Part shown: positions 1 to 64,000 of the stretch, piece after piece | How positions within the stretch are numbered: the stretch's first letter is position 1 | Layout of the letters: every line of letters starts with the position of its first letter | Source: Chloranthus sessilifolius | Taxonomy: Eukaryota > Streptophyta > Magnoliopsida > Chloranthales > Chloranthaceae | DNA length: 64,000 nt | NCBI GenBank assembly: GCA_021018995.1 | Contig: CM037586.1 | Span: 5,430,328-5,494,327 of the forward strand | Direction of reading: 5' to 3' | The notes under the pieces: model-generated | Told to the model about the DNA's origin: nothing | What the model saw: only the letters and a program-made list of their open reading frames with translations | The model's database searches: none | Program-made: the position numbers and the translations under genes

Positions 1-488
1 CACTTTAAAAGTATCAAATTGCGTAGGGAGGAAAGCAACAACTAAATGCACTACGATATTTTCTTCGATGGTAATTCCTTGTTCTTTAAGGTTCATAGCC
101 AACATAAACATTTTAAGAATAAATTCTCGCACACTTCCATTACCATCATATCACATGTTGACAAATTGCACTAAATAACTATACTGGAGGGATTTTACTG
201 TTCCAACGAATTGGTCTTGGATGATCTTCAATAATTCTTTAGTGGTTTATGTAGTTTTAATATCACCTCTAATGGGTTTAGTAATAGAAACACTATGATC
301 ATTATTGTCATACGATTTGCCTTGTCCCATCGAGTGTATTGGGCTTTTTGAGTTTCAGTAGAGTTGGATGGTAAGGTTGGCTTGTTTTCCGTGAGAATAA
401 AGTCATAGTCCATATATCTAAGGGTCAAATCAAGACCCATATGCCAGGTGTTATAATTAGTGCCATTAAGTTTTTCAATGCTTTCCAT
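1..488 (-). pseudogene. Ty1/copia gag fragment (N-terminal part)
   Basis: Minus-strand reading from an ATG at 488 gives a copia-type Gag N-terminus with the LNGTNYNTWH signature and a following tryptophan-rich stretch. The frame is open for 86 residues to 228. Beyond a break, the 1-227 stretch still translates into Gag-like sequence (for example VREFILKM and LPTQFDTFKV, in a shifted frame), and the gene runs off the window edge. Gag is the capsid/nucleocapsid precursor of the retroelement particle. The family call rests on these motifs; the clade is not resolved. It is independent of the nested stack that starts at 2963. Confidence 0.75.
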
Positions 489-1640
489 TTATTGGTATAA
501 GATTGATTTGCCTATAACAAATATGAAAAGGAATAACTATCATCACATTATTTGATTATAACTTTATAAAATAAAATTTATACTCGGGGCCAAGGTTGAA
601 TTAATCAGAGTGTAAACAAACATTTGTAAAGGAACATTCACTATGAGGGACAAACTTTACTCATTATCTCAACATCACCTTCGGACAAAAGCTTTGACTT
701 ATCGTAAGTCTACTTAAGTTGTGTTTAGGAACACATATAGACTTATTCAGATGTGTTTTCGATTTGATCGAAGCTATCCATTAGCTTAGGGTAGAAGTGT
801 CGTTCTTCTCTCACCGAGATACATATGACTATTCTACTCATTCAATCTATATGAATTTTCTAAATCAGCTTTAGCCATAAATAGTAGTTCATACAGATGA
901 ATGCACATGTAATCTTAATGAAATTAAAATTTAAAATTTAAGGATAACGTGTCCTCCATAGGTTGGTCACCTTTGGGCAGACTACAAACCTATTTTGGTT
1001 ACGCATCCCAAAACGATTGTTTTACCATTCTACTTAAACCCCTTTATAGATAGAACTAAAGTTCCTAAATATTCTATCATGCCAATAGTTCATATTTTCA
1101 TTCTAAAAGAATACCCACATACTAATTTTGATTAAATTTAATTTCATAAGGAAAGTTTATGATAATAGACATTATATGTATTCGGTTTATATATAAAAGG
1201 TTCATTAACAAGAAAAATGCACATGATATTATTATGAACAATGATATGATAGTATAAGAGCAACAAGTAGAAAGAGATCAACAATTTTTGTATAATATGA
1301 GGAAAAGTTATATAATTGCTTAAAATAAATTTAATAAACTTTGATTGAAATTTTTAGGTCGAAAACAGTCTAAATAAAGAGTTCAACATGTATAACTCGT
1401 CGAGTAGATAAAAAATGATAGATCATATGTAGAAATTGGAACTATATATCTCCAAATATTGCATTTCAAAGATTGGGTCCGAATTAGGCTCAGTGTGGTG
1501 GTTAGAACAGATTTACAGGATTAAACTGATATTTGCAGTCGACAAAAAACATAATAAAATTAGGTTATGCAAATTAATTCGGGAAGCACCAGCCTTAGTG
1601 CTTTAAGAACACATTGGATAGCCACCCAAAACAATAAAAC
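489..1640. other. AT-rich, no gene; probably leader of the minus-strand copia element
   Basis: I see no coding potential on either strand. Its position directly upstream of the minus-strand gag suggests the untranslated leader and perhaps remnants of a 5' LTR. I could not find a convincing primer-binding site or LTR boundary, so the assignment is by position only. Confidence 0.3.
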
Positions 1641-2272
1641 AAAAATTTTTAAAGTCAGTTGCTTTTGCTTATTTTTGTACCTTGCTTATTATTGTTGACA
1701 TTATATTACTTTGATATATCTTTATTTGATCTCATGGTCATTATTCAGCATGTGTAATGATATTATTGCCTAAGAGCATACGTGTTCACATAAGGTTGCT
1801 TGAGTTATCGTGATTAGGCACTACAGTTTGTATAGCTTTATCCTGATAGGTGGGTGATGATTTTCACATGGCGAGTGCCGTAATGTATTAGGACAACATA
1901 CCTTGGGGTATGAACTAGGACGGATGAGAAGATATACATAAGAAGTTACATTAAAGTGTATATTTTCTGATATCACTAAACCCACAGTGAGCTCTCAAGT
2001 TTATTAATGATATTAGGGTCTTGACTATGGAACTGTCATAATGAGATTTGAAGAAATGATACATTATTGGTATTCATGATCCGACATTAAGATTGCCACT
2101 GAACTTGAGATAATGTATGTTATATCGAAGTCTTGAAAGTTAATATTTTAACTAAATTTTAAAGGATGACCATCCGTTTTTGAATTTAGTCAATCATGAT
2201 GTTTTCCTTCTTTTCTTTTTATTTTATATAAAAAAAAGATATTAAACTTAATGTGTGGTTCAAGTGGGAGAT
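1641..2272 (+). mobile_element. 3' untranslated tail of a separate copia element
   Basis: Non-coding sequence ending in a purine-rich tract (AAGTGGGAGA at 2262-2271) immediately before a TG-starting LTR. That is the usual polypurine-tract/3' LTR junction of plant copia elements. The tract also matches the one before the 3' LTR of element A (55401-55410). No reverse transcriptase or RNase H remains in the window for this element. Confidence 0.5.
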
Positions 2273-2722
2273 TGTTGGGCATTTGTGACTCACACAATAA
2301 CTTTTACTCTTTTCATTGATTGACTGAAGACAGTTTTCGTTGGTAACGAGATCCCACGCCACGAGACTTTAGGAGTCGATTTCGGCATGATTGATTTGTG
2401 GTAAGCCAATCCTCTTTATTCTAGTGATACACCTCTCTTTTGAATTCTTGATGAGTTAGGATTCAAGGGCATTCTATAAAAGAGGACAACGTCTCCTCTT
2501 TATCTCTACTTAATGTAATCGTGCCTATCGTATAGAGGGAGATAGAAGCGAGATAGCATTGTTCTCAAGTTCTAAGCATGCGATTTATCAGAATATCGAA
2601 ATTCTCTTGCGGATCATTCTCATTGGCAAGGTATGCTCTAACCTTGCGATTAAATTATTCTTGATTGAAATTAATTGCCTTTAATTAATATAGCTTATTT
2701 TACATATCATCAAATCCAAACA
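2273..2722 (+). repeat. Copia LTR, probable 3' LTR (about 450 bp)
   Basis: Begins TGTTGGGC directly after a polypurine tract and probably ends AATCCAAACA. A TATA box (TATAAAAG, 2475-2482) lies about 200 bp in, as expected at the U3/R junction. No partner LTR is in the window, so the 3' boundary is inferred only from the TG...CA rule. Confidence 0.55.
2475..2482 (+). promoter_or_regulatory. TATA box of copia LTR
   Basis: TATAAAAG in the middle of the 2273-2722 LTR, followed by a pyrimidine-containing stretch suitable for transcription start. Assigned by consensus and position. Confidence 0.5.
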
Positions 2723-2957
2723 CTTCAATATGAGCCTACGATTAAAAATGAACAATTGTCTATATTAAAGTGCTTTGTTTGCATGGTGAAAATCCTCATA
2801 TGAGCACCCATTTAGGCTAACATTTGCCACTTGCATGTCAATGATGTGTGCTGCCACATGACATATAAAGTACTACTTTAAAACCGTTTAGCTATGGATG
2901 TTGGTGAAGATTCATTAACCCTAAAATGAAATGGAGATACCTGTGGAGATACTACGA
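2723..2957. other. No recognisable feature
   Basis: AT-rich sequence between the 3' end of the fragmentary copia LTR and the insertion site of element A. I see no open frame, repeat or regulatory motif that I can name. Confidence 0.4.
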
Positions 2958-2962
2958 ACATA

Positions 2963-3494
2963 TGTTAGAAGTTTCTATTTTGGTGGTCGTCACAATGGTA
3001 AATCCTTTGACCAGTGAATGGTGTAAGATTAATCTTGAGATGTAATAGTTGTTAATTTGGTGAATTTGAAAAAATAAATAACTAATAATTAAGTCTTTTA
3101 GTTAGAGTATGATTGTGATTTCCAATCAGAATATAATTTGTAATTTAAGTCCTTAATGGGAAATGACTCATTAGCTATAAATATGAGGAATGTTTGGTCT
3201 CAACGATTGCTCGACGTACTTCAACCCTTCTTATTAGCAAAAACAACCTCATTGTGCTCGAAGGTCTTGAGAACGAGGAGATTGTTGAAGATCCAAGCGG
3301 TAACCTATCTTTCATGGCTCACGCTCCTAGGGCAAATATTTGGGTACTCGGATCGACCAAATCATCTATCGTCGGATTATTGCTCGGATTGCTCAACAGT
3401 AAATCCTCGCGTGAAAAACTCTACAGTGTAAGGTATGCTAAAGTTTCTTTTAATTCTACTTTCGATTGTGGGATGATCCTAATAGTTTCCAACA
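2963..3494 (+). repeat. 5' LTR of element A
   Basis: 532 bp, TGTTAGAAG...CCAACA, alignable along its length to 55412-55949. It carries a TATA box at 3176-3183 and is followed two bases later by a primer-binding site. It is preceded by ACATA, half of the target-site duplication. Confidence 0.85.
3176..3183 (+). promoter_or_regulatory. TATA box of element A 5' LTR
   Basis: TATAAATA in a context conserved in the 3' LTR (55625-55632), about 210 bp from the LTR start. Conservation in both LTR copies supports it as the U3 promoter. Confidence 0.6.
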
Positions 3495-3496
3495 AG

Positions 3497-3514
3497 TGGT
3501 ATTAGAGACAAACC
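3497..3514 (+). other. Primer-binding site, initiator tRNA-Met type
   Basis: TGGTATTAGAGAC starts two bases after the LTR. It matches the usual TGGTATCAGAGC complement of the tRNA-Met 3' end with small changes. This is where minus-strand cDNA synthesis would start. Confidence 0.7.
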
Positions 3515-5176
3515 CGTAATCGACCTTATCGATTCTCATTGTTAAGTGTTTTGCTAAACCTTAGATTAGTTTTTCGCCGGATTTACTTGTCGGCTTAAGA
3601 TTTTAAGGATCATATTAATTGTGTCTCGCCAGTATAAATTATTTATTGACGTTTGAATCTTTTTTTTTTTTTTTTTTTTGAGTTTAAAGTTTATGAATCA
3701 ATTTATAATAAATTTGTTAATAAATTTTGAGGTTTTGGGGCTTGATATGTGGTTTTACCGGCAACCGAAATGTCACCGGCCATCGCCGGACTGACATGCC
3801 ATCGACAGCCGGACCGACCAACTTCTTTTTCTCGGTTGTTGACAAGCGTTGCCATTTTGGTTGCTGTGGTAACCAACAGAGACAGTCTCTATCAAGGATC
3901 AAAATTTCGGTCCTCACCGAAACGAAATTTTGATCCTTGCTCTCTATTGTTTCTTCCGTAACGAAGGAGACTTGTTGGTTGGATCTTTTCCTTATTTAAG
4001 AATAATACAACTATTATTGCATGTTTAGTTGGAGCACCAAAGTTGGTGCTTCCCAACTCTATATGACTTGATGACCCAACTTAGTTTGTCCCGAATCGAC
4101 CCGTTCTCATACCTGGCCCATGGACCCATATAAGGTCATGACCCAACTCGGTTTGTGACTCGGCCTAGTCGATAATCAGACTTGGGTCATGACCCGATTC
4201 GGCCCATAGTTCGGTCCATTTCATTCCCGGCCCATGATTCATGACCCGATTTGGCCTGTTAGACACGACCTGTTTGTCCTTAAGGTCCAATTTTAACTAT
4301 ATTATTTCTTATTCTTTTCGGGCCATTTATGGGCTATCTACAAGTCCAATTTTGAGACATTATATATGAATTTTAACTTTCTCGGATATTTCAGATCTAT
4401 TTTTTAGGTCTGTTTTTGAACTGGATCTATTTGTGACGTTTTCAGGACCCGATGTCCTTTTGACAATTTTTAATCGGATAATTAATATATATTTGAGTAC
4501 TTTTAATTAAAGTTGGGTTTGTGAGGAGATATAGGGTTGGGTGTTGGAGGTTGTGCTCTAGCATCAAGGCTGGTATTTACATGATGTTACCTATGATTAT
4601 TGTTAATTTTTGATACTTACTCACAACATGAGTTATATTGGCTATTTGCATCTCTTAAGTGGCTTATTTTTTTATATTATTATTTAATCACTTTTGTGAC
4701 CATCTTAAATATTATCAAACCAAAGTAAAAAATATGGCTTGGAAGGATTCTTTTGCCCAACGGTGATGATCTTTCCTATTGCTGTAATTTTCATAGTGAG
4801 GTTTATATTTGTAAAAGACCGTATTACAAATTCAGTGAAAGTGTTTAGTAAACGTTGACATCACATATTGAAGGATTACTTTTGCCTAACGGTGATGAAT
4901 CACTCAATATTGTGTGATGATTGTATTTTACTATTCATTATTTTGTGTGTGGGTACTGCTAGCGTGTTGTGACTCGACCCAACGGAAGGTCGTAACGATG
5001 AAATTAGTATCACAATCATTAATATATATTAAGGAAATAACTAGTGTGTTATGACTCGGCCCAACGGAGAGTTATAATGATGCAAATTACTTCTCAATAA
5101 AATCACATTGGTTTAATTTTTCTTATATTCCTTAACATAATTTAACTCTTGCATAAAATAATATAAATATAACCTT
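3515..5176 (+). other. Long untranslated leader of element A with internal repeats
   Basis: No coding sequence. It contains a T-run at 3660-3679, a stretch at about 4070-4270 rich in repeats of the type ATGACCCGATTCGGCCCAT, and two imperfect repeat pairs. One pair is GGATTCTTTTGCCCAACGG near 4746 and a variant near 4872; the other is CGACCCAACGG near 4974 and CGGCCCAACGG near 5056. A leader of more than 1.5 kb between LTR and gag is known in several plant copia clades. Confidence 0.5.
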
Positions 5177-6060
5177 ATGGAATTGGTAGTTACTATAATT
5201 ATATGTGGACATAATAAAACTCTTAATTATTGTGCATCATTGAACCCATCTTCTATTGCTAATATGATTGGTGAAATTGAATCTTTCAGTGACTCAAACT
5301 ATGACAAATGGAAGGAACAAGTCCAAATTATTCTAGGTTGCATGAATCTTGACTATGTTATACGATTTAAAAAACTTAAGGTGCTCACTGTCGATGCTTC
5401 AGCTAAGGATTTGGAAGTAAACAATACAAAATAAGAAAAATGGGATAGATCAAATCATATGAGCCTTATGACTATAAAAAGTTCCATTACTGATGCGATT
5501 CGAGGAGGTATTTCTGACTTGTACAATTTAAAGGAATACATGCAAGCCATTCATGAATAATTTTAGGGGACTTCTAAGGAACTTTTCAATAGTTTTATTA
5601 TTAAAATGAGAATAATAAAATATGATGGTCATAGTGGCGTATGGGAGTACATTATAAGAATGAGTGGCATGGCGACTTAATTGAAAGAAATAGACATAGG
5701 CTTTTCTTAGGATTATCTTATTCACTTCATCATGAATTCTCTTTCTACATAATTTGGCTCGTTCAAAATTAATTATAACATGCAAAAAGAGAAATAGAAG
5801 ATAAACGAGCTAATCGTTCACTGTGTCCAAGAAGAAGAAAGACTTGGGGTTGAAAAACCTGAAAGTGCTCATTACGCCGCTCTTGGACCATCGAAAGAAA
5901 ATTTTAAGAGAAATAATGGATCATATAAAAGAAAAAAAGTGAAAGCTTCTTTACTGAGAATCAAATAAGGAGAAGCTAGCAGATCTACTTCTAGCATCAA
6001 GTGTCACTTCTGTAAGAAAAAGAGACACAAGAAGAATTATCAGAAATACAGAGATTGACT
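5177..6060 (+). pseudogene. Element A copia gag, degenerate
   Basis: The first open part (5177-5434) carries a Gag-like segment ending near IESFSDSNYDKWKEQVQ. The frame is then interrupted by several stops, but Gag-like sequence continues to about 6060. A relic zinc knuckle near 6001-6045 (CHFCKKKRHKKNYQK) has lost its last cysteine. The gene cannot make a functional Gag. Confidence 0.75.
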
Positions 6061-7290
6061 ACTTAAGAAAGGTAATGATCTAGTCTTTGTGTGTTTTGAA
6101 TCACTTTATGTTTTTACTTCATGACTTGATGGATAGATTATCGTGTAACTATTCATATTAAGTAATTCAATATAGGGATGTCGATCGAGGGGGAAGCTAA
6201 ATAAAGGTGAATAGATCATCAAACTTAAAAATGGAGTAGAAGAAGACGTGGAGGTCATTGAGATTCTCCATCTTATTTTAGATAGTAGTTTCATTTTGAA
6301 TTTAGTTGATACTATTTATGCTTCAAGTATCACTAGAAACCTTATATCAATTACTGAATTGAATTAATTAGGTTTTGAATTTAAATTTGGACATAATATT
6401 TTTACTCTATTATTTGATTTTTATATTATGGGTGATGACTCACTAGTGAGCAATCTTTATAAATTAAACTTGGATTCATCTTACGCCAAATCTCTAATTT
6501 CTATGCATGTGAATGATAAAGTTAGTAAAAAATGAAAATGAGAGCGATCGATAACTTCTCTATTTTATAGCATAAACGTTTTGGCCATATATCTAAAGAT
6601 AAAATGGAGAGGTTAATTAAAGATGATATAATCGATGAGTTTGATTTTTCTGACTTCAATACTTGTGTAGATTATGTTAAAAAAAAACTCACGAAGACTA
6701 ATAGCAAAAGAGCTATCAGGAGCACCAGTTTGCTAGAAATTATTCACACTGATATTTATGGACCGTTTTCAACTCCTGATATTGGTGGTAAAAAGTTTTT
6801 TATTACCTCCACTGATGATTATTCTCGTTTCGATTACATATTTTTCATTAATGAGAAATTTGAGGCCCTATATATATTTAAAATTTATAAGCCGAAATTG
6901 AGTTACGACTCAAATCGAATATTAAAATTGTGAAATCGGATGGAGGTGGAGAATAGTATGGTAGAAACTCTGAAACAGATCGCAATCTAAAACCATTCAC
7001 CCTATATCTACAAGAGCATGTCATTGTTACTCAATACACCATGTCGGGAATACCTGAACAAAATGATATAGCCGAGCGACAAAATCGTACTCTTATGAAT
7101 ATGGTGAGAAGCATGGTGTGCAACTCTAAGTTGCCTGCGTTCTTATGGGGAGAAGCCTAGAAAACAATGGTACATATCCTGAATCAAGTTGCTAGTAAGG
7201 CTATGTCCAAAACTTCTTATGAGCTATGGGTAGGAAGAAAATCGACTTTAAAATATTTATACATTTAGGGATGTTTAGCTGAAGCAAAGG
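6061..7290 (+). pseudogene. Element A protease/integrase region, degenerate
   Basis: After a poorly preserved protease stretch, 6604-6933 is open and contains the start of a copia integrase core (LEIIHTDIYGPF with the first catalytic Asp, then STDDYSRF). The next segment (about 7010-7290), in broken frames, keeps the region around the third catalytic residue (IAERQNRTLMNMVRSM) and the LPAFLWGEA segment. Stops and frameshifts are frequent. Confidence 0.75.
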
Positions 7291-8909
7291 TGTATAATTT
7301 ACAATTAGAAAAATTGGATCCTAAAATTATAAGTTATCATTTCATTGGTTACCTTGATAGGTTAAATACTATAAATTTTATTGTCCCACTCATAGTACTC
7401 GGATTGTTGAGATTAGATATGCAAAATTCTTTGAGGATTGTGAGAACAGTGAGAAAATTACTTTTGAGGAGAATCGAGTTATAATTCACATCCCTTTTAT
7501 CTAAGAAAAGGTAACACCTACAATAATTATTCAAGAAGGTGTTGATGCACCTGAGGCCATACCTATTGAAACACTACACATTGAGGAAACTCTTGCTCTT
7601 ATGATGACTGCCAATGATCCACCATTGTGTAGATCAGAGAGAGTAAAAAAGGCAACTATTTTTGATGACTATATCTTCTATCTCAATGGGAGTGAGTATA
7701 ATTTTGGAAAGAAAATAGATCTTATTTATTTTAATCAAGCTATGATGAGCGACAAATCAACTCAATGACTCAAAGCTATGAAGGATGTGTTAGAATCAAT
7801 AAAACATAACTCGACCTAAGATTTTTGCGAGTTACCTGAAGGAGTTAAACCTATAGGCTATAAATGAGTATATAAAATCAAATAAGATTTCAAAGGTAAT
7901 GTACAAAGATACAAGGTCAGGTTGGTCGCTAAAGGGTCCACTTAAAAGGAGGGAATAGACTATAAAGAGACATTTTCCCCTGTCTTTAGCAAGAAATCTT
8001 TAAAGAGAGTTATGACATTGATAGCTCATTTTGACTTAGAATTACATCAAATAGATGTAAAAATTACTTTTATGAATAGTGACTTGATTAAAATAAATTT
8101 ATGACACAATCTGAACGTTTTTAGGTTGAGGGGGAGAACCATTTAGTTTATAACCATTTAAAGCAGACATTTCGACAATGATATTTAAAATTTCACGAAG
8201 TCATTTCAAAATTTAATTTTAAAGAAAATATTATGAATCAATGCATATATCTTAAAATCAGTGGGAGCAAGTTTATTATCCTTGTTTTGTGTGTTGATGA
8301 TATATTATTTGAGAGTAATAATTTGAGCATGTTATATGAGATAAAAAACCTTTTATCAAAGAATTTTGATACAAAAATTTTTAGTGAAGCTTCATACGTG
8401 ATAGAAATTGAGATTCATTGAGATAGAGCCTTTGATATATTGGGATTGTCTCAAAGATCTTATATTAATGAAGTTTTCAAAAGATTTAACATGAATAATT
8501 GCTATGCTACTGTTGTCCTTGTGATTAAGGGTGATAAATTTAGACTACTTTATCTACTATAGAAGCAGAGTTCATTATATGTTTTGAGGCAAGATGTGAT
8601 GGGATATGGTTGAGGAAGTTTATTTTAGGGCTTCAAATTATTAATAGTATTTTAAGGCCACTGAGAATCTTATGTGAAAATTTCGATGCGATAGCCATCT
8701 TGAATAACAATAAGACTAATGGATGTTCTAAATATATTGATATCAAATATCTTATTGTAAGGGAGAAAGTTCAGAATCAAATTATATCTATTGAAAAGAT
8801 CAGTACGAAACTCATGTTGGCTGACCCTCTTATTAAAGGCTTACCTCCCAAGCTCTTTTCGGAGCAGGTTGCGTGCATGAGATTAAATGATAGTTTTGAT
8901 AGCCTTTGA
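7291..8909 (+). pseudogene. Element A reverse transcriptase and RNase H, degenerate
   Basis: Recognisable copia RT blocks include YKVRLVAKG near 7910 and the active-site region at 8233-8421, where the YVDD box reads CVDDIL. RNase H/C-terminal sequence runs through 8610-8909 (ADPLIKGLPPK before the terminal stop). Many stops and indels separate the blocks. Confidence 0.75.
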
Positions 8910-9256
8910 GAGTGAGTGTATAAGAGTGAATATATTTGTTTAATTGATTTAAAAATAAAGATTATTTATTTACTTTTTCATTTTTATATAAATAAAATTT
9001 TAGAACATATGGTGCTAATAGATGAGAACAAAGTAGGACCAACAATAGATTGAGTTTATATGTAATCATCATTCAGTTTGTAAACTTATAATTTATGTGA
9101 AATCATACTAGTTGGAATCCATGTCGGTGATGAATTCTAATACGGTAATTAATGAACAGCCATGTGTTGATGACATGATGCATTGACTATATTGATTCTA
9201 TGCTAGTATTTTCACTGGACCGGATTGATTATAAAGACTTTGATTGAGATTGATTA
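8910..9256 (+). other. Element A 3' internal tail, first part
   Basis: Non-coding sequence after the pol stop. I infer that it continues at about 55235-55411, which ends in the polypurine tract and 3' LTR of the same element. The interruption is caused by later insertions. Confidence 0.5.
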
Positions 9257-9360
9257 CACTACGTGAAAATGGAGGAAAAATAATATCACCATTTTAAGAA
9301 AAACTATAGCCTTGGCCGTTGTAGAGAAGACAACGGCCCAAATCAAACGCAAATTAAATG
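9257..9360 (+). mobile_element. Possible 5' end of a CACTA-type DNA transposon
   Basis: CACTACGTGAAAA resembles the CACTA terminal inverted repeat. It is followed by short inverted subterminal motifs (GGCCGTTGT and ACAACGGCC, near 9317-9340), as in CACTA ends. I found no convincing partner end or transposase, so the element is truncated or the match is fortuitous. Confidence 0.35.
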
Positions 9361-9439
9361 CAACGACCCTCTAAACTGTAAGCATTGAAAGTAAGGGGGG
9401 TTTAAACCCGTGACCTTAGTATCTAAATGTAATTGGGCT

Positions 9440-10420
9440 CCAACATTATCCTTTCTAAACCAAATTTTGTGCAACCCCTCTTCTTTTCGGCACGCGCAAG
9501 AGCCTAAAAACCCCTCTTCTTCGCGCAAGAGCCCTAAAACTCCTCTTCTTCCTCTTCTTTTCTGTCGAAATCTTAAACCCTAAACCCTAAACTCACTGTT
9601 CTTCGTCTTCTTTTTGTTCTTTTTTTTTCAAGCAAAATCAAAAACAATTTCTTCCCTGTATATCCTGTTCGAAGATCGTTTCTAAATTTCCTTGCAGATT
9701 TGCACAAGGCAACGACAAAGGCTTTATCAAGAACTCTGCCCCCATATATCCCTCTCTCTCTGTCTCTCTTTCTCTTTGTACTTCTTATTCACTAGAAAAT
9801 AATATGATTTTTGTTGTTTGATTCAGATCATTTAGGTGTTTGTTGATGCACAATTCTGATAAGAAGAGGGGTCTTTCTTACTTTTAGGGGTTGTAGATCA
9901 ACATATCTTGATCTTAGCCCCATTGGAAGACCCTCATCTTGATGTGCTTGAAGGAAATCACAACTTGAAGGTAGTTTTCCCATGATTTAACTTTTTGTGC
10001 CTGTTATAAATTTAGGGTTTTCTGTCGATTTCACTTCATTAGCTTGGATTTCATTCACATCTTGATAATTTGTCGCCAAGTTCGATTCTGCGAGAGGAGG
10101 CCGAACCGTGTGGACGGTATCTTCTAAACATTACTTCTACTTCCTTTTCTTTTTTAAGTTTGATTTTTTTATATGGAATAACAGAGTGCTAGTTGTCTCT
10201 TCATAAAATAATAATAATAATAATAATAATAATCTTCATAATCATGTAAAAATTTGATTTTATGGATGTCAGGGCAGAACAAATAAGTTGTTCAGCTTTG
10301 AGATCGATTCATAATCCTCTTTTAAATGGAACCTGAAATTGCCAATGGCCTCTTCCAAATGGCTTCCTACCAAATGATTCAACTACTCTTTCCTGATGAG
10401 CTCTCTCGAAACCCAGTAAC
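9440..10420 (+). pseudogene. Host-gene-like 5' fragment (5' UTR, intron, first coding exon)
   Basis: The stretch has pyrimidine-rich direct repeats (about 9472-9550), two and a half plant telomere-type units (9575-9592, a telo-box) and a putative 5' UTR intron with GT at 10117 and AG at 10271. An ATG at 10326 opens exactly 30 codons (starting MEPEIANGLF) up to a GT donor at 10416. Nothing downstream continues the protein. I do not recognise the gene. It may be a captured fragment carried by the CACTA-like element, or a relic. Exon borders are inferred from splice consensus only. Confidence 0.35.
10207..10233 (+). repeat. (AAT)n microsatellite
   Basis: About nine AAT units inside the putative 5' UTR intron of the gene-like fragment. 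Confidence 0.9.
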
Positions 10421-11766
10421 ATGTAGTAATTTTTTAATTCATAGATTTGCAACTATTTCCAAATATTTAAAGAAGCCCACAAGTAAATTTTTATGATTAA
10501 GAGGAAGAGAGAGAGCAAAGCATGGCTGATCCATCTGCTCTACATGTGACAGTTGATATCTAGATTGCATACATAAAGCAGAAAACATTATTGGAAAATT
10601 ATATTTTTACCAAGTGATTAGGATATTTAATTGGATGGCCAAAATATAAGAGATTCTAGTGTGGATCTCTTTGTAAGGCTATCACTAAGTACCTTTGATC
10701 TTGAAGCGTGGACGCGTATAAGAGATTCTAGTAATCTCTTGGGATCGTGCAACGGAAGCAATTTGATCGCCAGGAAACTTGTAATCCGCATAAACCCCGA
10801 TCCTATTTCTTATTCAAAGATCTCAGGTATTATTTTATGAGAAATCTATGACCAACACAGACAAACCCCCAAAATGAAAAACAATAACTGCTACCCACTC
10901 AATATGAGTTGGTTAATGATCCATAACTGATTGAACACTTTTAAATCAATTGTGTACCAAGTGATACACATGGTAGCTTGGATTTAGATTCAGCTGAAAA
11001 TTTATGCCATTGAATGATTTTTACCGTTTGATTGAGAGCCTTTAATGTGGACGGCTCATAGTAATGATCCGTGTTCAAGCTTAAAAACTAATTTGATCAG
11101 ATAGTGAGAAACCTCCAAAAACCGTGAAAGTTAGGCTAAGTCCCATATACAAGTTGGCCTGCCTTTTGGACTTCTTAACTGGTGAACTAAGTAAACCATG
11201 TGATCACTTGTCCAATGCATGAACCTGCGTCTTCGCGCTTATAGACTATCTAAACAATATAATTTGCAAATTTAGAAATTCTTATATTTGTTGAAACTTC
11301 GAAATTAGATTACCATTAGAGCTATGAAACAAAGGTAAGCTGCTTTTTCTTAATTGCCTTTGAAAATCGTATTGTATCTTGTTTTAAAACTAACAGATCT
11401 TAATGTACTTAAGAAAAGAAGAATGGTGATATCTAGCTGATGTAGAGCTGGTGGACCAGATAACCATCTATTTGTTTCAACATAATTTTATCATAAAAGC
11501 AGTCTGATTCTTTTTTTTTTGGTTCTTTATTATCGTTGAATTTGGGAATGTTTTGATTTACTAATGTGAATGTGGCTAAGATTTGTTGTGCAGCTACGAT
11601 TTTTATTTGTAGATGTAAGGTTTTTAAAATAAATATCAAATATATTTCTCGGATCACTTTGGGTATGATATACTTTTTCTTTATTTTAGGGGAGAATAAT
11701 TGTTACGGTCTTGTTTTTTATTAAATCTGGTTTTTCCAAGAATACAAACACTGCTCGTATATTTAT
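10421..11766. other. No gene recognised
   Basis: AT-rich sequence. The only internal structure I see is a repeated phrase TATAAGAGATTCTAGT near 10645 and 10718. No open frame has a recognisable product. It ends at the truncated LTR of COP2. Confidence 0.4.
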
Positions 11767-11890
11767 TGTTAGAGAAACACCGAATCCTATCTCTAATTCA
11801 AATTTCAAACTCACCGAAATATCTTCAATCCAACTTTGCCAACAACAACCAAGCAGTCAATCCCAAGATCTCAATTCCTAGTCAATATTT
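11767..11890 (+). repeat. 5' LTR of COP2, truncated
   Basis: TGTTAGAGAAACACCG onward matches the 3' LTR at 55016 up to GTCAATATTT (11890). There the match stops abruptly and gag-like coding sequence begins. The second half of the LTR, the primer-binding site and the extreme 5' end of gag appear deleted. Confidence 0.75.
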
Positions 11891-12802
11891 CCCATTAACC
11901 TCTCCCTCCCACTCACCATCTCTACCAATTAACCTAGACAGTTCCAATTTCTCTCTTTGGCAATCTTAGTTCATCCCTATTCCCAACACCTACGATCTTC
12001 TCGGTTACATCGATGGCTCAACCCCTTGCCCTCCTCGTCTCCTACTAACTGAACAAGGCATCTCACACACCATCAACCCCAGTTTCATCGCCTGGCACAA
12101 ACAGGACCAACTCCTTCTCAGTTGGATAATATCCTCCCTCACCGAGGAAGCCCACATTCAAATCATTGGTCTCAAAACCTCTCATGATGCTTGGACCACT
12201 CTCAAAAGTATTTATGCCGCACAAACTCGAGCAAAGTGATGCAACTTCGTCTTGAGTTGCAATCTCTCAAAAAGGGCACTGACTCTATTACCAAATTCTT
12301 AAATCGCGCAAAGACTATTTCACATCAACTTGCAGTTGCTTCTCATCCTATCCATGAAGATGACCTGATTCTCTACATCCTTAATGGCCTACCATTTGAA
12401 AATGAACCTTTCAAAACCTCCATATCTACTCGTGCCAGAACCCGTCTCTCTCACCGAACTCCTTGGTCTAATGCTTATTGAAGAATCTCGATCACTTCAT
12501 GAGACCCAATTTGAAGTCATCCTCTCTGCCACACATGTCACACAATGCCAAGATGACTCCCACCAAGGATGTCAAAATGGATCTTGTGGTTTTCATTCTC
12601 GTGGTTGCGGACGTGGGCGCGGCGGTGGTCGATCGTACTACTATCAATCATCCACACCAATTCAGCAATGGACAACAACCTCTAACAAGCCTATTTGCCA
12701 AATCTGCCGAAAGGTTGGTCACATTGTCGCAATCTGCTATCACAAATATGAGGAAAATTATCAGCCTAAAGATATGCCAGCCCAAGCATACAACACTCAT
12801 AG
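11891..12802 (+). pseudogene. COP2 gag, frameshifted
   Basis: Translates, with frame changes, to a copia Gag. An LDSSNFSLWQS start is followed by a stop, then YDLLGYIDGS, then an open piece (12191-12481) with a typical capsid-like region. The C-terminus (12384-12800) is Arg/Gly-rich and has a zinc knuckle of the C-X2-C-X4-H-X4-C type (CQICRKVGHIVAIC). Solo LTR E1 splits the gene just after the knuckle. Confidence 0.8.
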
Positions 12803-13132
12803 TGTGACGACCCAACTTTTCCAATCCTTAAGGTATAGGAAAGGCTGGTTCATCAACTTATTGATTTCTCAATAAGTCGTACACCAACCAAAAGCCGACA
12901 ACATAATATGGTTTTAAACAGAAGTAAAACTAATAATCAAGGATAAAAGATCATGCAAAATATATCACTAAGAGGAACCAGGAAGAACCACCGGAGATGG
13001 CCAATCCAAACACTTAAAATAGTGGTTCCTAATGATGGTTCCTCAAGTGATATCTAAATGACAAAACAATGGCCTAAGGCCCAATATTCAAAAGATCAAA
13101 TAATCCAAAAGTACCAAAAAGACTAATCCACT

Positions 13133-13233
13133 TCAAGGAAAGAATTCCTTCGCTGGGGTCTCAAGCTTCTCCTCAGGGATATAGTCAGAGTCTTCTAGAT
13201 CGAGATCGTCTGAACCTAAATCAGTCCCAACAC
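13133..13233 (-). other. E1 LTR acidic open segment (putative exon)
   Basis: Minus strand, preceded by an AG acceptor in CTATACGTCACAG|GT. It opens in phase G|GT and runs 33 codons to TGA, ending SDYIPEEKLETPAKEFFP. The C-terminus matches those of E2 and the D LTRs, and differences fall mainly at third codon positions. No in-frame ATG was found, so how it would be translated is unknown. Confidence 0.5.
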
Positions 13234-14378
13234 CTGTGACGTATAGTCGAGATGAGCTAACATCGAAGCTCAATAGAGGAAACTTATCTAAATTATATAT
13301 ATTTTTTATCATAAGTAAAAGTTTCCAAAGACGAGAATCGGAGCAAATATGGTTTTCAAAAGATGCAATGATGTCTAAATTCCAATTCTAAAATAGTAAG
13401 CCAAAAGATGATTTAATAGGTCTGATGTTCTGAGGTTTTCAAATTCCGAATTAAGCATGCCTCTTATCTTAAATTTATAACTTAATTATATCTCCCAAAT
13501 TACCTATAGCGTGAGAGCGAGAGTATTATCGATGGGAAACCCTACTAATCATCGTCGTTCAATGAACCCTTTTTCGGAAAGAGCAACAAACCCTTACGTA
13601 ATGAGAGAAACTTACGCTAGGCTGAATTACCGTCAACACGGTTGGCAGAATATAGGGTTTCATTCTTATTAACCTCAAATCGAATGCAAATGTTAAACAT
13701 ATCAGATTTTATGTATATAATACATTTTGGATTTTCAGAGTTCTAATACAAAATTCACATTCGCAATGAGGTTCTGAAGTTCCAAGTTTCTGAGTTCTTA
13801 TTTATATCACAGTTTCGAAGTTCTTATTCATGCTATGTTTAACAAAAGTCAGAATTCATGCTTAGAATAAAATGCAACCAATACTTAGAATAAAATGTAA
13901 ATCAGTTTTAGGGTTCCCCTACCTCGACTCGAATCGGTCAAAAAAACACACCAAGAGGTCCTCACAATGGACTCTTTATCACAAGGCCTACAATGATTGA
14001 CACCACATGTGTTAATAGACATCCAAAAGTTCACACAGAAAAATACCCACAACATTTTCCAAACAATTTCCGAAGATCATAAAACAGAGCCAAATTCGAT
14101 GGTCGAATTTAAATTCGACCCTCGAATTGCCCCAAAAGTGCATCAGGCAAATAGCCTAAATTCGACCCCCGAATTCTAATTCGATGGTCAAACTTCAAAT
14201 TCGAGGTTCGAATTGAAATTCGACCCTCGAATTTCTCCAGGTCTGTGGTGTCCCAGATTTGTTCTTCTGACTTGATTTTTCATTCCAAAGCACTAATTTG
14301 TTTATCTTTTCTAGATGCATCATTTACCTAACTAATCTAGGCATAATTAACTTACTCAAAGAAGTTTAAAGAGCCTAC
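13234..14378 (-). other. E1 LTR putative intron
   Basis: Minus strand, donor AAAG|GTAGGC and acceptor CACAG|GT, with a branch-point-like CTCAT/CTCAC region about 20-25 bases upstream of the acceptor. 1145 nt. It holds the TCGA palindrome group. Inferred from layout shared with the C, D and E2 LTRs. Confidence 0.4.
14094..14236 (-). repeat. E1 array of TTCGA...TCGAA near-palindromes
   Basis: About six copies of TTCGA(T/C)(G/C)(G/T)TCGAA-type units (such as TTCGATGGTCGAA and TTCGACCCTCGAA), about 20-25 bp apart. It is the E1 counterpart of arrays in the C, D and E2 LTRs, with a different core sequence. Confidence 0.75.
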
Positions 14379-14994
14379 CTTTCAAGGTCTACTCCTTAGC
14401 TTCCGTTGCTCCAATTCAAGCACCGGAACAATTCCAAGCTTCAAACAAATGGACTCCAAAATCCGTCCATCACCAACCTTGCTATGAGGGAAATGGTTGC
14501 CCAGACTACCCACAGAACTATCTACTCTCCCCTAGCCTTCCTTCTCAATATCTCAAACAAAACAGGAGATGAACACAAGGTTTGTCAATGGCTAAGATGG
14601 GGAGAGGGATTTTAAATCTCCAAGGATCTAAGCAAACAAGCAAAGGGTGCAAAGGCTTCAAATTTCAAGTTCACACGAGAGAGAGAAGAGTGAAGCTTCT
14701 CCTCTACACTTCTCTCTTTATAAAACAATTAAGCAAAACAAAATATCTAGATTTTTATGTTATAATTCTATCAACTTAACTTGCATTAGTTTTCGGCGTT
14801 AAGCGCAGACACAAGACTTAGCGTATATGTTACTAACATATAGCATCCACAAATTCAAAAACAAAATCCTTTGACAAAATATCTCATCATACCTTAACCT
14901 ACCTAATTAAACCTAATTCGTCTCATAAATTTTTTAGGCACGCTTACCGAGGTAATTGAAATCAGGTCCAAAATATCCGAGATATTACACATAG

Positions 14995-17281
14995 TGAGCC
15001 ACTCCTCCTTACTCCAAACTGGTATTCGGATTTTGGAGCAACTCACCACATCACCTCTGATCTATCCAACCTTAACATTCATTCAGAATATCAAGGACCC
15101 GACACCGTCAAAATTGGTAATGGACCAGGTTTGGTAATCAATCACATTGGTTCTTCCCACATCTCTACTTCTTTGGATTTTCATTTACAAGACGTCTTGC
15201 ACGTTCCTCAAATTAAACGCAACCTTCTCTTTGTGCAATGATTCACCAAAGATAACAGTTGTTATTTTGAATTTCACCCTTCTTACTTCTGTGTGAAGGA
15301 CACACTCACAGGGAAGGAGCTTCTTCGTGGGCGGAGCAGTGACGACCTCTACCAACTATCCATCCATAAAGCCCCGCCAAATAAACGTGCACTCCTCTCA
15401 GATGCGAAGACAGTTACACATTGGCATAACCATCTCGCGCACCCTGCATTCAAAGTTGTTGGTCAAGTTCTTTCAAAGTTGGGCATCCCCAATGTCTCCT
15501 CATCAATAAACAATCTCTGTGAAGCATGTCAAAAAGGGAAGAATCTTGCACTGCCATTCTCCATTGCATCCACTCTGGTGCATGCGCCATTACTTGAAAT
15601 AATACACTTAGATGTATGGGGACCAACCCCTATTCCCTCTGTGGATGGTCATCTTTATTATGTTTTATTTATTGATGCTTTTAGTAAATTTACACGGTTG
15701 TATCCACTTTTTAAGAAATCAGATGTTCTTCCATCCTTTATTAAGTTTCAAACTTTTGTTGAGCGGTTGTTTGACAGAAAAAGCAAGTACATTCACTCTG
15801 ATTGGGGTGGTGAACATCGAGACGTCTCTAAATATATTGAGACATGTGGAATTGGCCACCGCGTATCATGTCTACACACTCATGAGCAAAATGGTGAGGC
15901 AGAGCGAAAACATCAACATGTGGTGGACATGAGTCTATCACTTATGGAGCACTCATCCATTCCCTTTCAATATTGGAACTTTTCATTTGAAACATCCACA
16001 TATCTCATAAAACCGACTTCCAACACCTATCCTAAATAACCTCACCCCCTTAGAAGTCCTCTTCAAAACCCAACCCGACTACAACCTTCTCAAAACCTTT
16101 AGATGTGCCTGTTACCCATGCCTTCGGCCTTATCGAACACACAAACTGAATATCGATTTGCCAAATGTGTATTTTTAGGTTATAGCTCTCACCATAAGGG
16201 GTATCATTGTTTAAACCTTGTAACCCATAAAATTTTCATCTCTCGAAATGTTGCATTTGATGAACAACTTTTTCCATTAGCCAATCAACCAATCCATCGC
16301 TCCCTTGAAACCACTTCACCAACAACCACCTCATTCAGCCCACCACCCATCATTACACCTTGTTTCTCCCTCTCTCCTCTCTCACCTACCCCCATCCATT
16401 CACCTAGTCCAATTGCCTCACATCCAGACTCTATACCACAATGTGTAATTCCACCACTTGCATCATTACATCCCTCCCTACAACCAAATGCCTCACCCAT
16501 AGTTGACCTAGATCATCACAGTCCACTCGTGTTGGCAAAGGAAAAGCTCCCACCTATTCCCCATCCAATGGTGACCCACAATCAAGATGGTACTCGCAAA
16601 ATCAAAACTTACTTTGCCTCCAAATACCCACTTCCTCTAGCCCTACTTACAGATGCATCCTCTTCCTTAGTCCCCACCAACTTCACCGCAGCCAATAAGG
16701 ACCCCCGATGGCGTGCCGCTATGAGTGATGAAATTAGTGCTCTTCTACAAAATGTTACATGGACTCTCCAACCAGCTCCATCTCACAAAAATATTGTTGG
16801 GTGCAAATGGATTTTTCGTATTAAGAAACACACAGATGGATCGATAGAGCGCTATAAAGCGCGCCTTGTTGCAAAAGGTTATAACCAAGTTGAAGGCCTT
16901 GATTTCACTGACACCTTCAGCCCTGTCATCAGGCCAACAACAATTCGGACACTTCTTTCACTAGCCGTCAGCTTTGGTTGGACAATACGGCAACTAGATG
17001 TCCACAATGCCTTCTTGCATGGTTTGCTCTCTGAAGAAGTTTACATGGCACAACCTCTTGGATTTGCTGATCAACATAACGCAAATCACATTTGTCGCCT
17101 TTGGAAATCACTATATGGTCTCCAACAAGCTCCCAGGGCTTGGTTTTCTCGCCTCAACACCTTTCTCATCTCGAATGGCTTTCGTGCTTCCAAGACCGAT
17201 ACTTCACTATTCATTTGACGCACAAAGGTCATCGGTCGTTACGTACTAATATACATCGATGGTATTATAATCACTGGAAAT
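14995..17281 (+). pseudogene. COP2 pol, N-terminal part (protease, integrase, RT)
   Basis: In order: a protease motif near 15028 (SDFGATHHIT, with Phe where Ser is usual), GAG-pre-integrase, and an integrase core (15293-16039) with catalytic Asp in IIHLDVWGP, a second in HSDWGGEH and Glu in NGEAERKHQ. A Pro/Ser-rich linker follows, then copia RT (16103-17218) with CKWIFRIKKH, YKARLVAKGYNQ and DVHNAFLHG. A stop at 17216 and frameshifts near 16036 disrupt it. The RT stops inside its YVDD-like box region (YIDGIIITGN) where element B inserted. Confidence 0.85.
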
Positions 17282-18013
17282 TGATCATTCACATAGTTTA
17301 CCATTTTAACACCCTTAAGTGATGCTAGGACTTAGTTTATTACGAATAAGTTACTGATGTGTAGATATTTAAGATAAGCAGTAAAAGAGAGCTTAAATGT
17401 TAATCTTTGTTAAAGTGAACTCAAAAAGCAATAAGAAAGATGATTGAGCGTTAAAGATGACTCGCTGCTACTGAAAGACAGAAAATCATAATTTATGATT
17501 GTGCGCTACTACTAAAGTAAAGAAAGAAATAAGAAATTATTATTTTATGATTTTTTAAAGAAGACAATTCTTCAGAAGGTGATAAAAGAGTAAAAGACGA
17601 TACAAATAGAAAAGGGAATGTTCGTTATAAAAAATAGTCCAGTATGAAAGCCAAAGAATAAAAAATCATAATTTACGATTTTCCAGATAAAGAAGAATAG
17701 ATAATCGTTATTTATGATTATATAAGCTTTCCTGCTGTCCTATCTGCTGCTGCTGATCATGTGTGAGAGAGAGTTATCACCGCCATATACAAAATTAAAA
17801 GAATTCTATAATTAGAAGTTCTACTGATTATGGATCTGAGAAGATTGATAAAGATAAACTACGAAGGACTCTGCTACTGAAAATTAGAGAATATTCCAGA
17901 AGCGCATCAAACTAAAGAAAAAATGAAAGATAAAATTAGAAGTAGAATTATATTAGGATAATTTTTATTTCTTTTATTATAATTAGAAGTCTTGAAAACT
18001 GACTCCTTATGAT

Positions 18014-18021
18014 CTATAAAT
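18014..18021 (+). promoter_or_regulatory. TATA box of element B LTR
   Basis: CTATAAATAAG context, identical in the 3' LTR copy. It is placed before the repeated ATTGACGAC modules, which would lie in the transcribed part. Confidence 0.55.
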
Positions 18022-18065
18022 AAGAGAGCCAAGTCTAGGAATAAGCATCGAAGACTTCAGTATCA

Positions 18066-18540
18066 ATTGACGACTGAGGTTGGATTTTCTTCTGATCAAA
18101 GTAGTGTAACATAGTTAGAGTAGTTAATATATCAGAGGTTTATCAAGAGCAATTGACACCTGCAATTGAGTGCTGAAGATTAGTGTAGATATCCGTAGTT
18201 TTTCAGAAGGAATTGACGACTCCGGCTGAGGGGTGAAGGATATATTTTTACTTTACTTTCTAGTTTAGAATTTATTGCTTTGTAAACATCTCCAAGTTTT
18301 GATTTGAATTGATGACTCAGGTTAGAATTTGTAGATTAGTGTAACGATTTTTTATTTTCCATCTTCAGTTTTCTAAAGTTTGATTGACGCCTAGATTTTA
18401 AAAAGTTGTTGATTGGATTAAATTTGTATTGATAGGATTTTAGTATTGATTGACGCCCAATGTTAGGAAACTAGAGATATAGTGTAATGATACTATTTAA
18501 TTTCATAAATATCCAATAACTAAAGATTGGGATTGACGAC
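18066..18540 (+). repeat. Degenerate ATTGACGAC modules in B LTR
   Basis: Seven occurrences of (A/G)ATTGACG(A/C)C-like motifs about 60-80 bp apart (near 18066, 18145, 18208, 18309, 18383, 18448 and 18530). Three are accompanied by TAGTGTAA(C/T)G. The same series is present in the 3' LTR (53355-53830). Confidence 0.6.
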
Positions 18541-18821
18541 CTCAATCTGAAGGAGGATTTAGGATTTATTTTATGCACTTTAGTTTAATAAAAATTCTTT
18601 TATTCATATTTCTCCAGTAGATTAGATCTTTAAAGATAAATAAAAGTTTTTAAGATAAGAATTTAATTAAGAGATATAGATTAAAGATAAGAGATAAACA
18701 AACTTCCTTGTAGGAATGATCCTATGCTAGTACTATGATTTCCATTGTGCGCTTGAAATAGGTTAAGACTTAGAATTGAGATTAATTAAAGATATACATA
18801 AAAGAATCAAGAACAAGTTTT

Positions 18822-18839
18822 TGGCGTTGTTGCCGGAGA
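18822..18839 (+). other. Primer-binding site, tRNA-Asp type
   Basis: TGGCGTTGTTGCCGGAGA six bases after the LTR. It matches the complement of plant tRNA-Asp (TGGCGCCGTTGCCGGGGA) with a few transitions. tRNA-Asp priming is typical of Athila elements. Confidence 0.75.
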
Positions 18840-19211
18840 AGCAGAATTTATCTTTATTTCGATTTTTATCTATTATTTTTATTCTTTTAAAAATCAATAT
18901 TTATCTTTCTCTTTTTACATTTTTTTATATATTTATTTTTCTTTGATCACTTCTTACTCTTTTACAGGTTTATTCGAAACAAGCAAGTCAAAGTTTCAAC
19001 TTCTCCTGATCAAAGAAGCAAAAGGCCTAGATTTGTTCTCTCTCCCTGCTCTTCTAAAAAGAAAATTATATATAAAAAAATCAATTTTTTGGTGTATGTA
19101 TCATATTCGATCTAGAAATTTAAGATATTTTGGATACAATCCAGAAATTAAACAAACTCTCTTGCGTAGACTCGTGTTAAAACAATCCTCTACAAGAGAT
19201 TCCTATAACCC
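18840..19211 (+). other. Leader of element B
   Basis: AT-rich untranslated region between primer-binding site and gag. Nothing further is recognised. A small open frame at 18943-19254 overlaps the gag start and has no recognisable domain. Confidence 0.5.
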
Positions 19212-19528
19212 ATGGTTGACGAACTTTCAATTCAGGCACACTTCAGCCCCATAGCTTTGACCGAGCCCTCTTGTATAGTTATACCAGAGGTAGCAGATGG
19301 TCAAAATTATGATATCAAGCCCCACACTCTTCAAACCTTATTTGCTTTTCACGGGCTTGATAGAGAAGATCCCTATCAACATCTAAGGGACTTCATATAA
19401 ATTTGCACAATGTTGTAGACTGCGACAAATAAAGAAGCCATAAGACTCTGTCTGTTTCCTTTTTCTCTCGAAGATAGGGCGAAGGCATGGTTAGTCTCAC
19501 TACCTGTCAGAAGTATAACCACTTGGGA
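19212..19528 (+). pseudogene. Element B gag, truncated by element C
   Basis: Starts MVDELSIQAHFSPI and contains the Athila/Tat Gag signature (IKPHTLQTLFAFHGL, then EDPYQHLRDF). A stop follows at 19398, then continuing capsid sequence (RAKAWLVSLPVRSITTW) up to the LTR of element C. I did not find the rest of this gag further downstream. Confidence 0.8.
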
Positions 19529-19797
19529 TGTAATAGCCCGAAAAATCACACTAAACTATGACCTCGGGATCCGTGCCCGATCGGTCATAGGTTTGACCAA
19601 ATAGAGGTCAAATAGTTAGTAAGGGGTGTGATGAACGGGTAAGATGTGATGGTTTGAGAGATTGTGTGGTGTGTGATGTGAATGTGAAGTCGCATACACC
19701 TACAGCGGTGTATGTGCTCAACACACAGGGAAGGGGATAGATAAAAGGGTTTAATAACCCTAAAATCTATATTTTGGTTGTTGAAGGAGAGTAAAGA

Positions 19798-19803
<6 letters not shown>

Positions 19804-19837
<34 letters not shown>
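19804..19837 (+). repeat. (AG)n microsatellite
   Basis: About 17 uninterrupted AG units in the putative first exon of the C LTR. Confidence 0.9.
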
Positions 19838-19840
<3 letters not shown>

Positions 19841-19984
19841 TAAGGAGAGGAGTTATTGCAACTGATTGGAAGGGGGATTCAAGCGATAAAAGCCGGATTC
19901 GACACGGTTTGGATCCGTTAGAGCCAAAGCTGGAACCCTAGCCTTTCCAACCACTAGATCTAATCAAATTGAGATTTGATTAAG

Positions 19985-21658
19985 GTAAATTTCTTGTGAA
20001 TTAAATGCATAAGATATGGGAGGTTAATCGTAGTTAGAATGGTGTAAAATGTAGGGTAAAAAGGCTTAGAAAAAGGAAGAAAATAAATGGAGAAAGATTT
20101 GGAAGAACAGTCAGAAGGGGGAAGAATCTGGAAATTTCGATTAATCGAAATTAGGTTTCGATTAATCGAAATTGGCCAAGAAGTTAAAAAGTCAGAGGAC
20201 CCCGATTTCGATTAATCGAATTGGGTTTCGATTAATCGACTTTAGTTTTTGATTAATCGAATTGGAAATCGATTGATCGACTGGGAACCTACAGTGAACT
20301 CCAGTGGAGGAAAGAAAATAGCTTGGAGAAATCGACTAATCGAAATGGGAATTCGATTAATCGATTTAGAATTTCGATTAATCGATTTGGCATCGATTAA
20401 TCGATTTTGGAAATTCGATTACTCGAATTGAGAATCGACTGATAGAGTGGAGAATTTCGATTAATCGAATTGAGTTTCGATTAATCGAATTGAGTTTCGA
20501 TTAATCGAATGGGAATCTCGATTAATCGATTTGAGAATTGATTAATCGATATTGACTTTCGATTAATCGATTTTGGAAATTGATTAATCGAATTAGATTC
20601 GATTAATCGATTTTGGAGTTCGATTAATCGACTGTGCTAGTTTATGTTGACTTTTGAGTTTGACTTTAAGCTTCATGGAGGGTTTTGGAACTCCTTTATT
20701 GCATCCTTAGTGATGTGTTTCATATGTTATGTGGTACCATAGGTGGTACATGTGAGCTAGTGCATAAGGAGCCACGTGGGACCTTGATGCATTGAACGAA
20801 CGAAGACTTGAGGTAGGGAACACCTTGAACATGTACTTTATTTTACAAGAGCATGTATGTAGTGATATAGAATTCAAATTTAAAATGTTTTATTGTTTAA
20901 GAATTGTGAAAAGTGTGTGTGTGTGTGACATCCATAAGAGTAATTATAATGAGCCATCCCCAGGGGATGGAGAAGTAAAGAGATAAGAGCATCAAGTGTG
21001 ATGCAAGTGAATGGATACATCCCAGGGATGTATCCAAGATTGAATCATGTTTGATAGGGCCTAACTGATATAAGATAGCACACTTACATGGTGAATAACT
21101 ATATGTAAGGCACCGATATTTTTGTTATTTGAGGTTTGATAGGGTACCCCACCGACGTGGCGGGATATCCACGACTGACACGGCAGGATATCCGTGACCG
21201 ATACGGCGGCGAAACCGTAAGCCAGTGCGGAGGCTTATCCGTACATAGTAAGCACACCCCAGGGGTGTTGATTTGAGACAAGTGAAACCCCGCCACCAAT
21301 CCCCAGGGGAGAGGGGCTTGGGTACTATATTGTATTCACAGGGAATACGTTGAAAGTGTCTATATAGATGACGGTGATGGGTATCTCATCGGGGCTCGAT
21401 GCTATATTGCTCGGGGATTACTTAAGTTGAAAGTTTAAGTTTTGCTTTAGGCCTTTTCAGCATCATTCATGAATAAATAAAGGCATAAGTAAACTACCAG
21501 TAAAATGTAATGCTTTTAATTGTTTTCATCATTGACTGCATAGACACATCATGCATGGCATATCATGGAATATATGTGAGTAATAATTTATATGTTCAAC
21601 TGTGTCTTATTCCCTATTGAGCTAGGATGTAGCTCACCCTATAGACTATACGTCGCAG
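19985..21658 (+). other. C LTR putative intron
   Basis: Donor TTAAG|GTAAAT and acceptor TATACGTCGCAG|GT, with a CTCAC branch-point-like motif about 20-25 bases upstream of the AG. 1674 nt. The same exon-intron-exon arrangement, with the same G|GT phase, occurs in the D, E1 and E2 LTRs. An LTR intron would remove the palindrome array from spliced RNA. No transcript evidence is available here. Confidence 0.45.
20137..20632 (+). repeat. Palindrome array 1 (TCGATTAATCGA) in C LTR
   Basis: About 21 units of the perfect 12-bp palindrome TCGATTAATCGA or one/two-base variants, by eye about 14 exact, with AT-rich 6-12 bp spacers. A GACTGGGAACC...CAGTG spacer interrupts it near 20279. Any frame through it yields SINRF/RLIE-type peptides, which are by-products of the repeat and not a gene. 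Confidence 0.9.
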
Positions 21659-21762
21659 GTCCACTACTCGCAGCTGCCGAGGCTTCAGGAGACGCTGACC
21701 ACGGTGAGTCGGACCTTGCGGCCGGAGACGAGTTGGAGCCACCTCCTGAGGACTTCTTCTAG
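21659..21762 (+). other. C LTR acidic open segment (putative exon)
   Basis: After the AG acceptor the frame in phase G|GT is open for 33 codons and ends DELEPPPEDFF before TAG at 21760. It is Asp/Glu-rich. It is the divergent homologue of segments in the D, E1 and E2 LTRs, which end EEFFP or similar. It has no ATG, and the preceding exon is closed in this frame by an immediate TAA. Confidence 0.45.
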
Positions 21763-22121
21763 AGGACTCCGTTGTGCTGCTTTGAGGGCTTTTTGAGAGA
21801 GAATTGTACGGCTTGGTATGTCAAGCCTTGTTTTGGTTAAACCATTTATATATTGAGTTTGGGATTATTCTTTTGGGGGCGAGCCATCCGTGATGATTGC
21901 TATCATCGATGGTTCGGGTCGGCTCTCCAATCATGCAGAGGCATGAGGGTAGAACTGTCTTTTGGAGAATTACTTTAACATAGATTTAAATTCCGCAGTT
22001 CCATTTATTATTTCATTTTATGCTTGATATGCCAATGTTCCGTGTTGAGCTAAGGGGCACGGTCAAGATGATCGTGCTGATGGCACGGGTTTCGGGGTGC
22101 TGAAATCCGGGCTGTCAAAGT

Positions 22122-22139
22122 TGGTATCAAAGCGATTTT
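22122..22139 (+). other. Primer-binding site of element C
   Basis: TGGTATCAAAGCGATTTT, initiator tRNA-Met complement with one change from TGGTATCAGAGC. Confidence 0.75.
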
Positions 22140-22223
22140 CTTTTAGCAATTCTGACAATTGTTCTTTGGGTCAGAACATAGGGGCTTCTGCTAACGAAAC
22201 TTTAGTTTCAAATGTAGCCGCAA

Positions 22224-23585
22224 ATGTCATCTAGAGGAAGAGGCCGACCAAGGGGAGGCCAGCAGAGGAGTCTACGTAGTGGAGATGATTATATCTCTCC
22301 TACTAATAGAGTGCCTTTAGGAGGTACTGAGGCCCCTGGGGGCAGTAGTAGTAGACAGCATGATGAAGAGGATCGAGATCGTCAGGATCAAGATCTAAGA
22401 GAACAAGAGAGAGTGAGAGAAAGACAGGAAGATAGAGAGGAGCGACAAAGGATGATGCACACTATGGAGACTATGGCAGTTGCCATGGCACAACAAGCCG
22501 CATCCTTTGCAGCTCATGCATCAAGAGAACAACAGCCACCTACACCACACAGGGACTGCGCTGCTGTGCCCTCATCCTTCTGAGTTTAGGAGGATGAGAC
22601 CTCCTTCATTTATGCAGACACAATGGCTGAGGCGGCTTATGGAGATGGAGAAAGTCTTTAGCGTGCTGACATGCACGGAAGATGAGAGTGTGAGATGGGC
22701 AGCTTATATGTTAGATGGGGAGGCTGGGCCTTGGTGGAAGTCCGTGATACGGACTCGGGCTCAGGAGACCCCAGAGTTACCTTGGACTTGGGAGGAGTTT
22801 GTTGAGGAGTTCAACAAACAATATTTTCCGGAAGTGGTGAGGAACCAGCTTGAAATACAATTTTTATAGTTAGTGCAAGGGAGAATGACAATGAGAGAAT
22901 ATGGAGTAGAGTTCTACGACTTGCCCGTTTTGCTCCGAATTACGTCGCTACCGACATGATGAAATCCAAGAGGTTTCAGCAAGGTTTGAAGCCTGAGGTT
23001 AGGGGAGGCGTAGCTCCATTTCAGTTGAGGACCTATGAAGAGGTCATGAGCAAGGCGTTGGTTGTAGAGGAGGAGAACAATGACAGATATAGACAGAGGG
23101 AGCAGCAGAGAGGAGGAAATGAACAAGGAAGGACGGGGACCTATGAACCGGTGAACAAAAAGCCGAGGTTCGTGGCCCAAAATTAGAGACCACAGTTTCA
23201 GGGAGGTTTCGGAAGGCCGGCGCAACAACAACACCAACAGAGGTTTCCACTACTTACGTCGGGGAGACCTTTACGCTATGAGAGCCCTGCCATGTCTACT
23301 GGCGCCACTATCACACAGGTTCTCGTACTGTTTCTTCCGCGCCTCGAGAGACTTGTGCCAAGTGTGGCAAGCCTCATAGGACCGTGGATTGTAGAATGGG
23401 AACTAGGGGTTATTTCCGATGTGGTAAGGTGGGCCACTTGATCAAGGATTGCCCCGAGACGGATAAAAGCAAGACGGTTTCAGTTGCGGCACCACGACCC
23501 ATTCAAGCAAGGAAACCGATCGTTCGGGGAAGAGCTTATGCAGTCACTGCTCAGGAAGCAGGGAATGTGCATGACGTCATCCAAG
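22224..23585 (+). pseudogene. Element C gag
   Basis: Starts MSSRGRGRPRGG, with a charged Arg/Glu/Gln-rich N-terminal region. A frame change near 22560 leads into the capsid domain (MRPPSFMQ, WAAYMLDGEAGPWW, FNKQYFPEVVRNQ). A stop at 22867 and another frame change precede the capsid end (22956-23186). Two zinc knuckles follow (CAKCGKPHRTVDC then YFRCGKVGHLIKDC, the second lacking its first Cys context). The region ends at a putative splice donor, AG|GTGAG. Some breaks lie at CTG/CAG sites and may be consensus errors. Confidence 0.8.
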
Positions 23586-23752
23586 GTGAGACTCTTTTAA
23601 ATTAAAGAAAATTTCGTGTCATTAAAGTTTTAGATAGAGAAGGTGCATGCATTAGGAATAGTATAGATTCTTTTCTCAATACAAAAATCTATGTGTGAAT
23701 TAAGGGTGTGTTTTGATGTGTAAATTATTGTATGCATGTATGTATACTATAG
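23586..23752 (+). other. Element C putative gag-protease intron
   Basis: 167 nt, AT-rich, GTGAG...CTATAG. Removing it would join the Gag end (VIQ, then a Gly codon split G|GT) to the protease region in frame. The same position and codon carry a GT-AG interval in D1 (38433-38569) and D2 (43943-44077) with quite different sequence. Confidence 0.55.
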
Positions 23753-26700
23753 GTACCTTAACTATATATGAAAAAGGATGCTTCGTTGGATATGACGCTC
23801 GAGTGTTGATAGACCCAGGGTCTACCCACTCATTCGTTACTCCACGTTTCGCCAAGAGGATGAAGATTGTTCCAGAGGCGTTGGACTTCGTCCTATCTGT
23901 GTCTATTTCGACTGGAGAGTTAGTAGACACGGAGTTAGCTTGCAATTCCATCATTGTAGCAGTTCGAGACCTAGAGGTGCATGAATTGGAAGCAAAGTTG
24001 ATACTGTTAGACATGCAAGGGTTTGATATGATCCTTGGCATGGACTGGTTGGCGCAGCATTGTGCAACCGTCGATTGCAAGAACAAGGTAGTCATTTTCA
24101 GACCCAACACAAGAAGATCATTTCAGTTTCAAGGAGTGAGGTCGTCATACGCACGATCTCAACGAAGGGCGAAAATGATCAGAAAGGGTTGCAGTGGATA
24201 CTTGGCTTTCTTAAAGGAGGACAAGGAAGAAAAGAACGTCATTTCTGAGATAGCAGTTGTGCGAGACTTCGCCGACGTGTTTCCAGAGGAATTGCCTGGA
24301 CTACCTCCAGAGAGAGAAGTGGAATTCGCCATTGACTTAGCATCAGGAACGGAGCCTATTTCGAAAGCGCCTTATAGAATGGCTCCTGCTAAGTTAAAGG
24401 AGTTGAAGGAACAACTACAAGAGCTTATGGACAAGGGGTTTGTTAGACCGAGCGTGTCTCCATGGGGAGCACCGGTCTTGTTTGTCAAGAAGAAAGATGG
24501 GTCAATGCGGCTATGCATTGACTATCGACAATTGAACAAACTCACTGTGAAGAACCGCTATCCTTTGCCTAGAATTGACGATCTATTCGACCAGCTGCAA
24601 GGAGCAAGGTATTTTTCCAAGATCGACCTGAGATCTGGGTATCATCAGTTGCGAGTCAAGGCAGAGGACATTCAGAAGACAGCTTTCCGGACACGGTATG
24701 GACACTATGAATTCCTTGTGATGCCGTTTGGATTGACGAATGCTCCGGCGTCGTTTATGGATCTGATGAACCGAGTGTTTAAACCACACTTGGACTCCTG
24801 CGTCGTAGTGTTTGTTGATGATATATTGATATACTCCAAATCCAAGACGGAACACGAAGAACATTTGAGGATTGCTCTACAGACGCTACGTGAACACCAA
24901 TTGTACGCCAAACTCAGCAAATGTGAGTTTTGGATGGAAGAGGTTAGCTTTTTGGGACATGTCGTCTCAAAGCATGGTGTCACTGTAGATCCAGCAATGA
25001 TAGAAGCAGTAGTTAAATGGGAGCAGCCAAAGGCGGAGATGTCAAGTTTTACGGGCTTAGCGGCTATTATCGACGTTTAAATCGAGGGGTTTTCAAAGAT
25101 ATCGGGACCTCTCACAAAGGCGACACGAAAAGATTCAAGATTTGAGTGGAGTGAGGCATCGAGAAGAGTTTTCAAGAACTCAAAAGCGAGACTCACTTGG
25201 CTCCTAGTGATTCCTTCAGTGATGGAGGATCGCCATGTGATCGTCATACAATGGCCTTGGTTGTGTACTCAACCAACACAAGAAGGTGATAGCTTACGGA
25301 TCAAGACAGCTGAAAGAACACGAGAAAAATTACCCGACTCATGACTTGGAACTAGCAGCAGTCATTTTTGCGCTGAAGATTTGGAGACATTACTTGTATG
25401 GTGAGACTTTTGAAATTTTCACCGATCATAAGAGCCTCTGATACCTATTTACACAGAAAGAGCTCAACATGAGATAGCGCAGATGGATGGAATTCCTCAA
25501 GGATTACGATTGTTCCATACAATACCATCCAGGCAAGGCGAATGTAGTAGCCGACGCCTTGAGTCGGAAGGGTTCAGCTCAGTTAGCTTGTTTGGTTTTG
25601 GGTATGCACCGATGGAAATTATTGGAAGACCTGGCATTCTATGATGCGAACATTGAGTCAAAGGCCACCGGATCCTTTTTGGCTAACATATCGGTAAAGC
25701 CAGTGATATTTGAGCATATCCACGATCTACAGATGAAAGATCCGACATTAACAAAGATTCATCAAGACGTGAGGGAAGGCATCAGGTCGGACTTCTCAGT
25801 TAAAGAAGATGGTTCTTTATTGTTTAAGGGCCGTCTATGCATTCCGGACAATGTCGATCTAAGACGAACTATTCTTGATGAGGCCCATAAGTCAAATTAT
25901 GCTATCCACCCTGGTAGCACCAAAATGTACCAAGACTTGAAAAAGAACTACTGGTGGAGAGGACTGAAGCAAGACGTGGCCGAATACGTGTCACGGTGTT
26001 TGACTTGTCAGCAAGTGAAGATTGATCATAGACATCCTGCTGGACTAATGCAGCCTTTACCAATCCCAGAATGGAAATGGGAATCAATCTCGATGGATTT
26101 CATTGTTGGATTGCCCCGTACTGCCAAGAGACACAATGCCATTTGGGTCGTCGTAGACCGATTGACCAAATCAGCGCACTTTTTGCCTTACAATACTATG
26201 TATACGGCAGGAAGACTAGCAGACTTATACATGAAAGAGATCGTAAGGTTACATGGGATTCCAAGCAGCATAATTTCAGATCGTGATCCACTATATACAT
26301 CCAAGTTTTGGAAGAAATTTCAAGAAGGAATGGGAACACGACTAGACTTTAGTTCAGCTTTCCATCCTCAAACTGATGGGCAGACAGAGCGAGTGAACCA
26401 AGTGATAGAAGACATGCTCAGAGCGTGCATGCTAGATATGCAAGGATACTGGGACGAGTATCTACCGTTGCTCGAGTTCGCATACAACAACAGTTTCCAA
26501 ACGAGCATTGGCATGGCACCGTATGAAGATCTGTATGGACGACGATGCAAATCACCCCTCAATTGGGAAGAAACTGGTGAGAAATTTGTGTTAGGGCCAA
26601 AACTACTTGAAGACAACGCCACCGTCGTTCGAATAATCAGAGAAAGGCTGAAGTCAAGACAAGAGTAGATGTAAAAAGTTACTATGAAATGAAACAGACT

Positions 26701-27141
26701 AGTGTCGACTATAAAGTGGGTGAGCACGTGTTTGTGAAAGTGTCACCTATGAAAGGCGTCATGAGATTTGGCAAGAGAGGAAAGTTAAGCCAACGTTATG
26801 TTGGACCGTTTGAAATTTTGGGACGCGTAGGTGAAGTTGCACATCGCATTGGCTTACCACCGCTGTTTGATCGAGTACATAACGTTTTCCACATATCAAT
26901 GCTCAAAAAGTATGTAAATGATTCATCTCACGTGTTAGGAAAACAACCTATGGAGATGTGTGAGGACATGAGCATGATAGAGGAACCAGTGGAAATCTTG
27001 GATCGAAAGGAACAAGTACTGCGCACTAAAGTGATTCCCTTAGTGCTTGTTTGGTGGAACAATCATCCAAAAGAAGAGGCTACTTGGGAACGAGAGGCCG
27101 ATTTGAAAGAACAATATCCAGCCTTGTTTCCAACGATGTGA
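23753..27141 (+). pseudogene. Element C pol: protease, RT, RNase H, integrase, chromodomain-like tail
   Basis: Protease has DPGSTHSF. Gypsy RT (about 24250-25080) keeps VDDILIYSK and all blocks. RNase H (25080-25570) is broken by frameshifts and stops but keeps TDHKSL and [12 protein letters not shown]. Integrase (25650-26668) has the HHCC knuckle, then Asp, Asp and Glu of the core in MDFIVGLP, ISDRDPLY and QTERVNQVIED. GPY/F sequence and a chromodomain-like end (EATWEREADLKEQYP) occupy 26689-27141. Protease-RT is uninterrupted for 455 codons. Frameshifts near 25030-25100 coincide with CTG/CAG positions. Confidence 0.9.
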
Positions 27142-27356
27142 GAATCCAATGTAAACCACAAGCATGTTTGTGGAATCTCCACGAGACTTGTAATTCAATG
27201 GAAATTTTGATCAAAGTATGGTTTAAGGAACAGATTTAGCATGTACATGACCAAGCGTACCCATTTCTATGGAACTATGAACCACTTGATGTCATAAACT
27301 ACCAAAAAGAAGTCAAAGAAACAAAGAACTTGAAAATCTGCAGAAATTGGACAAAA
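27142..27356 (+). other. 3' non-coding sequence after element C pol
   Basis: No reading frame of note. The polypurine-tract context expected before a Tekay 3' LTR (as at 48027-48060 in D2) is absent. Confidence 0.4.
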
Positions 27357-28125
27357 CCGATTAATCGAATTTCAAATCGATTAATCGATTTGGAATTTCG
27401 ATTAATCGATTTTGTTCGATTAGTCGACTGGCACCTGCCAGTGACTGGAAATGGGGATAAGAGTTAGGACAGACACATAATATAATTTTGATTGATCGAT
27501 TTATAAATTCGATTAATCGATTTAGAATCGATTAATCAATTTTGGGAATTCGATTAATCGAATTGGGAATTCGATTAATCGAACTGCATGTTCGATTAAT
27601 CGAACAAACTGGTAATGTTAGAAGAAACTGGGAATGAAATAATGAAATTTCGATTAATCGAGGAGGTTTCAATTAATCGATTTGAGATTTCGATTAATCG
27701 AACTGGAAGTTCGATTAATCGAATTACTAAAGGGACTTGGAAGAAATATGAAGTAAGTGGAACGATTTCGATTAATCGAAGTGGAATTCGATTGATCGAT
27801 TCGAAATTTCGATTAATCGAACCATAGTTCGATTAATCGAATAACTTTAGGAATTCTGAAATTTGTGGAAGTTACTGCACGATTTCGATTAATCGAAGTG
27901 AATTTCGATTAATCGATTTTGAAATTTCGATTAATCGAAATGGATTTCGATTAATTGACTGGCTCGTGCCAGTGAGCTCTAAAACTTAAATTTTTAAACG
28001 GATACGATTTCGATTAATCGATTTTGACCTTCGATTGATCGATTTGTAAAATCGATTAATCGATTTTGCGTGGCTTAACCTAGTTTTGAATCTTGATTAA
28101 TCGATTCTAAATTTCGATTAATCGA
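27357..28125 (+). repeat. Palindrome array 2 (TCGATTAATCGA)
   Basis: About 27 units of TCGATTAATCGA and close variants, by eye about 17 exact, in 770 bp. Two related spacers (GACTGGCACCTGCCAGTGA near 27427, GACTGGCTCGTGCCAGTGA near 27957) are about 530 bp apart and also resemble the spacer in array 1. The array ends about 10 bp before a TATA box and 250 bp before an open frame of 314 codons. It lies outside any LTR I can define. Confidence 0.9.
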
Positions 28126-28134
28126 GCCGAGGCC

Positions 28135-28144
28135 TATATATAAA
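28135..28144 (+). promoter_or_regulatory. TATA box upstream of the 28372 ORF
   Basis: TATATATAAA, followed by about 200 bp of pyrimidine-rich, leader-like sequence (CTTCTTCTTCTTCTCC, CCCTAGGG) and the ATG at 28372. Context and spacing fit a plant core promoter. Confidence 0.5.
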
Positions 28145-28371
28145 AATTTAGGGATTTCATTCCCCATTCGAAATCATTTGCACTTGAGTTTTGGGCGCTT
28201 CAACTTCTTCTTCTTCTCCGACCATCCGGCGCCCTAGGGTTCCCTTTTTCCGACAGTTTTCGGCTCACATTCACATCGCATCGCCTTCAAAACCTACGGT
28301 AAACCCTAAAATCGAAATCTTCTTTCAATTTGAGTTAGTTAAAGCCCTAGATTCTCCCTATTTCACCAAAA

Positions 28372-29316
28372 ATGCCGCCAAAGACTCGGTTGTCTTCGAA
28401 GAAGGCAACCTCTAAGCTCCCGGTTCGGCGTAAGAACGCCGCGCCACCTCCACGTACCCCATCACCGGTGAGGACTCCATCACCGTCGGCATCGGAGACC
28501 ACCTCCAGTTCGACGAGCGCATCCTCGCGCGAGTCTTCCCGCGAATCGACCCCAATGCCCCCACCACCCACTAATGTGGTGCAACCAAATGAATGGTGGG
28601 CGGCCAAGACCTTCGAGGTCGAATACATTATTGACCCAACCCTATTTACAAATCCCGATGTACCGGGCGAGACCCAATGGGCTCGAAACTACCTCAACAA
28701 CGCCGGTCTCGGCAACCTTCTCAAACCAATCCGGGGTTCTTACTACCCTAGATTGGTGAGATTATTCTACCAAGGGCTTGTGGACGGCCCGACCGACGAT
28801 GTGATCAAGACCACCATAGAGGGTCGAGACTACACGATCACACGTCATCACATATTCCCACCCTTCGAGGAAGACCCCCGCTTTGAGGAGGTCATGACCC
28901 GCATGACCAATGGTAAAAAGGGGTCGGGCTCCTCCATAAAGAGGGTTGACCTTCCCCACTATATGTGGATGCTTGACTCGGTGGTCAAGTGCAGTCTATA
29001 CCCGATGCGCCACGGCACTGAGCGAGTGGAAATAGTGCAACAGGCACTTTACTCGGCCTTCTGTGGCCAGTGGTTTGATGCCACCATGCTCATCCTCGAG
29101 GGGATGAGGTATATCAAAGGGAAGCTAATGAAGGGCAACCTCCGGCCCAAGGAGAAGATGCCCTACGCTCGCCTTATATCGAGCATGTTGGAGTGCTACT
29201 CCAACGACCCTTTCTACGCCGTCTCTCCTCATGAAGAGAGGGCTACGGACTACGTGAAGACATTCTCCATGTCTTCATGGACCCGTAGCTACAACACGAC
29301 CAACGAACAATCCTAG
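28372..29316 (+). CDS. Plant-transposon-domain-like protein (314 aa), uninterrupted
   Basis: Residues 1-75 are basic, then Ser/Pro/Thr-rich (MPPKTRLSSKKATSK). Residues 80-290 resemble the putative plant transposon protein domain seen in Athila-type elements, with YPRLVRLFYQGL and a conserved block around WFDATMLILEGM. The protein is distantly similar to the one at 30193-30951, which has YPRLVKLFYSNM and YWFDVPSYLLEVM at equivalent positions. The ORF is GC-richer than its surroundings, lies between a TATA box and an AATAAA, and has no break. The function of this domain is not established. Which element it belongs to is unclear. Confidence 0.6.
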   Translation: MPPKTRLSSKKATSKLPVRRKNAAPPPRTPSPVRTPSPSASETTSSSTSASSRESSRESTPMPPPPTNVVQPNEWWAAKTFEVEYIIDPTLFTNPDVPGETQWARNYLNNAGLGNLLKPIRGSYYPRLVRLFYQGLVDGPTDDVIKTTIEGRDYTITRHHIFPPFEEDPRFEEVMTRMTNGKKGSGSSIKRVDLPHYMWMLDSVVKCSLYPMRHGTERVEIVQQALYSAFCGQWFDATMLILEGMRYIKGKLMKGNLRPKEKMPYARLISSMLECYSNDPFYAVSPHEERATDYVKTFSMSSWTRSYNTTNEQS

Positions 29317-29363
29317 AGGACAAGCTTTCCTGGGAGAGACAACTGCTCCCCATAATATAAATT

Positions 29364-29369
29364 AATAAA
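29364..29369 (+). terminator. AATAAA polyadenylation signal
   Basis: AATAAA about 48 bp after the stop codon of the 28372 ORF, in an AT-rich context. It is in the expected position, though not diagnostic on its own. Confidence 0.4.
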
Positions 29370-30009
29370 ACCTCATGGATCGTCGGGCTACCGACTCATA
29401 CGTAGCACACTTGTAAAATATGTAACGATATTTCTTTTCTTTCTAGGAATATAGGCTTTATATTACATCTTGATCATTTAAAACGATGGAGCGTAATGTT
29501 TTATCCTATTATACATTAAGTTGAACAATCGTATGAATTTACAATTTATTCGTTATTAAAGACTTATCAGGAAAATCGTAGTGAATACGATTCAACTGCT
29601 ATAGAGTTCGCCTACATAGGTCAAAAAGTTGGAAATAACCTATGATTCTAGGTTAAAGACGCTCAATGGCCGGATCAGTAAGTCATCATTTAGGACCTAC
29701 TTATTCGTGAGAGGATATATCGGCCCCATTATCGAACTCGCCATCTTCGTTCCAGATTTCCCTCTACTTTTCAAAAATCTAACCGTTTTCCCAACTGAAC
29801 CTTGTCCATTTTATTTTTGCTACACCCTTGCCTCGTCTATTCCATTCCGGAAACCCTACTATAATCCTTTAGCTTATTCTGACTCAGGGTGTCATCATCT
29901 TAAGGTAAGAGGACGATTTCAATGATCAAATAAGTGGGGGGTTCTACAAGAAATTTTGAAACTTTATGATTAATTAAATATTTTTCTTATAGGTAGAAGT
30001 TGTAACGGT
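29370..30009 (+). other. No gene recognised; leads into B env-like ORF
   Basis: AT-rich sequence with a small open frame at 29629-29925 that has no recognisable domain. A purine tract (AATAAGTGGGGGG, near 29927) and an acceptor-like TTCTTATAG before the env-like start suggest, weakly, a spliced subgenomic RNA. B pol is expected about here and is missing. Confidence 0.35.
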
Positions 30010-32640
30010 ATGAATCTAACAAACAAACGACAGAGGGAAGGAGAAGAAGAACGTAACAGTTCTGATAACATCCCTATTAGTCACCGAATCATACAGGTTG
30101 CTGCCCTCAAATCCAAATAAGAAGCAGCAAACCCCCCTAAGAAGAGGTCCAAATGTTCATGGATAATTATCAGAGAACCCTCTAGAGACACAATGAAGAT
30201 TGACCCTATGTCTGTCCCCAAAAAGGGACCCAAATTAGACAAAGGTAAAAAGCCAGCGTCTTCTGTCATGCCAACTACTAAAATCCCTACTTCAAGGAAA
30301 CAACATATTGTGGGAGCTGAAGTTGCAGTGGACGTTGACGCTTTAGAAAAATTAGAGATGGGAGGAGAGGTCATAAAATATTTTAAGGATGCAGGGCTAC
30401 ATTATTTTCTAGAGCCTGGAGTTACCCAAGTCTACCCTAGACTGGTAAAACTATTTTATTCAAATATGAGTAACAGTAGCAAGGGACCAATCCTAGCACT
30501 GACAACAACCATTGATATATTTCAAATTTCAATTACAAAGGCAATGGCTGCTGGAGTGATGAATGCACCCTTGGAAAGATATGGGCCGACCTCTGGCACT
30601 CCGAAAGCAAATATCCTTAGACCTGCACCGGAGACCCTGCTTGATTTAACCCAAATGGCCACAAATTTGCTAGGCAAACTACCGAGTGACAAATCATTTT
30701 TTCTGCAAAAAGACTTAGAGGACATGAATTTATCCCTTTACTTTTTCGATGTTTTAATTCATAAAACTGTTCACCCTACGGGACATGGGACCCAGCGAAG
30801 AGCTCTCTTTGCAAAAGCCTTACACCTAATGACACATCGCTATTGGTTTGATGTCCCTTCTTATCTTCTAGAAGTAATGAACAAAGTAAGGGAGAAATTA
30901 CCTCTAAAGAAATATCAGACAAGCAATTATATTTATCCTTTGGTGGATTGATTAAAAATCTGCTAGTAAATGTGGGATATAATATTGATCCCAATGAAAA
31001 AACATTGCCTCGTAGTAATGCGAGCTTGACACCTAAGACCTATCGGAAACTCTGAGTGCCGCGAATAAAAAGAGAATCCCTATTTCAGCACAACAGAGGG
31101 AGGTCTTGTCTAACTAGACACCACCCAAGAACCATTAGAGACTGCTATAGACTAGCTAGCAGAAACTAGGGCCACAGTAGAAATCTCTACTATAGGAGAG
31201 GAAATAATAGAAGAAGGGGTGAGGATTCCAACACATGAAAAAGAAGAGAACAACTCTCCAAGGCATGAGGGGGTTGCTGTATCAGAACCCCTAGTTGCTG
31301 AACATCCTATTCTGTATGACCAGACAATGGACTCACCAGTAGGGCCTACTATGCCCCCTTCCACAGAAGCAACTGTATCACAAGATATTCAAAGAATAGA
31401 CCCTGTAAGCCCAATTGTTGAAAGTACGAAAGAAATTCATTCCCTAATTAGTCCACAAGTTACCGGCGTGACTACTTTTAGCCATTTCCCTGTATCAACA
31501 GAACCTATTACTCAGCCTCCAATTCCAGCCAACACAGAACTAACATTAAGAATAGGAGCTGTTGAAGAACTTGACTCCCAATTGCAAAGGGGGAGTTTTA
31601 CAGAATTATTGAATGCAGCAGAAGCAACCCTTGAAAATCCTCCATTCTCCTCAACATCAACACTTGATCTAGAAAGAAGAATAAGGGCGGTGGAGCAATG
31701 GCAAAACAACCATGAATCAATTCTAATGCCACTGCCAGAATTATTCGGAAGGGTGACAAAACTAGAGCAATGGACCTCTACGAATGCGCCACCATTGGTA
31801 CAACTACCGAGCATTGTGAAAAGGTGGATGAGAGAATTCCACAGTCTAATAAAAAGAGTTTACGAAACCACCTTGACAACCCAAGAGAGAGCTGAAATAG
31901 TGGAAAGCTTGCAAAGAAAAGCTATACATGAGCAAGGTGTGAGATGGACAATGGAAACAGAGAAAAAAGTTCAGGAAGCCACTGCAGGCTCCCATGCATA
32001 GATAGTACATCTCCAGTCTCAAATTGAGACATTGCAAGGTAAGCAACAGACATGGGAAGTAGAAAAGAAAGGATATGAAGAACATATAGCCGATTTTATA
32101 GAACCGTTTGGGAAATTGATAGAAGACCTAGACGCAACAGAGAATAAAAGAGAACATGCACACAAAGAATATGAACAAACTCTCAAAATGCTGCTAACTG
32201 AGAAGACTCATGACTTGACAGTAACAGAAGGGAAATTGCATAAATTGCAAGAAGCAAAGGATTCCCTCAGCTTGATATGTAAAGATCAAAAGAAATATAT
32301 TGAGACTCATACGACAAAAAGCTGGGTAGAAATTACTAAAGTGAAAGAAGAATCTGAAAAACTGAGGAAAGAGTTAAAAGACAAAACTGCAGAAAATACT
32401 ACTCTCTTAGCTACTCTGCAGAAGATAGAAACAGAAAGGGACAAACTGCTACTTGAGGTCCAGTTAAAATTTGCGATAATCATCAAGCAACATGCAGATA
32501 TGAAATAAAAAGAAAGAACCACCACTCCTGCCAAGGTGGCTGAGATAGAGGACATACCACAACTTCTAGCCAAAGCATCAGGTTATGCAACAGAGGAATT
32601 GTCTGAATTAGAGGAAGAATGGCCCAGAAGCTAGTCCCCA
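30010..32640 (+). pseudogene. Element B env-like / plant-transposon-domain gene, broken
   Basis: An ATG at 30010 opens a frame with an early stop near 30118, continuing open at 30193-30951 (252 codons) with a plant-transposon-type domain (FLEPGVTQVYPRLVKLFY, YWFDVPSYLLEVM). After a frameshift and stops it is open again at 31219-32001 and 32032-32508. The last parts are Glu/Lys/Gln-rich and probably coiled coil. In Athila elements an ORF between pol and the 3' LTR is traditionally called env-like. I see no convincing transmembrane segment here, so an envelope role is not supported. Confidence 0.65.
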
Positions 32641-34807
32641 ACATTAGCATTACCAGCACCAGAACCATCTGCAACCCATATACCATAGCTTTCATCCCCA
32701 AGTGAGTAAACATCTATAGAAAACCACAAACCTCACCGGTATGAAACAATAGATTTTTCCTACGTTTTTTTTCTCATTGTAAAAATTTAATGAATGTAAA
32801 AAATTTTCTTTTACTGCTTTTGTTACTAACATTACTAACCACAAACATTTTTTTTGTGTTGTCTTTGAGATATAAAATAATTGTGTTTTCTCTCAAGTTT
32901 GGGGTAAACATTCCTTACGAATTTTTTTTTCACAACTAGTAAGAAATTAGAGATAATATTAATTTTTAGGTAATTTTAATTCTTATCCCCTGTTTTGAAC
33001 AATGAGGACATTGTCCTATTTAAGTTTGGGGGGGGGGGGGGGATACACCATTTATGTATTATAGTAATAGTTAAAAGTTTTAGTAAATTTTTTAAAATTT
33101 AAAATTTTTTTAATTTTGTTTTAAGAAAAAATAAATTTTTTTTTTTTTTCAATTAATCATTATATGTGATTTATGATGAAAAGTATAAAAATCTAAAATT
33201 CCTAGCAATCCATCATTGTAGTAGTTCAAAATATCAAAATAAAAATAGTTGCAATTCAAAGTAAAGCATCTCTAGAACACTGTATCAGATGAATGTTTAA
33301 AACTATACGATGACTCTGAACTGTAAAATATTTTAGATTATAGTTTCAAAATTATATACCCAGAAAGCTATAGAGCCTATTTTCTCTTTTATTATGAGAA
33401 AGATAGACTGTTTTTATTTATGCTAAATTTTTTCTTGAACTTCTTTATTACTGAAATCTCATATTGTTGAAATTAGAATAAAAAATATTCTGAAAATATA
33501 ATTATTTATTTGTTTAGAACTGTTTAGTAAATATATTAAAGCAATAAGACATTCATATTAGTAATTCGTGAAAATGACCAAAGGCCATCTTTTATTATAC
33601 CAGAGCCAAAAAGCCAAAAATTATAGAATATTTTATCCTTTAAACCCATATTAGAAGCCTAAATCAAGAATTTCTTTGTACCAAAATTTTATAAACCTTT
33701 AACCATATGTACTACCCAAAGCTTTCTACCTTTAACCCTTATAATTTATGATAATTTAGAATGCTAAAAGAGGGAAGAAGAGGGAGTGAAAGGAGTATGC
33801 AAGTAACAGATAAAGGGAATGCAGAAAACGGTACAAAAGAATTTTTATTTTTATTTTTATGAAAGTATGAGAAAGGAAAGAAAAAAGAAAGAAAAAGAAA
33901 AAAGAGAATCGTAAAATGTGATTTTATAGAAAAGAGAAGCATGGAAGTTTTCAAAGTGTGAGAAAAATAGAGAAAAAATATGGGATTTACAGAAAAAAAA
34001 AAAGGGAAGAAGTTATCCGAAAAAAAATAAGGATACTTACTAAAGCTGAAAATAGAGAAATATGAGAAGAGAAGGAAGAGCTAAATTCTCAGAGATACTT
34101 TTGAATCCTCTTTACCTTTTTTCTTTGAAACTTAAATCCAAAGTCCCATTACAAGCCGAAGGAAAGACCTTTGTGATTTACTATTTGTAAGAATATAGTC
34201 TAGTAGAGATATATAAATTAGATACTATTAATAAATGAAAAAGTTATATGAACATCATTGATTATCCATTCTATGAGATTTATTAATTGTCCTTTAAAAT
34301 TTATGTATAATATTGTGAGAACCCATAATTTTGACTATTTTTGAGAGTATGCTAAAAAAGTGAGAATTAGAATGAAAATATTTTCTAAAAATTACAGTTT
34401 AAAAGAATCTACAGTGAATAAACTTTTCACTGATATGCACACACTCTATGCTATATTGAATTGAAATTGTTAAGTTCTGATGAAGGATAATTACGATGAT
34501 AGAAGGTTAAGGATAAAAGATTTAAAAATTTTTGAAAAAAAATATATATATAATGAATTGAATGACTGAGTATTTATATTTTGAATTTTAGTTTTAAAAA
34601 TATTTTGAAAAATACAAACATATATTTGAAGTTTGTAGGTAACTTTTTCTTAAAACCTTCAGGAGACTACAACTCCTCCACTAGGGATCACCTAAGAGTT
34701 TAAAGGCTTGTTACATCTGCTAAATGTAATCGTGTTCCCTACAAAAGCGGCATTTAAATTTTAGTTTAAGATATTTTATATTTTCTTGTTTGTTAGGGAC
34801 TAGCAAA
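32641..34807 (+). other. Element B long 3' non-coding region
   Basis: No gene. It contains TAAGTTTG followed by a run of 15 G (33028-33042), a purine-rich stretch (33770-34080, A/G with few interruptions) and scattered A/T runs. The AAGTTTGGGG phrase near 32895 and 33022 and again before the LTR is typical of Athila/Tat 3' regions. Confidence 0.6.
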
Positions 34808-34824
34808 ATTTAAGTTTGAGGGTG
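34808..34824 (+). other. Polypurine tract of element B
   Basis: ATTTAAGTTTGAGGGTG immediately precedes the TGATCATTC LTR start. Plus-strand priming site by position and composition. Confidence 0.6.
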
Positions 34825-35014
34825 TGATCATTCACATAATTTATCATTTTATCACCCTTAACTTAGTAATGCTAGGATTTAATTTATTACTAATAAGTTA
34901 CTGATATGCAAATATTTAAGATAAGTAGTAAAAGAGAGCCTAAATGTTAATCTTTGTTAAAGTGAATTCAAAAAATAGTAAGAAAGATGATTGAGGGTTA
35001 AAGACGACTCACCG
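34825..35014 (+). repeat. 3' LTR of element B, segment 1
   Basis: Matches the first part of the 5' LTR (17282 onward) and is cut by the D composite after CACCG. It is continued by 50476-51021 and 53303-54104. The three segments total 1538 bp against 1534 bp for the 5' LTR. Confidence 0.9.
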
Positions 35015-35631
35015 TGTAAAGACCCGTATTTTGAACCCGAGTTAGACTGACCCTGTGTGTATATTCGGCTCGGCAACCGACGTCATCATTTGTTTTGGAT
35101 TTTTATCTAGATGTGATTGTGCGGACAGATTTTAATTTAGAGCCCATTTGGACCCTCGTGCGAAAGTTGTGCACCGACCTCGGTGTGGCCGCTCAACACC
35201 GGACTTGAGTTTTAAAATTAGAAGTGTATAATACATAAGATGTGTGTGTGTGTTTTACTTTGTGAGCAATCCTATTATAAGAAGGAATTACATTCCCGTA
35301 TTATACTAGGTTTTGTTAAGAGAGGATAGTTACCCAACCGTGTGAAACTTCGTCTTCTCTCTTCTTCAATCATCGTAGGAGATCGGTTTAGAAAACCTCC
35401 TTCTCTAGAACCCTCTTTGTTGAAAATACTTAAACCTTAGAAAGAACTTGAATCAACCTTGGATTCGTAGTTGGCTATTGGGAGAGGTTGAGATCATTTT
35501 GGGCGTGTTGGAGTTGTCTCTGTGAACTCGTGGGATCGATCGCAGCGCGAATCGTTGAGGAAACCCGTCGGTTTCGTTCCGAAGCTCCATTCGCGTGACT
35601 CATTTCTAATCTAGGAATCTTTAGATTAAAG

Positions 35632-37044
35632 GTACGTTTTAATTAAACTTTTTGATTAAATCATTAGATTAGCCATGGGTTTTTCTTTGGGATGTATGGG
35701 TTTCGATTCGGGTGAAAACCAGCGAAATCGCGTCGCTGTAGCTCGCTCGAGCGAGCTATTATCATCGCTCGAGCGAGGTATCACCGAACTCCGACATTGC
35801 CTTAGTATTTTAGTCATAACTTTATATCCCGAACTCCGATTGAGACGATTCTTTTTGCGTTGGAAAGATAATAGAAAAATCTATAACTTTCATATTTTGA
35901 TCAACGCATGGATCAATCGTCTTGATAGTAAAAAATATATGAGAATGTTACATCAAATCGCTCGAGCGAGCTATTATCATCGCTCGAGCGAGGTATTGTC
36001 GAACTTTGACATTGCCTTGGTATTTTAGTCATACCTTTTTGTCTCGAACTCCGATTGAGACGATTCTTTTTGAGTTAGAAAGCTAATAGAAAAATCTACA
36101 ACTTTTATGTTTTGACCAACTCATGGATCAATCATCTTGATAGTAAAAAATATATGAGAATGTTACATCAAATTTTAGGATTGGCGCAACTTGCCTGTTT
36201 TGACTTGTTTTTGAGGAAACGCTTAAATAGGTCTATATTATTAGTAATTAGAGTTAATTTTAATGCATGGACGTATATTGTGATGTAGATTGAGGGCCAG
36301 AGGCCATCAATAGGGCTTTGCTTGACTTCGCATTACTCCGAGTTTTGGTAGGAGAATCTCATCTTTACAGTATTTTATTTTAATTCGCATGGATATTTTG
36401 AATTAAAATCTTTGAACTTGCATATGCCATTGAAATCACATCTGTAAACTGAAATTGATATGGATGACTGAAAATCTAAATCTACCTGAATCCTGAAACC
36501 TGAATCTGCCTAAGCTCTGAAAATCTGAAATCAAGAACATGAACTATGTATAAGAGACTTGCATCTGATTTATATTAGTATCTGCATTTGTTTTATGATT
36601 GACTGACGACCCTCAAAATTTTGAACAATTTCACGGCACAAGTTTCCCTCATTACGCGAGGCTTGTTGCATCTGAAAAAAGGTTCATGAGCAGCGATGGT
36701 AGGTAGGGGTTCCCATCGGCTATATTCACGCTCTCGAGATATAGTTTACTGGGAGATATTTTAAGTTGAGGATTAAGTCATGAATTCTTGAACTTTACAT
36801 ATAGAAGTTAGAGAAACTAAGACCTTTGAAACCTTTGCATACATTTCTTGAAACTGTTTTCACACATTTAGAAATAAATCTTACATATGATTTCTGCACC
36901 TAAATTCAGTTATTATCTGCTTATATGTTTGACAAGCTATATTCCGATATTTGTTTTGAAACTATATTAGTTAAAGTAGAATGCCGTAGATGTCTTTCTT
37001 CTACTGAGCTTTGTTGGTTAGCTCACTCCGACTATACGTCACAG
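35632..37044 (+). other. D LTR1 putative intron
   Basis: 1413 nt between AAAG|GTACGT and CTATACGTCACAG|GT, with CTCAC in branch-point position. The exon upstream has no ATG, as expected for a 5' UTR. The open frame at 35675-36028 (MGFSLGCMGF) lies inside this intron and is not favoured as coding. Confidence 0.45.
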
Positions 37045-37145
37045 GTTCAGGTACTGACGTGGCTATTCAGGGCTGTGAGACTGATCCTGACTACGTGCCT
37101 GAGGAAGAGCTTGAGGTTCCTCCTAAGGAGTTTTTCCCAGTATAG
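37045..37145 (+). other. D LTR1 acidic open segment (putative exon)
   Basis: Phase G|GT, 32 codons to TAG at 37143, ending DYVPEEELEVPPKEFFPV. Homologous segments are at 13133-13233 (E1), 51371-51465 (E2) and 21659-21762 (C). LTR2 (about 42565-42667) and LTR3 (about 50070-50174) keep the C-terminus but carry indels at CTG/CAG sites upstream. Against E1, 10 of 15 differences in the last 17 codons are at third positions. Confidence 0.5.
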
Positions 37146-37257
37146 AACTTACTAATTTTCTTATTTGTGGTGAGAGTTAGACTTGAATTTGTGGGCCCAT
37201 TTTAGTTGGATATTATAGTTTTATACTTGATGTTGATTTCTGTTATGAGCCATGTTT

Positions 37258-37279
37258 CGATGATGGTCGGCCATCATCG
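37258..37279 (+). other. Conserved LTR hairpin (D LTR1)
   Basis: CGATGATGG, loop TCGG, CCATCATCG: a perfect 9-bp stem. The same stem occurs in LTR2 and, with one mismatch, in LTR3. It is followed by TGGTTCTTT, also shared with the E LTRs. Confidence 0.7.
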
Positions 37280-37443
37280 GTGGTTCTTTACTTTTAATTG
37301 CTTCCGCATTTATTTTAGCTATGGATTTTTATTACGCTTTACTCTGATATCTGCCCTGTTTGTCCGGCTTATCATTTATTCGATAGGTTGGAGAACCGGC
37401 CTTTCCTATACCTGAGGAATTGGAAAAGTCGGGTCATCACAGT

Positions 37444-37461
37444 TGGTACCAGAGCTTAGAT
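37444..37461 (+). other. Primer-binding site of D1
   Basis: TGGTACCAGAGCTTAG, complement of initiator tRNA-Met with one change, two bases after the LTR. Confidence 0.75.
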
Positions 37462-37771
37462 ATTAGGTCTTGTTGGGACCCGAGAATATGACAGTAGGTT
37501 CTATCAGGACATAAGAGACTCAATTAGGACCTTGTGAAAGTTAGTAGAATTTTTAGCCTTAGGTCTTTTAAGGGACTCACAGCTAGGGTTGTAGGTTATA
37601 TTTTGAACCTGAGTTGTAGATCTCGCTATCACTTTGAGTGGAGATAATTGATGATCGTGATAGATGTACGGTAATAGTAGGTGAATAAAGTTTTAGATTT
37701 TTGTCGGAACCTAGGGCCGTGGTAATCGCGATCTTTTTAATTGGAACCTTGTGTCATGTTGACAGATCAAA

Positions 37772-38432
37772 ATGGCACCACGCAAGAGATTGAAGACTGT
37801 ATACAGCGATGAAAATGAGCAGAATAGACAGTTGCTAGAGACGATGATCAACACAATGGCTCAGCAGACAACATTACTCACGACAATATTGAGTAAGACG
37901 ACTCACACCTCTCCCTCCACACAGGTTGAGTCATGCTCAAGTTATGGGAAACGGCATAGGACGAAGAAATGTAGGTGGGCCACAGGTGAGTGTTTCAGAT
38001 GTGGTAGACTAGGACATCTGATAAAGGATTGCCCTACGATGGAAACGAAGAAGGCCAGACCCGGATCTCAACAACCTACTCAAGGTGCCCATCCGAAACC
38101 AACTATATCTACACCTTCAGGGTCATTCCGTATTTCGAACCCTGCTATAATGGGAGCGTTCAGAGTTCCACAAACTTCACGCACCTCTTCATTCAATCCG
38201 ATAGCATTCTGCTCAAGGTGAGGGAAACCACACAAGACCGAGGATTGCAGGAGGAACACTGGAGCGTGTTTTTGGTGTGGCGCAATCGAGCACACGGTTA
38301 AGGATTATCCTCAGGAGGACAAGGGAAGAACTAGTTCGGCTTCTACTCAGAAATCGACCCGACCTACGGTTCAAGGTCGAGCTTATGCCGTGACGGCTCA
38401 GGAAGCCGGAACATCGAACGACGTGATCCAAG
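37772..38432 (+). pseudogene. D1 gag: capsid-less, duplicated zinc-knuckle module
   Basis: Starts MAPRKRLKTVYSDENEQ. After about 50 residues it goes directly into zinc knuckles, with no capsid (retrotransposon gag) domain. The first module has CSSYGKRHRTKKC (one Cys changed to Tyr) and CFRCGRLGHLIKDC. A second module about 75 residues later is interrupted by TGA in its first knuckle and has a damaged second knuckle. It ends in AYAVTAQEAG...DVIQ at a GT donor, as in element C. D2 has the same architecture. Confidence 0.75.
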
Positions 38433-38569
38433 GTATTATTAAAAGTTGAGATGCCTTCTTATTTTATTTGTTATATATAATTGCTTAATATTGAATAAAT
38501 TTTGTTAATAAGTTATGGATGAACACACATACTTAGAAAATTTTAATTGAAACGCTTGTCTAAACTAAG
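38433..38569 (+). other. D1 putative gag-protease intron
   Basis: 137 nt, AAG|GTATTATT...ACTAAG|GTACCC, AT-rich. Removal joins Gag to the protease segment in frame at the same Gly codon (G|GT) as in element C. Confidence 0.55.
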
Positions 38570-39388
38570 GTACCCTTTTTATGCATCGGGGGAGCGATGT
38601 AAGCAAAACCGAAGCGCGAGTGTTGATAGACCCCGGGTCTACACATTCTTTTATTACTCTATTGTTCGCTGAGAAGTTGGGCATCATTCCCAAGGCCCTT
38701 GATTTCATCTTGGCAGTGTCAATTCCTACGGGCAACTCAGTGAGCACCGATACCATGTGTCAATCAGTGATTGTGATGATCGAAGACCACGAGACAGTGG
38801 CTGATTTGATCATTTTGAGCATGGAAGGGTTCGACGTGATACTAGGGATGGATTGGTTATCTACTTACCATGCGAGCGTGGATTATCTTCGAAAGATTAT
38901 AACATTCCGCTCGCCGAAGAGAAAATCTTTTCGATTTTGCGGAGTCAAATCTTGTGTGATACCATTTATCTCTGCCATTCGAGCAGACCGTATGATGAGG
39001 AACGGGTGTTGTGGTTATCTGGCCTACTTGCAAGATCATAAGGAGGAGAAGAAAAATATTACAGATATTACGATTGCTTGAGAGTATTCAGATGTTTTTC
39101 CTGAAGATCTACCTGGATTACCACCTGACAGGGAGATTGAGTTTGCGATTGAGTTAGTGCTGGGTACTGAACCAGTATCAAAACCTCCGTATCGAATGGC
39201 GCCTGCAGAATTGAAAGAGTTGAAGGAGCAGCTTCAGGAACTGCTAGATAAGGGCTTTATCAGACCGAGTGTGTCACCCTGGGGAGCACCGGTTTTATTT
39301 GTAAAGAAGAAAGACGGTTCAATGCGGCTTTGCATCGATTACCGCCAGCTAAATAAGTTGACAATTAAGAACCGTTATCCACTTCCTC
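38570..39388 (+). pseudogene. D1 pol, 5' part only (protease, start of RT)
   Basis: Protease DPGSTHSF at 38628-38655, then the protease-RT connector, a stop near 39079, and RT through [20 protein letters not shown]. The sequence stops in mid-RT and passes directly into minus-strand viral sequence. The rest of D1 pol is absent. Confidence 0.85.
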
Positions 39389-39613
39389 TTGATTCATTTC
39401 AAGATATTTTGTTGCTTTAAACCAAGTAACAAATGAAATTACTTGATAAAAAGTTTCAATATATTGATAAAATTGGTCTTTGAATTCTTGTAATTTTGAT
39501 GCAGAAAATATTTTAAAATACCATTCACGGAATTGTGCATATTTATCTTGCTGAAATTCAGCATTGATTTCTTGTTTATTGATAACAAAGTTTTCTGGTT
39601 TTATAAAAGCCAT
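39389..39613 (-). pseudogene. Viral ORF following the movement protein, truncated
   Basis: Starts at 39613 (minus), 11 nt after the movement-protein stop, and is open for about 75 codons to the junction with D1 RT. It is rich in Phe, Lys and Gln. I recognise no domain in the surviving part. By position it would be the N-terminus of the next viral protein or polyprotein. Confidence 0.5.
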
Positions 39614-39624
39614 AAAAACTTTTA

Positions 39625-40674
39625 TTAATGGATTGAGAAATTCATCTCGCTAGCAGTAGGGGATTCCCTCTGCTGTTGGGTATATATCTCATGAGGAATC
39701 TGTTGTTCAGAAACTTGGATTCCTTCCAGATTGGGTTGATTAAATTCAGAAGGAACAAATGAGTTAGCTTCTGAATAAGCTGATCGAGCAGTCGAGGGTA
39801 TAGAAACTCTATAAGGACCTCGAGACCTCGAATCAGAATAAGAACTTCTATAAGAAGTTCTGTGGGATGTTGATCTATCAAATTTTAAGATTACATCACC
39901 CTGGATATTTTGAACAATTTGTTCAATCTCTTGGTTTAAAATTGGTTTAGGTGAGACAGCTTGAGGTATACGCCAAACATCAGGAAAAGTAATATTTTTC
40001 CATTCACATAGTTTTTGTGTAGCAACATTAGTGGTTGCACTATTAGTCTCAATTAAGACTGTTCTTCCTGGTTCATTTTGATAATTAATTTTAGGAATCA
40101 GAGAAGTCATCACCTTATAATGAAGGCGATAGATCAGAGCAATGGTCTCTGATCCAGGCATAAAGTTGTATCCCTCAGTTTGGAGATGAAGGGTACAAGC
40201 ATGAAAAATATTTTTATCTGTTAAAGATAAAGTTAAATTTGGGAAAATATTGTAGTATACTGGACCAAGGCATAAGCTGGTCTCAATAGCGGCCATCAGA
40301 GAGGATCGCCAATCAAGGCATCTAGCATCTCTGAGAGTACTAAGTATACTAGTATTTTCAAGACCCAATAAGGTCAAAGGTTTGAATGCAACTTGAATGC
40401 ATCCTAAATGAAGAAATTTGAAACGATGAAGGTCATGTAAAAGATCTTCGTTGGAAAGTAATTGAAAACCTTCATTTATACTGAGAGTTTGCTCAGTAGT
40501 TTTGATCGACATGTCGGTGGACCAATCTTTCCATCCATATTGATAGATTATTTTAGGATTGATGGAAGGTATTGTCCATCGGTTTAATTGATTTTGTTGG
40601 TCATCAATTTGAGACCATTTATCTAATTGCTTATTTTTGATTAATTTTTTGGAGGAAAAATTAAAAAGAGACAT
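39625..40674 (-). CDS. Movement protein of endogenous pararetrovirus, open frame of 349 codons
   Basis: Uninterrupted from ATG at 40674 to TAA at 39625. The central part (residues about 90-215) has the 30K-superfamily movement-protein pattern, including a conserved Asp in the TLRDARCLDW segment, the LGPVYYNIFPNL segment and a following SLTD. The C-terminus (about 270-349) is Ser/Arg/Tyr-rich and probably disordered. This family enlarges plasmodesmata to let virus pass between cells. An intact frame is notable in an endogenous copy. Expression is not implied. Confidence 0.75.
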   Translation of the reverse strand: MSLFNFSSKKLIKNKQLDKWSQIDDQQNQLNRWTIPSINPKIIYQYGWKDWSTDMSIKTTEQTLSINEGFQLLSNEDLLHDLHRFKFLHLGCIQVAFKPLTLLGLENTSILSTLRDARCLDWRSSLMAAIETSLCLGPVYYNIFPNLTLSLTDKNIFHACTLHLQTEGYNFMPGSETIALIYRLHYKVMTSLIPKINYQNEPGRTVLIETNSATTNVATQKLCEWKNITFPDVWRIPQAVSPKPILNQEIEQIVQNIQGDVILKFDRSTSHRTSYRSSYSDSRSRGPYRVSIPSTARSAYSEANSFVPSEFNQPNLEGIQVSEQQIPHEIYTQQQRESPTASEMNFSIH

Positions 40675-40689
40675 AAAATTGATGATTTT

Positions 40690-40711
40690 TTTTTTTTTTT
40701 TTTTTTAAAAC
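40690..40711 (+). repeat. T homopolymer in viral fragment
   Basis: About 22 T on the plus strand (A-run in viral sense), just upstream of the movement-protein start. Confidence 0.85.
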
Positions 40712-40759
40712 AGTAAAAACAAGAAAGGGTAAAAGAGCTTTTGGTAAAACCAATAAGAC

Positions 40760-42953
40760 TGTAAAGACCCGTATTTTGAACCCGAGTTAGACTGACCCTG
40801 TGTGTGTATTCGGCTCGGCAACCGACGTCACCATTTGTTTTAGATTTTTATCTAGATTTGATTGTGCGGACAGATTTTAATTTAGAGCCCATTTGGACCC
40901 TCGTGCGAAAGTTGTGCACCGACCTCGGTGTAGCCGCTCAACACCGGACTTGAGTTTTAAAATTAGAAGTGTATAATACATAAGATGTGTGTGTGTGTTT
41001 TACTTTGTGAGCAATCCTATTATTAGAAGGAATTGCATTCCCGTATTATACTAGGTTTTGTTAAGAGAGGATAGTTATCCAACCGTGTGAAACTCCGTCT
41101 TCTCTCTTCTTTAATCATCGTAGGAGATCGGTTTAGAAAACCTCCTTCTCTAGAACCCTCTTTATTGAAAACACTTAAACCTTAGAAAGAACTTGAATCA
41201 ACCTTGGATTCGTAGTTGGCTATTGGGAGAGGTTGAGATCATTGGGGGCGTGTTGGAGTTGTCTCTGTGAACTCGTGGGATCGATCGCGGCGCAATCGTT
41301 GAGGAAACCCGTCGATTTCGTTCCGAAGCTCCATTCGCGTGACTCATTTCTAATCTAGGAATCCTTAGATTAAAGGTACGTTTTAATTAAACTTTTTGAT
41401 TAAATCATTAGATTAGCCATGGGTTTTTCTTTGGGATGTATGGGTTTCGATTCGGGTGAAAACCGGCGAAATTGCGTCGTTGTAGCTCGCTCGAGCGAGC
41501 TATTATCATCGCTCGAGCGAGGTATCACTGAACTCCGACATTGCCTTAGTATTTTAATCATAATGTTTTATCCCGAACTCCGATTGAGACGATTCTTTTT
41601 GCGTTGGAAAGCTAATAGAAATATCTACAACTTTCATGTTTTGACCAACTCATGGATCAATCGTCTTGATGGTCAAAAATATATGAGAATGTTACGTCAA
41701 ATTCTAGGATTGGCGCAACTTGCCTGTTTTGACTTGTTTTTGAGGAAACACTTAAATAGGTCTATATTATTAGTAATTAGAGTTAATTTTAATGCATGGA
41801 CGTATATTGTGATGTAGATTGAGGGCGAGAGGCCATCAATAGGGCTTTGCTTGACTTCGCATTACTCCGAGTTTTGGTAGGAGAATCTCATCTTTACAGT
41901 ATTTTATTTTAATTCGCATGGATATTTTGAATTAAAATCTTTAAACTTGCATATGCCATTGAAATCACATCTCAGAAGAAATTGATATGAATGACCTGAA
42001 AATCTAAATCTACCGAATCACAAACTGAATCTACTTAAGCTCTGAAAATCTGAAATCAAGAACCTGAACTATGTATAAGAGACTTGCATCTGATTTATAT
42101 TAGTATCTGCATTTGTTTTATGATTGACCTGAACGACCCCTCAAAAATTCTTGAATAATTTCCTGGCACAGGTTTCCCTCATTATGCAGGGGCTTGTTGC
42201 ATCCTGAAAAAGGGTTCATGAACGACGATGGTAGGTAGGGGTTCCCATCGGCTATATTCCTGCTCTCGAGATATAGTTTACTCGGGAGGTATTTTAAGTT
42301 GAGGATTAAGTCATGAATTACTGAACTTTGCATATAGAAGTTAGAGAAATTAAGACACTGAAATACTGCATCTGTTCTTGAAACTGTTTTTACACATTTA
42401 GAAATAAATCTTACATATGACTTTCGCACATAAATTCAGTTTATTATCTGCTTATATGTTTGACAAGCTATATTCCGATATTTGTTTTGAAACCATGTTA
42501 GTTAAAGTAAAATGCCGTAGATATCTTTCTTCTACTGAGCTTTGTTGGTTAGCTCACTCCCGACTATATCCGTATTCGAGTATTGGCGTGGCTATTCGTG
42601 TGAGATCGATCGACTACGTGCCTGAGGAAGAGCTTGAGGTTCCTCCTGAGGAGTTTTTCCCAGTATAGAACTTACTGATTTTCTTATTTGTGGTGAGAGT
42701 TAGACTTGAATTTGTGGGCCCATTTTAGTTGGATATCATAGTTTTATAGTTGACGATGATTTTTGTTATGAGTCATGTTTCGATGATGGTCGGCCATCAT
42801 CGGTGGTTCTTTACTTTTAATTGCTTCCGCATTTTTTTTAGCTATGGATATTTATTGCGCTTTACTCTGATATGTGCCCTGTCCTTATCGTTTATTCGAT
42901 AGGTTGGTGAACGGCCTTTCCTATACGAGGATTGGAAAAGTCGGGTTGTCACA
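40760..42953 (+). repeat. D LTR2 (middle LTR, short form)
   Basis: 2194 bp, about 220-230 bp shorter than LTR1 and LTR3 because it has only one GCTCGAGCGAGC palindrome block (near 41484). The viral sequence ends exactly where it begins. It is followed by a tRNA-Met primer-binding site at 42956, so it serves as the 5' LTR of D2. Confidence 0.9.
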
Positions 42954-42955
42954 GT

Positions 42956-42973
42956 TGGTATCAGAGCTTAGAT
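42956..42973 (+). other. Primer-binding site of D2
   Basis: TGGTATCAGAGCTTAG, exact tRNA-Met-type primer-binding site. Confidence 0.8.
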
Positions 42974-43282
42974 ATTAGGTCTTGTTGGGACCCGAGAATA
43001 TGACAGTAGGTTCTATCAGGACATAAAGAGACTCGATTAGGACCTTGTCAAAGTTAGTAGAATTTTTGGCCTTAGGTCTTTTAAGGGACTCACAGCTAGG
43101 GTTGTAGGTTATATTTAGAACCTGAGTTGTAGATCTCGCTATCACTTTGAGTGGAGATAATTGATGATCGTGATAGATGTACGTTAATAGTAGGTGAATA
43201 AAGTTTTAGATTTTGTGAACCTAGGGCCGTGGTGATCGCGATCTTTTTTAATTGGAACCTTATGTCATGTTGACAGATCAAA

Positions 43283-43942
43283 ATGGCACCACGCAAGAGA
43301 TTGAAGACTGTATGCATCGATGAAAATGAGCAGAATAGACAGTTGCTGGAGACGATGATCAACACAATGGCTCAGCAGACAACATTACTCACGACAATAT
43401 TGAGTAAGACGACTCACACCTCTCCCTCCACACAGGTTGAGTCATGCTCAAGTTGTGGGAAACAGCACAGGACGAAGAAATGTAGGTGGGCCACAGGTGA
43501 GTGTTTCAGATGTGGCAAACTAGGACATCTGATAAAGGATTGCCCTACGATAGAAACAAAGAAGGCCACACCCGTATCTCAACAACCTACTCAAGGTGCC
43601 TATCCAAAACCGACTATATCTACACCTTTAGGGTCATTCTGTATTTCGAACCCTGCCATAACGGGAGCGTTCAGAGTTCCACAAACTTCACGCACCTCTT
43701 CATTCAATCCGATAGCATTCTGCTCAAGGTGCGGGAAATCACACAAGACCGAGGATTGTAGGAGGAACACTGGAGCGTGTTTTCGGTGTGGTGAAATCGG
43801 ACACATGGTTAAGGATTGTCCTCAGAGGATAAGGGAAGAACTAGTTCGGCTTCTACTCAGAGATCGACCCGACCTACTGTTCAAGGTCGAGCTTATGCCG
43901 TGATGGCTCAAGAAGTCGAAACATCGAACGACGTGATCCAAG
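43283..43942 (+). pseudogene. D2 gag: capsid-less, two double zinc-knuckle modules
   Basis: Starts MAPRKRLKTVCIDENEQ. Residues 1-50 match the usual N-terminus, the capsid domain is missing, then come four CCHC-type knuckles in two modules. These are CSSCGKQHRTKKC with CFRCGKLGHLIKDC, then CSRCGKSHKTEDC with CFRCGEIGHMVKDC. A one-base loss at a CAG near 43825 shifts the frame after the fourth knuckle. All cysteines and histidines are present. The same capsid loss in D1 shows it predates both copies. Confidence 0.8.
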
Positions 43943-44077
43943 GTATTATTAAAAGTTGAGATGTCTTCTTATTTTGTGTTATATATAATTGCTTGATATT
44001 TAATAAATTTTGTTAATAAGTTATGGATGAACACACATGCTTAGAAATTTTTAATTGAAACGCTTGTCTAAACTAAG
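43943..44077 (+). other. D2 putative gag-protease intron
   Basis: 135 nt, AAG|GTATTATT...ACTAAG|GTACC, closely related to the D1 interval. After removal the frame is off by one in the T-rich stretch following the acceptor, a small indel relative to D1. Confidence 0.5.
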
Positions 44078-47000
44078 GTACCATTTTTATCATCGGGGGA
44101 GCGATGTAAGCAAAATCGAAGCGCGAGTGTTGATAGACCCTGGGTCTACACATTCTTTTGTTACTCCATTGTTCGCTGAGAAGTTGGGAATCATTCCCAA
44201 GGCCCTTGATTTCATCTTGGTAGTGTCAATTCCTACGGGCAACTCAGTGAGCACCGATACCATGTGTCAATCAGTGATTGTGATGATCGAAGACCACGAG
44301 ACAGTGGCTGATTTGATCATTTTGAGCATGGAAGGGTTCGACGTGATACTAGGGATGGATTGGTTATCTACTTACCATGCGAGCGTGGATTGTCTTCGAA
44401 AGATTGTAACATTCCGCTCGCCGAAGAGAAAATCTTTTCGATTTTGCGGAGTCAAATCTTGTGTGATACCGTTTATCTCTGCCATTCGAAAGCGCACTGT
44501 ATGATGAGGAACGGGTGTTGTGGTTATCTGGCCTACTTGCAAGATCATAAGGAGAAGAAAAATATTGCAGATATTACGATTGCTTGCGAGTATTCAGATG
44601 TTTTTCCTGAAGATTTACCTGGATTACCACCTGACAGGGAGATTGAGTTTGCGATTGAGTTAGTGCCGTCTTGAACCGATGTCAAAAACTCCGTGTCGAA
44701 TGGCGCCTCTGAGAATTGAAAGAGTTGAAGGAGCGACTTGAATTGCTAGATAAGGGCTTTTATCGAAGTGTGTCACCACAGGGAGCACCGGTTCTATTTG
44801 TAAAGAAGAAAGCGATTCAATGCGGCTTTGCATCGATTACCGCTTGACTAAATAAGTTGACAATTAAGAACCGTTATCCACTTCCAAGAATTGATGATCA
44901 TTCGATCGGATTACAAGGAGCAAGGTTCTTCTCAAGATCGACTTGAGGTCGCTACCATCGGTTGAAAGTTAAGTCGAAGACATTGAAGATGCGTTTAGAA
45001 CCCGATATGGGCACTACGAGTTCTTGGTCATGCCATTTGGGTTGACAAAGCACCGCGTCATTATGGACTTGATGAACCGGATATTCAAGTCACATTTGTA
45101 CAAGTCTGTAGTAGTTTTTGTAGATGACATCCTCATCTATTCAAAGACGCGAGAAGAACATGAGCAACATCTGCGAGTGGCTCTACAAACCCTTAGAGAC
45201 CATCAGTTATATGCAAAACTTAGTAAGTGTGAGTTTTGGCTTGAACACGTCAGTTTCCTAGGCCATGTTATCTCTGAGACCGGTATTACAGTTGACCCAG
45301 CCAAGATTGAGTCAGTGATGAATTGGGAACAGCCAAAGACCGTTACGGAGGTTCGTAGTTTCCTTGGTTTGGCAGGATACTACAGAAGGTTTGTGGAGGG
45401 CTTCTCCAAGATATCAGGTCCTCTTACACAACTTACGAAGAAGAATACTAAATTTGATTGGACAGAGCAGTGTGAGCAAAGTTTTCAGGAACTCAAGAAA
45501 CGATTGACTCTTCGCCAAGATTACTTGCTATACCATCGTGCGGGGAGGCTTTGCGATATCTGATGATGCATCATATGGGGTTTAGGGCGTGTGCTTAACG
45601 AATGAGAGAGTCATTGCTTATGGGTCTAGGACTAAAGACCATGAGAAGAATTACCCGACGCATAATCTTGAGTTGGCGGCGTGATTTTTACTCTCGAAGA
45701 TGCAGAGGCATTACCTTTATGGGGAGACCTTGATATATTTACCGATCATAAGAGCCTCAAGTATCTCTTCTCACAAAAGGAGTTGAATATGAGGCGATGT
45801 CGATGGATGGAGTTCTTGAAAGATTATGATTGTACCATCCGGTACCACCGGAAAGCAAACGTAGTGGCAGATGCGTTAAGTCGGAAGTTCTCTGCTCAGT
45901 TATCACATCTCACCGCAAGGGTGCGAAGATGGCATCTATTGGAAGATATGGCTCTAAGTAGCATGAGATTTGACGTAAAAGGTTCAGGTGCATTAATGGC
46001 TACACTGGTAATTCGTTCCACCCTCTATGAGAACATTCGCAGACTTCAGATGACGGATGATGAACTTATGGCTATCAGACGGGATGTGATTGGGGGAAGC
46101 AAAATAGATTTTTCTATCAAAGATGATGACACTTTGTTGTTTAGAAACCGGGTATGCGTACCAACTAGTCTTGGGACACTATTTTGGAAGAGGCTCATAA
46201 GTCTATGTACGCTATTCACCCTGGCAGTACCAAGATGTACCAGGACTTAAAGAAAAGCTTCTGATGGAGAGGTTTAAAGAAAGATGTCGCTGTGTATGTC
46301 TCGAGATGTCTTGTGTGTCAGCAAGTAAAGGTGAATCATCAAAATCCGGGGGTCAACCACTACCGATACGAATGGGAGGCCATGTCTATGGACTTTATTT
46401 TGGGATGGCCAAGAACATTAAGAAAATGCAATGCCATCTGGGTCAATGTGGGTCGATTGGCTAAGTCCGCTTTACTTCCTTCCTTATAATACGTCGTATA
46501 CCGCCAAGTTTGCGAATTAAAATCAAGGAGATAGTTAGTGCATGGTATAGTCGATGTCGTATCCGATAGAGACCCGATGTACACATCTCAGTTTGGCAAC
46601 GATTTCAAGAAGGAATGGGCTCTAGGCTCGATTATAGTACAGCATTCCATCCTCAGACCGATGGGCAGACTGAGAGGGTGAATCAGATTATAGAAGATAT
46701 GTTACGTGCTTGCATGTTGGATTTTCAGGGGTCATGGGACCAACATTTAACGATCGAGTTACTTCTACAATACTTGATTACCGAGGCTAATCGGCATGGC
46801 ACCCTCGAGCTTTGTATGGGCGGCAGTGCGGTCTCCGCTTAATTGGGAAGAAGTGGGTGAGAAACTCATTTTAGGTCCCGAGATCGTGGAGAATACAACC
46901 GAGACAGTTCGGTTAATCCGTGAGAGACTACGCATTGCTCAAAGTCGTCAGAAGAGCTACGCTGATCTGAAAAGAAACCATGTTGAGTTTAAGGTGGGAG

Positions 47001-47413
47001 ATAACGTATTTGTCAAAATCTCTCCTACAAAAGGCGTGATGCATTTTGGGAAGCGTGGGAAGCTGAGTTCGCGCTATGTTGGACCTTTCGAGGTATTGGG
47101 CCGAGTCGGCGAGGTTGCCTATCGAGTAGCCTTGCCACCGCAGCTATCGAAAATGCACAACGTGTTTCATGTGTCCATGTTACGAAGATATGTTAAGGAC
47201 CCGACACACGTATTAGACTACCAACCCATTGAGCTCCAAGAAGACCTATCCTTGGTTGAGGAACCGATACGAATCTTGGATCGTAAAGAACAAATCTTAC
47301 GGGCAAAGAGCATTCCCTTAGTACTCGTGAAGTGGCGGAACCATTCTTCAGAGGAAGCCACATGGGAGCGTGAAGCGGAGATTCGTGAGCAATTTTCACA
47401 ACTTTTCGAGTGA
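44078..47413 (+). pseudogene. D2 pol: protease to chromodomain-like tail, with many small indels
   Basis: Protease DPGSTHSF (near 44138) is followed by RT with [10 protein letters not shown] (45115 onward) and RNase H with [10 protein letters not shown] and [11 protein letters not shown]. Integrase remnants (about 46190-46850) include the zinc-binding region and QTERVNQIIED. GPY/F (YVGPFEVLGRVGEV) and EATWEREAEIREQF lead to a stop at 47413. Between 44650 and 46850 small indels break the frame about every 100-200 bp. Compared with D1 they sit at CAG, CTG or CCG, which suggests sequencing or consensus error. Confidence 0.85.
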
Positions 47414-48060
47414 AGGTATATTGTAAACTATAGTTATGTAAGAAAATCATACGTACCTTTAAATTCTTGAATTTGCTTCTTTAAAAAAAAAAGAAAAAAA
47501 AAAGGGAGAATTTCTTCAAAATCTTCAATGTTAAATTGGTTCATAACATCGATGCTTTACATATATATCTATAACAATCACACAATAAGATCTTAAATGT
47601 CATATTTATTCATTCTCGATTACCGTATGTCTGTTGGAACCCGTGTTATCAGTTAGAACATGTTACTAGGCATGTGATCATGCTTCTGAATAAGTATTCG
47701 ATTCTGACATATGAAATTTCTGCTCAAATAATTACCAAAAGGGTAAGGTAGGTGTGTGTGCTAGTTTTGTGTCATGGTGAAGTATGTTTCCCGGCACGTG
47801 ACACTTGGGAAGGTATGCATCCATGTACGGATGCAATCCTCTATGGCAGTATGGGATGCCACACGCAGTACATCCAGGTTACTACGGATCCCGACCCTTG
47901 AAAGCGTGCTTAGTGAAGCCTACCGCATCGCGACCAAAGTTCTTTTAGACTTTAGATTGTTGCGATTTTGCTTTATACTGGTGTTAGGATAAGGACTTAC
48001 CGCAGTTCGGTTTAGCTATCCGTACATTTTCGAGGACGAAAATTCCTAAGGAGGGTAGAA
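47414..48060 (+). other. D2 3' untranslated region and polypurine tract
   Basis: Non-coding, with an A-rich run near 47484-47503. It ends TTTTCGAGGACGAAAATTCC...AAGGAGGGTAGAA directly before LTR3. The first phrase is characteristic of the region before the 3' LTR in Tekay-like elements; the last is the polypurine tract. Confidence 0.7.
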
Positions 48061-50470
48061 TGTAAAGACCCGTATTTTGAACCCGAGTTAGACTGACCCT
48101 GTGTGTGTATTCGTTTCGGCAACCGACGTCACCATTTGTTTTGGATTTTTATCTAGATGTGATTGTGCGGACAGATTTTAATTTAGAGCCCATTTGGACC
48201 CTCGTGCGAAAGTTGTGCACCGACCTCGGTGTGGCCGCTCAACACCGGACTTGAGTTTTAAAATTAGAAGTGTATAATACATAAGATGTGTGTGTGTGTT
48301 TTACTTTGTGAGCAATCCTATTATAAGAAGGAATTGCATTCCCGTATTATACTAGGTTTTGTTAAGAGAGGATAGTTATCCAACCGTGTGAAACTCCGTC
48401 TTCTCTCTTCTTCAATCATCGTAGGAGATCGGTTTAGAAAACCTCCTTCTCTAGAACCCTCTTTGTTGAAAACACTTAAACCTTAGAAAGAACTTGAATC
48501 AACCTTGGATTCGTAGTTGGCTATTGGGAGAGGTTGAGATCATTGGGGGCGTGTTGGAGTTGTCTCTGTGAACTCGTGGGATCGATCGCAGCGCGAATCA
48601 TTGAGGAAACCCGTCGGTTTCGTTTCGAAGCTCCATTCGCGCGACTCATTTCTAATCTAGGAATCCTTAGATTAAAGGTACGTTTTAATTAAACTTTTTG
48701 ATTAAATCATTAGATTAGCCATGGGTTTTGCTTTGGGATGTATGGGTTTCGATTCGGGTGAAAACCAGCGAAATCGCGTTGCTGTAGCTCGCTCGAGCGA
48801 GCTATTATCATCGCTCGAGCGAGGTATCATCGAACTCCGACATTGCCTTAGTATTTTAGTCATAACTTTATATCCTGAACTCCGATTGAGACGATTCTTT
48901 TTGCGTTGGAAAGCTAATAGAAAAATCTACAACTTTCATGTTTTGACCAACTCATGAATCAATCATCTTGATGGTAAAAAATATATGAAAATGTTACATC
49001 AAATCGCTCGAGCGAGCTATTATCATCGCTCGAGCGAGGTATTGTCGAACTTCGATATTGCCTTGGTATTTTAGTCATAACTTTTTGTCCCAAACTCCGA
49101 TTAAGACGATTATTTTTGTGTTGGAAAACTAGTAGAAAAATCTACAACTTTTATGTTTTGACCAACTCATGGATCAATCGTCTTGATAGTAAAAAATATA
49201 TGAGAATGTTACGTCAAATTTTAGGATTGGCGCAACTTGCCTGTTTTGACTTGTTTTTGAGGAAATGCTTAAATAGGTCTATATTATTAGTAATTAGAGT
49301 TTATCTTAATGCATGAACGTATATTATGATGTAGATTGAGGGCGAGAAGCCATCAATAGGACCTTGCTTGACTTCGCATAACTCCGAGTTTTAGGTAGGA
49401 GAATCGCATCTTTACAGTATTCTATTTTAATTTGCATGGATATTTTGAATTAAAATTTTTGAACTTGCATATGCCATTGAAATCACATCTGTAAACTGAA
49501 ATTGATATGGATGACTGAAAATCTAAATCTACCTGAATCCACGAAACACGAATCTTAAGCTCAAATCAAATCAAGAACGAACTATGTATAAGAGACTTGC
49601 ATCGATTTATATTAGTATCTGCATTTGTTTTATGATTGACACGAAACGACCCTCAAAATTTCGAACAATTTTACGCACAAGTTTCCCTCATTACGCAGGG
49701 CTTGTTGCATCTGAAAAAGGGTTCATGAGCGACAATGGTAGGTAGGGGTTCCCATCGGCTATATTCACGCTCTCGAGATATAGTTTACTGGAGGTATTTT
49801 AAGTTGAGGATTAAGTCATGAATTCTTGAACTTTGCATATAGAAGTTAGAGAAACTAAGACACCAAACACCTTGCATACATTCTTGGCTTGTTTTCACAT
49901 TTAGAAATAAATCTTACATATGATTTCTGCACCTAAATTCAGTTATTATCTGCTTATATGTTTGACAAGCTATATTCCGATATTTGTTTTGAAACTATAT
50001 TAGTTAAAGTAGAATGCCGTAGATATCTTTCTTCTACTGAGCTTTGTTGGTTAGCTCACTCCGACTATCGTCCGCGAGTTCGAATGCGCGTGGCTATTCG
50101 GTAATGTGAGGCCGATCGACTACGTGCCTGAGGAAGAGCTTGAGGTTCCTCCTGAGGAGTTTTTCCCAGTATAGAACTTACTGATTTTCTTATTTGTGGT
50201 GAGAGTTAGACTTGAATTTGTGGGCCCATTTAAGTTGGATATCATAGTTTTATACTTGACGTTGATTTCTGTTATGAGCTATGTTTCGATGATAGTCGGC
50301 CATCATCGGTGGTTCTTTACTTTTAATTGCTTCCGCATTTATTTTAGCTATGGATTTTTATTACCCTTTACTCTGATATGTGCCCTGTTTGTCCAGCTTA
50401 TCGTTTATTCGATAGGTTGGAGAACCGGCCTTTCCTATACCTGAGGGATTGGAAAAGTCGGGTCGTCACA
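48061..50470 (+). repeat. D LTR3 (3' LTR, long form)
   Basis: 2410 bp, with two palindrome blocks (48786 and 49004) as in LTR1. It ends GGTCGTCACA, followed by CACCG, the second copy of the target-site duplication. The open frame at 48721-48957 is the LTR3 copy of the intron-located frame in LTR1. Confidence 0.9.
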
Positions 50471-50475
50471 CACCG

Positions 50476-51021
50476 CAACTGAAGGACAAAAAAATCGTAA
50501 TTTACAATTGTGCGTTACTGCTGAAGTAAAGAAAGAAATAAGAAATTACTATTTTACGATTTTTTAAAGAAGACGATTCTTCAGAAGACGACAAAAGAGT
50601 AAAAGACGATACAAAGAGAAAAGCGATTGTTCGTTATAAAAAATAGTCTAGTATGAAAGCCAAAGAATAGAGAATCGTGATTTACGATTTTTCAGATAAA
50701 GAAGAATAGATAATCGTTATCTGCGATTATAGAAGCTTTCCTGCTGTCCTATCTGCTACTGTTAATCACGTGTGAGAGAGAGTTATCACCGCCATATACA
50801 GAATTAGAAGAATTTTATAATTAGAAGTTCTACTGATTACGGATCTGAAAAGATTGATAAAGATAAACTATGAAAGACTCTACTATTAAAAATTAGAAAA
50901 CATTCCAAAAGCGCATCAAACTAAAGAAAGAAGGAAAGATAAAATTAGAAGTAGAATTATATTATGATAGTTTTTATTTCTTTGATTAGAATTAGAAGTC
51001 TTATAAACCGACTTCTTATGA
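50476..51021 (+). repeat. 3' LTR of element B, segment 2
   Basis: Continues the LTR sequence from 35014 (compare 17461-18007 in the 5' LTR) up to TATGA, where solo LTR E2 is inserted. Confidence 0.9.
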
Positions 51022-51370
51022 TGTGACGACCCGACTTTTCCAATCTCTAAGGTATAGGAAAGGCCGGTTTATCAACTTATTGATTTCTCAATAAGCCGTA
51101 ACAAACAGAAGCCGACAATATATACAAAGATCTAAAGACAGAGGCAACATATAGTAATCCAAAAATAAAAGCTTCATATAACAAAATTAAATATATCACT
51201 GTGAGGAACCAAAAAGAGCCACCGGTGATGGCCAATCCGATCACCTAAAATAGTGGTTCATAATAATGGTTCCTCGAGTGATATCAAAAGAACCAAAATA
51301 ATAGCCTAGGGCTCAATATTCCAAAATAATATCCAGACAAAAATACCAAAAAAAAATACAGGATCTAAGA

Positions 51371-51465
51371 TCACGGAAAGAACTCCTCAGCTGGTAAGTC
51401 TGATTCCTCCTCGGGAATATAATCGGAGTCCTCCAGATCCTCTGACCCAAGGTCAGTCTCAGCAC
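51371..51465 (-). other. E2 LTR acidic open segment (putative exon)
   Basis: Minus strand, acceptor CACAG|GT, phase G|GT, open to TGA at 51373-51371, ending DYIPEEESDLPAEEFFP. Compared with E1, 10 of 16 differences in the last 17 codons are at third positions and only two at second positions. Confidence 0.5.
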
Positions 51466-52704
51466 CTGTGATGTATAGTCGAGGGTGAGCTAACAGCCAA
51501 GCCCAATAGAGGAAATAGATCTATTTGCATTTCTTTATAAGTAAAGGTTTTCAAAAGACAGAATCAGATCAAATATGATTTTTTAAATGATGCTTTCCAA
51601 AGTAAATCTCCAGTTCTTATCCTGAGTCAAAATTGATAATATAATCTAATGTGTTCGAAAATGTTCTGATTTAGCATGCTTCTTGTCTTAAATTTATAAC
51701 TTAATTTTATCTCCAAAATTTCCTATAGCATGAGAGCGGACTATATGATCGATGAGAAAACCCTACTGACCATCATCGTTCATGAACCCATTTCGAAAGT
51801 GCAACAAACCCCTACGCTATGAGGGAAACTTGCGCCAAAGTAATACCGTCAACACGATTGGTAAAATCTAGGGCATCGTCCGTATGAACCCTAAATCAAA
51901 TGCAAATGCTAACACATATCAAGCTTGTTATTCATAACATAATTCTAATTTTTCAAAGTTCTGATTCAAAGATTATCTGAGGTTCGAATTACAAAGTTCT
52001 TATTTATAACAAAGTTTCCAAATTTTCAGATTGGTGTCATATATTCAGAGTTTTATTCATGCTGTGTGCAACAGAATTTCCAAAATTTATCCTTCTTAAT
52101 TGAAATAGTCAAACAATCTATACTTATAATTTAATGCAAATTAAATACAAGGTTTCCCTACCTTAACAAGGAAGTTTCAAAAACATGCATAAGCAGTCCT
52201 CACCAAGGACTCCCAACAGTCAAAACCTATATATATTAACACTCTCAGTGTTAATATAGAACCCAAAAATCAAACCAAAAGCTTGCAGATAAAAAATCCA
52301 ACAAAATTTTCAAATGCCTGAAACAGGATAGAATTCGACCATCGAATTTCAAAACTGCACATCAGTCACAAAACATAGAAAATCGACCCTCGATTTTCAA
52401 TTCGATGGTCGATTTCCAAATTCGACCATCAAATTGGAAATCGACCATCGATTTCCAAAAATTGGCTTCAGGCTCAGAAACACATTTCGACTGTCGATTT
52501 TCAAATAGATGGTCGAATTCCAAATTCGACCATCGAATTGAAAATTGACCATCGAATTACTCAGGTTCAGTGGCTGTCAAAATTTTCAAGTCCGAACTTT
52601 TTTCTTCATTTTCAACCACAACCTTCCTATCCAAAAATAAACACCATTCACTATTCTAAATTAAAAATTGAATTCAAAAGATAAAAGGATGTTTAAAGGC
52701 CTAC
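51466..52704 (-). other. E2 LTR putative intron
   Basis: Minus strand, donor AAGAG|GTAGGC, acceptor CATCACAG|GT, 1239 nt, containing the E2 palindrome array. Same phase and order as in the C, D and E1 LTRs. Confidence 0.4.
52330..52560 (-). repeat. E2 array of TCGACCATCGA-type palindromes
   Basis: About nine units such as TTCGACCATCGAA, TCGACCCTCGA and TCGATGGTCGA, separated by about 10-25 bp. They have the same TCGA-NN(N)-TCGA plan as in the other LTR families. Confidence 0.75.
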
Positions 52705-53302
52705 CTCTTGTAGTTTAAGCCGTTACCTCCGTTGTACCAAAGCACGCACCGGAACCAATCTTCGAAGTTCAACGGCTTAAATCTTCAAAACAGTCCATTA
52801 TAAACCTTCCTCCACTACACAGATCCTTATCAACACAGTGACACTCTCTTCTTTATCTTTCTCTTTCACTAGCTCAAACCGATCAGATTTTAAGCACAAG
52901 GCTAATTAATGGTTGAGATGGGGAGAGGAGCTCTCAAGCTTTCGAGATCTAGGATCAAAATGAGGCAATGCCTTAGAGCTTAAATTTTCAACGAGAGAGA
53001 GAGGTTAAACTTCTCTTTCACTCTCTCTTATAACCCAAAAGCCAAGTAAAATAATATCTAGATTTTTATAAATGTAACTTATCCACTTAAGTTGAAAACA
53101 TATCCAGTGTTAAACACAAACACCAACCCTATTGTGTAAGTCATTGCTTACATGATTTGTACACCCATTGACAATACCATTTTATCATCATTCTCATCAA
53201 ACACAAAGCTAACCAAAAGTCCAACAAAACTCGTAAAAATTTCCGGACACGCTTACCGAGGTAAACGAAATTAGGCCAAAATATCAGGGATATTACATAT
53301 GA

Positions 53303-54104
53303 TCTATAAATAAGAGAGCCAAGTCTAGGAATAAGCATCGAAGAATTCAACATCAATTGATGTCTAAGGTTGAATTTTCTTCTGATCAAAGTAGTGTAAC
53401 ATAGTTAGAATAATTTAGATATCAGAGATTTCTCAAGAGCAATTGACACCTATAATTGAGTGTTGAAGATTAGTGTAGATATCCATAGTTTCTCAGAAGG
53501 AATTGACGACTTCGTCTGAGGGGTGAAGGATATATTTTTACTTTTTTAGTTTAGAATTTATTACTTTGTAAACATCTCCAAGTTTTGATTTGAATTGACG
53601 ACTCAGGTTAGAATTTGCAGATTAGTGTAACGCTTTTTTATTTTCCATCTTCAGTTTTTTAAAGTTTGATTGACGCACAGATTTTAGGAAGTTGTTGATT
53701 AGATTAAATATGTATTGATAGGATTTTAGTATTTATTGACGCCCAATGCTAAAAAACTAGAGATATAGTGTAACGGTACTGTTTAATTTCATAAATATCC
53801 AATAACTAAAGATTGGGATTGACGACCTCAATCTCAAGAAGGAGGACATAGAATTTATTTTATGCACTTTAGTTTAATAAAAATTATTTTATTCATATTT
53901 CTCCAATAGATTAAATCTTTAAAGATAAATAGAAGTTTTTAAGATAAGAATTTAATTAAGGGATATAGATTAGAGATAAGAGATAAACAAACTTCCTCGT
54001 GGGAACGATCCTATGCTAGTACTATGATTTTCATTGTGCGCTTGCAATAGGTTAAAACTTAGAATTGAGATTAATTAAAGATATACATAAAAGAATTAAG
54101 AATA
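53303..54104 (+). repeat. 3' LTR of element B, segment 3
   Basis: Continues from 51021; matches 18013-18815 including the TATA box and ATTGACGAC modules. It ends AAGAATA (CA changed to TA), followed by GAAAT, the target-site duplication. Confidence 0.9.
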
Positions 54105-54109
54105 GAAAT

Positions 54110-54990
54110 GCACCGAAGGCAATTCAAGAATTAATTTGTGATCTCGGCCATGAATTCTCCATTAAAGATCTTGGTCGCCTAAACTTTTTTCTCGGCATTG
54201 AGGTTCTTCAAACTCCTAATGGCCTCTTTCTCTCACAGAAACAATATGTCGCAGATCTCCTACTTCAGACAACCATAGATGGTGCTAAACCAGTCTCCAC
54301 CCCTTTATCATCAACTATTACATTATCCAAAGATGGCAACACTCCTTTTGATGATGCAACCTTTTACTGCAACATTGTGGGCGCGCTACAATATGCCACC
54401 ATCACAAGACCTGATCTCTCTTTCGCAGTCAACAAGGTATGCCAATTCATACAATCTCCCACTCAAGATCACTGGACAACTGTAAAACGATTCCTTCGAC
54501 ATCTCAAATCAACTATCACCTATGGCATCACCTATTGCCTTCTCGGACGTCGATTGGGCAGGCTGCCCTGATGACCGAAAATCTACAGATGGCTTCACAA
54601 TTTTTCTCGGGTCCAATATTATTTCATGGTGCTCGTGTAAACAACGATCAGTTGCTCGATCGAGTACTAAATCAGAATATAGAGCACTGGCTGATGCAAC
54701 AACCGAACTCATCTGGCTCCAATCTTTTCTTCAAGAATTGTGCATTCCTCAATCACATTGTCCCATCCTGTGGTGTGATAACATCGGCGCAACATACTTA
54801 ACTGTCAATCCCATTTTTCACAACCACATGAAGCACATCGAAATTTCATTTCACTTCGTCTGTGACAAAGTAGCTCAAAAAGATCTCAAAGTGTGATACA
54901 TCTCAATGAAGGACCAAATAGTCGACATCATGACCAAAGCTCTTGGTACTGCTAGGTTCAAGTTCTTACGTGACAAGTTACGTGTTGCTG
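54110..54990 (+). pseudogene. COP2 pol, C-terminal part (RT end and RNase H)
   Basis: The frame continues directly from 17281 after the B insertion. RT C-terminal blocks (FSIKDLGRLNFFLGIEV, ITRPDLSFAVNKVCQF) are in 54110-54530. A frameshift near 54535 leads to RNase H, with Asp in SDVDWAGCPDD, Glu in TKSEYRALADA and Asp in CDNIGATYL. A TGA at 54894 interrupts before the terminal IMTKALGTARF segment. Confidence 0.9.
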
Positions 54991-54998
54991 ATGGAACA

Positions 54999-55015
54999 CT
55001 ATACTTGTGGGGGAG
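54999..55015 (+). other. Polypurine tract of COP2
   Basis: ATACTTGTGGGGGAG immediately before the TGTTAGAG LTR start. Confidence 0.7.
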
Positions 55016-55221
55016 TGTTAGAGAAACACCGAATCCTATCTCTAATTCGAATTTCAAACTCACCGAAATATCTTCAAACCAACTTTGTCAACAACAACCA
55101 AACAGTCAATCCCAAGATCTCAGTCAATCCGAAGATCTCAATTCCTAGTCAATATTTATCTTTTGTAAATGTAAAAACTGTAACAGAATATAATATAAAT
55201 AGAATTACTTGCTAGCTCACA
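55016..55221 (+). repeat. 3' LTR of COP2
   Basis: Starts TGTTAGAGAAACACCG, homologous to 11767-11890 and longer at the 3' side. It includes a TATA-like AATATAATATAAATAG and probably ends GCTCACA. The 3' boundary is uncertain because the 5' LTR is truncated and no TSD could be recognised. Confidence 0.7.
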
Positions 55222-55234
55222 AAATAGTGAGAAG

Positions 55235-55411
55235 CAGGGACTAAATCTCATTGGAGATTTTACAATTATGATCTAAACTTCTTAGGAATTGATATCATAT
55301 ATATGTATCATATATATGGTGATTACTACCAACTAGGATTTTTCATTCAAAGAAAGTTAGCTAACATTTGGTAATCAGAGTTTATTGACATAATGTGGCC
55401 AAGTGGGAGAC
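55235..55411 (+). other. Element A 3' internal tail, second part, with polypurine tract
   Basis: Non-coding sequence ending AAGTGGGAGA directly before the A 3' LTR. It continues the region interrupted near 9257. Confidence 0.6.
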
Positions 55412-55949
55412 TGTTAGAAGTTTCTATTTTGGTGGCCGTCACTATGGTCAATCCGTTGACCAGTGAATGGTGTAAGATCTATCTTAAGATTTAATAGTTG
55501 CTAATTCGGTAAATTTGAGAGGATAAACAACTAATAATTAAGTATTTTAGTTAGAATATGATTGTAATTTTCAATCACAATATAATTAGTAATTTAAGTC
55601 CTTAATGAGAAATGGCCCATTGGCTATAAATATAAGGGATGCTTGGTCCCAACGATTGTTCGACACACTTCAACCCTCGTTATTAGCAAAAGTATCTCCA
55701 TTATGCTCGGAGATATTGAGAACGAGGAGATCGTTGAAGATCCAAGCGCCAACCCATCTTTCATGGCTCACGCCTAAGATCTTCGGGCAAATATTTGGGT
55801 GCTTGGATCAATCAAATCATCCATCACCGAATTATTGCTTGGATTGCTCAAGGTTAAATCTTTGCGTGAAAAACTCTACGGTATAAGGTATGCTAAAGTT
55901 TCTTTTAATTTCGCTTTCGATCGTGGGAAGATCCTAATAGTTTCCAACA
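55412..55949 (+). repeat. 3' LTR of element A
   Basis: 538 bp, TGTTAGAAG...CCAACA, homologous to 2963-3494, with TATA box at 55625-55632. It is followed by CCATA, matching the 5' flanking ACATA at four of five bases. Confidence 0.85.
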
Positions 55950-55954
55950 CCATA

Positions 55955-56345
55955 GTCATGAAAATCGCCGAATATTTGAAAAATTCGGGAATAATTTGCA
56001 AATTTAAGGTTCCATGAAATTTTCAAAAATTCATATGTTTTTAAAAATTCGTGAATAATCCCAAATCATTCCCAAATTGTTTAGTAAATTGTGATTTTAA
56101 ATGGTTTTCAATTTTTTTTTATAATTTTAAATCTTATTTTTTTTGTTTTTCTCCCCGAATATTTCTCCGAATTTGCTGGAATTTTCCAAATTTTAACCTC
56201 ACCGAATTATTTCCGAATTCTAACTTGGTGACTATTATAGCTTGAAAAATAAAAAGAGCAATCAAAGATTTTTTTTATTTTAATATTTCTTCAGTTATTA
56301 TTTATTTTAGGAAATATTGTGTCAATCTTCTTCCTCTTGTTTGTC
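55955..56345. other. Flanking DNA, no gene
   Basis: AT-rich with several CCGAAT/ATTCGG and T-run phrases. No coding potential that I can support. Confidence 0.4.
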
Positions 56346-56347
56346 TA

Positions 56348-56616
56348 GACCAAGGTATTAAAATCGGTATCGGTTTGCCTAAGGCCGATATGAATCGGCA
56401 TCGACCGATACCGATACGTATCGGCCATTTAAAAAAAAGAAAAAAAAAAGAAGTAAAAGTCTTCGTCGAAATTGAGACGTATTGGCCGAAACCCGATACA
56501 TATTAGACCGATGCGTATCGATTTGGCCAAAACCTGATACGTATTGGACCGATACGTATCGGTTTGGCCGAAAACCGATACGTATCGATAATCGCCCAAT
56601 TTTTCATACCTTGGTC
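56348..56616 (+). mobile_element. MITE with GACCAAGGTAT ends and CCGATACGTATCGG repeats
   Basis: 269 bp, with inverted ends GACCAAGGTATTAAAA / TTTTCATACCTTGGTC, flanked by TA on both sides (56346-56347 and 56617-56618). The interior consists of about six CCGATACGTATCGG-like palindromes. TA duplication suggests a Tc1/mariner-type source, but the ends are not the Stowaway consensus. A fragment of similar sequence is at 62494-62555. Confidence 0.6.
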
Positions 56617-56634
56617 TAGTCCCCACAGTCCCAC

Positions 56635-56818
56635 CACTACAAAAAATAAGACTAATAGCGGCAGTTTTTTTTAATAAAAAATTGCCACTATTAGTCTTGT
56701 CGCTACAAAAAACTGCCGCTAAAAAAATAATAGTGGCAATTTTTTGTAGCAACAGGACTAATAGCGGTAGTTTTTTATTAAAAAAAACTGCCGCTAATAA
56801 TCTAATTTTTTTGTAGTG
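56635..56818 (+). mobile_element. CACTA MITE (184 bp)
   Basis: CACTACAAAAAA...TTTTTTTGTAGTG ends, with perfect 3-bp CAC duplications (56632-56634 and 56819-56821), as expected of CACTA/En-Spm elements. The interior repeats AATAGCGGCAGTTTTTT in both orientations. Too short to encode transposase, so non-autonomous. Confidence 0.9.
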
Positions 56819-56821
56819 CAC

Positions 56822-57759
56822 CCAAATGTTTGATTGAGGGCTTATGTAATTTTGTACGCTCCAAGTACATGACCAAATGAGCCACAACCCAAAATCAAAC
56901 CAACTATCCCAAACAGCCAATCATACAAATGGGAGATCAAAGTAAAATAAGCATTTATCATCCAAAAATTCATTAATCGCGGTTAAAATAACTCAATTAG
57001 GAGGAATTTTTAGACCACAACACCATAAGTTGGCCCTTGCATATAGTTTAAAAGAAAGACTTGATAATTTTGGGACCTATGCCATGTGAATATACAATCC
57101 CGTCTGATTTGATGGTCATGTCTTATAAAGATAGATGGAAAAGATTGGCGCGAAACACTATCTTTATCATACAATTTAATGTAGTCAAAGGCCATACTGT
57201 GATTCAACAGTTGACAACGATCAATCATGTGTTTTTTGTAAATCTTTTGCACAAAAGATCTTTAGAACATGGACTTCAAATCTTATGACTTAAAATGGTG
57301 TTTTCACATGGCATAGATCCCCAAAATACCAAGTCTTCCTCTTTAATTATGTGTAGGGGCAAACTTCTTGTGTGCAAGTAATGAATCCCTTTATCATGGC
57401 CGGTCCTCAGGTTTTGGTGGCCTATGTCGAGAGTCTGAAATGGGGCCTATCTATATTAATAAAAAAATATAATAGCTCTGAGGGACGGTTCCAAGGACGT
57501 GTGGCACGGGGAATCAAGATCGGTCTAATAGGTGCGCCATAATCTCAAGATCTATTGTAAGGAAGATTGGGACCAAAAACGATCTCCATCGCCTAATTCA
57601 AGGCAGCCAACGATTTTTTATGGCGAAAATGCGTGAATTCTTCATAGGAAAAACGGGCGCTAATAATGCCACCTTTTAAGAATGCATGACACTATTTTGA
57701 TTTTTAAAATTTATATATAAATTAATTTTTTATCTTTTAGCATATTTTGGTAAACGCCT
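56822..57759. other. Flanking DNA, no gene
   Basis: No coding potential supported. Around 57397-57460 the sequence resembles the GGCCGGTCC...GGGGCC end of a dispersed plant repeat, but I could not confirm a partner. Confidence 0.35.
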
Positions 57760-57763
57760 CTGG

Positions 57764-57818
57764 TGGTTGACTTAGTGGCTTGTGACACATAGGTTCTAGG
57801 TTCAAATCTTCTTTTGTA
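57764..57818 (+). repeat. tRNA-like A-box/B-box pair, possible SINE remnant
   Basis: TGGTTGACTTAGTGGC (A-box-like) and GGTTCAAATCT (B-box-like) lie about 40 bp apart, the spacing of tRNA-derived SINE promoters. There is no A-tail or duplication in view. It could equally be part of the adjoining minus-strand retroelement. Confidence 0.3.
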
Positions 57819-57937
57819 TAAGTTTTCCTTTTTGTTAATTTTACTAGAGCTTATCGTCACAAAGTCATTCTTTTCGATGTGGACTCACATGTGGCGCCTA
57901 ACTTCACACACTAGGTCAGTCTATCTCTGATACCAAC

Positions 57938-58900
57938 TGTTACGGGGTGCAGTCTTACACCGGTTGACACACCTGTGCGGAGCCTCGATGTTGGGTGCAA
58001 CAAAGCAAACCTTATCGAAACATCAGCTCTGATACCATTCGCCTAGAGGGCAAGAAATCCCGTTCGTGATTACCTTATTTCCAAGGCAACGATATCGATG
58101 CATCGCACCTCTTACAACACACCTGTTCACACTTTTGTGCCTTGCTTGGCCTGCTCAAGCTTCACCTTGCCTGACCTGCTCAAGCTTCACCTTGCCTCCT
58201 GCATTAGTACTTCGCTCGCGACAATAGCATGCAACTCTTCATGTCATCCCATTCCAACATGTTTTGCAATCATACTGAACCAAACCCACTATCGTGTGTG
58301 GCCCACGCGACCAACACACATCATATTCTGAGCCTCCAGCAATGTGCACTACGGTGTACCACGCAGCTTTCGAATGTCTCCCTCTTAACCGACCCACATA
58401 CACCGCGACATGTAGTTCGACGTACATGACAACCTCGCTTTGGGTGACACACGACATTGCTTCAGAAGCAACGTCCTAGGCCCACCCTTTCAGGCCTAGG
58501 AGAGACTTATGCACCCTCCAATGTCGCAAGGCCCCATGTGTGTGAGTCTCACTCCAGCTCCTCTCCTACATAGATAATTCAAAAACCATCTATGGACAAA
58601 TAACAGAAGGACCTCAAAGATATTAGTGTGACATACTCCCATGGCATACACCCATTGCCTGTGACACACATTGTCATCCTTCACACCAATACCCCCCAAT
58701 GCCCCACATCATCCCCTATGCGACCGTGTCGCGTGCCCTCCTACACCATGATATCGCGAACCCTTTTAGCCCATGTCGCGTGTCCTCCTGGCCCACGACC
58801 AACCTACTTCCACTAATGCCCCACGCAGAGCACAAGCTGCACGAGGGCCCTACAGCTGGCCACGCCGCATACCCCCGTCACACTATACACACTAGTTGAG
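57938..58900 (-). repeat. Minus-strand LTR (3' end defined, other end uncertain)
   Basis: TGTTACGGGGTGCAG begins here on the plus strand, preceded by CTCTGATACCA (57925-57935). On the minus strand this reads as an LTR ending ...CCCGTAACA followed by a TGGTATCAGAG tRNA-Met primer-binding site. The region is GC-richer than its surroundings and contains a 27-bp tandem duplication (58143-58197, CTGCTCAAGCTTCACCTTGC). Small frames on both strands are not convincing genes. The distal boundary is a guess. Confidence 0.45.
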
Positions 58901-60300
58901 TGTGCTTAAACACACAATAGCAAAGCCTCTTATGAGAGAAATCTCTCCCAAAAAACATCACCAAGAATTTATGTGAAAATAAGTGCCTATAGCTCTTAGG
59001 GTGGCTTTATTTGCATCGGTTATTGGTGAAAACACACACATTTATATCATTAAAATTGTTGACTTCCATGAATGTGAATAGAGATCGTTTTTCGTCCTAA
59101 TCTTCCACATAATAGATCTTCTGATCATGATACACCTATCAGATGGTCATATTTTTTGATAGTTTTGTCAGTAATGTAAATTAATTTTTTTTCTTAAACT
59201 TACATGTAGGTCGGGGGCCGAAGCAAGTGGGGGGCCTGTGTTCGCTGTCCCACTTGACACCCCTTGGCTAGCCATGCCCTTTACTAACATTCGCCTTTGG
59301 ATTAATGCAAAACGTGGACGGTGGAAGATGGCTGTCCAACTCTAAAGAGTCCCTTAGATTTTGAGGGCTGCTATATGCACACTATTTTTAGTCACGCTCC
59401 AATTTTTTCTAATTACAAACCAATTACTGAAAAATAATAATTATAAGTTTTGCTTTATGGTTGCTAATAAAGATCCAAAACAAGTGTCATTTGTCATAAA
59501 GTAGGTTCATAGCAGGTTTTGGTTGATCACAAACTGTTCATAATCTTAATTTTCTTTTGAATAAATGGAACAATTTTTTCTAGGCACACAAACTTTTGCT
59601 ACCTAAGCAGGAAGTCTATTTCTTTCTGAGTGTGTAGGAAGAAAAAAGTGGCATCCGCACAACTTTCGAACTTTTGCTTTAAGACTGAACTAAGTCTGAT
59701 TTATATACATGCCAGAGTCTAGCGATGAAGCGCATATTTATTGCCGAATGTTGTTATACTGCGAAATTATTTGCAGGCAGCTTATGTGGCGCTACATGCC
59801 TGCTGCACTGCATACAGAGTGGGGTCAAGAACGGTAACCAGTCTCGTAGTGCCACATAATATGCCTGCAAGATTGTCTATAAAAAAAATAATTATCCATC
59901 ATTTATAATTTTCCTTTTTTCCCAAAGGTAGCAAATTATGATTGACAGGGAGAATGAGATAGTAGCAGATGATCGAGAGTTTGACGGGTTTCATCGGTCC
60001 ACATTTTACAGTTCAAAAAACACACGGTGGAGATGAGTTTTCAATTATTTTTTTTCAAAGATAATTTAAGCAATGCACCTGAACCCCACGTGACATCGAA
60101 ATAATAGTTTGGGTGCCACGTGGAGCTCCAAGTGGAAGCTTGGAAGACGGTGACCGTCCTCCCACGGAGGATAGACACTTTTTCCTTTTTTTTATTATAA
60201 GTATTAAATAATACGAAACACACAGTGATTTCACATGACATATATCTTAAGAAAAGACTTTTGAACCAAGTGTGTTGGTAAGCAGGTTAAATATGTAATA
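58901..60300. other. No gene recognised
   Basis: Mixed AT-rich DNA. No open frame with recognisable product. Confidence 0.4.
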
Positions 60301-60304
60301 GCAA

Positions 60305-60600
60305 AATTGAAAGGAGGCCACCACCTGCTAGATGGTAGACATTTAAGGTGAAATTGATTTACCAATTTCAAATTTAAATGTGAAATTGATTTACCAATTT
60401 CAAATTTATCGTTTGATTGCATTTTAAAGATATGAAATTGAAAGGATTAAGTAACTCCAAATTAAAAGGGGGCAACCACCCACTCCGCTATAAGGAGGCA
60501 ACCATTCATGGGAGTCAAAATTTTAAGGTGGAATTAATTTGCCAATTCGAAATTTTTGTGTATGAATGCATTTTAAAGATGTGGAATTGAAAAAGTTGAA
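60305..60600 (+). repeat. Diverged tandem duplication with inner repeat
   Basis: Two units of about 130 bp, both running from GGAGGC(C/A)ACCA through a GTGAAATTGATTTACCAATT-like phrase to GCATTTTAAAGAT(A/G)TG. Within the first unit GTGAAATTGATTTACCAATT itself occurs twice in tandem (60349 and 60380). Confidence 0.65.
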
Positions 60601-62490
60601 GAGATTTAGGTTGCTTTCTCACTCTTGGCGTAGAGTCCCTTGTACCAATTCATTTACGTCCCATTTGTAATTCCACTCATGGACCTTTTTGAAAAGACAA
60701 ATTTTTTCAGGCTAATGTTATCATTTCATATCTCAACTTATGAAATTGAAATCACATAGTGCGCACTTATGGTTTTTGTAACTATTTAGTTTGGCTAGAA
60801 ATATTATTTTCTAGTTTCACAGGAAGTTATTTTTATAAATTGGGAGCTCCATTGTAGAGTTCGAGCTTAGTCATTAGTGAAGAAGCTATGAGAACGACGG
60901 AACATGTGACTACAAAAGATTCTATTGAAAACGAATCCTAATGATTCATTAGGTGGGAAGGCGGAACAATCCAGGAACCGATTGATTTATTTTGAGAGGT
61001 CATGATTGGCCCTATGAGTGAAGCAGATATTGAAAGAGAAAATATTTGCCAGCAAAACCCTTATTGAAATTGAATTGGAAAAAAAAAATTGGGTAATTCA
61101 ATAAAGGTCAAAAGAAGGATTCGTTATCAAAATCAAAGGCATGATTCATAACATAAATAGAAATAAAATATATGTCTAGATATAAATACAAGATATACAG
61201 ATTCCTACATGATAGACTAGTCAAACAGTAAAACTTTAATTTTAAGTCACTTCTCAGATATCATAATCAAATCCGAAAAGCATTATTTTAAGAGAAAGTC
61301 AATTTTCAAGAAATTAGCGAATAGCTATACCTGGCTCTGCCTGTGGGCAAGTGTTGAACTGTATCCGTTTGAGGCTCTACTTGTTTAAGCCTAATGACTT
61401 AGGCTAAGTGAAATCGGCTGCACATAGAGTATAGACTTTATTTATAGGACCAACAAATAAATAAGCCAACATCTGGGCATAGATGTTAAACCAAATTATA
61501 TTGCGTTTGTTCAAGGTTAAAATTTGATCGTGCTCGACTAAGTCTACTCCTCTTCATAGTAGCCAAGCTGGGATTTGGCAATCATTTGGTGGGGGTGTAA
61601 GTTTGATTTAATTCAGATAAATTTGGAAATAATTTTTAGGAAAATAAAATAATAACAATTAAAAATATACATAAATATATGTTAATCTACTTAAAATTAT
61701 AACTATGTCTGGAATGATAATGTAAGCGTATTATAGAATCCACATGGGTTAACAATTTACAATCATAAAAAATAATATAAAGTGTAATTAAAGCATAAAT
61801 TAAAATAAAATATCACAATGATAAAAATTCAAAAAAACATAGAAAATTCACCAAATTTGAGAAAAGTCAAGAAATCAAGTGCATATTCAGCACCCCAATG
61901 TATAAGAAGTTATTACTACTAGGTAGTAGGTACCCAATTTATGCATCCCGGGGGTGCCAATAGCTATATCTAACTGCCAAAGTCATCAAGTCTCTACTTT
62001 TGTTATTTACAAATTACAAGGCCAAAGCCTGACCCGCGGGCTTAGGGGGTTATGGCCGAGCCCGATCTATTTAATTATTGGGCTGAAAGTGCTGGCCCAA
62101 GCATGACCCGCAGGCTTTACAATCAAGCCCAAGCCTGTTTTAAAACCGTCTAGCCGATACGGATATAACTCGGTACCTATTACATATTTACATATTTAGA
62201 AATAGCTACAATTCAGTCACCGCCGGCTCAATGATTAACAAATTTTTATGGGATGTGACAAGTGACAATTCATAAGTCATTGCAGCTCAGCTTTTAATTA
62301 AAAGAGTCTCAGACGCATTTATAGACTTTACTGAAAGCGCCTATTGAGTATTAACTGAAAGCATCTCAGAGACTCAGATGCATTTATTGCATATTTGCAT
62401 TTGCTGCAAGCGCCTAGGGAACCAATGGGGACTAGGGGTAGCTTTGTTTGCACCCACATATTTACTTAAAGCGCCAACTGCAGCTCTGTG
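60601..62490. other. No gene recognised
   Basis: AT-rich. Around 62020-62130 it has several GACCCGC(G/A)GGCTT phrases, which are common in plant intergenic repeats. No coding sequence. Confidence 0.4.
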
Positions 62491-62493
62491 ATA

Positions 62494-62555
62494 CCTTATA
62501 CATATTGGGATCGATACGTATCGGTATCGGCTTATTTTTTATACCTTCTCGGAAC
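62494..62555 (+). repeat. Fragment related to the 56348 MITE
   Basis: CGATACGTATCGGTATCGG between GATACCTTATAC and TATACCTTCTCGG resembles the ends and core palindrome of the MITE at 56348-56616 in shortened form. Confidence 0.5.
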
Positions 62556-62710
62556 CTCTGATCCTTGAGGTGTGGTCCTTGAGTCCTGACCATTGCTAAA
62601 ACGTAGTTTTTGATTAATATGCAAAAACATGCTTTTGGATTAATTTGCGCATCATTGCCCTTGGTGTACAGGTGGAACACCTAATACCAACTCATTTGAA
62701 ATGGAATACC

Positions 62711-64000
62711 TGTCACGACCCGAAATTCTATCCCATCCCAAGGGCCTAGAATTCCGATTTATGATCCGCACGCATTCCAGATACGCTAAACAGACATACA
62801 TCTAATTAGAGTTCTCGCGCAAATTTGATTTCACGAAATCTGTGAAAGCCAACACATAAATGCAGAATATAAAACAGTCATAAATACTGACTAAATGCGA
62901 TAAAATTCAAGTAAACCACCAATAAAAAAGAAATAAAAGTCGGAGACAAATCCGATAAAAGAAAGTTTAGAGTCAATAATAATAATGTCAAAAGAACTCA
63001 GTACCGAGTTTAAAATGTCAATAACCGGTGCCCGGATCAAAATGAGCACAAGGTCCTCCTGATAAATAGCGGCGTCGCCCTCCCAATGCTCCTGATACTT
63101 GGCATCCACGGGGTCAACGAATTCAACGTCAATGGTATCTGGATAGCCCACGTCTACTCTATTAACGTAATCACCTGTAACTGTTTAGATATTCGTGGGA
63201 TAAGTTTATTCAATCAAGTAAACTTAGTGGATACACCAGCAATTCACCCAATTCTACTTAGGTACATTGTGGGTGCATTACATGAGTGATAAACATAATA
63301 TATCAATGAAATAAAAAAGACAAAGACAAAATCATGTGCATATCGAATAGCTCATATCATAACATAAATGCAGGACCATAATCTATATACTCATATTCTA
63401 ACGTACCTCACTATATCTCATAACATAATATATCTTATTATTCTCACACATATATATGTACATCGCATGAGCGTAACTAACATACTCATAAATCCTAAAT
63501 GACCTATGTCAGATTCATGTTTCGAGCTATCATGTGAGGGTCATCATAGTATCATATTACCATATCATGACGCTCCCGTGTCATACTCATATTCTTCCAT
63601 CCAACCCAATGGGGAGACATAAATGGTCACACGTACTCACAACCTACTCATACTCTTACTCACACTCACGGTCATACTCATACTGTCTCCTAGAGATCCG
63701 TATTGATTGTAAGACGTTATTGCTCTTACGGTGGTTATGCAAGGAACGGGTATGTATGAACTTAAATTTTTAATCTTTTATTGACCTATACAACGATATC
63801 TTATTATTATACTTATAACTTATTTTATTTCATACTCATACTTATATCATAACATACTCTTATAACTTAATCGTAGAATAACTTATAGTAAGGTAACTTC
63901 CCTAAATCACATTTTTTAAGGAAAATGTTCATGTGATCATAAAAAAAATCTCACAACAGTTAAGACCTAAGGGTCAAGCCTTATATCTTAATTCATATCT
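62711..64000 (-). repeat. Minus-strand gypsy LTR, truncated by window end
   Basis: Starts TGTCACGACCCGAAATT, the reverse complement of a Tekay-type LTR end (...CGGGTCGTGACA). On the minus strand an acceptor-like TTACAG|GTGATTACG lies near 63174 and is followed by a long acidic open frame (through 62891). This recalls the putative exons of the C, D and E LTRs, though the peptide is not clearly homologous. A direction-reversed arrangement like E1 and E2 is likely. The other end is outside the window. Confidence 0.6.

Follow-up and report, generated by a model that had tools for sequence, protein, structure and literature searches.

A candidate two-exon gene for an acidic microprotein within LTRs of Ty3/gypsy retrotransposons of Chloranthus sessilifolius

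Results

LTR elements of the window

The locus described here is a 64-kb stretch of DNA (the window) of the 2.17-Gb Chloranthus sessilifolius assembly, and is densely filled with LTR elements. Element D is a tandem array with the order LTR-internal-LTR-internal-LTR, and its LTRs lie at 35015-37441, 40760-42953, and 48061-50470; the first of these (D LTR1) starts with TGT and ends with ACA, followed by a primer-binding-site-like sequence. E2 is a solo LTR that sits within a copia copy, and the E1 LTR is related to it (71% identity over approximately 1500 columns). The 5′ LTR of element C ends near 22124. The D and E LTRs have few short blocks of DNA in common. The initial annotation reported that C, D, E1, and E2 each contain an open segment encoding an acidic peptide after a conserved AG|GT, and the coordinates and peptides given for all four check out on translation. 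All four segments are within LTRs, and we refer to them below as exon 2 of a proposed gene.

35015..37441, + strand: D LTR1, with the whole proposed gene inside; pairs with 48061-50470 at 94.5%
51022..53297, - strand: E2 solo LTR, with the whole proposed gene by itself; 5-bp duplication TATGA in its flanks
21659..21762, + strand: C proposed exon 2, acidic peptide ...GDELEPPPEDFF (...DELEPPPEDFF) and stop; from translation and triplet signal
37045..37145, + strand: D LTR1 proposed exon 2, acidic peptide ...DPDYVPEEELEVPPKEFFPV (tail ...DYVPEEELEVPPKEFFPV), with the stop at 37143-37145
13133..13233, - strand: E1 proposed exon 2, acidic peptide ...DYIPEEKLETPAKEFFP and stop; from translation and codon comparison
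51371..51465, - strand: E2 proposed exon 2, acidic peptide ...DYIPEEESDLPAEEFFP and stop; from translation and codon comparison
42226..42666, + strand: D middle LTR, a decayed copy with the exon-1 motif at about 42226, the last 17 codons present, and the acceptor region scrambled

Pfam domain scans covered the C pol and the D ORFs other than the D RT ORF. In the C pol, RVT_1 and Integrase_H2C2 score above the cut-off, and rve and Chromo below it (Chromo 24.0 bits, cut-off 25.1); in D, Chromo is above the cut-off at 31.4 bits and RNase H is also present. As far as scanned, C and D are thus chromodomain Ty3/gypsy elements, and they may belong to the Tekay/Del group, a candidate placement that combines the label of the initial annotation with the presence of the chromodomain. 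The D gag ORF (43283-43903, + strand) has two zinc knuckles and no capsid domain in Pfam, so that the D copy in the window may be nonautonomous.

Several other ORFs lie in or near these elements. Antisense inside the D array (39625-40674, - strand) is a 349-amino acid ORF in which Pfam finds the domain of viral movement proteins (MP, E 1.2e-11); we think that this ORF is a fragment of an endogenous plant pararetrovirus. Between pol and the 3′ LTR lies an ORF in sense orientation (28372-29316, + strand) with weak similarity to Transposase_32, below the Pfam cut-off, and a similar ORF is found in C and E elements at L067, L069, L071, and L063; three C copies have their own TATA and a conserved donor-like GTAAACCCTAGA in the leader ahead of it. 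Further ORFs at 30193-32508 (+ strand) apparently belong to another element, and one of them has very weak Transposase_32 similarity (E 0.2).

The acidic segment evolves as a protein-coding sequence

The suggestion that the segment is under amino acid selection came from counts of differences over the last 17 codons, and these are exact: D and E1 differ at 4, 1, and 10 sites at codon positions 1, 2, and 3, and E1 and E2 at 4, 2, and 10. Over the full stretch after AG|GT the corresponding counts are 11, 7, and 21 for D and E1, and 5, 4, and 17 for E1 and E2. As judged by eye, the similarity between D and E at the segment reaches the stop codon and ends there. The other two D LTRs of the window retain the last 17 codons, with the acceptor scrambled; in both (42552-42666 and 50053-50170) approximately 50 nt are scrambled exactly around the acceptor, even though the D LTRs are otherwise 90-97% alike in aligned blocks. 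Rearrangement, descent from an old subfamily, or assembly error may each account for this.

The segment is abundant in the genome. The motif leading into it, AGCTCAN{2,7}GACTATACRTCRCAGGTS, has 12,387 genome matches (6301 + 6086) and its reversed control has none; a codon-degenerate pattern for DY[VIM]PEEE[LF][DE] has 2738 (1391 + 1347), its control again has none, and several synonymous spellings are present among the matches listed. The leading motif excludes the peptide, and from the matches listed for it we cut 30 loci in listing order from contig 1 (L031-L060; 23 C and 7 E copies). The peptide frame is open over 29 codons in 27 of the 30, compared with 6 and 3 for the other two frames, and 25 of the 30 have the normal length and an FF, FFP, or FFL end, among them L041 and L042, which are altered inside. 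A further 20 loci (L081-L100) were picked from the same listing for unusual motif variants, and by our own count the peptide is unbroken in 13 of them. Two of these loci represent additional LTR families with a related tail, L085 (QPKEFFSLV) and L086 (IPPDEFYP, with one internal stop), so that the initial count of four families was too low. The D loci L001-L030 were found through similarity to the segment itself, and their intactness is not independent evidence.

Comparison of C subfamilies (14 of the 24 C copies, in six groups) gives mismatches of 0.21, 0.21, and 0.48 at codon positions 1, 2, and 3 of exon 2. When all windows and phases from -1090 to +470 of the C LTR are compared, exon 2 has the top triplet signal (t 4.99). 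The next nonoverlapping window, at -514..-454 (21145-21205 in the window), has a weaker signal (t 2.78) that shares the phase of the peptide; 3 of 12 copies have stops there. Transversions alone, counted in 11 of the 24 C copies (L033, L045, and L059, which are in the mismatch set, were left out), give 0.036, 0.037, and 0.199 at the three positions, compared with 0.105 for the remaining LTR stretch. Among 20 chosen copies, pS exceeds pN in all 19 pairs compared (pS 0.37-0.88; pN 0.04-0.33), and raw amino acid changes outnumber silent changes in 7 of the 19. The best comparison is that of E2 and L055, with 14 silent and 3 amino acid changes on 19 and 74 sites, respectively, and a silent divergence of 0.74.

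One pattern is less simple to fit: variation at third positions exceeds the background of the LTR, and positions 1 and 2, with all changes counted, are close to that background. Mosaic exchange between LTRs is one possible reason. Over the 400 nt ahead of exon 2, L055 and L060 share 94-96% identity; within exon 2 they share 78-79%. More generally, the E LTRs L055, L047, and L060 look mosaic, with stretches of 97-100% identity beside stretches of 63-80%, which suggests exchange between LTR lineages. The initial claim of amino acid selection is borne out in many more copies, with silent change exceeding amino acid change per site in all 19 pairs, and the pattern that had been named as speaking against it, a dN/dS near 1 with common stops, was looked for and not seen. 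By these comparisons, the segment after AG|GT is protein-coding and under purifying selection.

A conserved boundary at AG|GT

Among the windows listed, the 60 nt ahead of AG|GT have the lowest mismatch (0.06) and no triplet bias; the bias begins at AG|GT. This change from conserved, unbiased sequence to triplet bias could resemble a 3′ splice site. AG|GT is part of the search motif, and the conservation of the acceptor in L031-L060 and L081-L100 is therefore not independent. The AG|GT boundary drawn initially is backed by many more copies than those first compared. Translation of unspliced RNA through the acceptor is disfavored by the lack of triplet bias in the upstream 60 nt, by a TGA 13 codons upstream in D and most E copies, and by the lack of a common start codon.

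In C, D, and E, a conserved inverted repeat, TGAGCT(A)...(T)AGCTCA, precedes the acceptor by approximately 20 nt (36995-37040 in D and 21618-21640 in C). A second hairpin-like block, GAGCCAT...ATGGTTC, lies about 110 nt after the stop in C and D (37248-37290 and 21881-21925), with a similar block seen by eye in E.

An upstream start codon and donor in phase with the acceptor

In all four window LTRs an ATG lies approximately 280-350 nt upstream, followed by a GT donor whose phase matches that of the AG|GT acceptor. The start motif is ATGNNNN|GT in three of the four; in C it is ATG(N10)|GT or ATGN|GT. It had been noted at the outset that no ATG is in frame with the segment and that the partner exon was not known. 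There is indeed no shared start codon without splicing, and the upstream ATG with its phase-matched donor now provides a candidate. The proposed parts are as follows, with the sites placed by conservation and phase.

36696..36702, + strand: D LTR1 proposed exon 1 coding part, ATG GTA G| (M-V-G..); conservation and phase
36703..37044, + strand: D LTR1 proposed intron GTAGGG...TCACAG, 342 nt; conservation, phase, and composition
21368..21380, + strand: C proposed exon 1 coding part, with in-frame ATGs at 21368 and 21377 (MTVMG.. or MG..)
21381..21658, + strand: C proposed intron GTATCT...TCGCAG, 278 nt; conservation and phase
13546..13552, - strand: E1 proposed exon 1 coding part, ATG ATT A|; conservation and phase
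13234..13545, - strand: E1 proposed intron GTAGGG...TCACAG, 312 nt; conservation, phase, and composition
51767..51773, - strand: E2 (solo LTR) proposed exon 1 coding part, ATG GTC A|; conservation and phase
51466..51766, - strand: E2 proposed intron GTAGGG...TCACAG, 301 nt; conservation, phase, and composition

When joined in silico, all four window LTRs give complete microproteins of 33-38 amino acids, predicted to be MVGSGTDVAIQGCETDPDYVPEEELEVPPKEFFPV (D), MISVGTDLGSDDLDLEDSDYIPEEKLETPAKEFFP (E1), MVSAETDLGSEDLEDSDYIPEEESDLPAEEFFP (E2), and MTVMGPLLAAAEASGDADHGESDLAAGDELEPPPEDFF or the MG.. form (C). In unspliced RNA of the window copies the same ATG would be kept and, as judged by eye, a stop follows after approximately 8-22 codons in a different frame.

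To avoid picking this pair by eye, we enumerated every upstream ATG/GT pair with an open frame and a phase fitting the acceptor; the distinct column pairs number 184 in C, 98 in E, and 94 in D. The ATG-7 nt-GT pair is kept in 21 of 24 C copies (the best of all pairs), 8 of 9 E copies (tied best), and 29 of 30 D copies, and is the sole pair at a matching place, judged from alignments, in the 12-best lists of C, E, and D. A competing ATG-13 nt-GT pair, with its ATG 10 nt upstream and its donor 4 nt earlier, is kept in all 30 D copies and 8 of 9 E copies and is absent from the C list; in D, a pair that joins this ATG to a donor 6 nt farther along is kept in 29 of 30. A donor-like AG|GTAGGG lies further upstream in C and E; reading in phase 1 puts a stop codon just before it in C and E2 (by eye), and we discounted it. 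In C copies elsewhere the codon after the ATG varies (ATG, AAG, GAG, GTG, AAT, GCG), while the ATG and G|GTA are constant; in the C copy of the window the family ATG position, 21374, reads GTG. ATGN4GTA is present at -380..-200 in 27 of the 30 listing-order loci (absent from L034, L050, and L056), and the exon-1 motif is absent from 6 of the 20 further loci (L081, L085, L086, L087, L090, and L100).

Base composition changes in steps at the predicted splice sites, as in plant introns: mean GC in 16 chosen copies is 0.45 in the 150 nt before the donor, 0.34 in the intron, 0.53 in exon 2, and 0.37 downstream, and in D LTR1 the proposed intron and exon 2 have 0.34 and 0.50. In most of the copies listed, position -3 of the ATG is a purine; in D LTR1 the context is GCAGCG, with a purine at -3 and G at +4. 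The four window LTRs have TATA-like matches, noted without a chance control, at 147-355 nt before the ATG. The ATG is within a conserved inverted repeat, CGATGG..CCATCG, that spans the start codon and donor, and the conservation of this repeat could by itself hold the ATG in place. Predicted RNA folds of the inverted repeats around the donor and the acceptor are no better than those of shuffled sequences (z -0.4 to -1.2), and a structured RNA at these two repeats was set aside.

A genome pattern search for intronless copies with the predicted junction gave no matches for C, D, or E. DNA copies of the spliced RNA of BARE could likewise not be amplified (PMC3735527), and the zero count is thus neither for nor against splicing. 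A first D junction pattern had one match, by eye a copy with a 6-bp deletion, and that pattern is blind to the junction proposed later.

Searches for relatives

In viral contigs, the exact DNA motif and the C pol protein each had no matches. The protein collection had none for one D and one C frame. Pfam searches with six peptides and a PDB search with the E1 peptide returned nothing at E 10. Given how short the peptide is, these negatives are weak evidence, as they are, we think, for collections poor in plants.

Discussion

The coding selection on exon 2, the conserved ATG, donor, phase, and acceptor, and the steps in base composition are features of the DNA itself, and the reading that best joins them is a two-exon gene within the LTR, with an acidic microprotein made from spliced RNA and most likely acting in trans. 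We put the probability of this at roughly two in three. RNA would start in the LTR, upstream of the gene. Exon 1 would close with the start codon plus a few coding bases, usually ATGNNNN, at the conserved GT donor; an intron of approximately 275-345 nt ending in CRCAG would be removed; and exon 2 would supply the acidic stretch ending in ...P[AP]x[ED]FF(P), followed by the stop. The product would be an acidic microprotein of approximately 33-38 amino acids, obtainable only from the spliced RNA, and splicing would separate coding RNA from genomic RNA. We infer the splicing, the translation, and the RNA start site; the host partner and the role of the microprotein are a guess, in which a short linear motif would dock on a host factor in trans. 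Action in trans seems most likely because nearly every residue is held between E2 and L055, where silent sites are near saturation.

The same two exons could instead act in cis, as a conserved-peptide uORF in the leader of the spliced RNA, with the C-terminus stalling or gating ribosomes and setting Gag output. The location fits, in that the segment in the C LTR precedes the primer-binding site and gag, the latter by approximately 450-600 nt as judged by eye, as do the purine at -3 of the ATG in most copies listed, the nearly constant length in intact copies (33-38 residues including exon 1), and the C-terminus beside the stop being the best conserved part between families. However, only 3 amino acid changes over the whole peptide between E2 and L055, at a silent divergence of 0.74, is more constraint than a stalling tail needs, and the D element of the window retains the peptide though its gag ORF has only zinc knuckles in Pfam. 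We regard this alternative as the main rival, though less likely. Exon 2 might also belong to a larger protein as its C-terminal exon, with the splice running from the internal region to the acceptor in the 3′ LTR and the extra ORF after pol as one possible partner. C and E have a sense ORF there, with its weak Transposase_32 similarity below the Pfam cut-off, and no comparable triplet signal appears in a second window of the scanned LTR stretch, yet in three C copies, by eye, this ORF has its own TATA and GTAAAC donor-like leader and ends before an AT-rich stretch. The D element of the window lacks such an ORF yet retains the peptide, and the ATG-donor pair in the LTR already supplies a complete frame; we therefore set this ORF low as a partner exon, and the larger-protein reading is improbable.

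Two other readings have less to recommend them. The peptide could bind the MLLE domain of poly(A)-binding protein as a PAM2-like ligand, a Paip2-like modulator of translation. The PAM2 consensus is LNxxAxEFxP (PMC7356810) and an acidic segment accompanies the motif in Paip1/2 (PMC4574140); LDIPAEEFFP and LETPAKEFFP fit five of the six fixed positions in 7 of 9 E copies, and E2 and L044 fit four. The asparagine is in none of the copies shown, however, where the residue is mostly D or E (K in some C copies), and proline takes the place of the alanine in D, L085, L086, and nearly all C copies, a bulkier residue being unfavorable according to the structure paper. With D fitting four positions and C, whose peptide ends at FF, only two, the peptides as a set do not belong to this motif class, and we consider the reading very improbable. 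The acidic FF motif likened to FFAT was also considered, and the peptides do not conform to it. Finally, the segment could be untranslated, in which case mutation or gene conversion would have produced the triplet pattern by accident and the upstream motif would function in the promoter or in packaging. The strong conservation of the 60 nt before AG|GT (0.06) with no triplet bias, the third positions above background, and the mosaic appearance of the LTRs (L055 and L060) are compatible with this, but the triplet signal is present in transversions alone and in separate families and ceases at the stop codon, and of the 30 loci 27 have the peptide frame open, compared with 6 and 3 for the other two frames. 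We give this reading almost no credence.

Complex retroviruses encode accessory proteins in their LTRs, for example MMTV Sag, and the candidate gene is similar to Sag in that the protein is encoded inside the LTR and reached via splicing. It differs in being an acidic microprotein of approximately 33-38 amino acids in plant Ty3/gypsy elements, with the start codon and both predicted exons in one LTR, and we claim no sequence relation. Plant conserved-peptide uORFs are short ORFs upstream of a main ORF, with a conserved C-terminus; in contrast, the frame described here is in a retrotransposon leader, is created by predicted splicing, and is constrained over its whole length in the best E comparison.

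In the open PMC literature, surveyed through titles and the starts of abstracts and with subscription papers outside its scope, we found no description of an LTR-contained spliced microprotein. Long additional ORFs (aORFs) and spliced RNAs of plant elements are described in several papers (PMC11728184, PMC7730604, PMC6317226, PMC3735527). Plant Ty3/gypsy aORFs, including 5′ aORFs of Tekay, are conserved and of unknown function according to one of these (PMC11728184), and like the candidate gene they extend the coding capacity of plant chromoviruses beyond gag-pol. The sunflower Tekay aORF given there is 400 amino acids and the minimum length setting of the ORF search was 300, whereas the microprotein is in the LTR, is split by a predicted intron, and is too short for a search with that setting to see. 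BARE makes a spliced, Gag-only subgenomic RNA, for which the authors argued a functional intron from the contrast in GC between exon and intron (PMC3735527), and Ogre transcripts are partly spliced (PMC6317226). In these elements, as proposed here, splicing of part of the transcripts alters what is translated; their introns are within or between gag-pol coding regions, whereas the intron predicted here is contained in the LTR and would create a new small ORF.

A broader proposal is that the LTR itself is the gene, with several chromovirus LTR families of this plant containing a self-contained two-exon gene for a trans-acting acidic microprotein; we offer this tentatively, at somewhat less than even odds. 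If it is true, a regulatory protein could come from solo LTRs and full elements alike, with a logic like that of retroviral accessory proteins. LTRs are commonly viewed as promoter and terminator DNA, and a coding exon pair would add a protein to this very abundant class of plant DNA. ORF scans would miss such a gene because the frame exists only after splicing. Solo LTRs or LTR promoters near host genes may then bring a small acidic protein along, and the arrangement would provide a handle on how elements might separate translated from packaged RNA.
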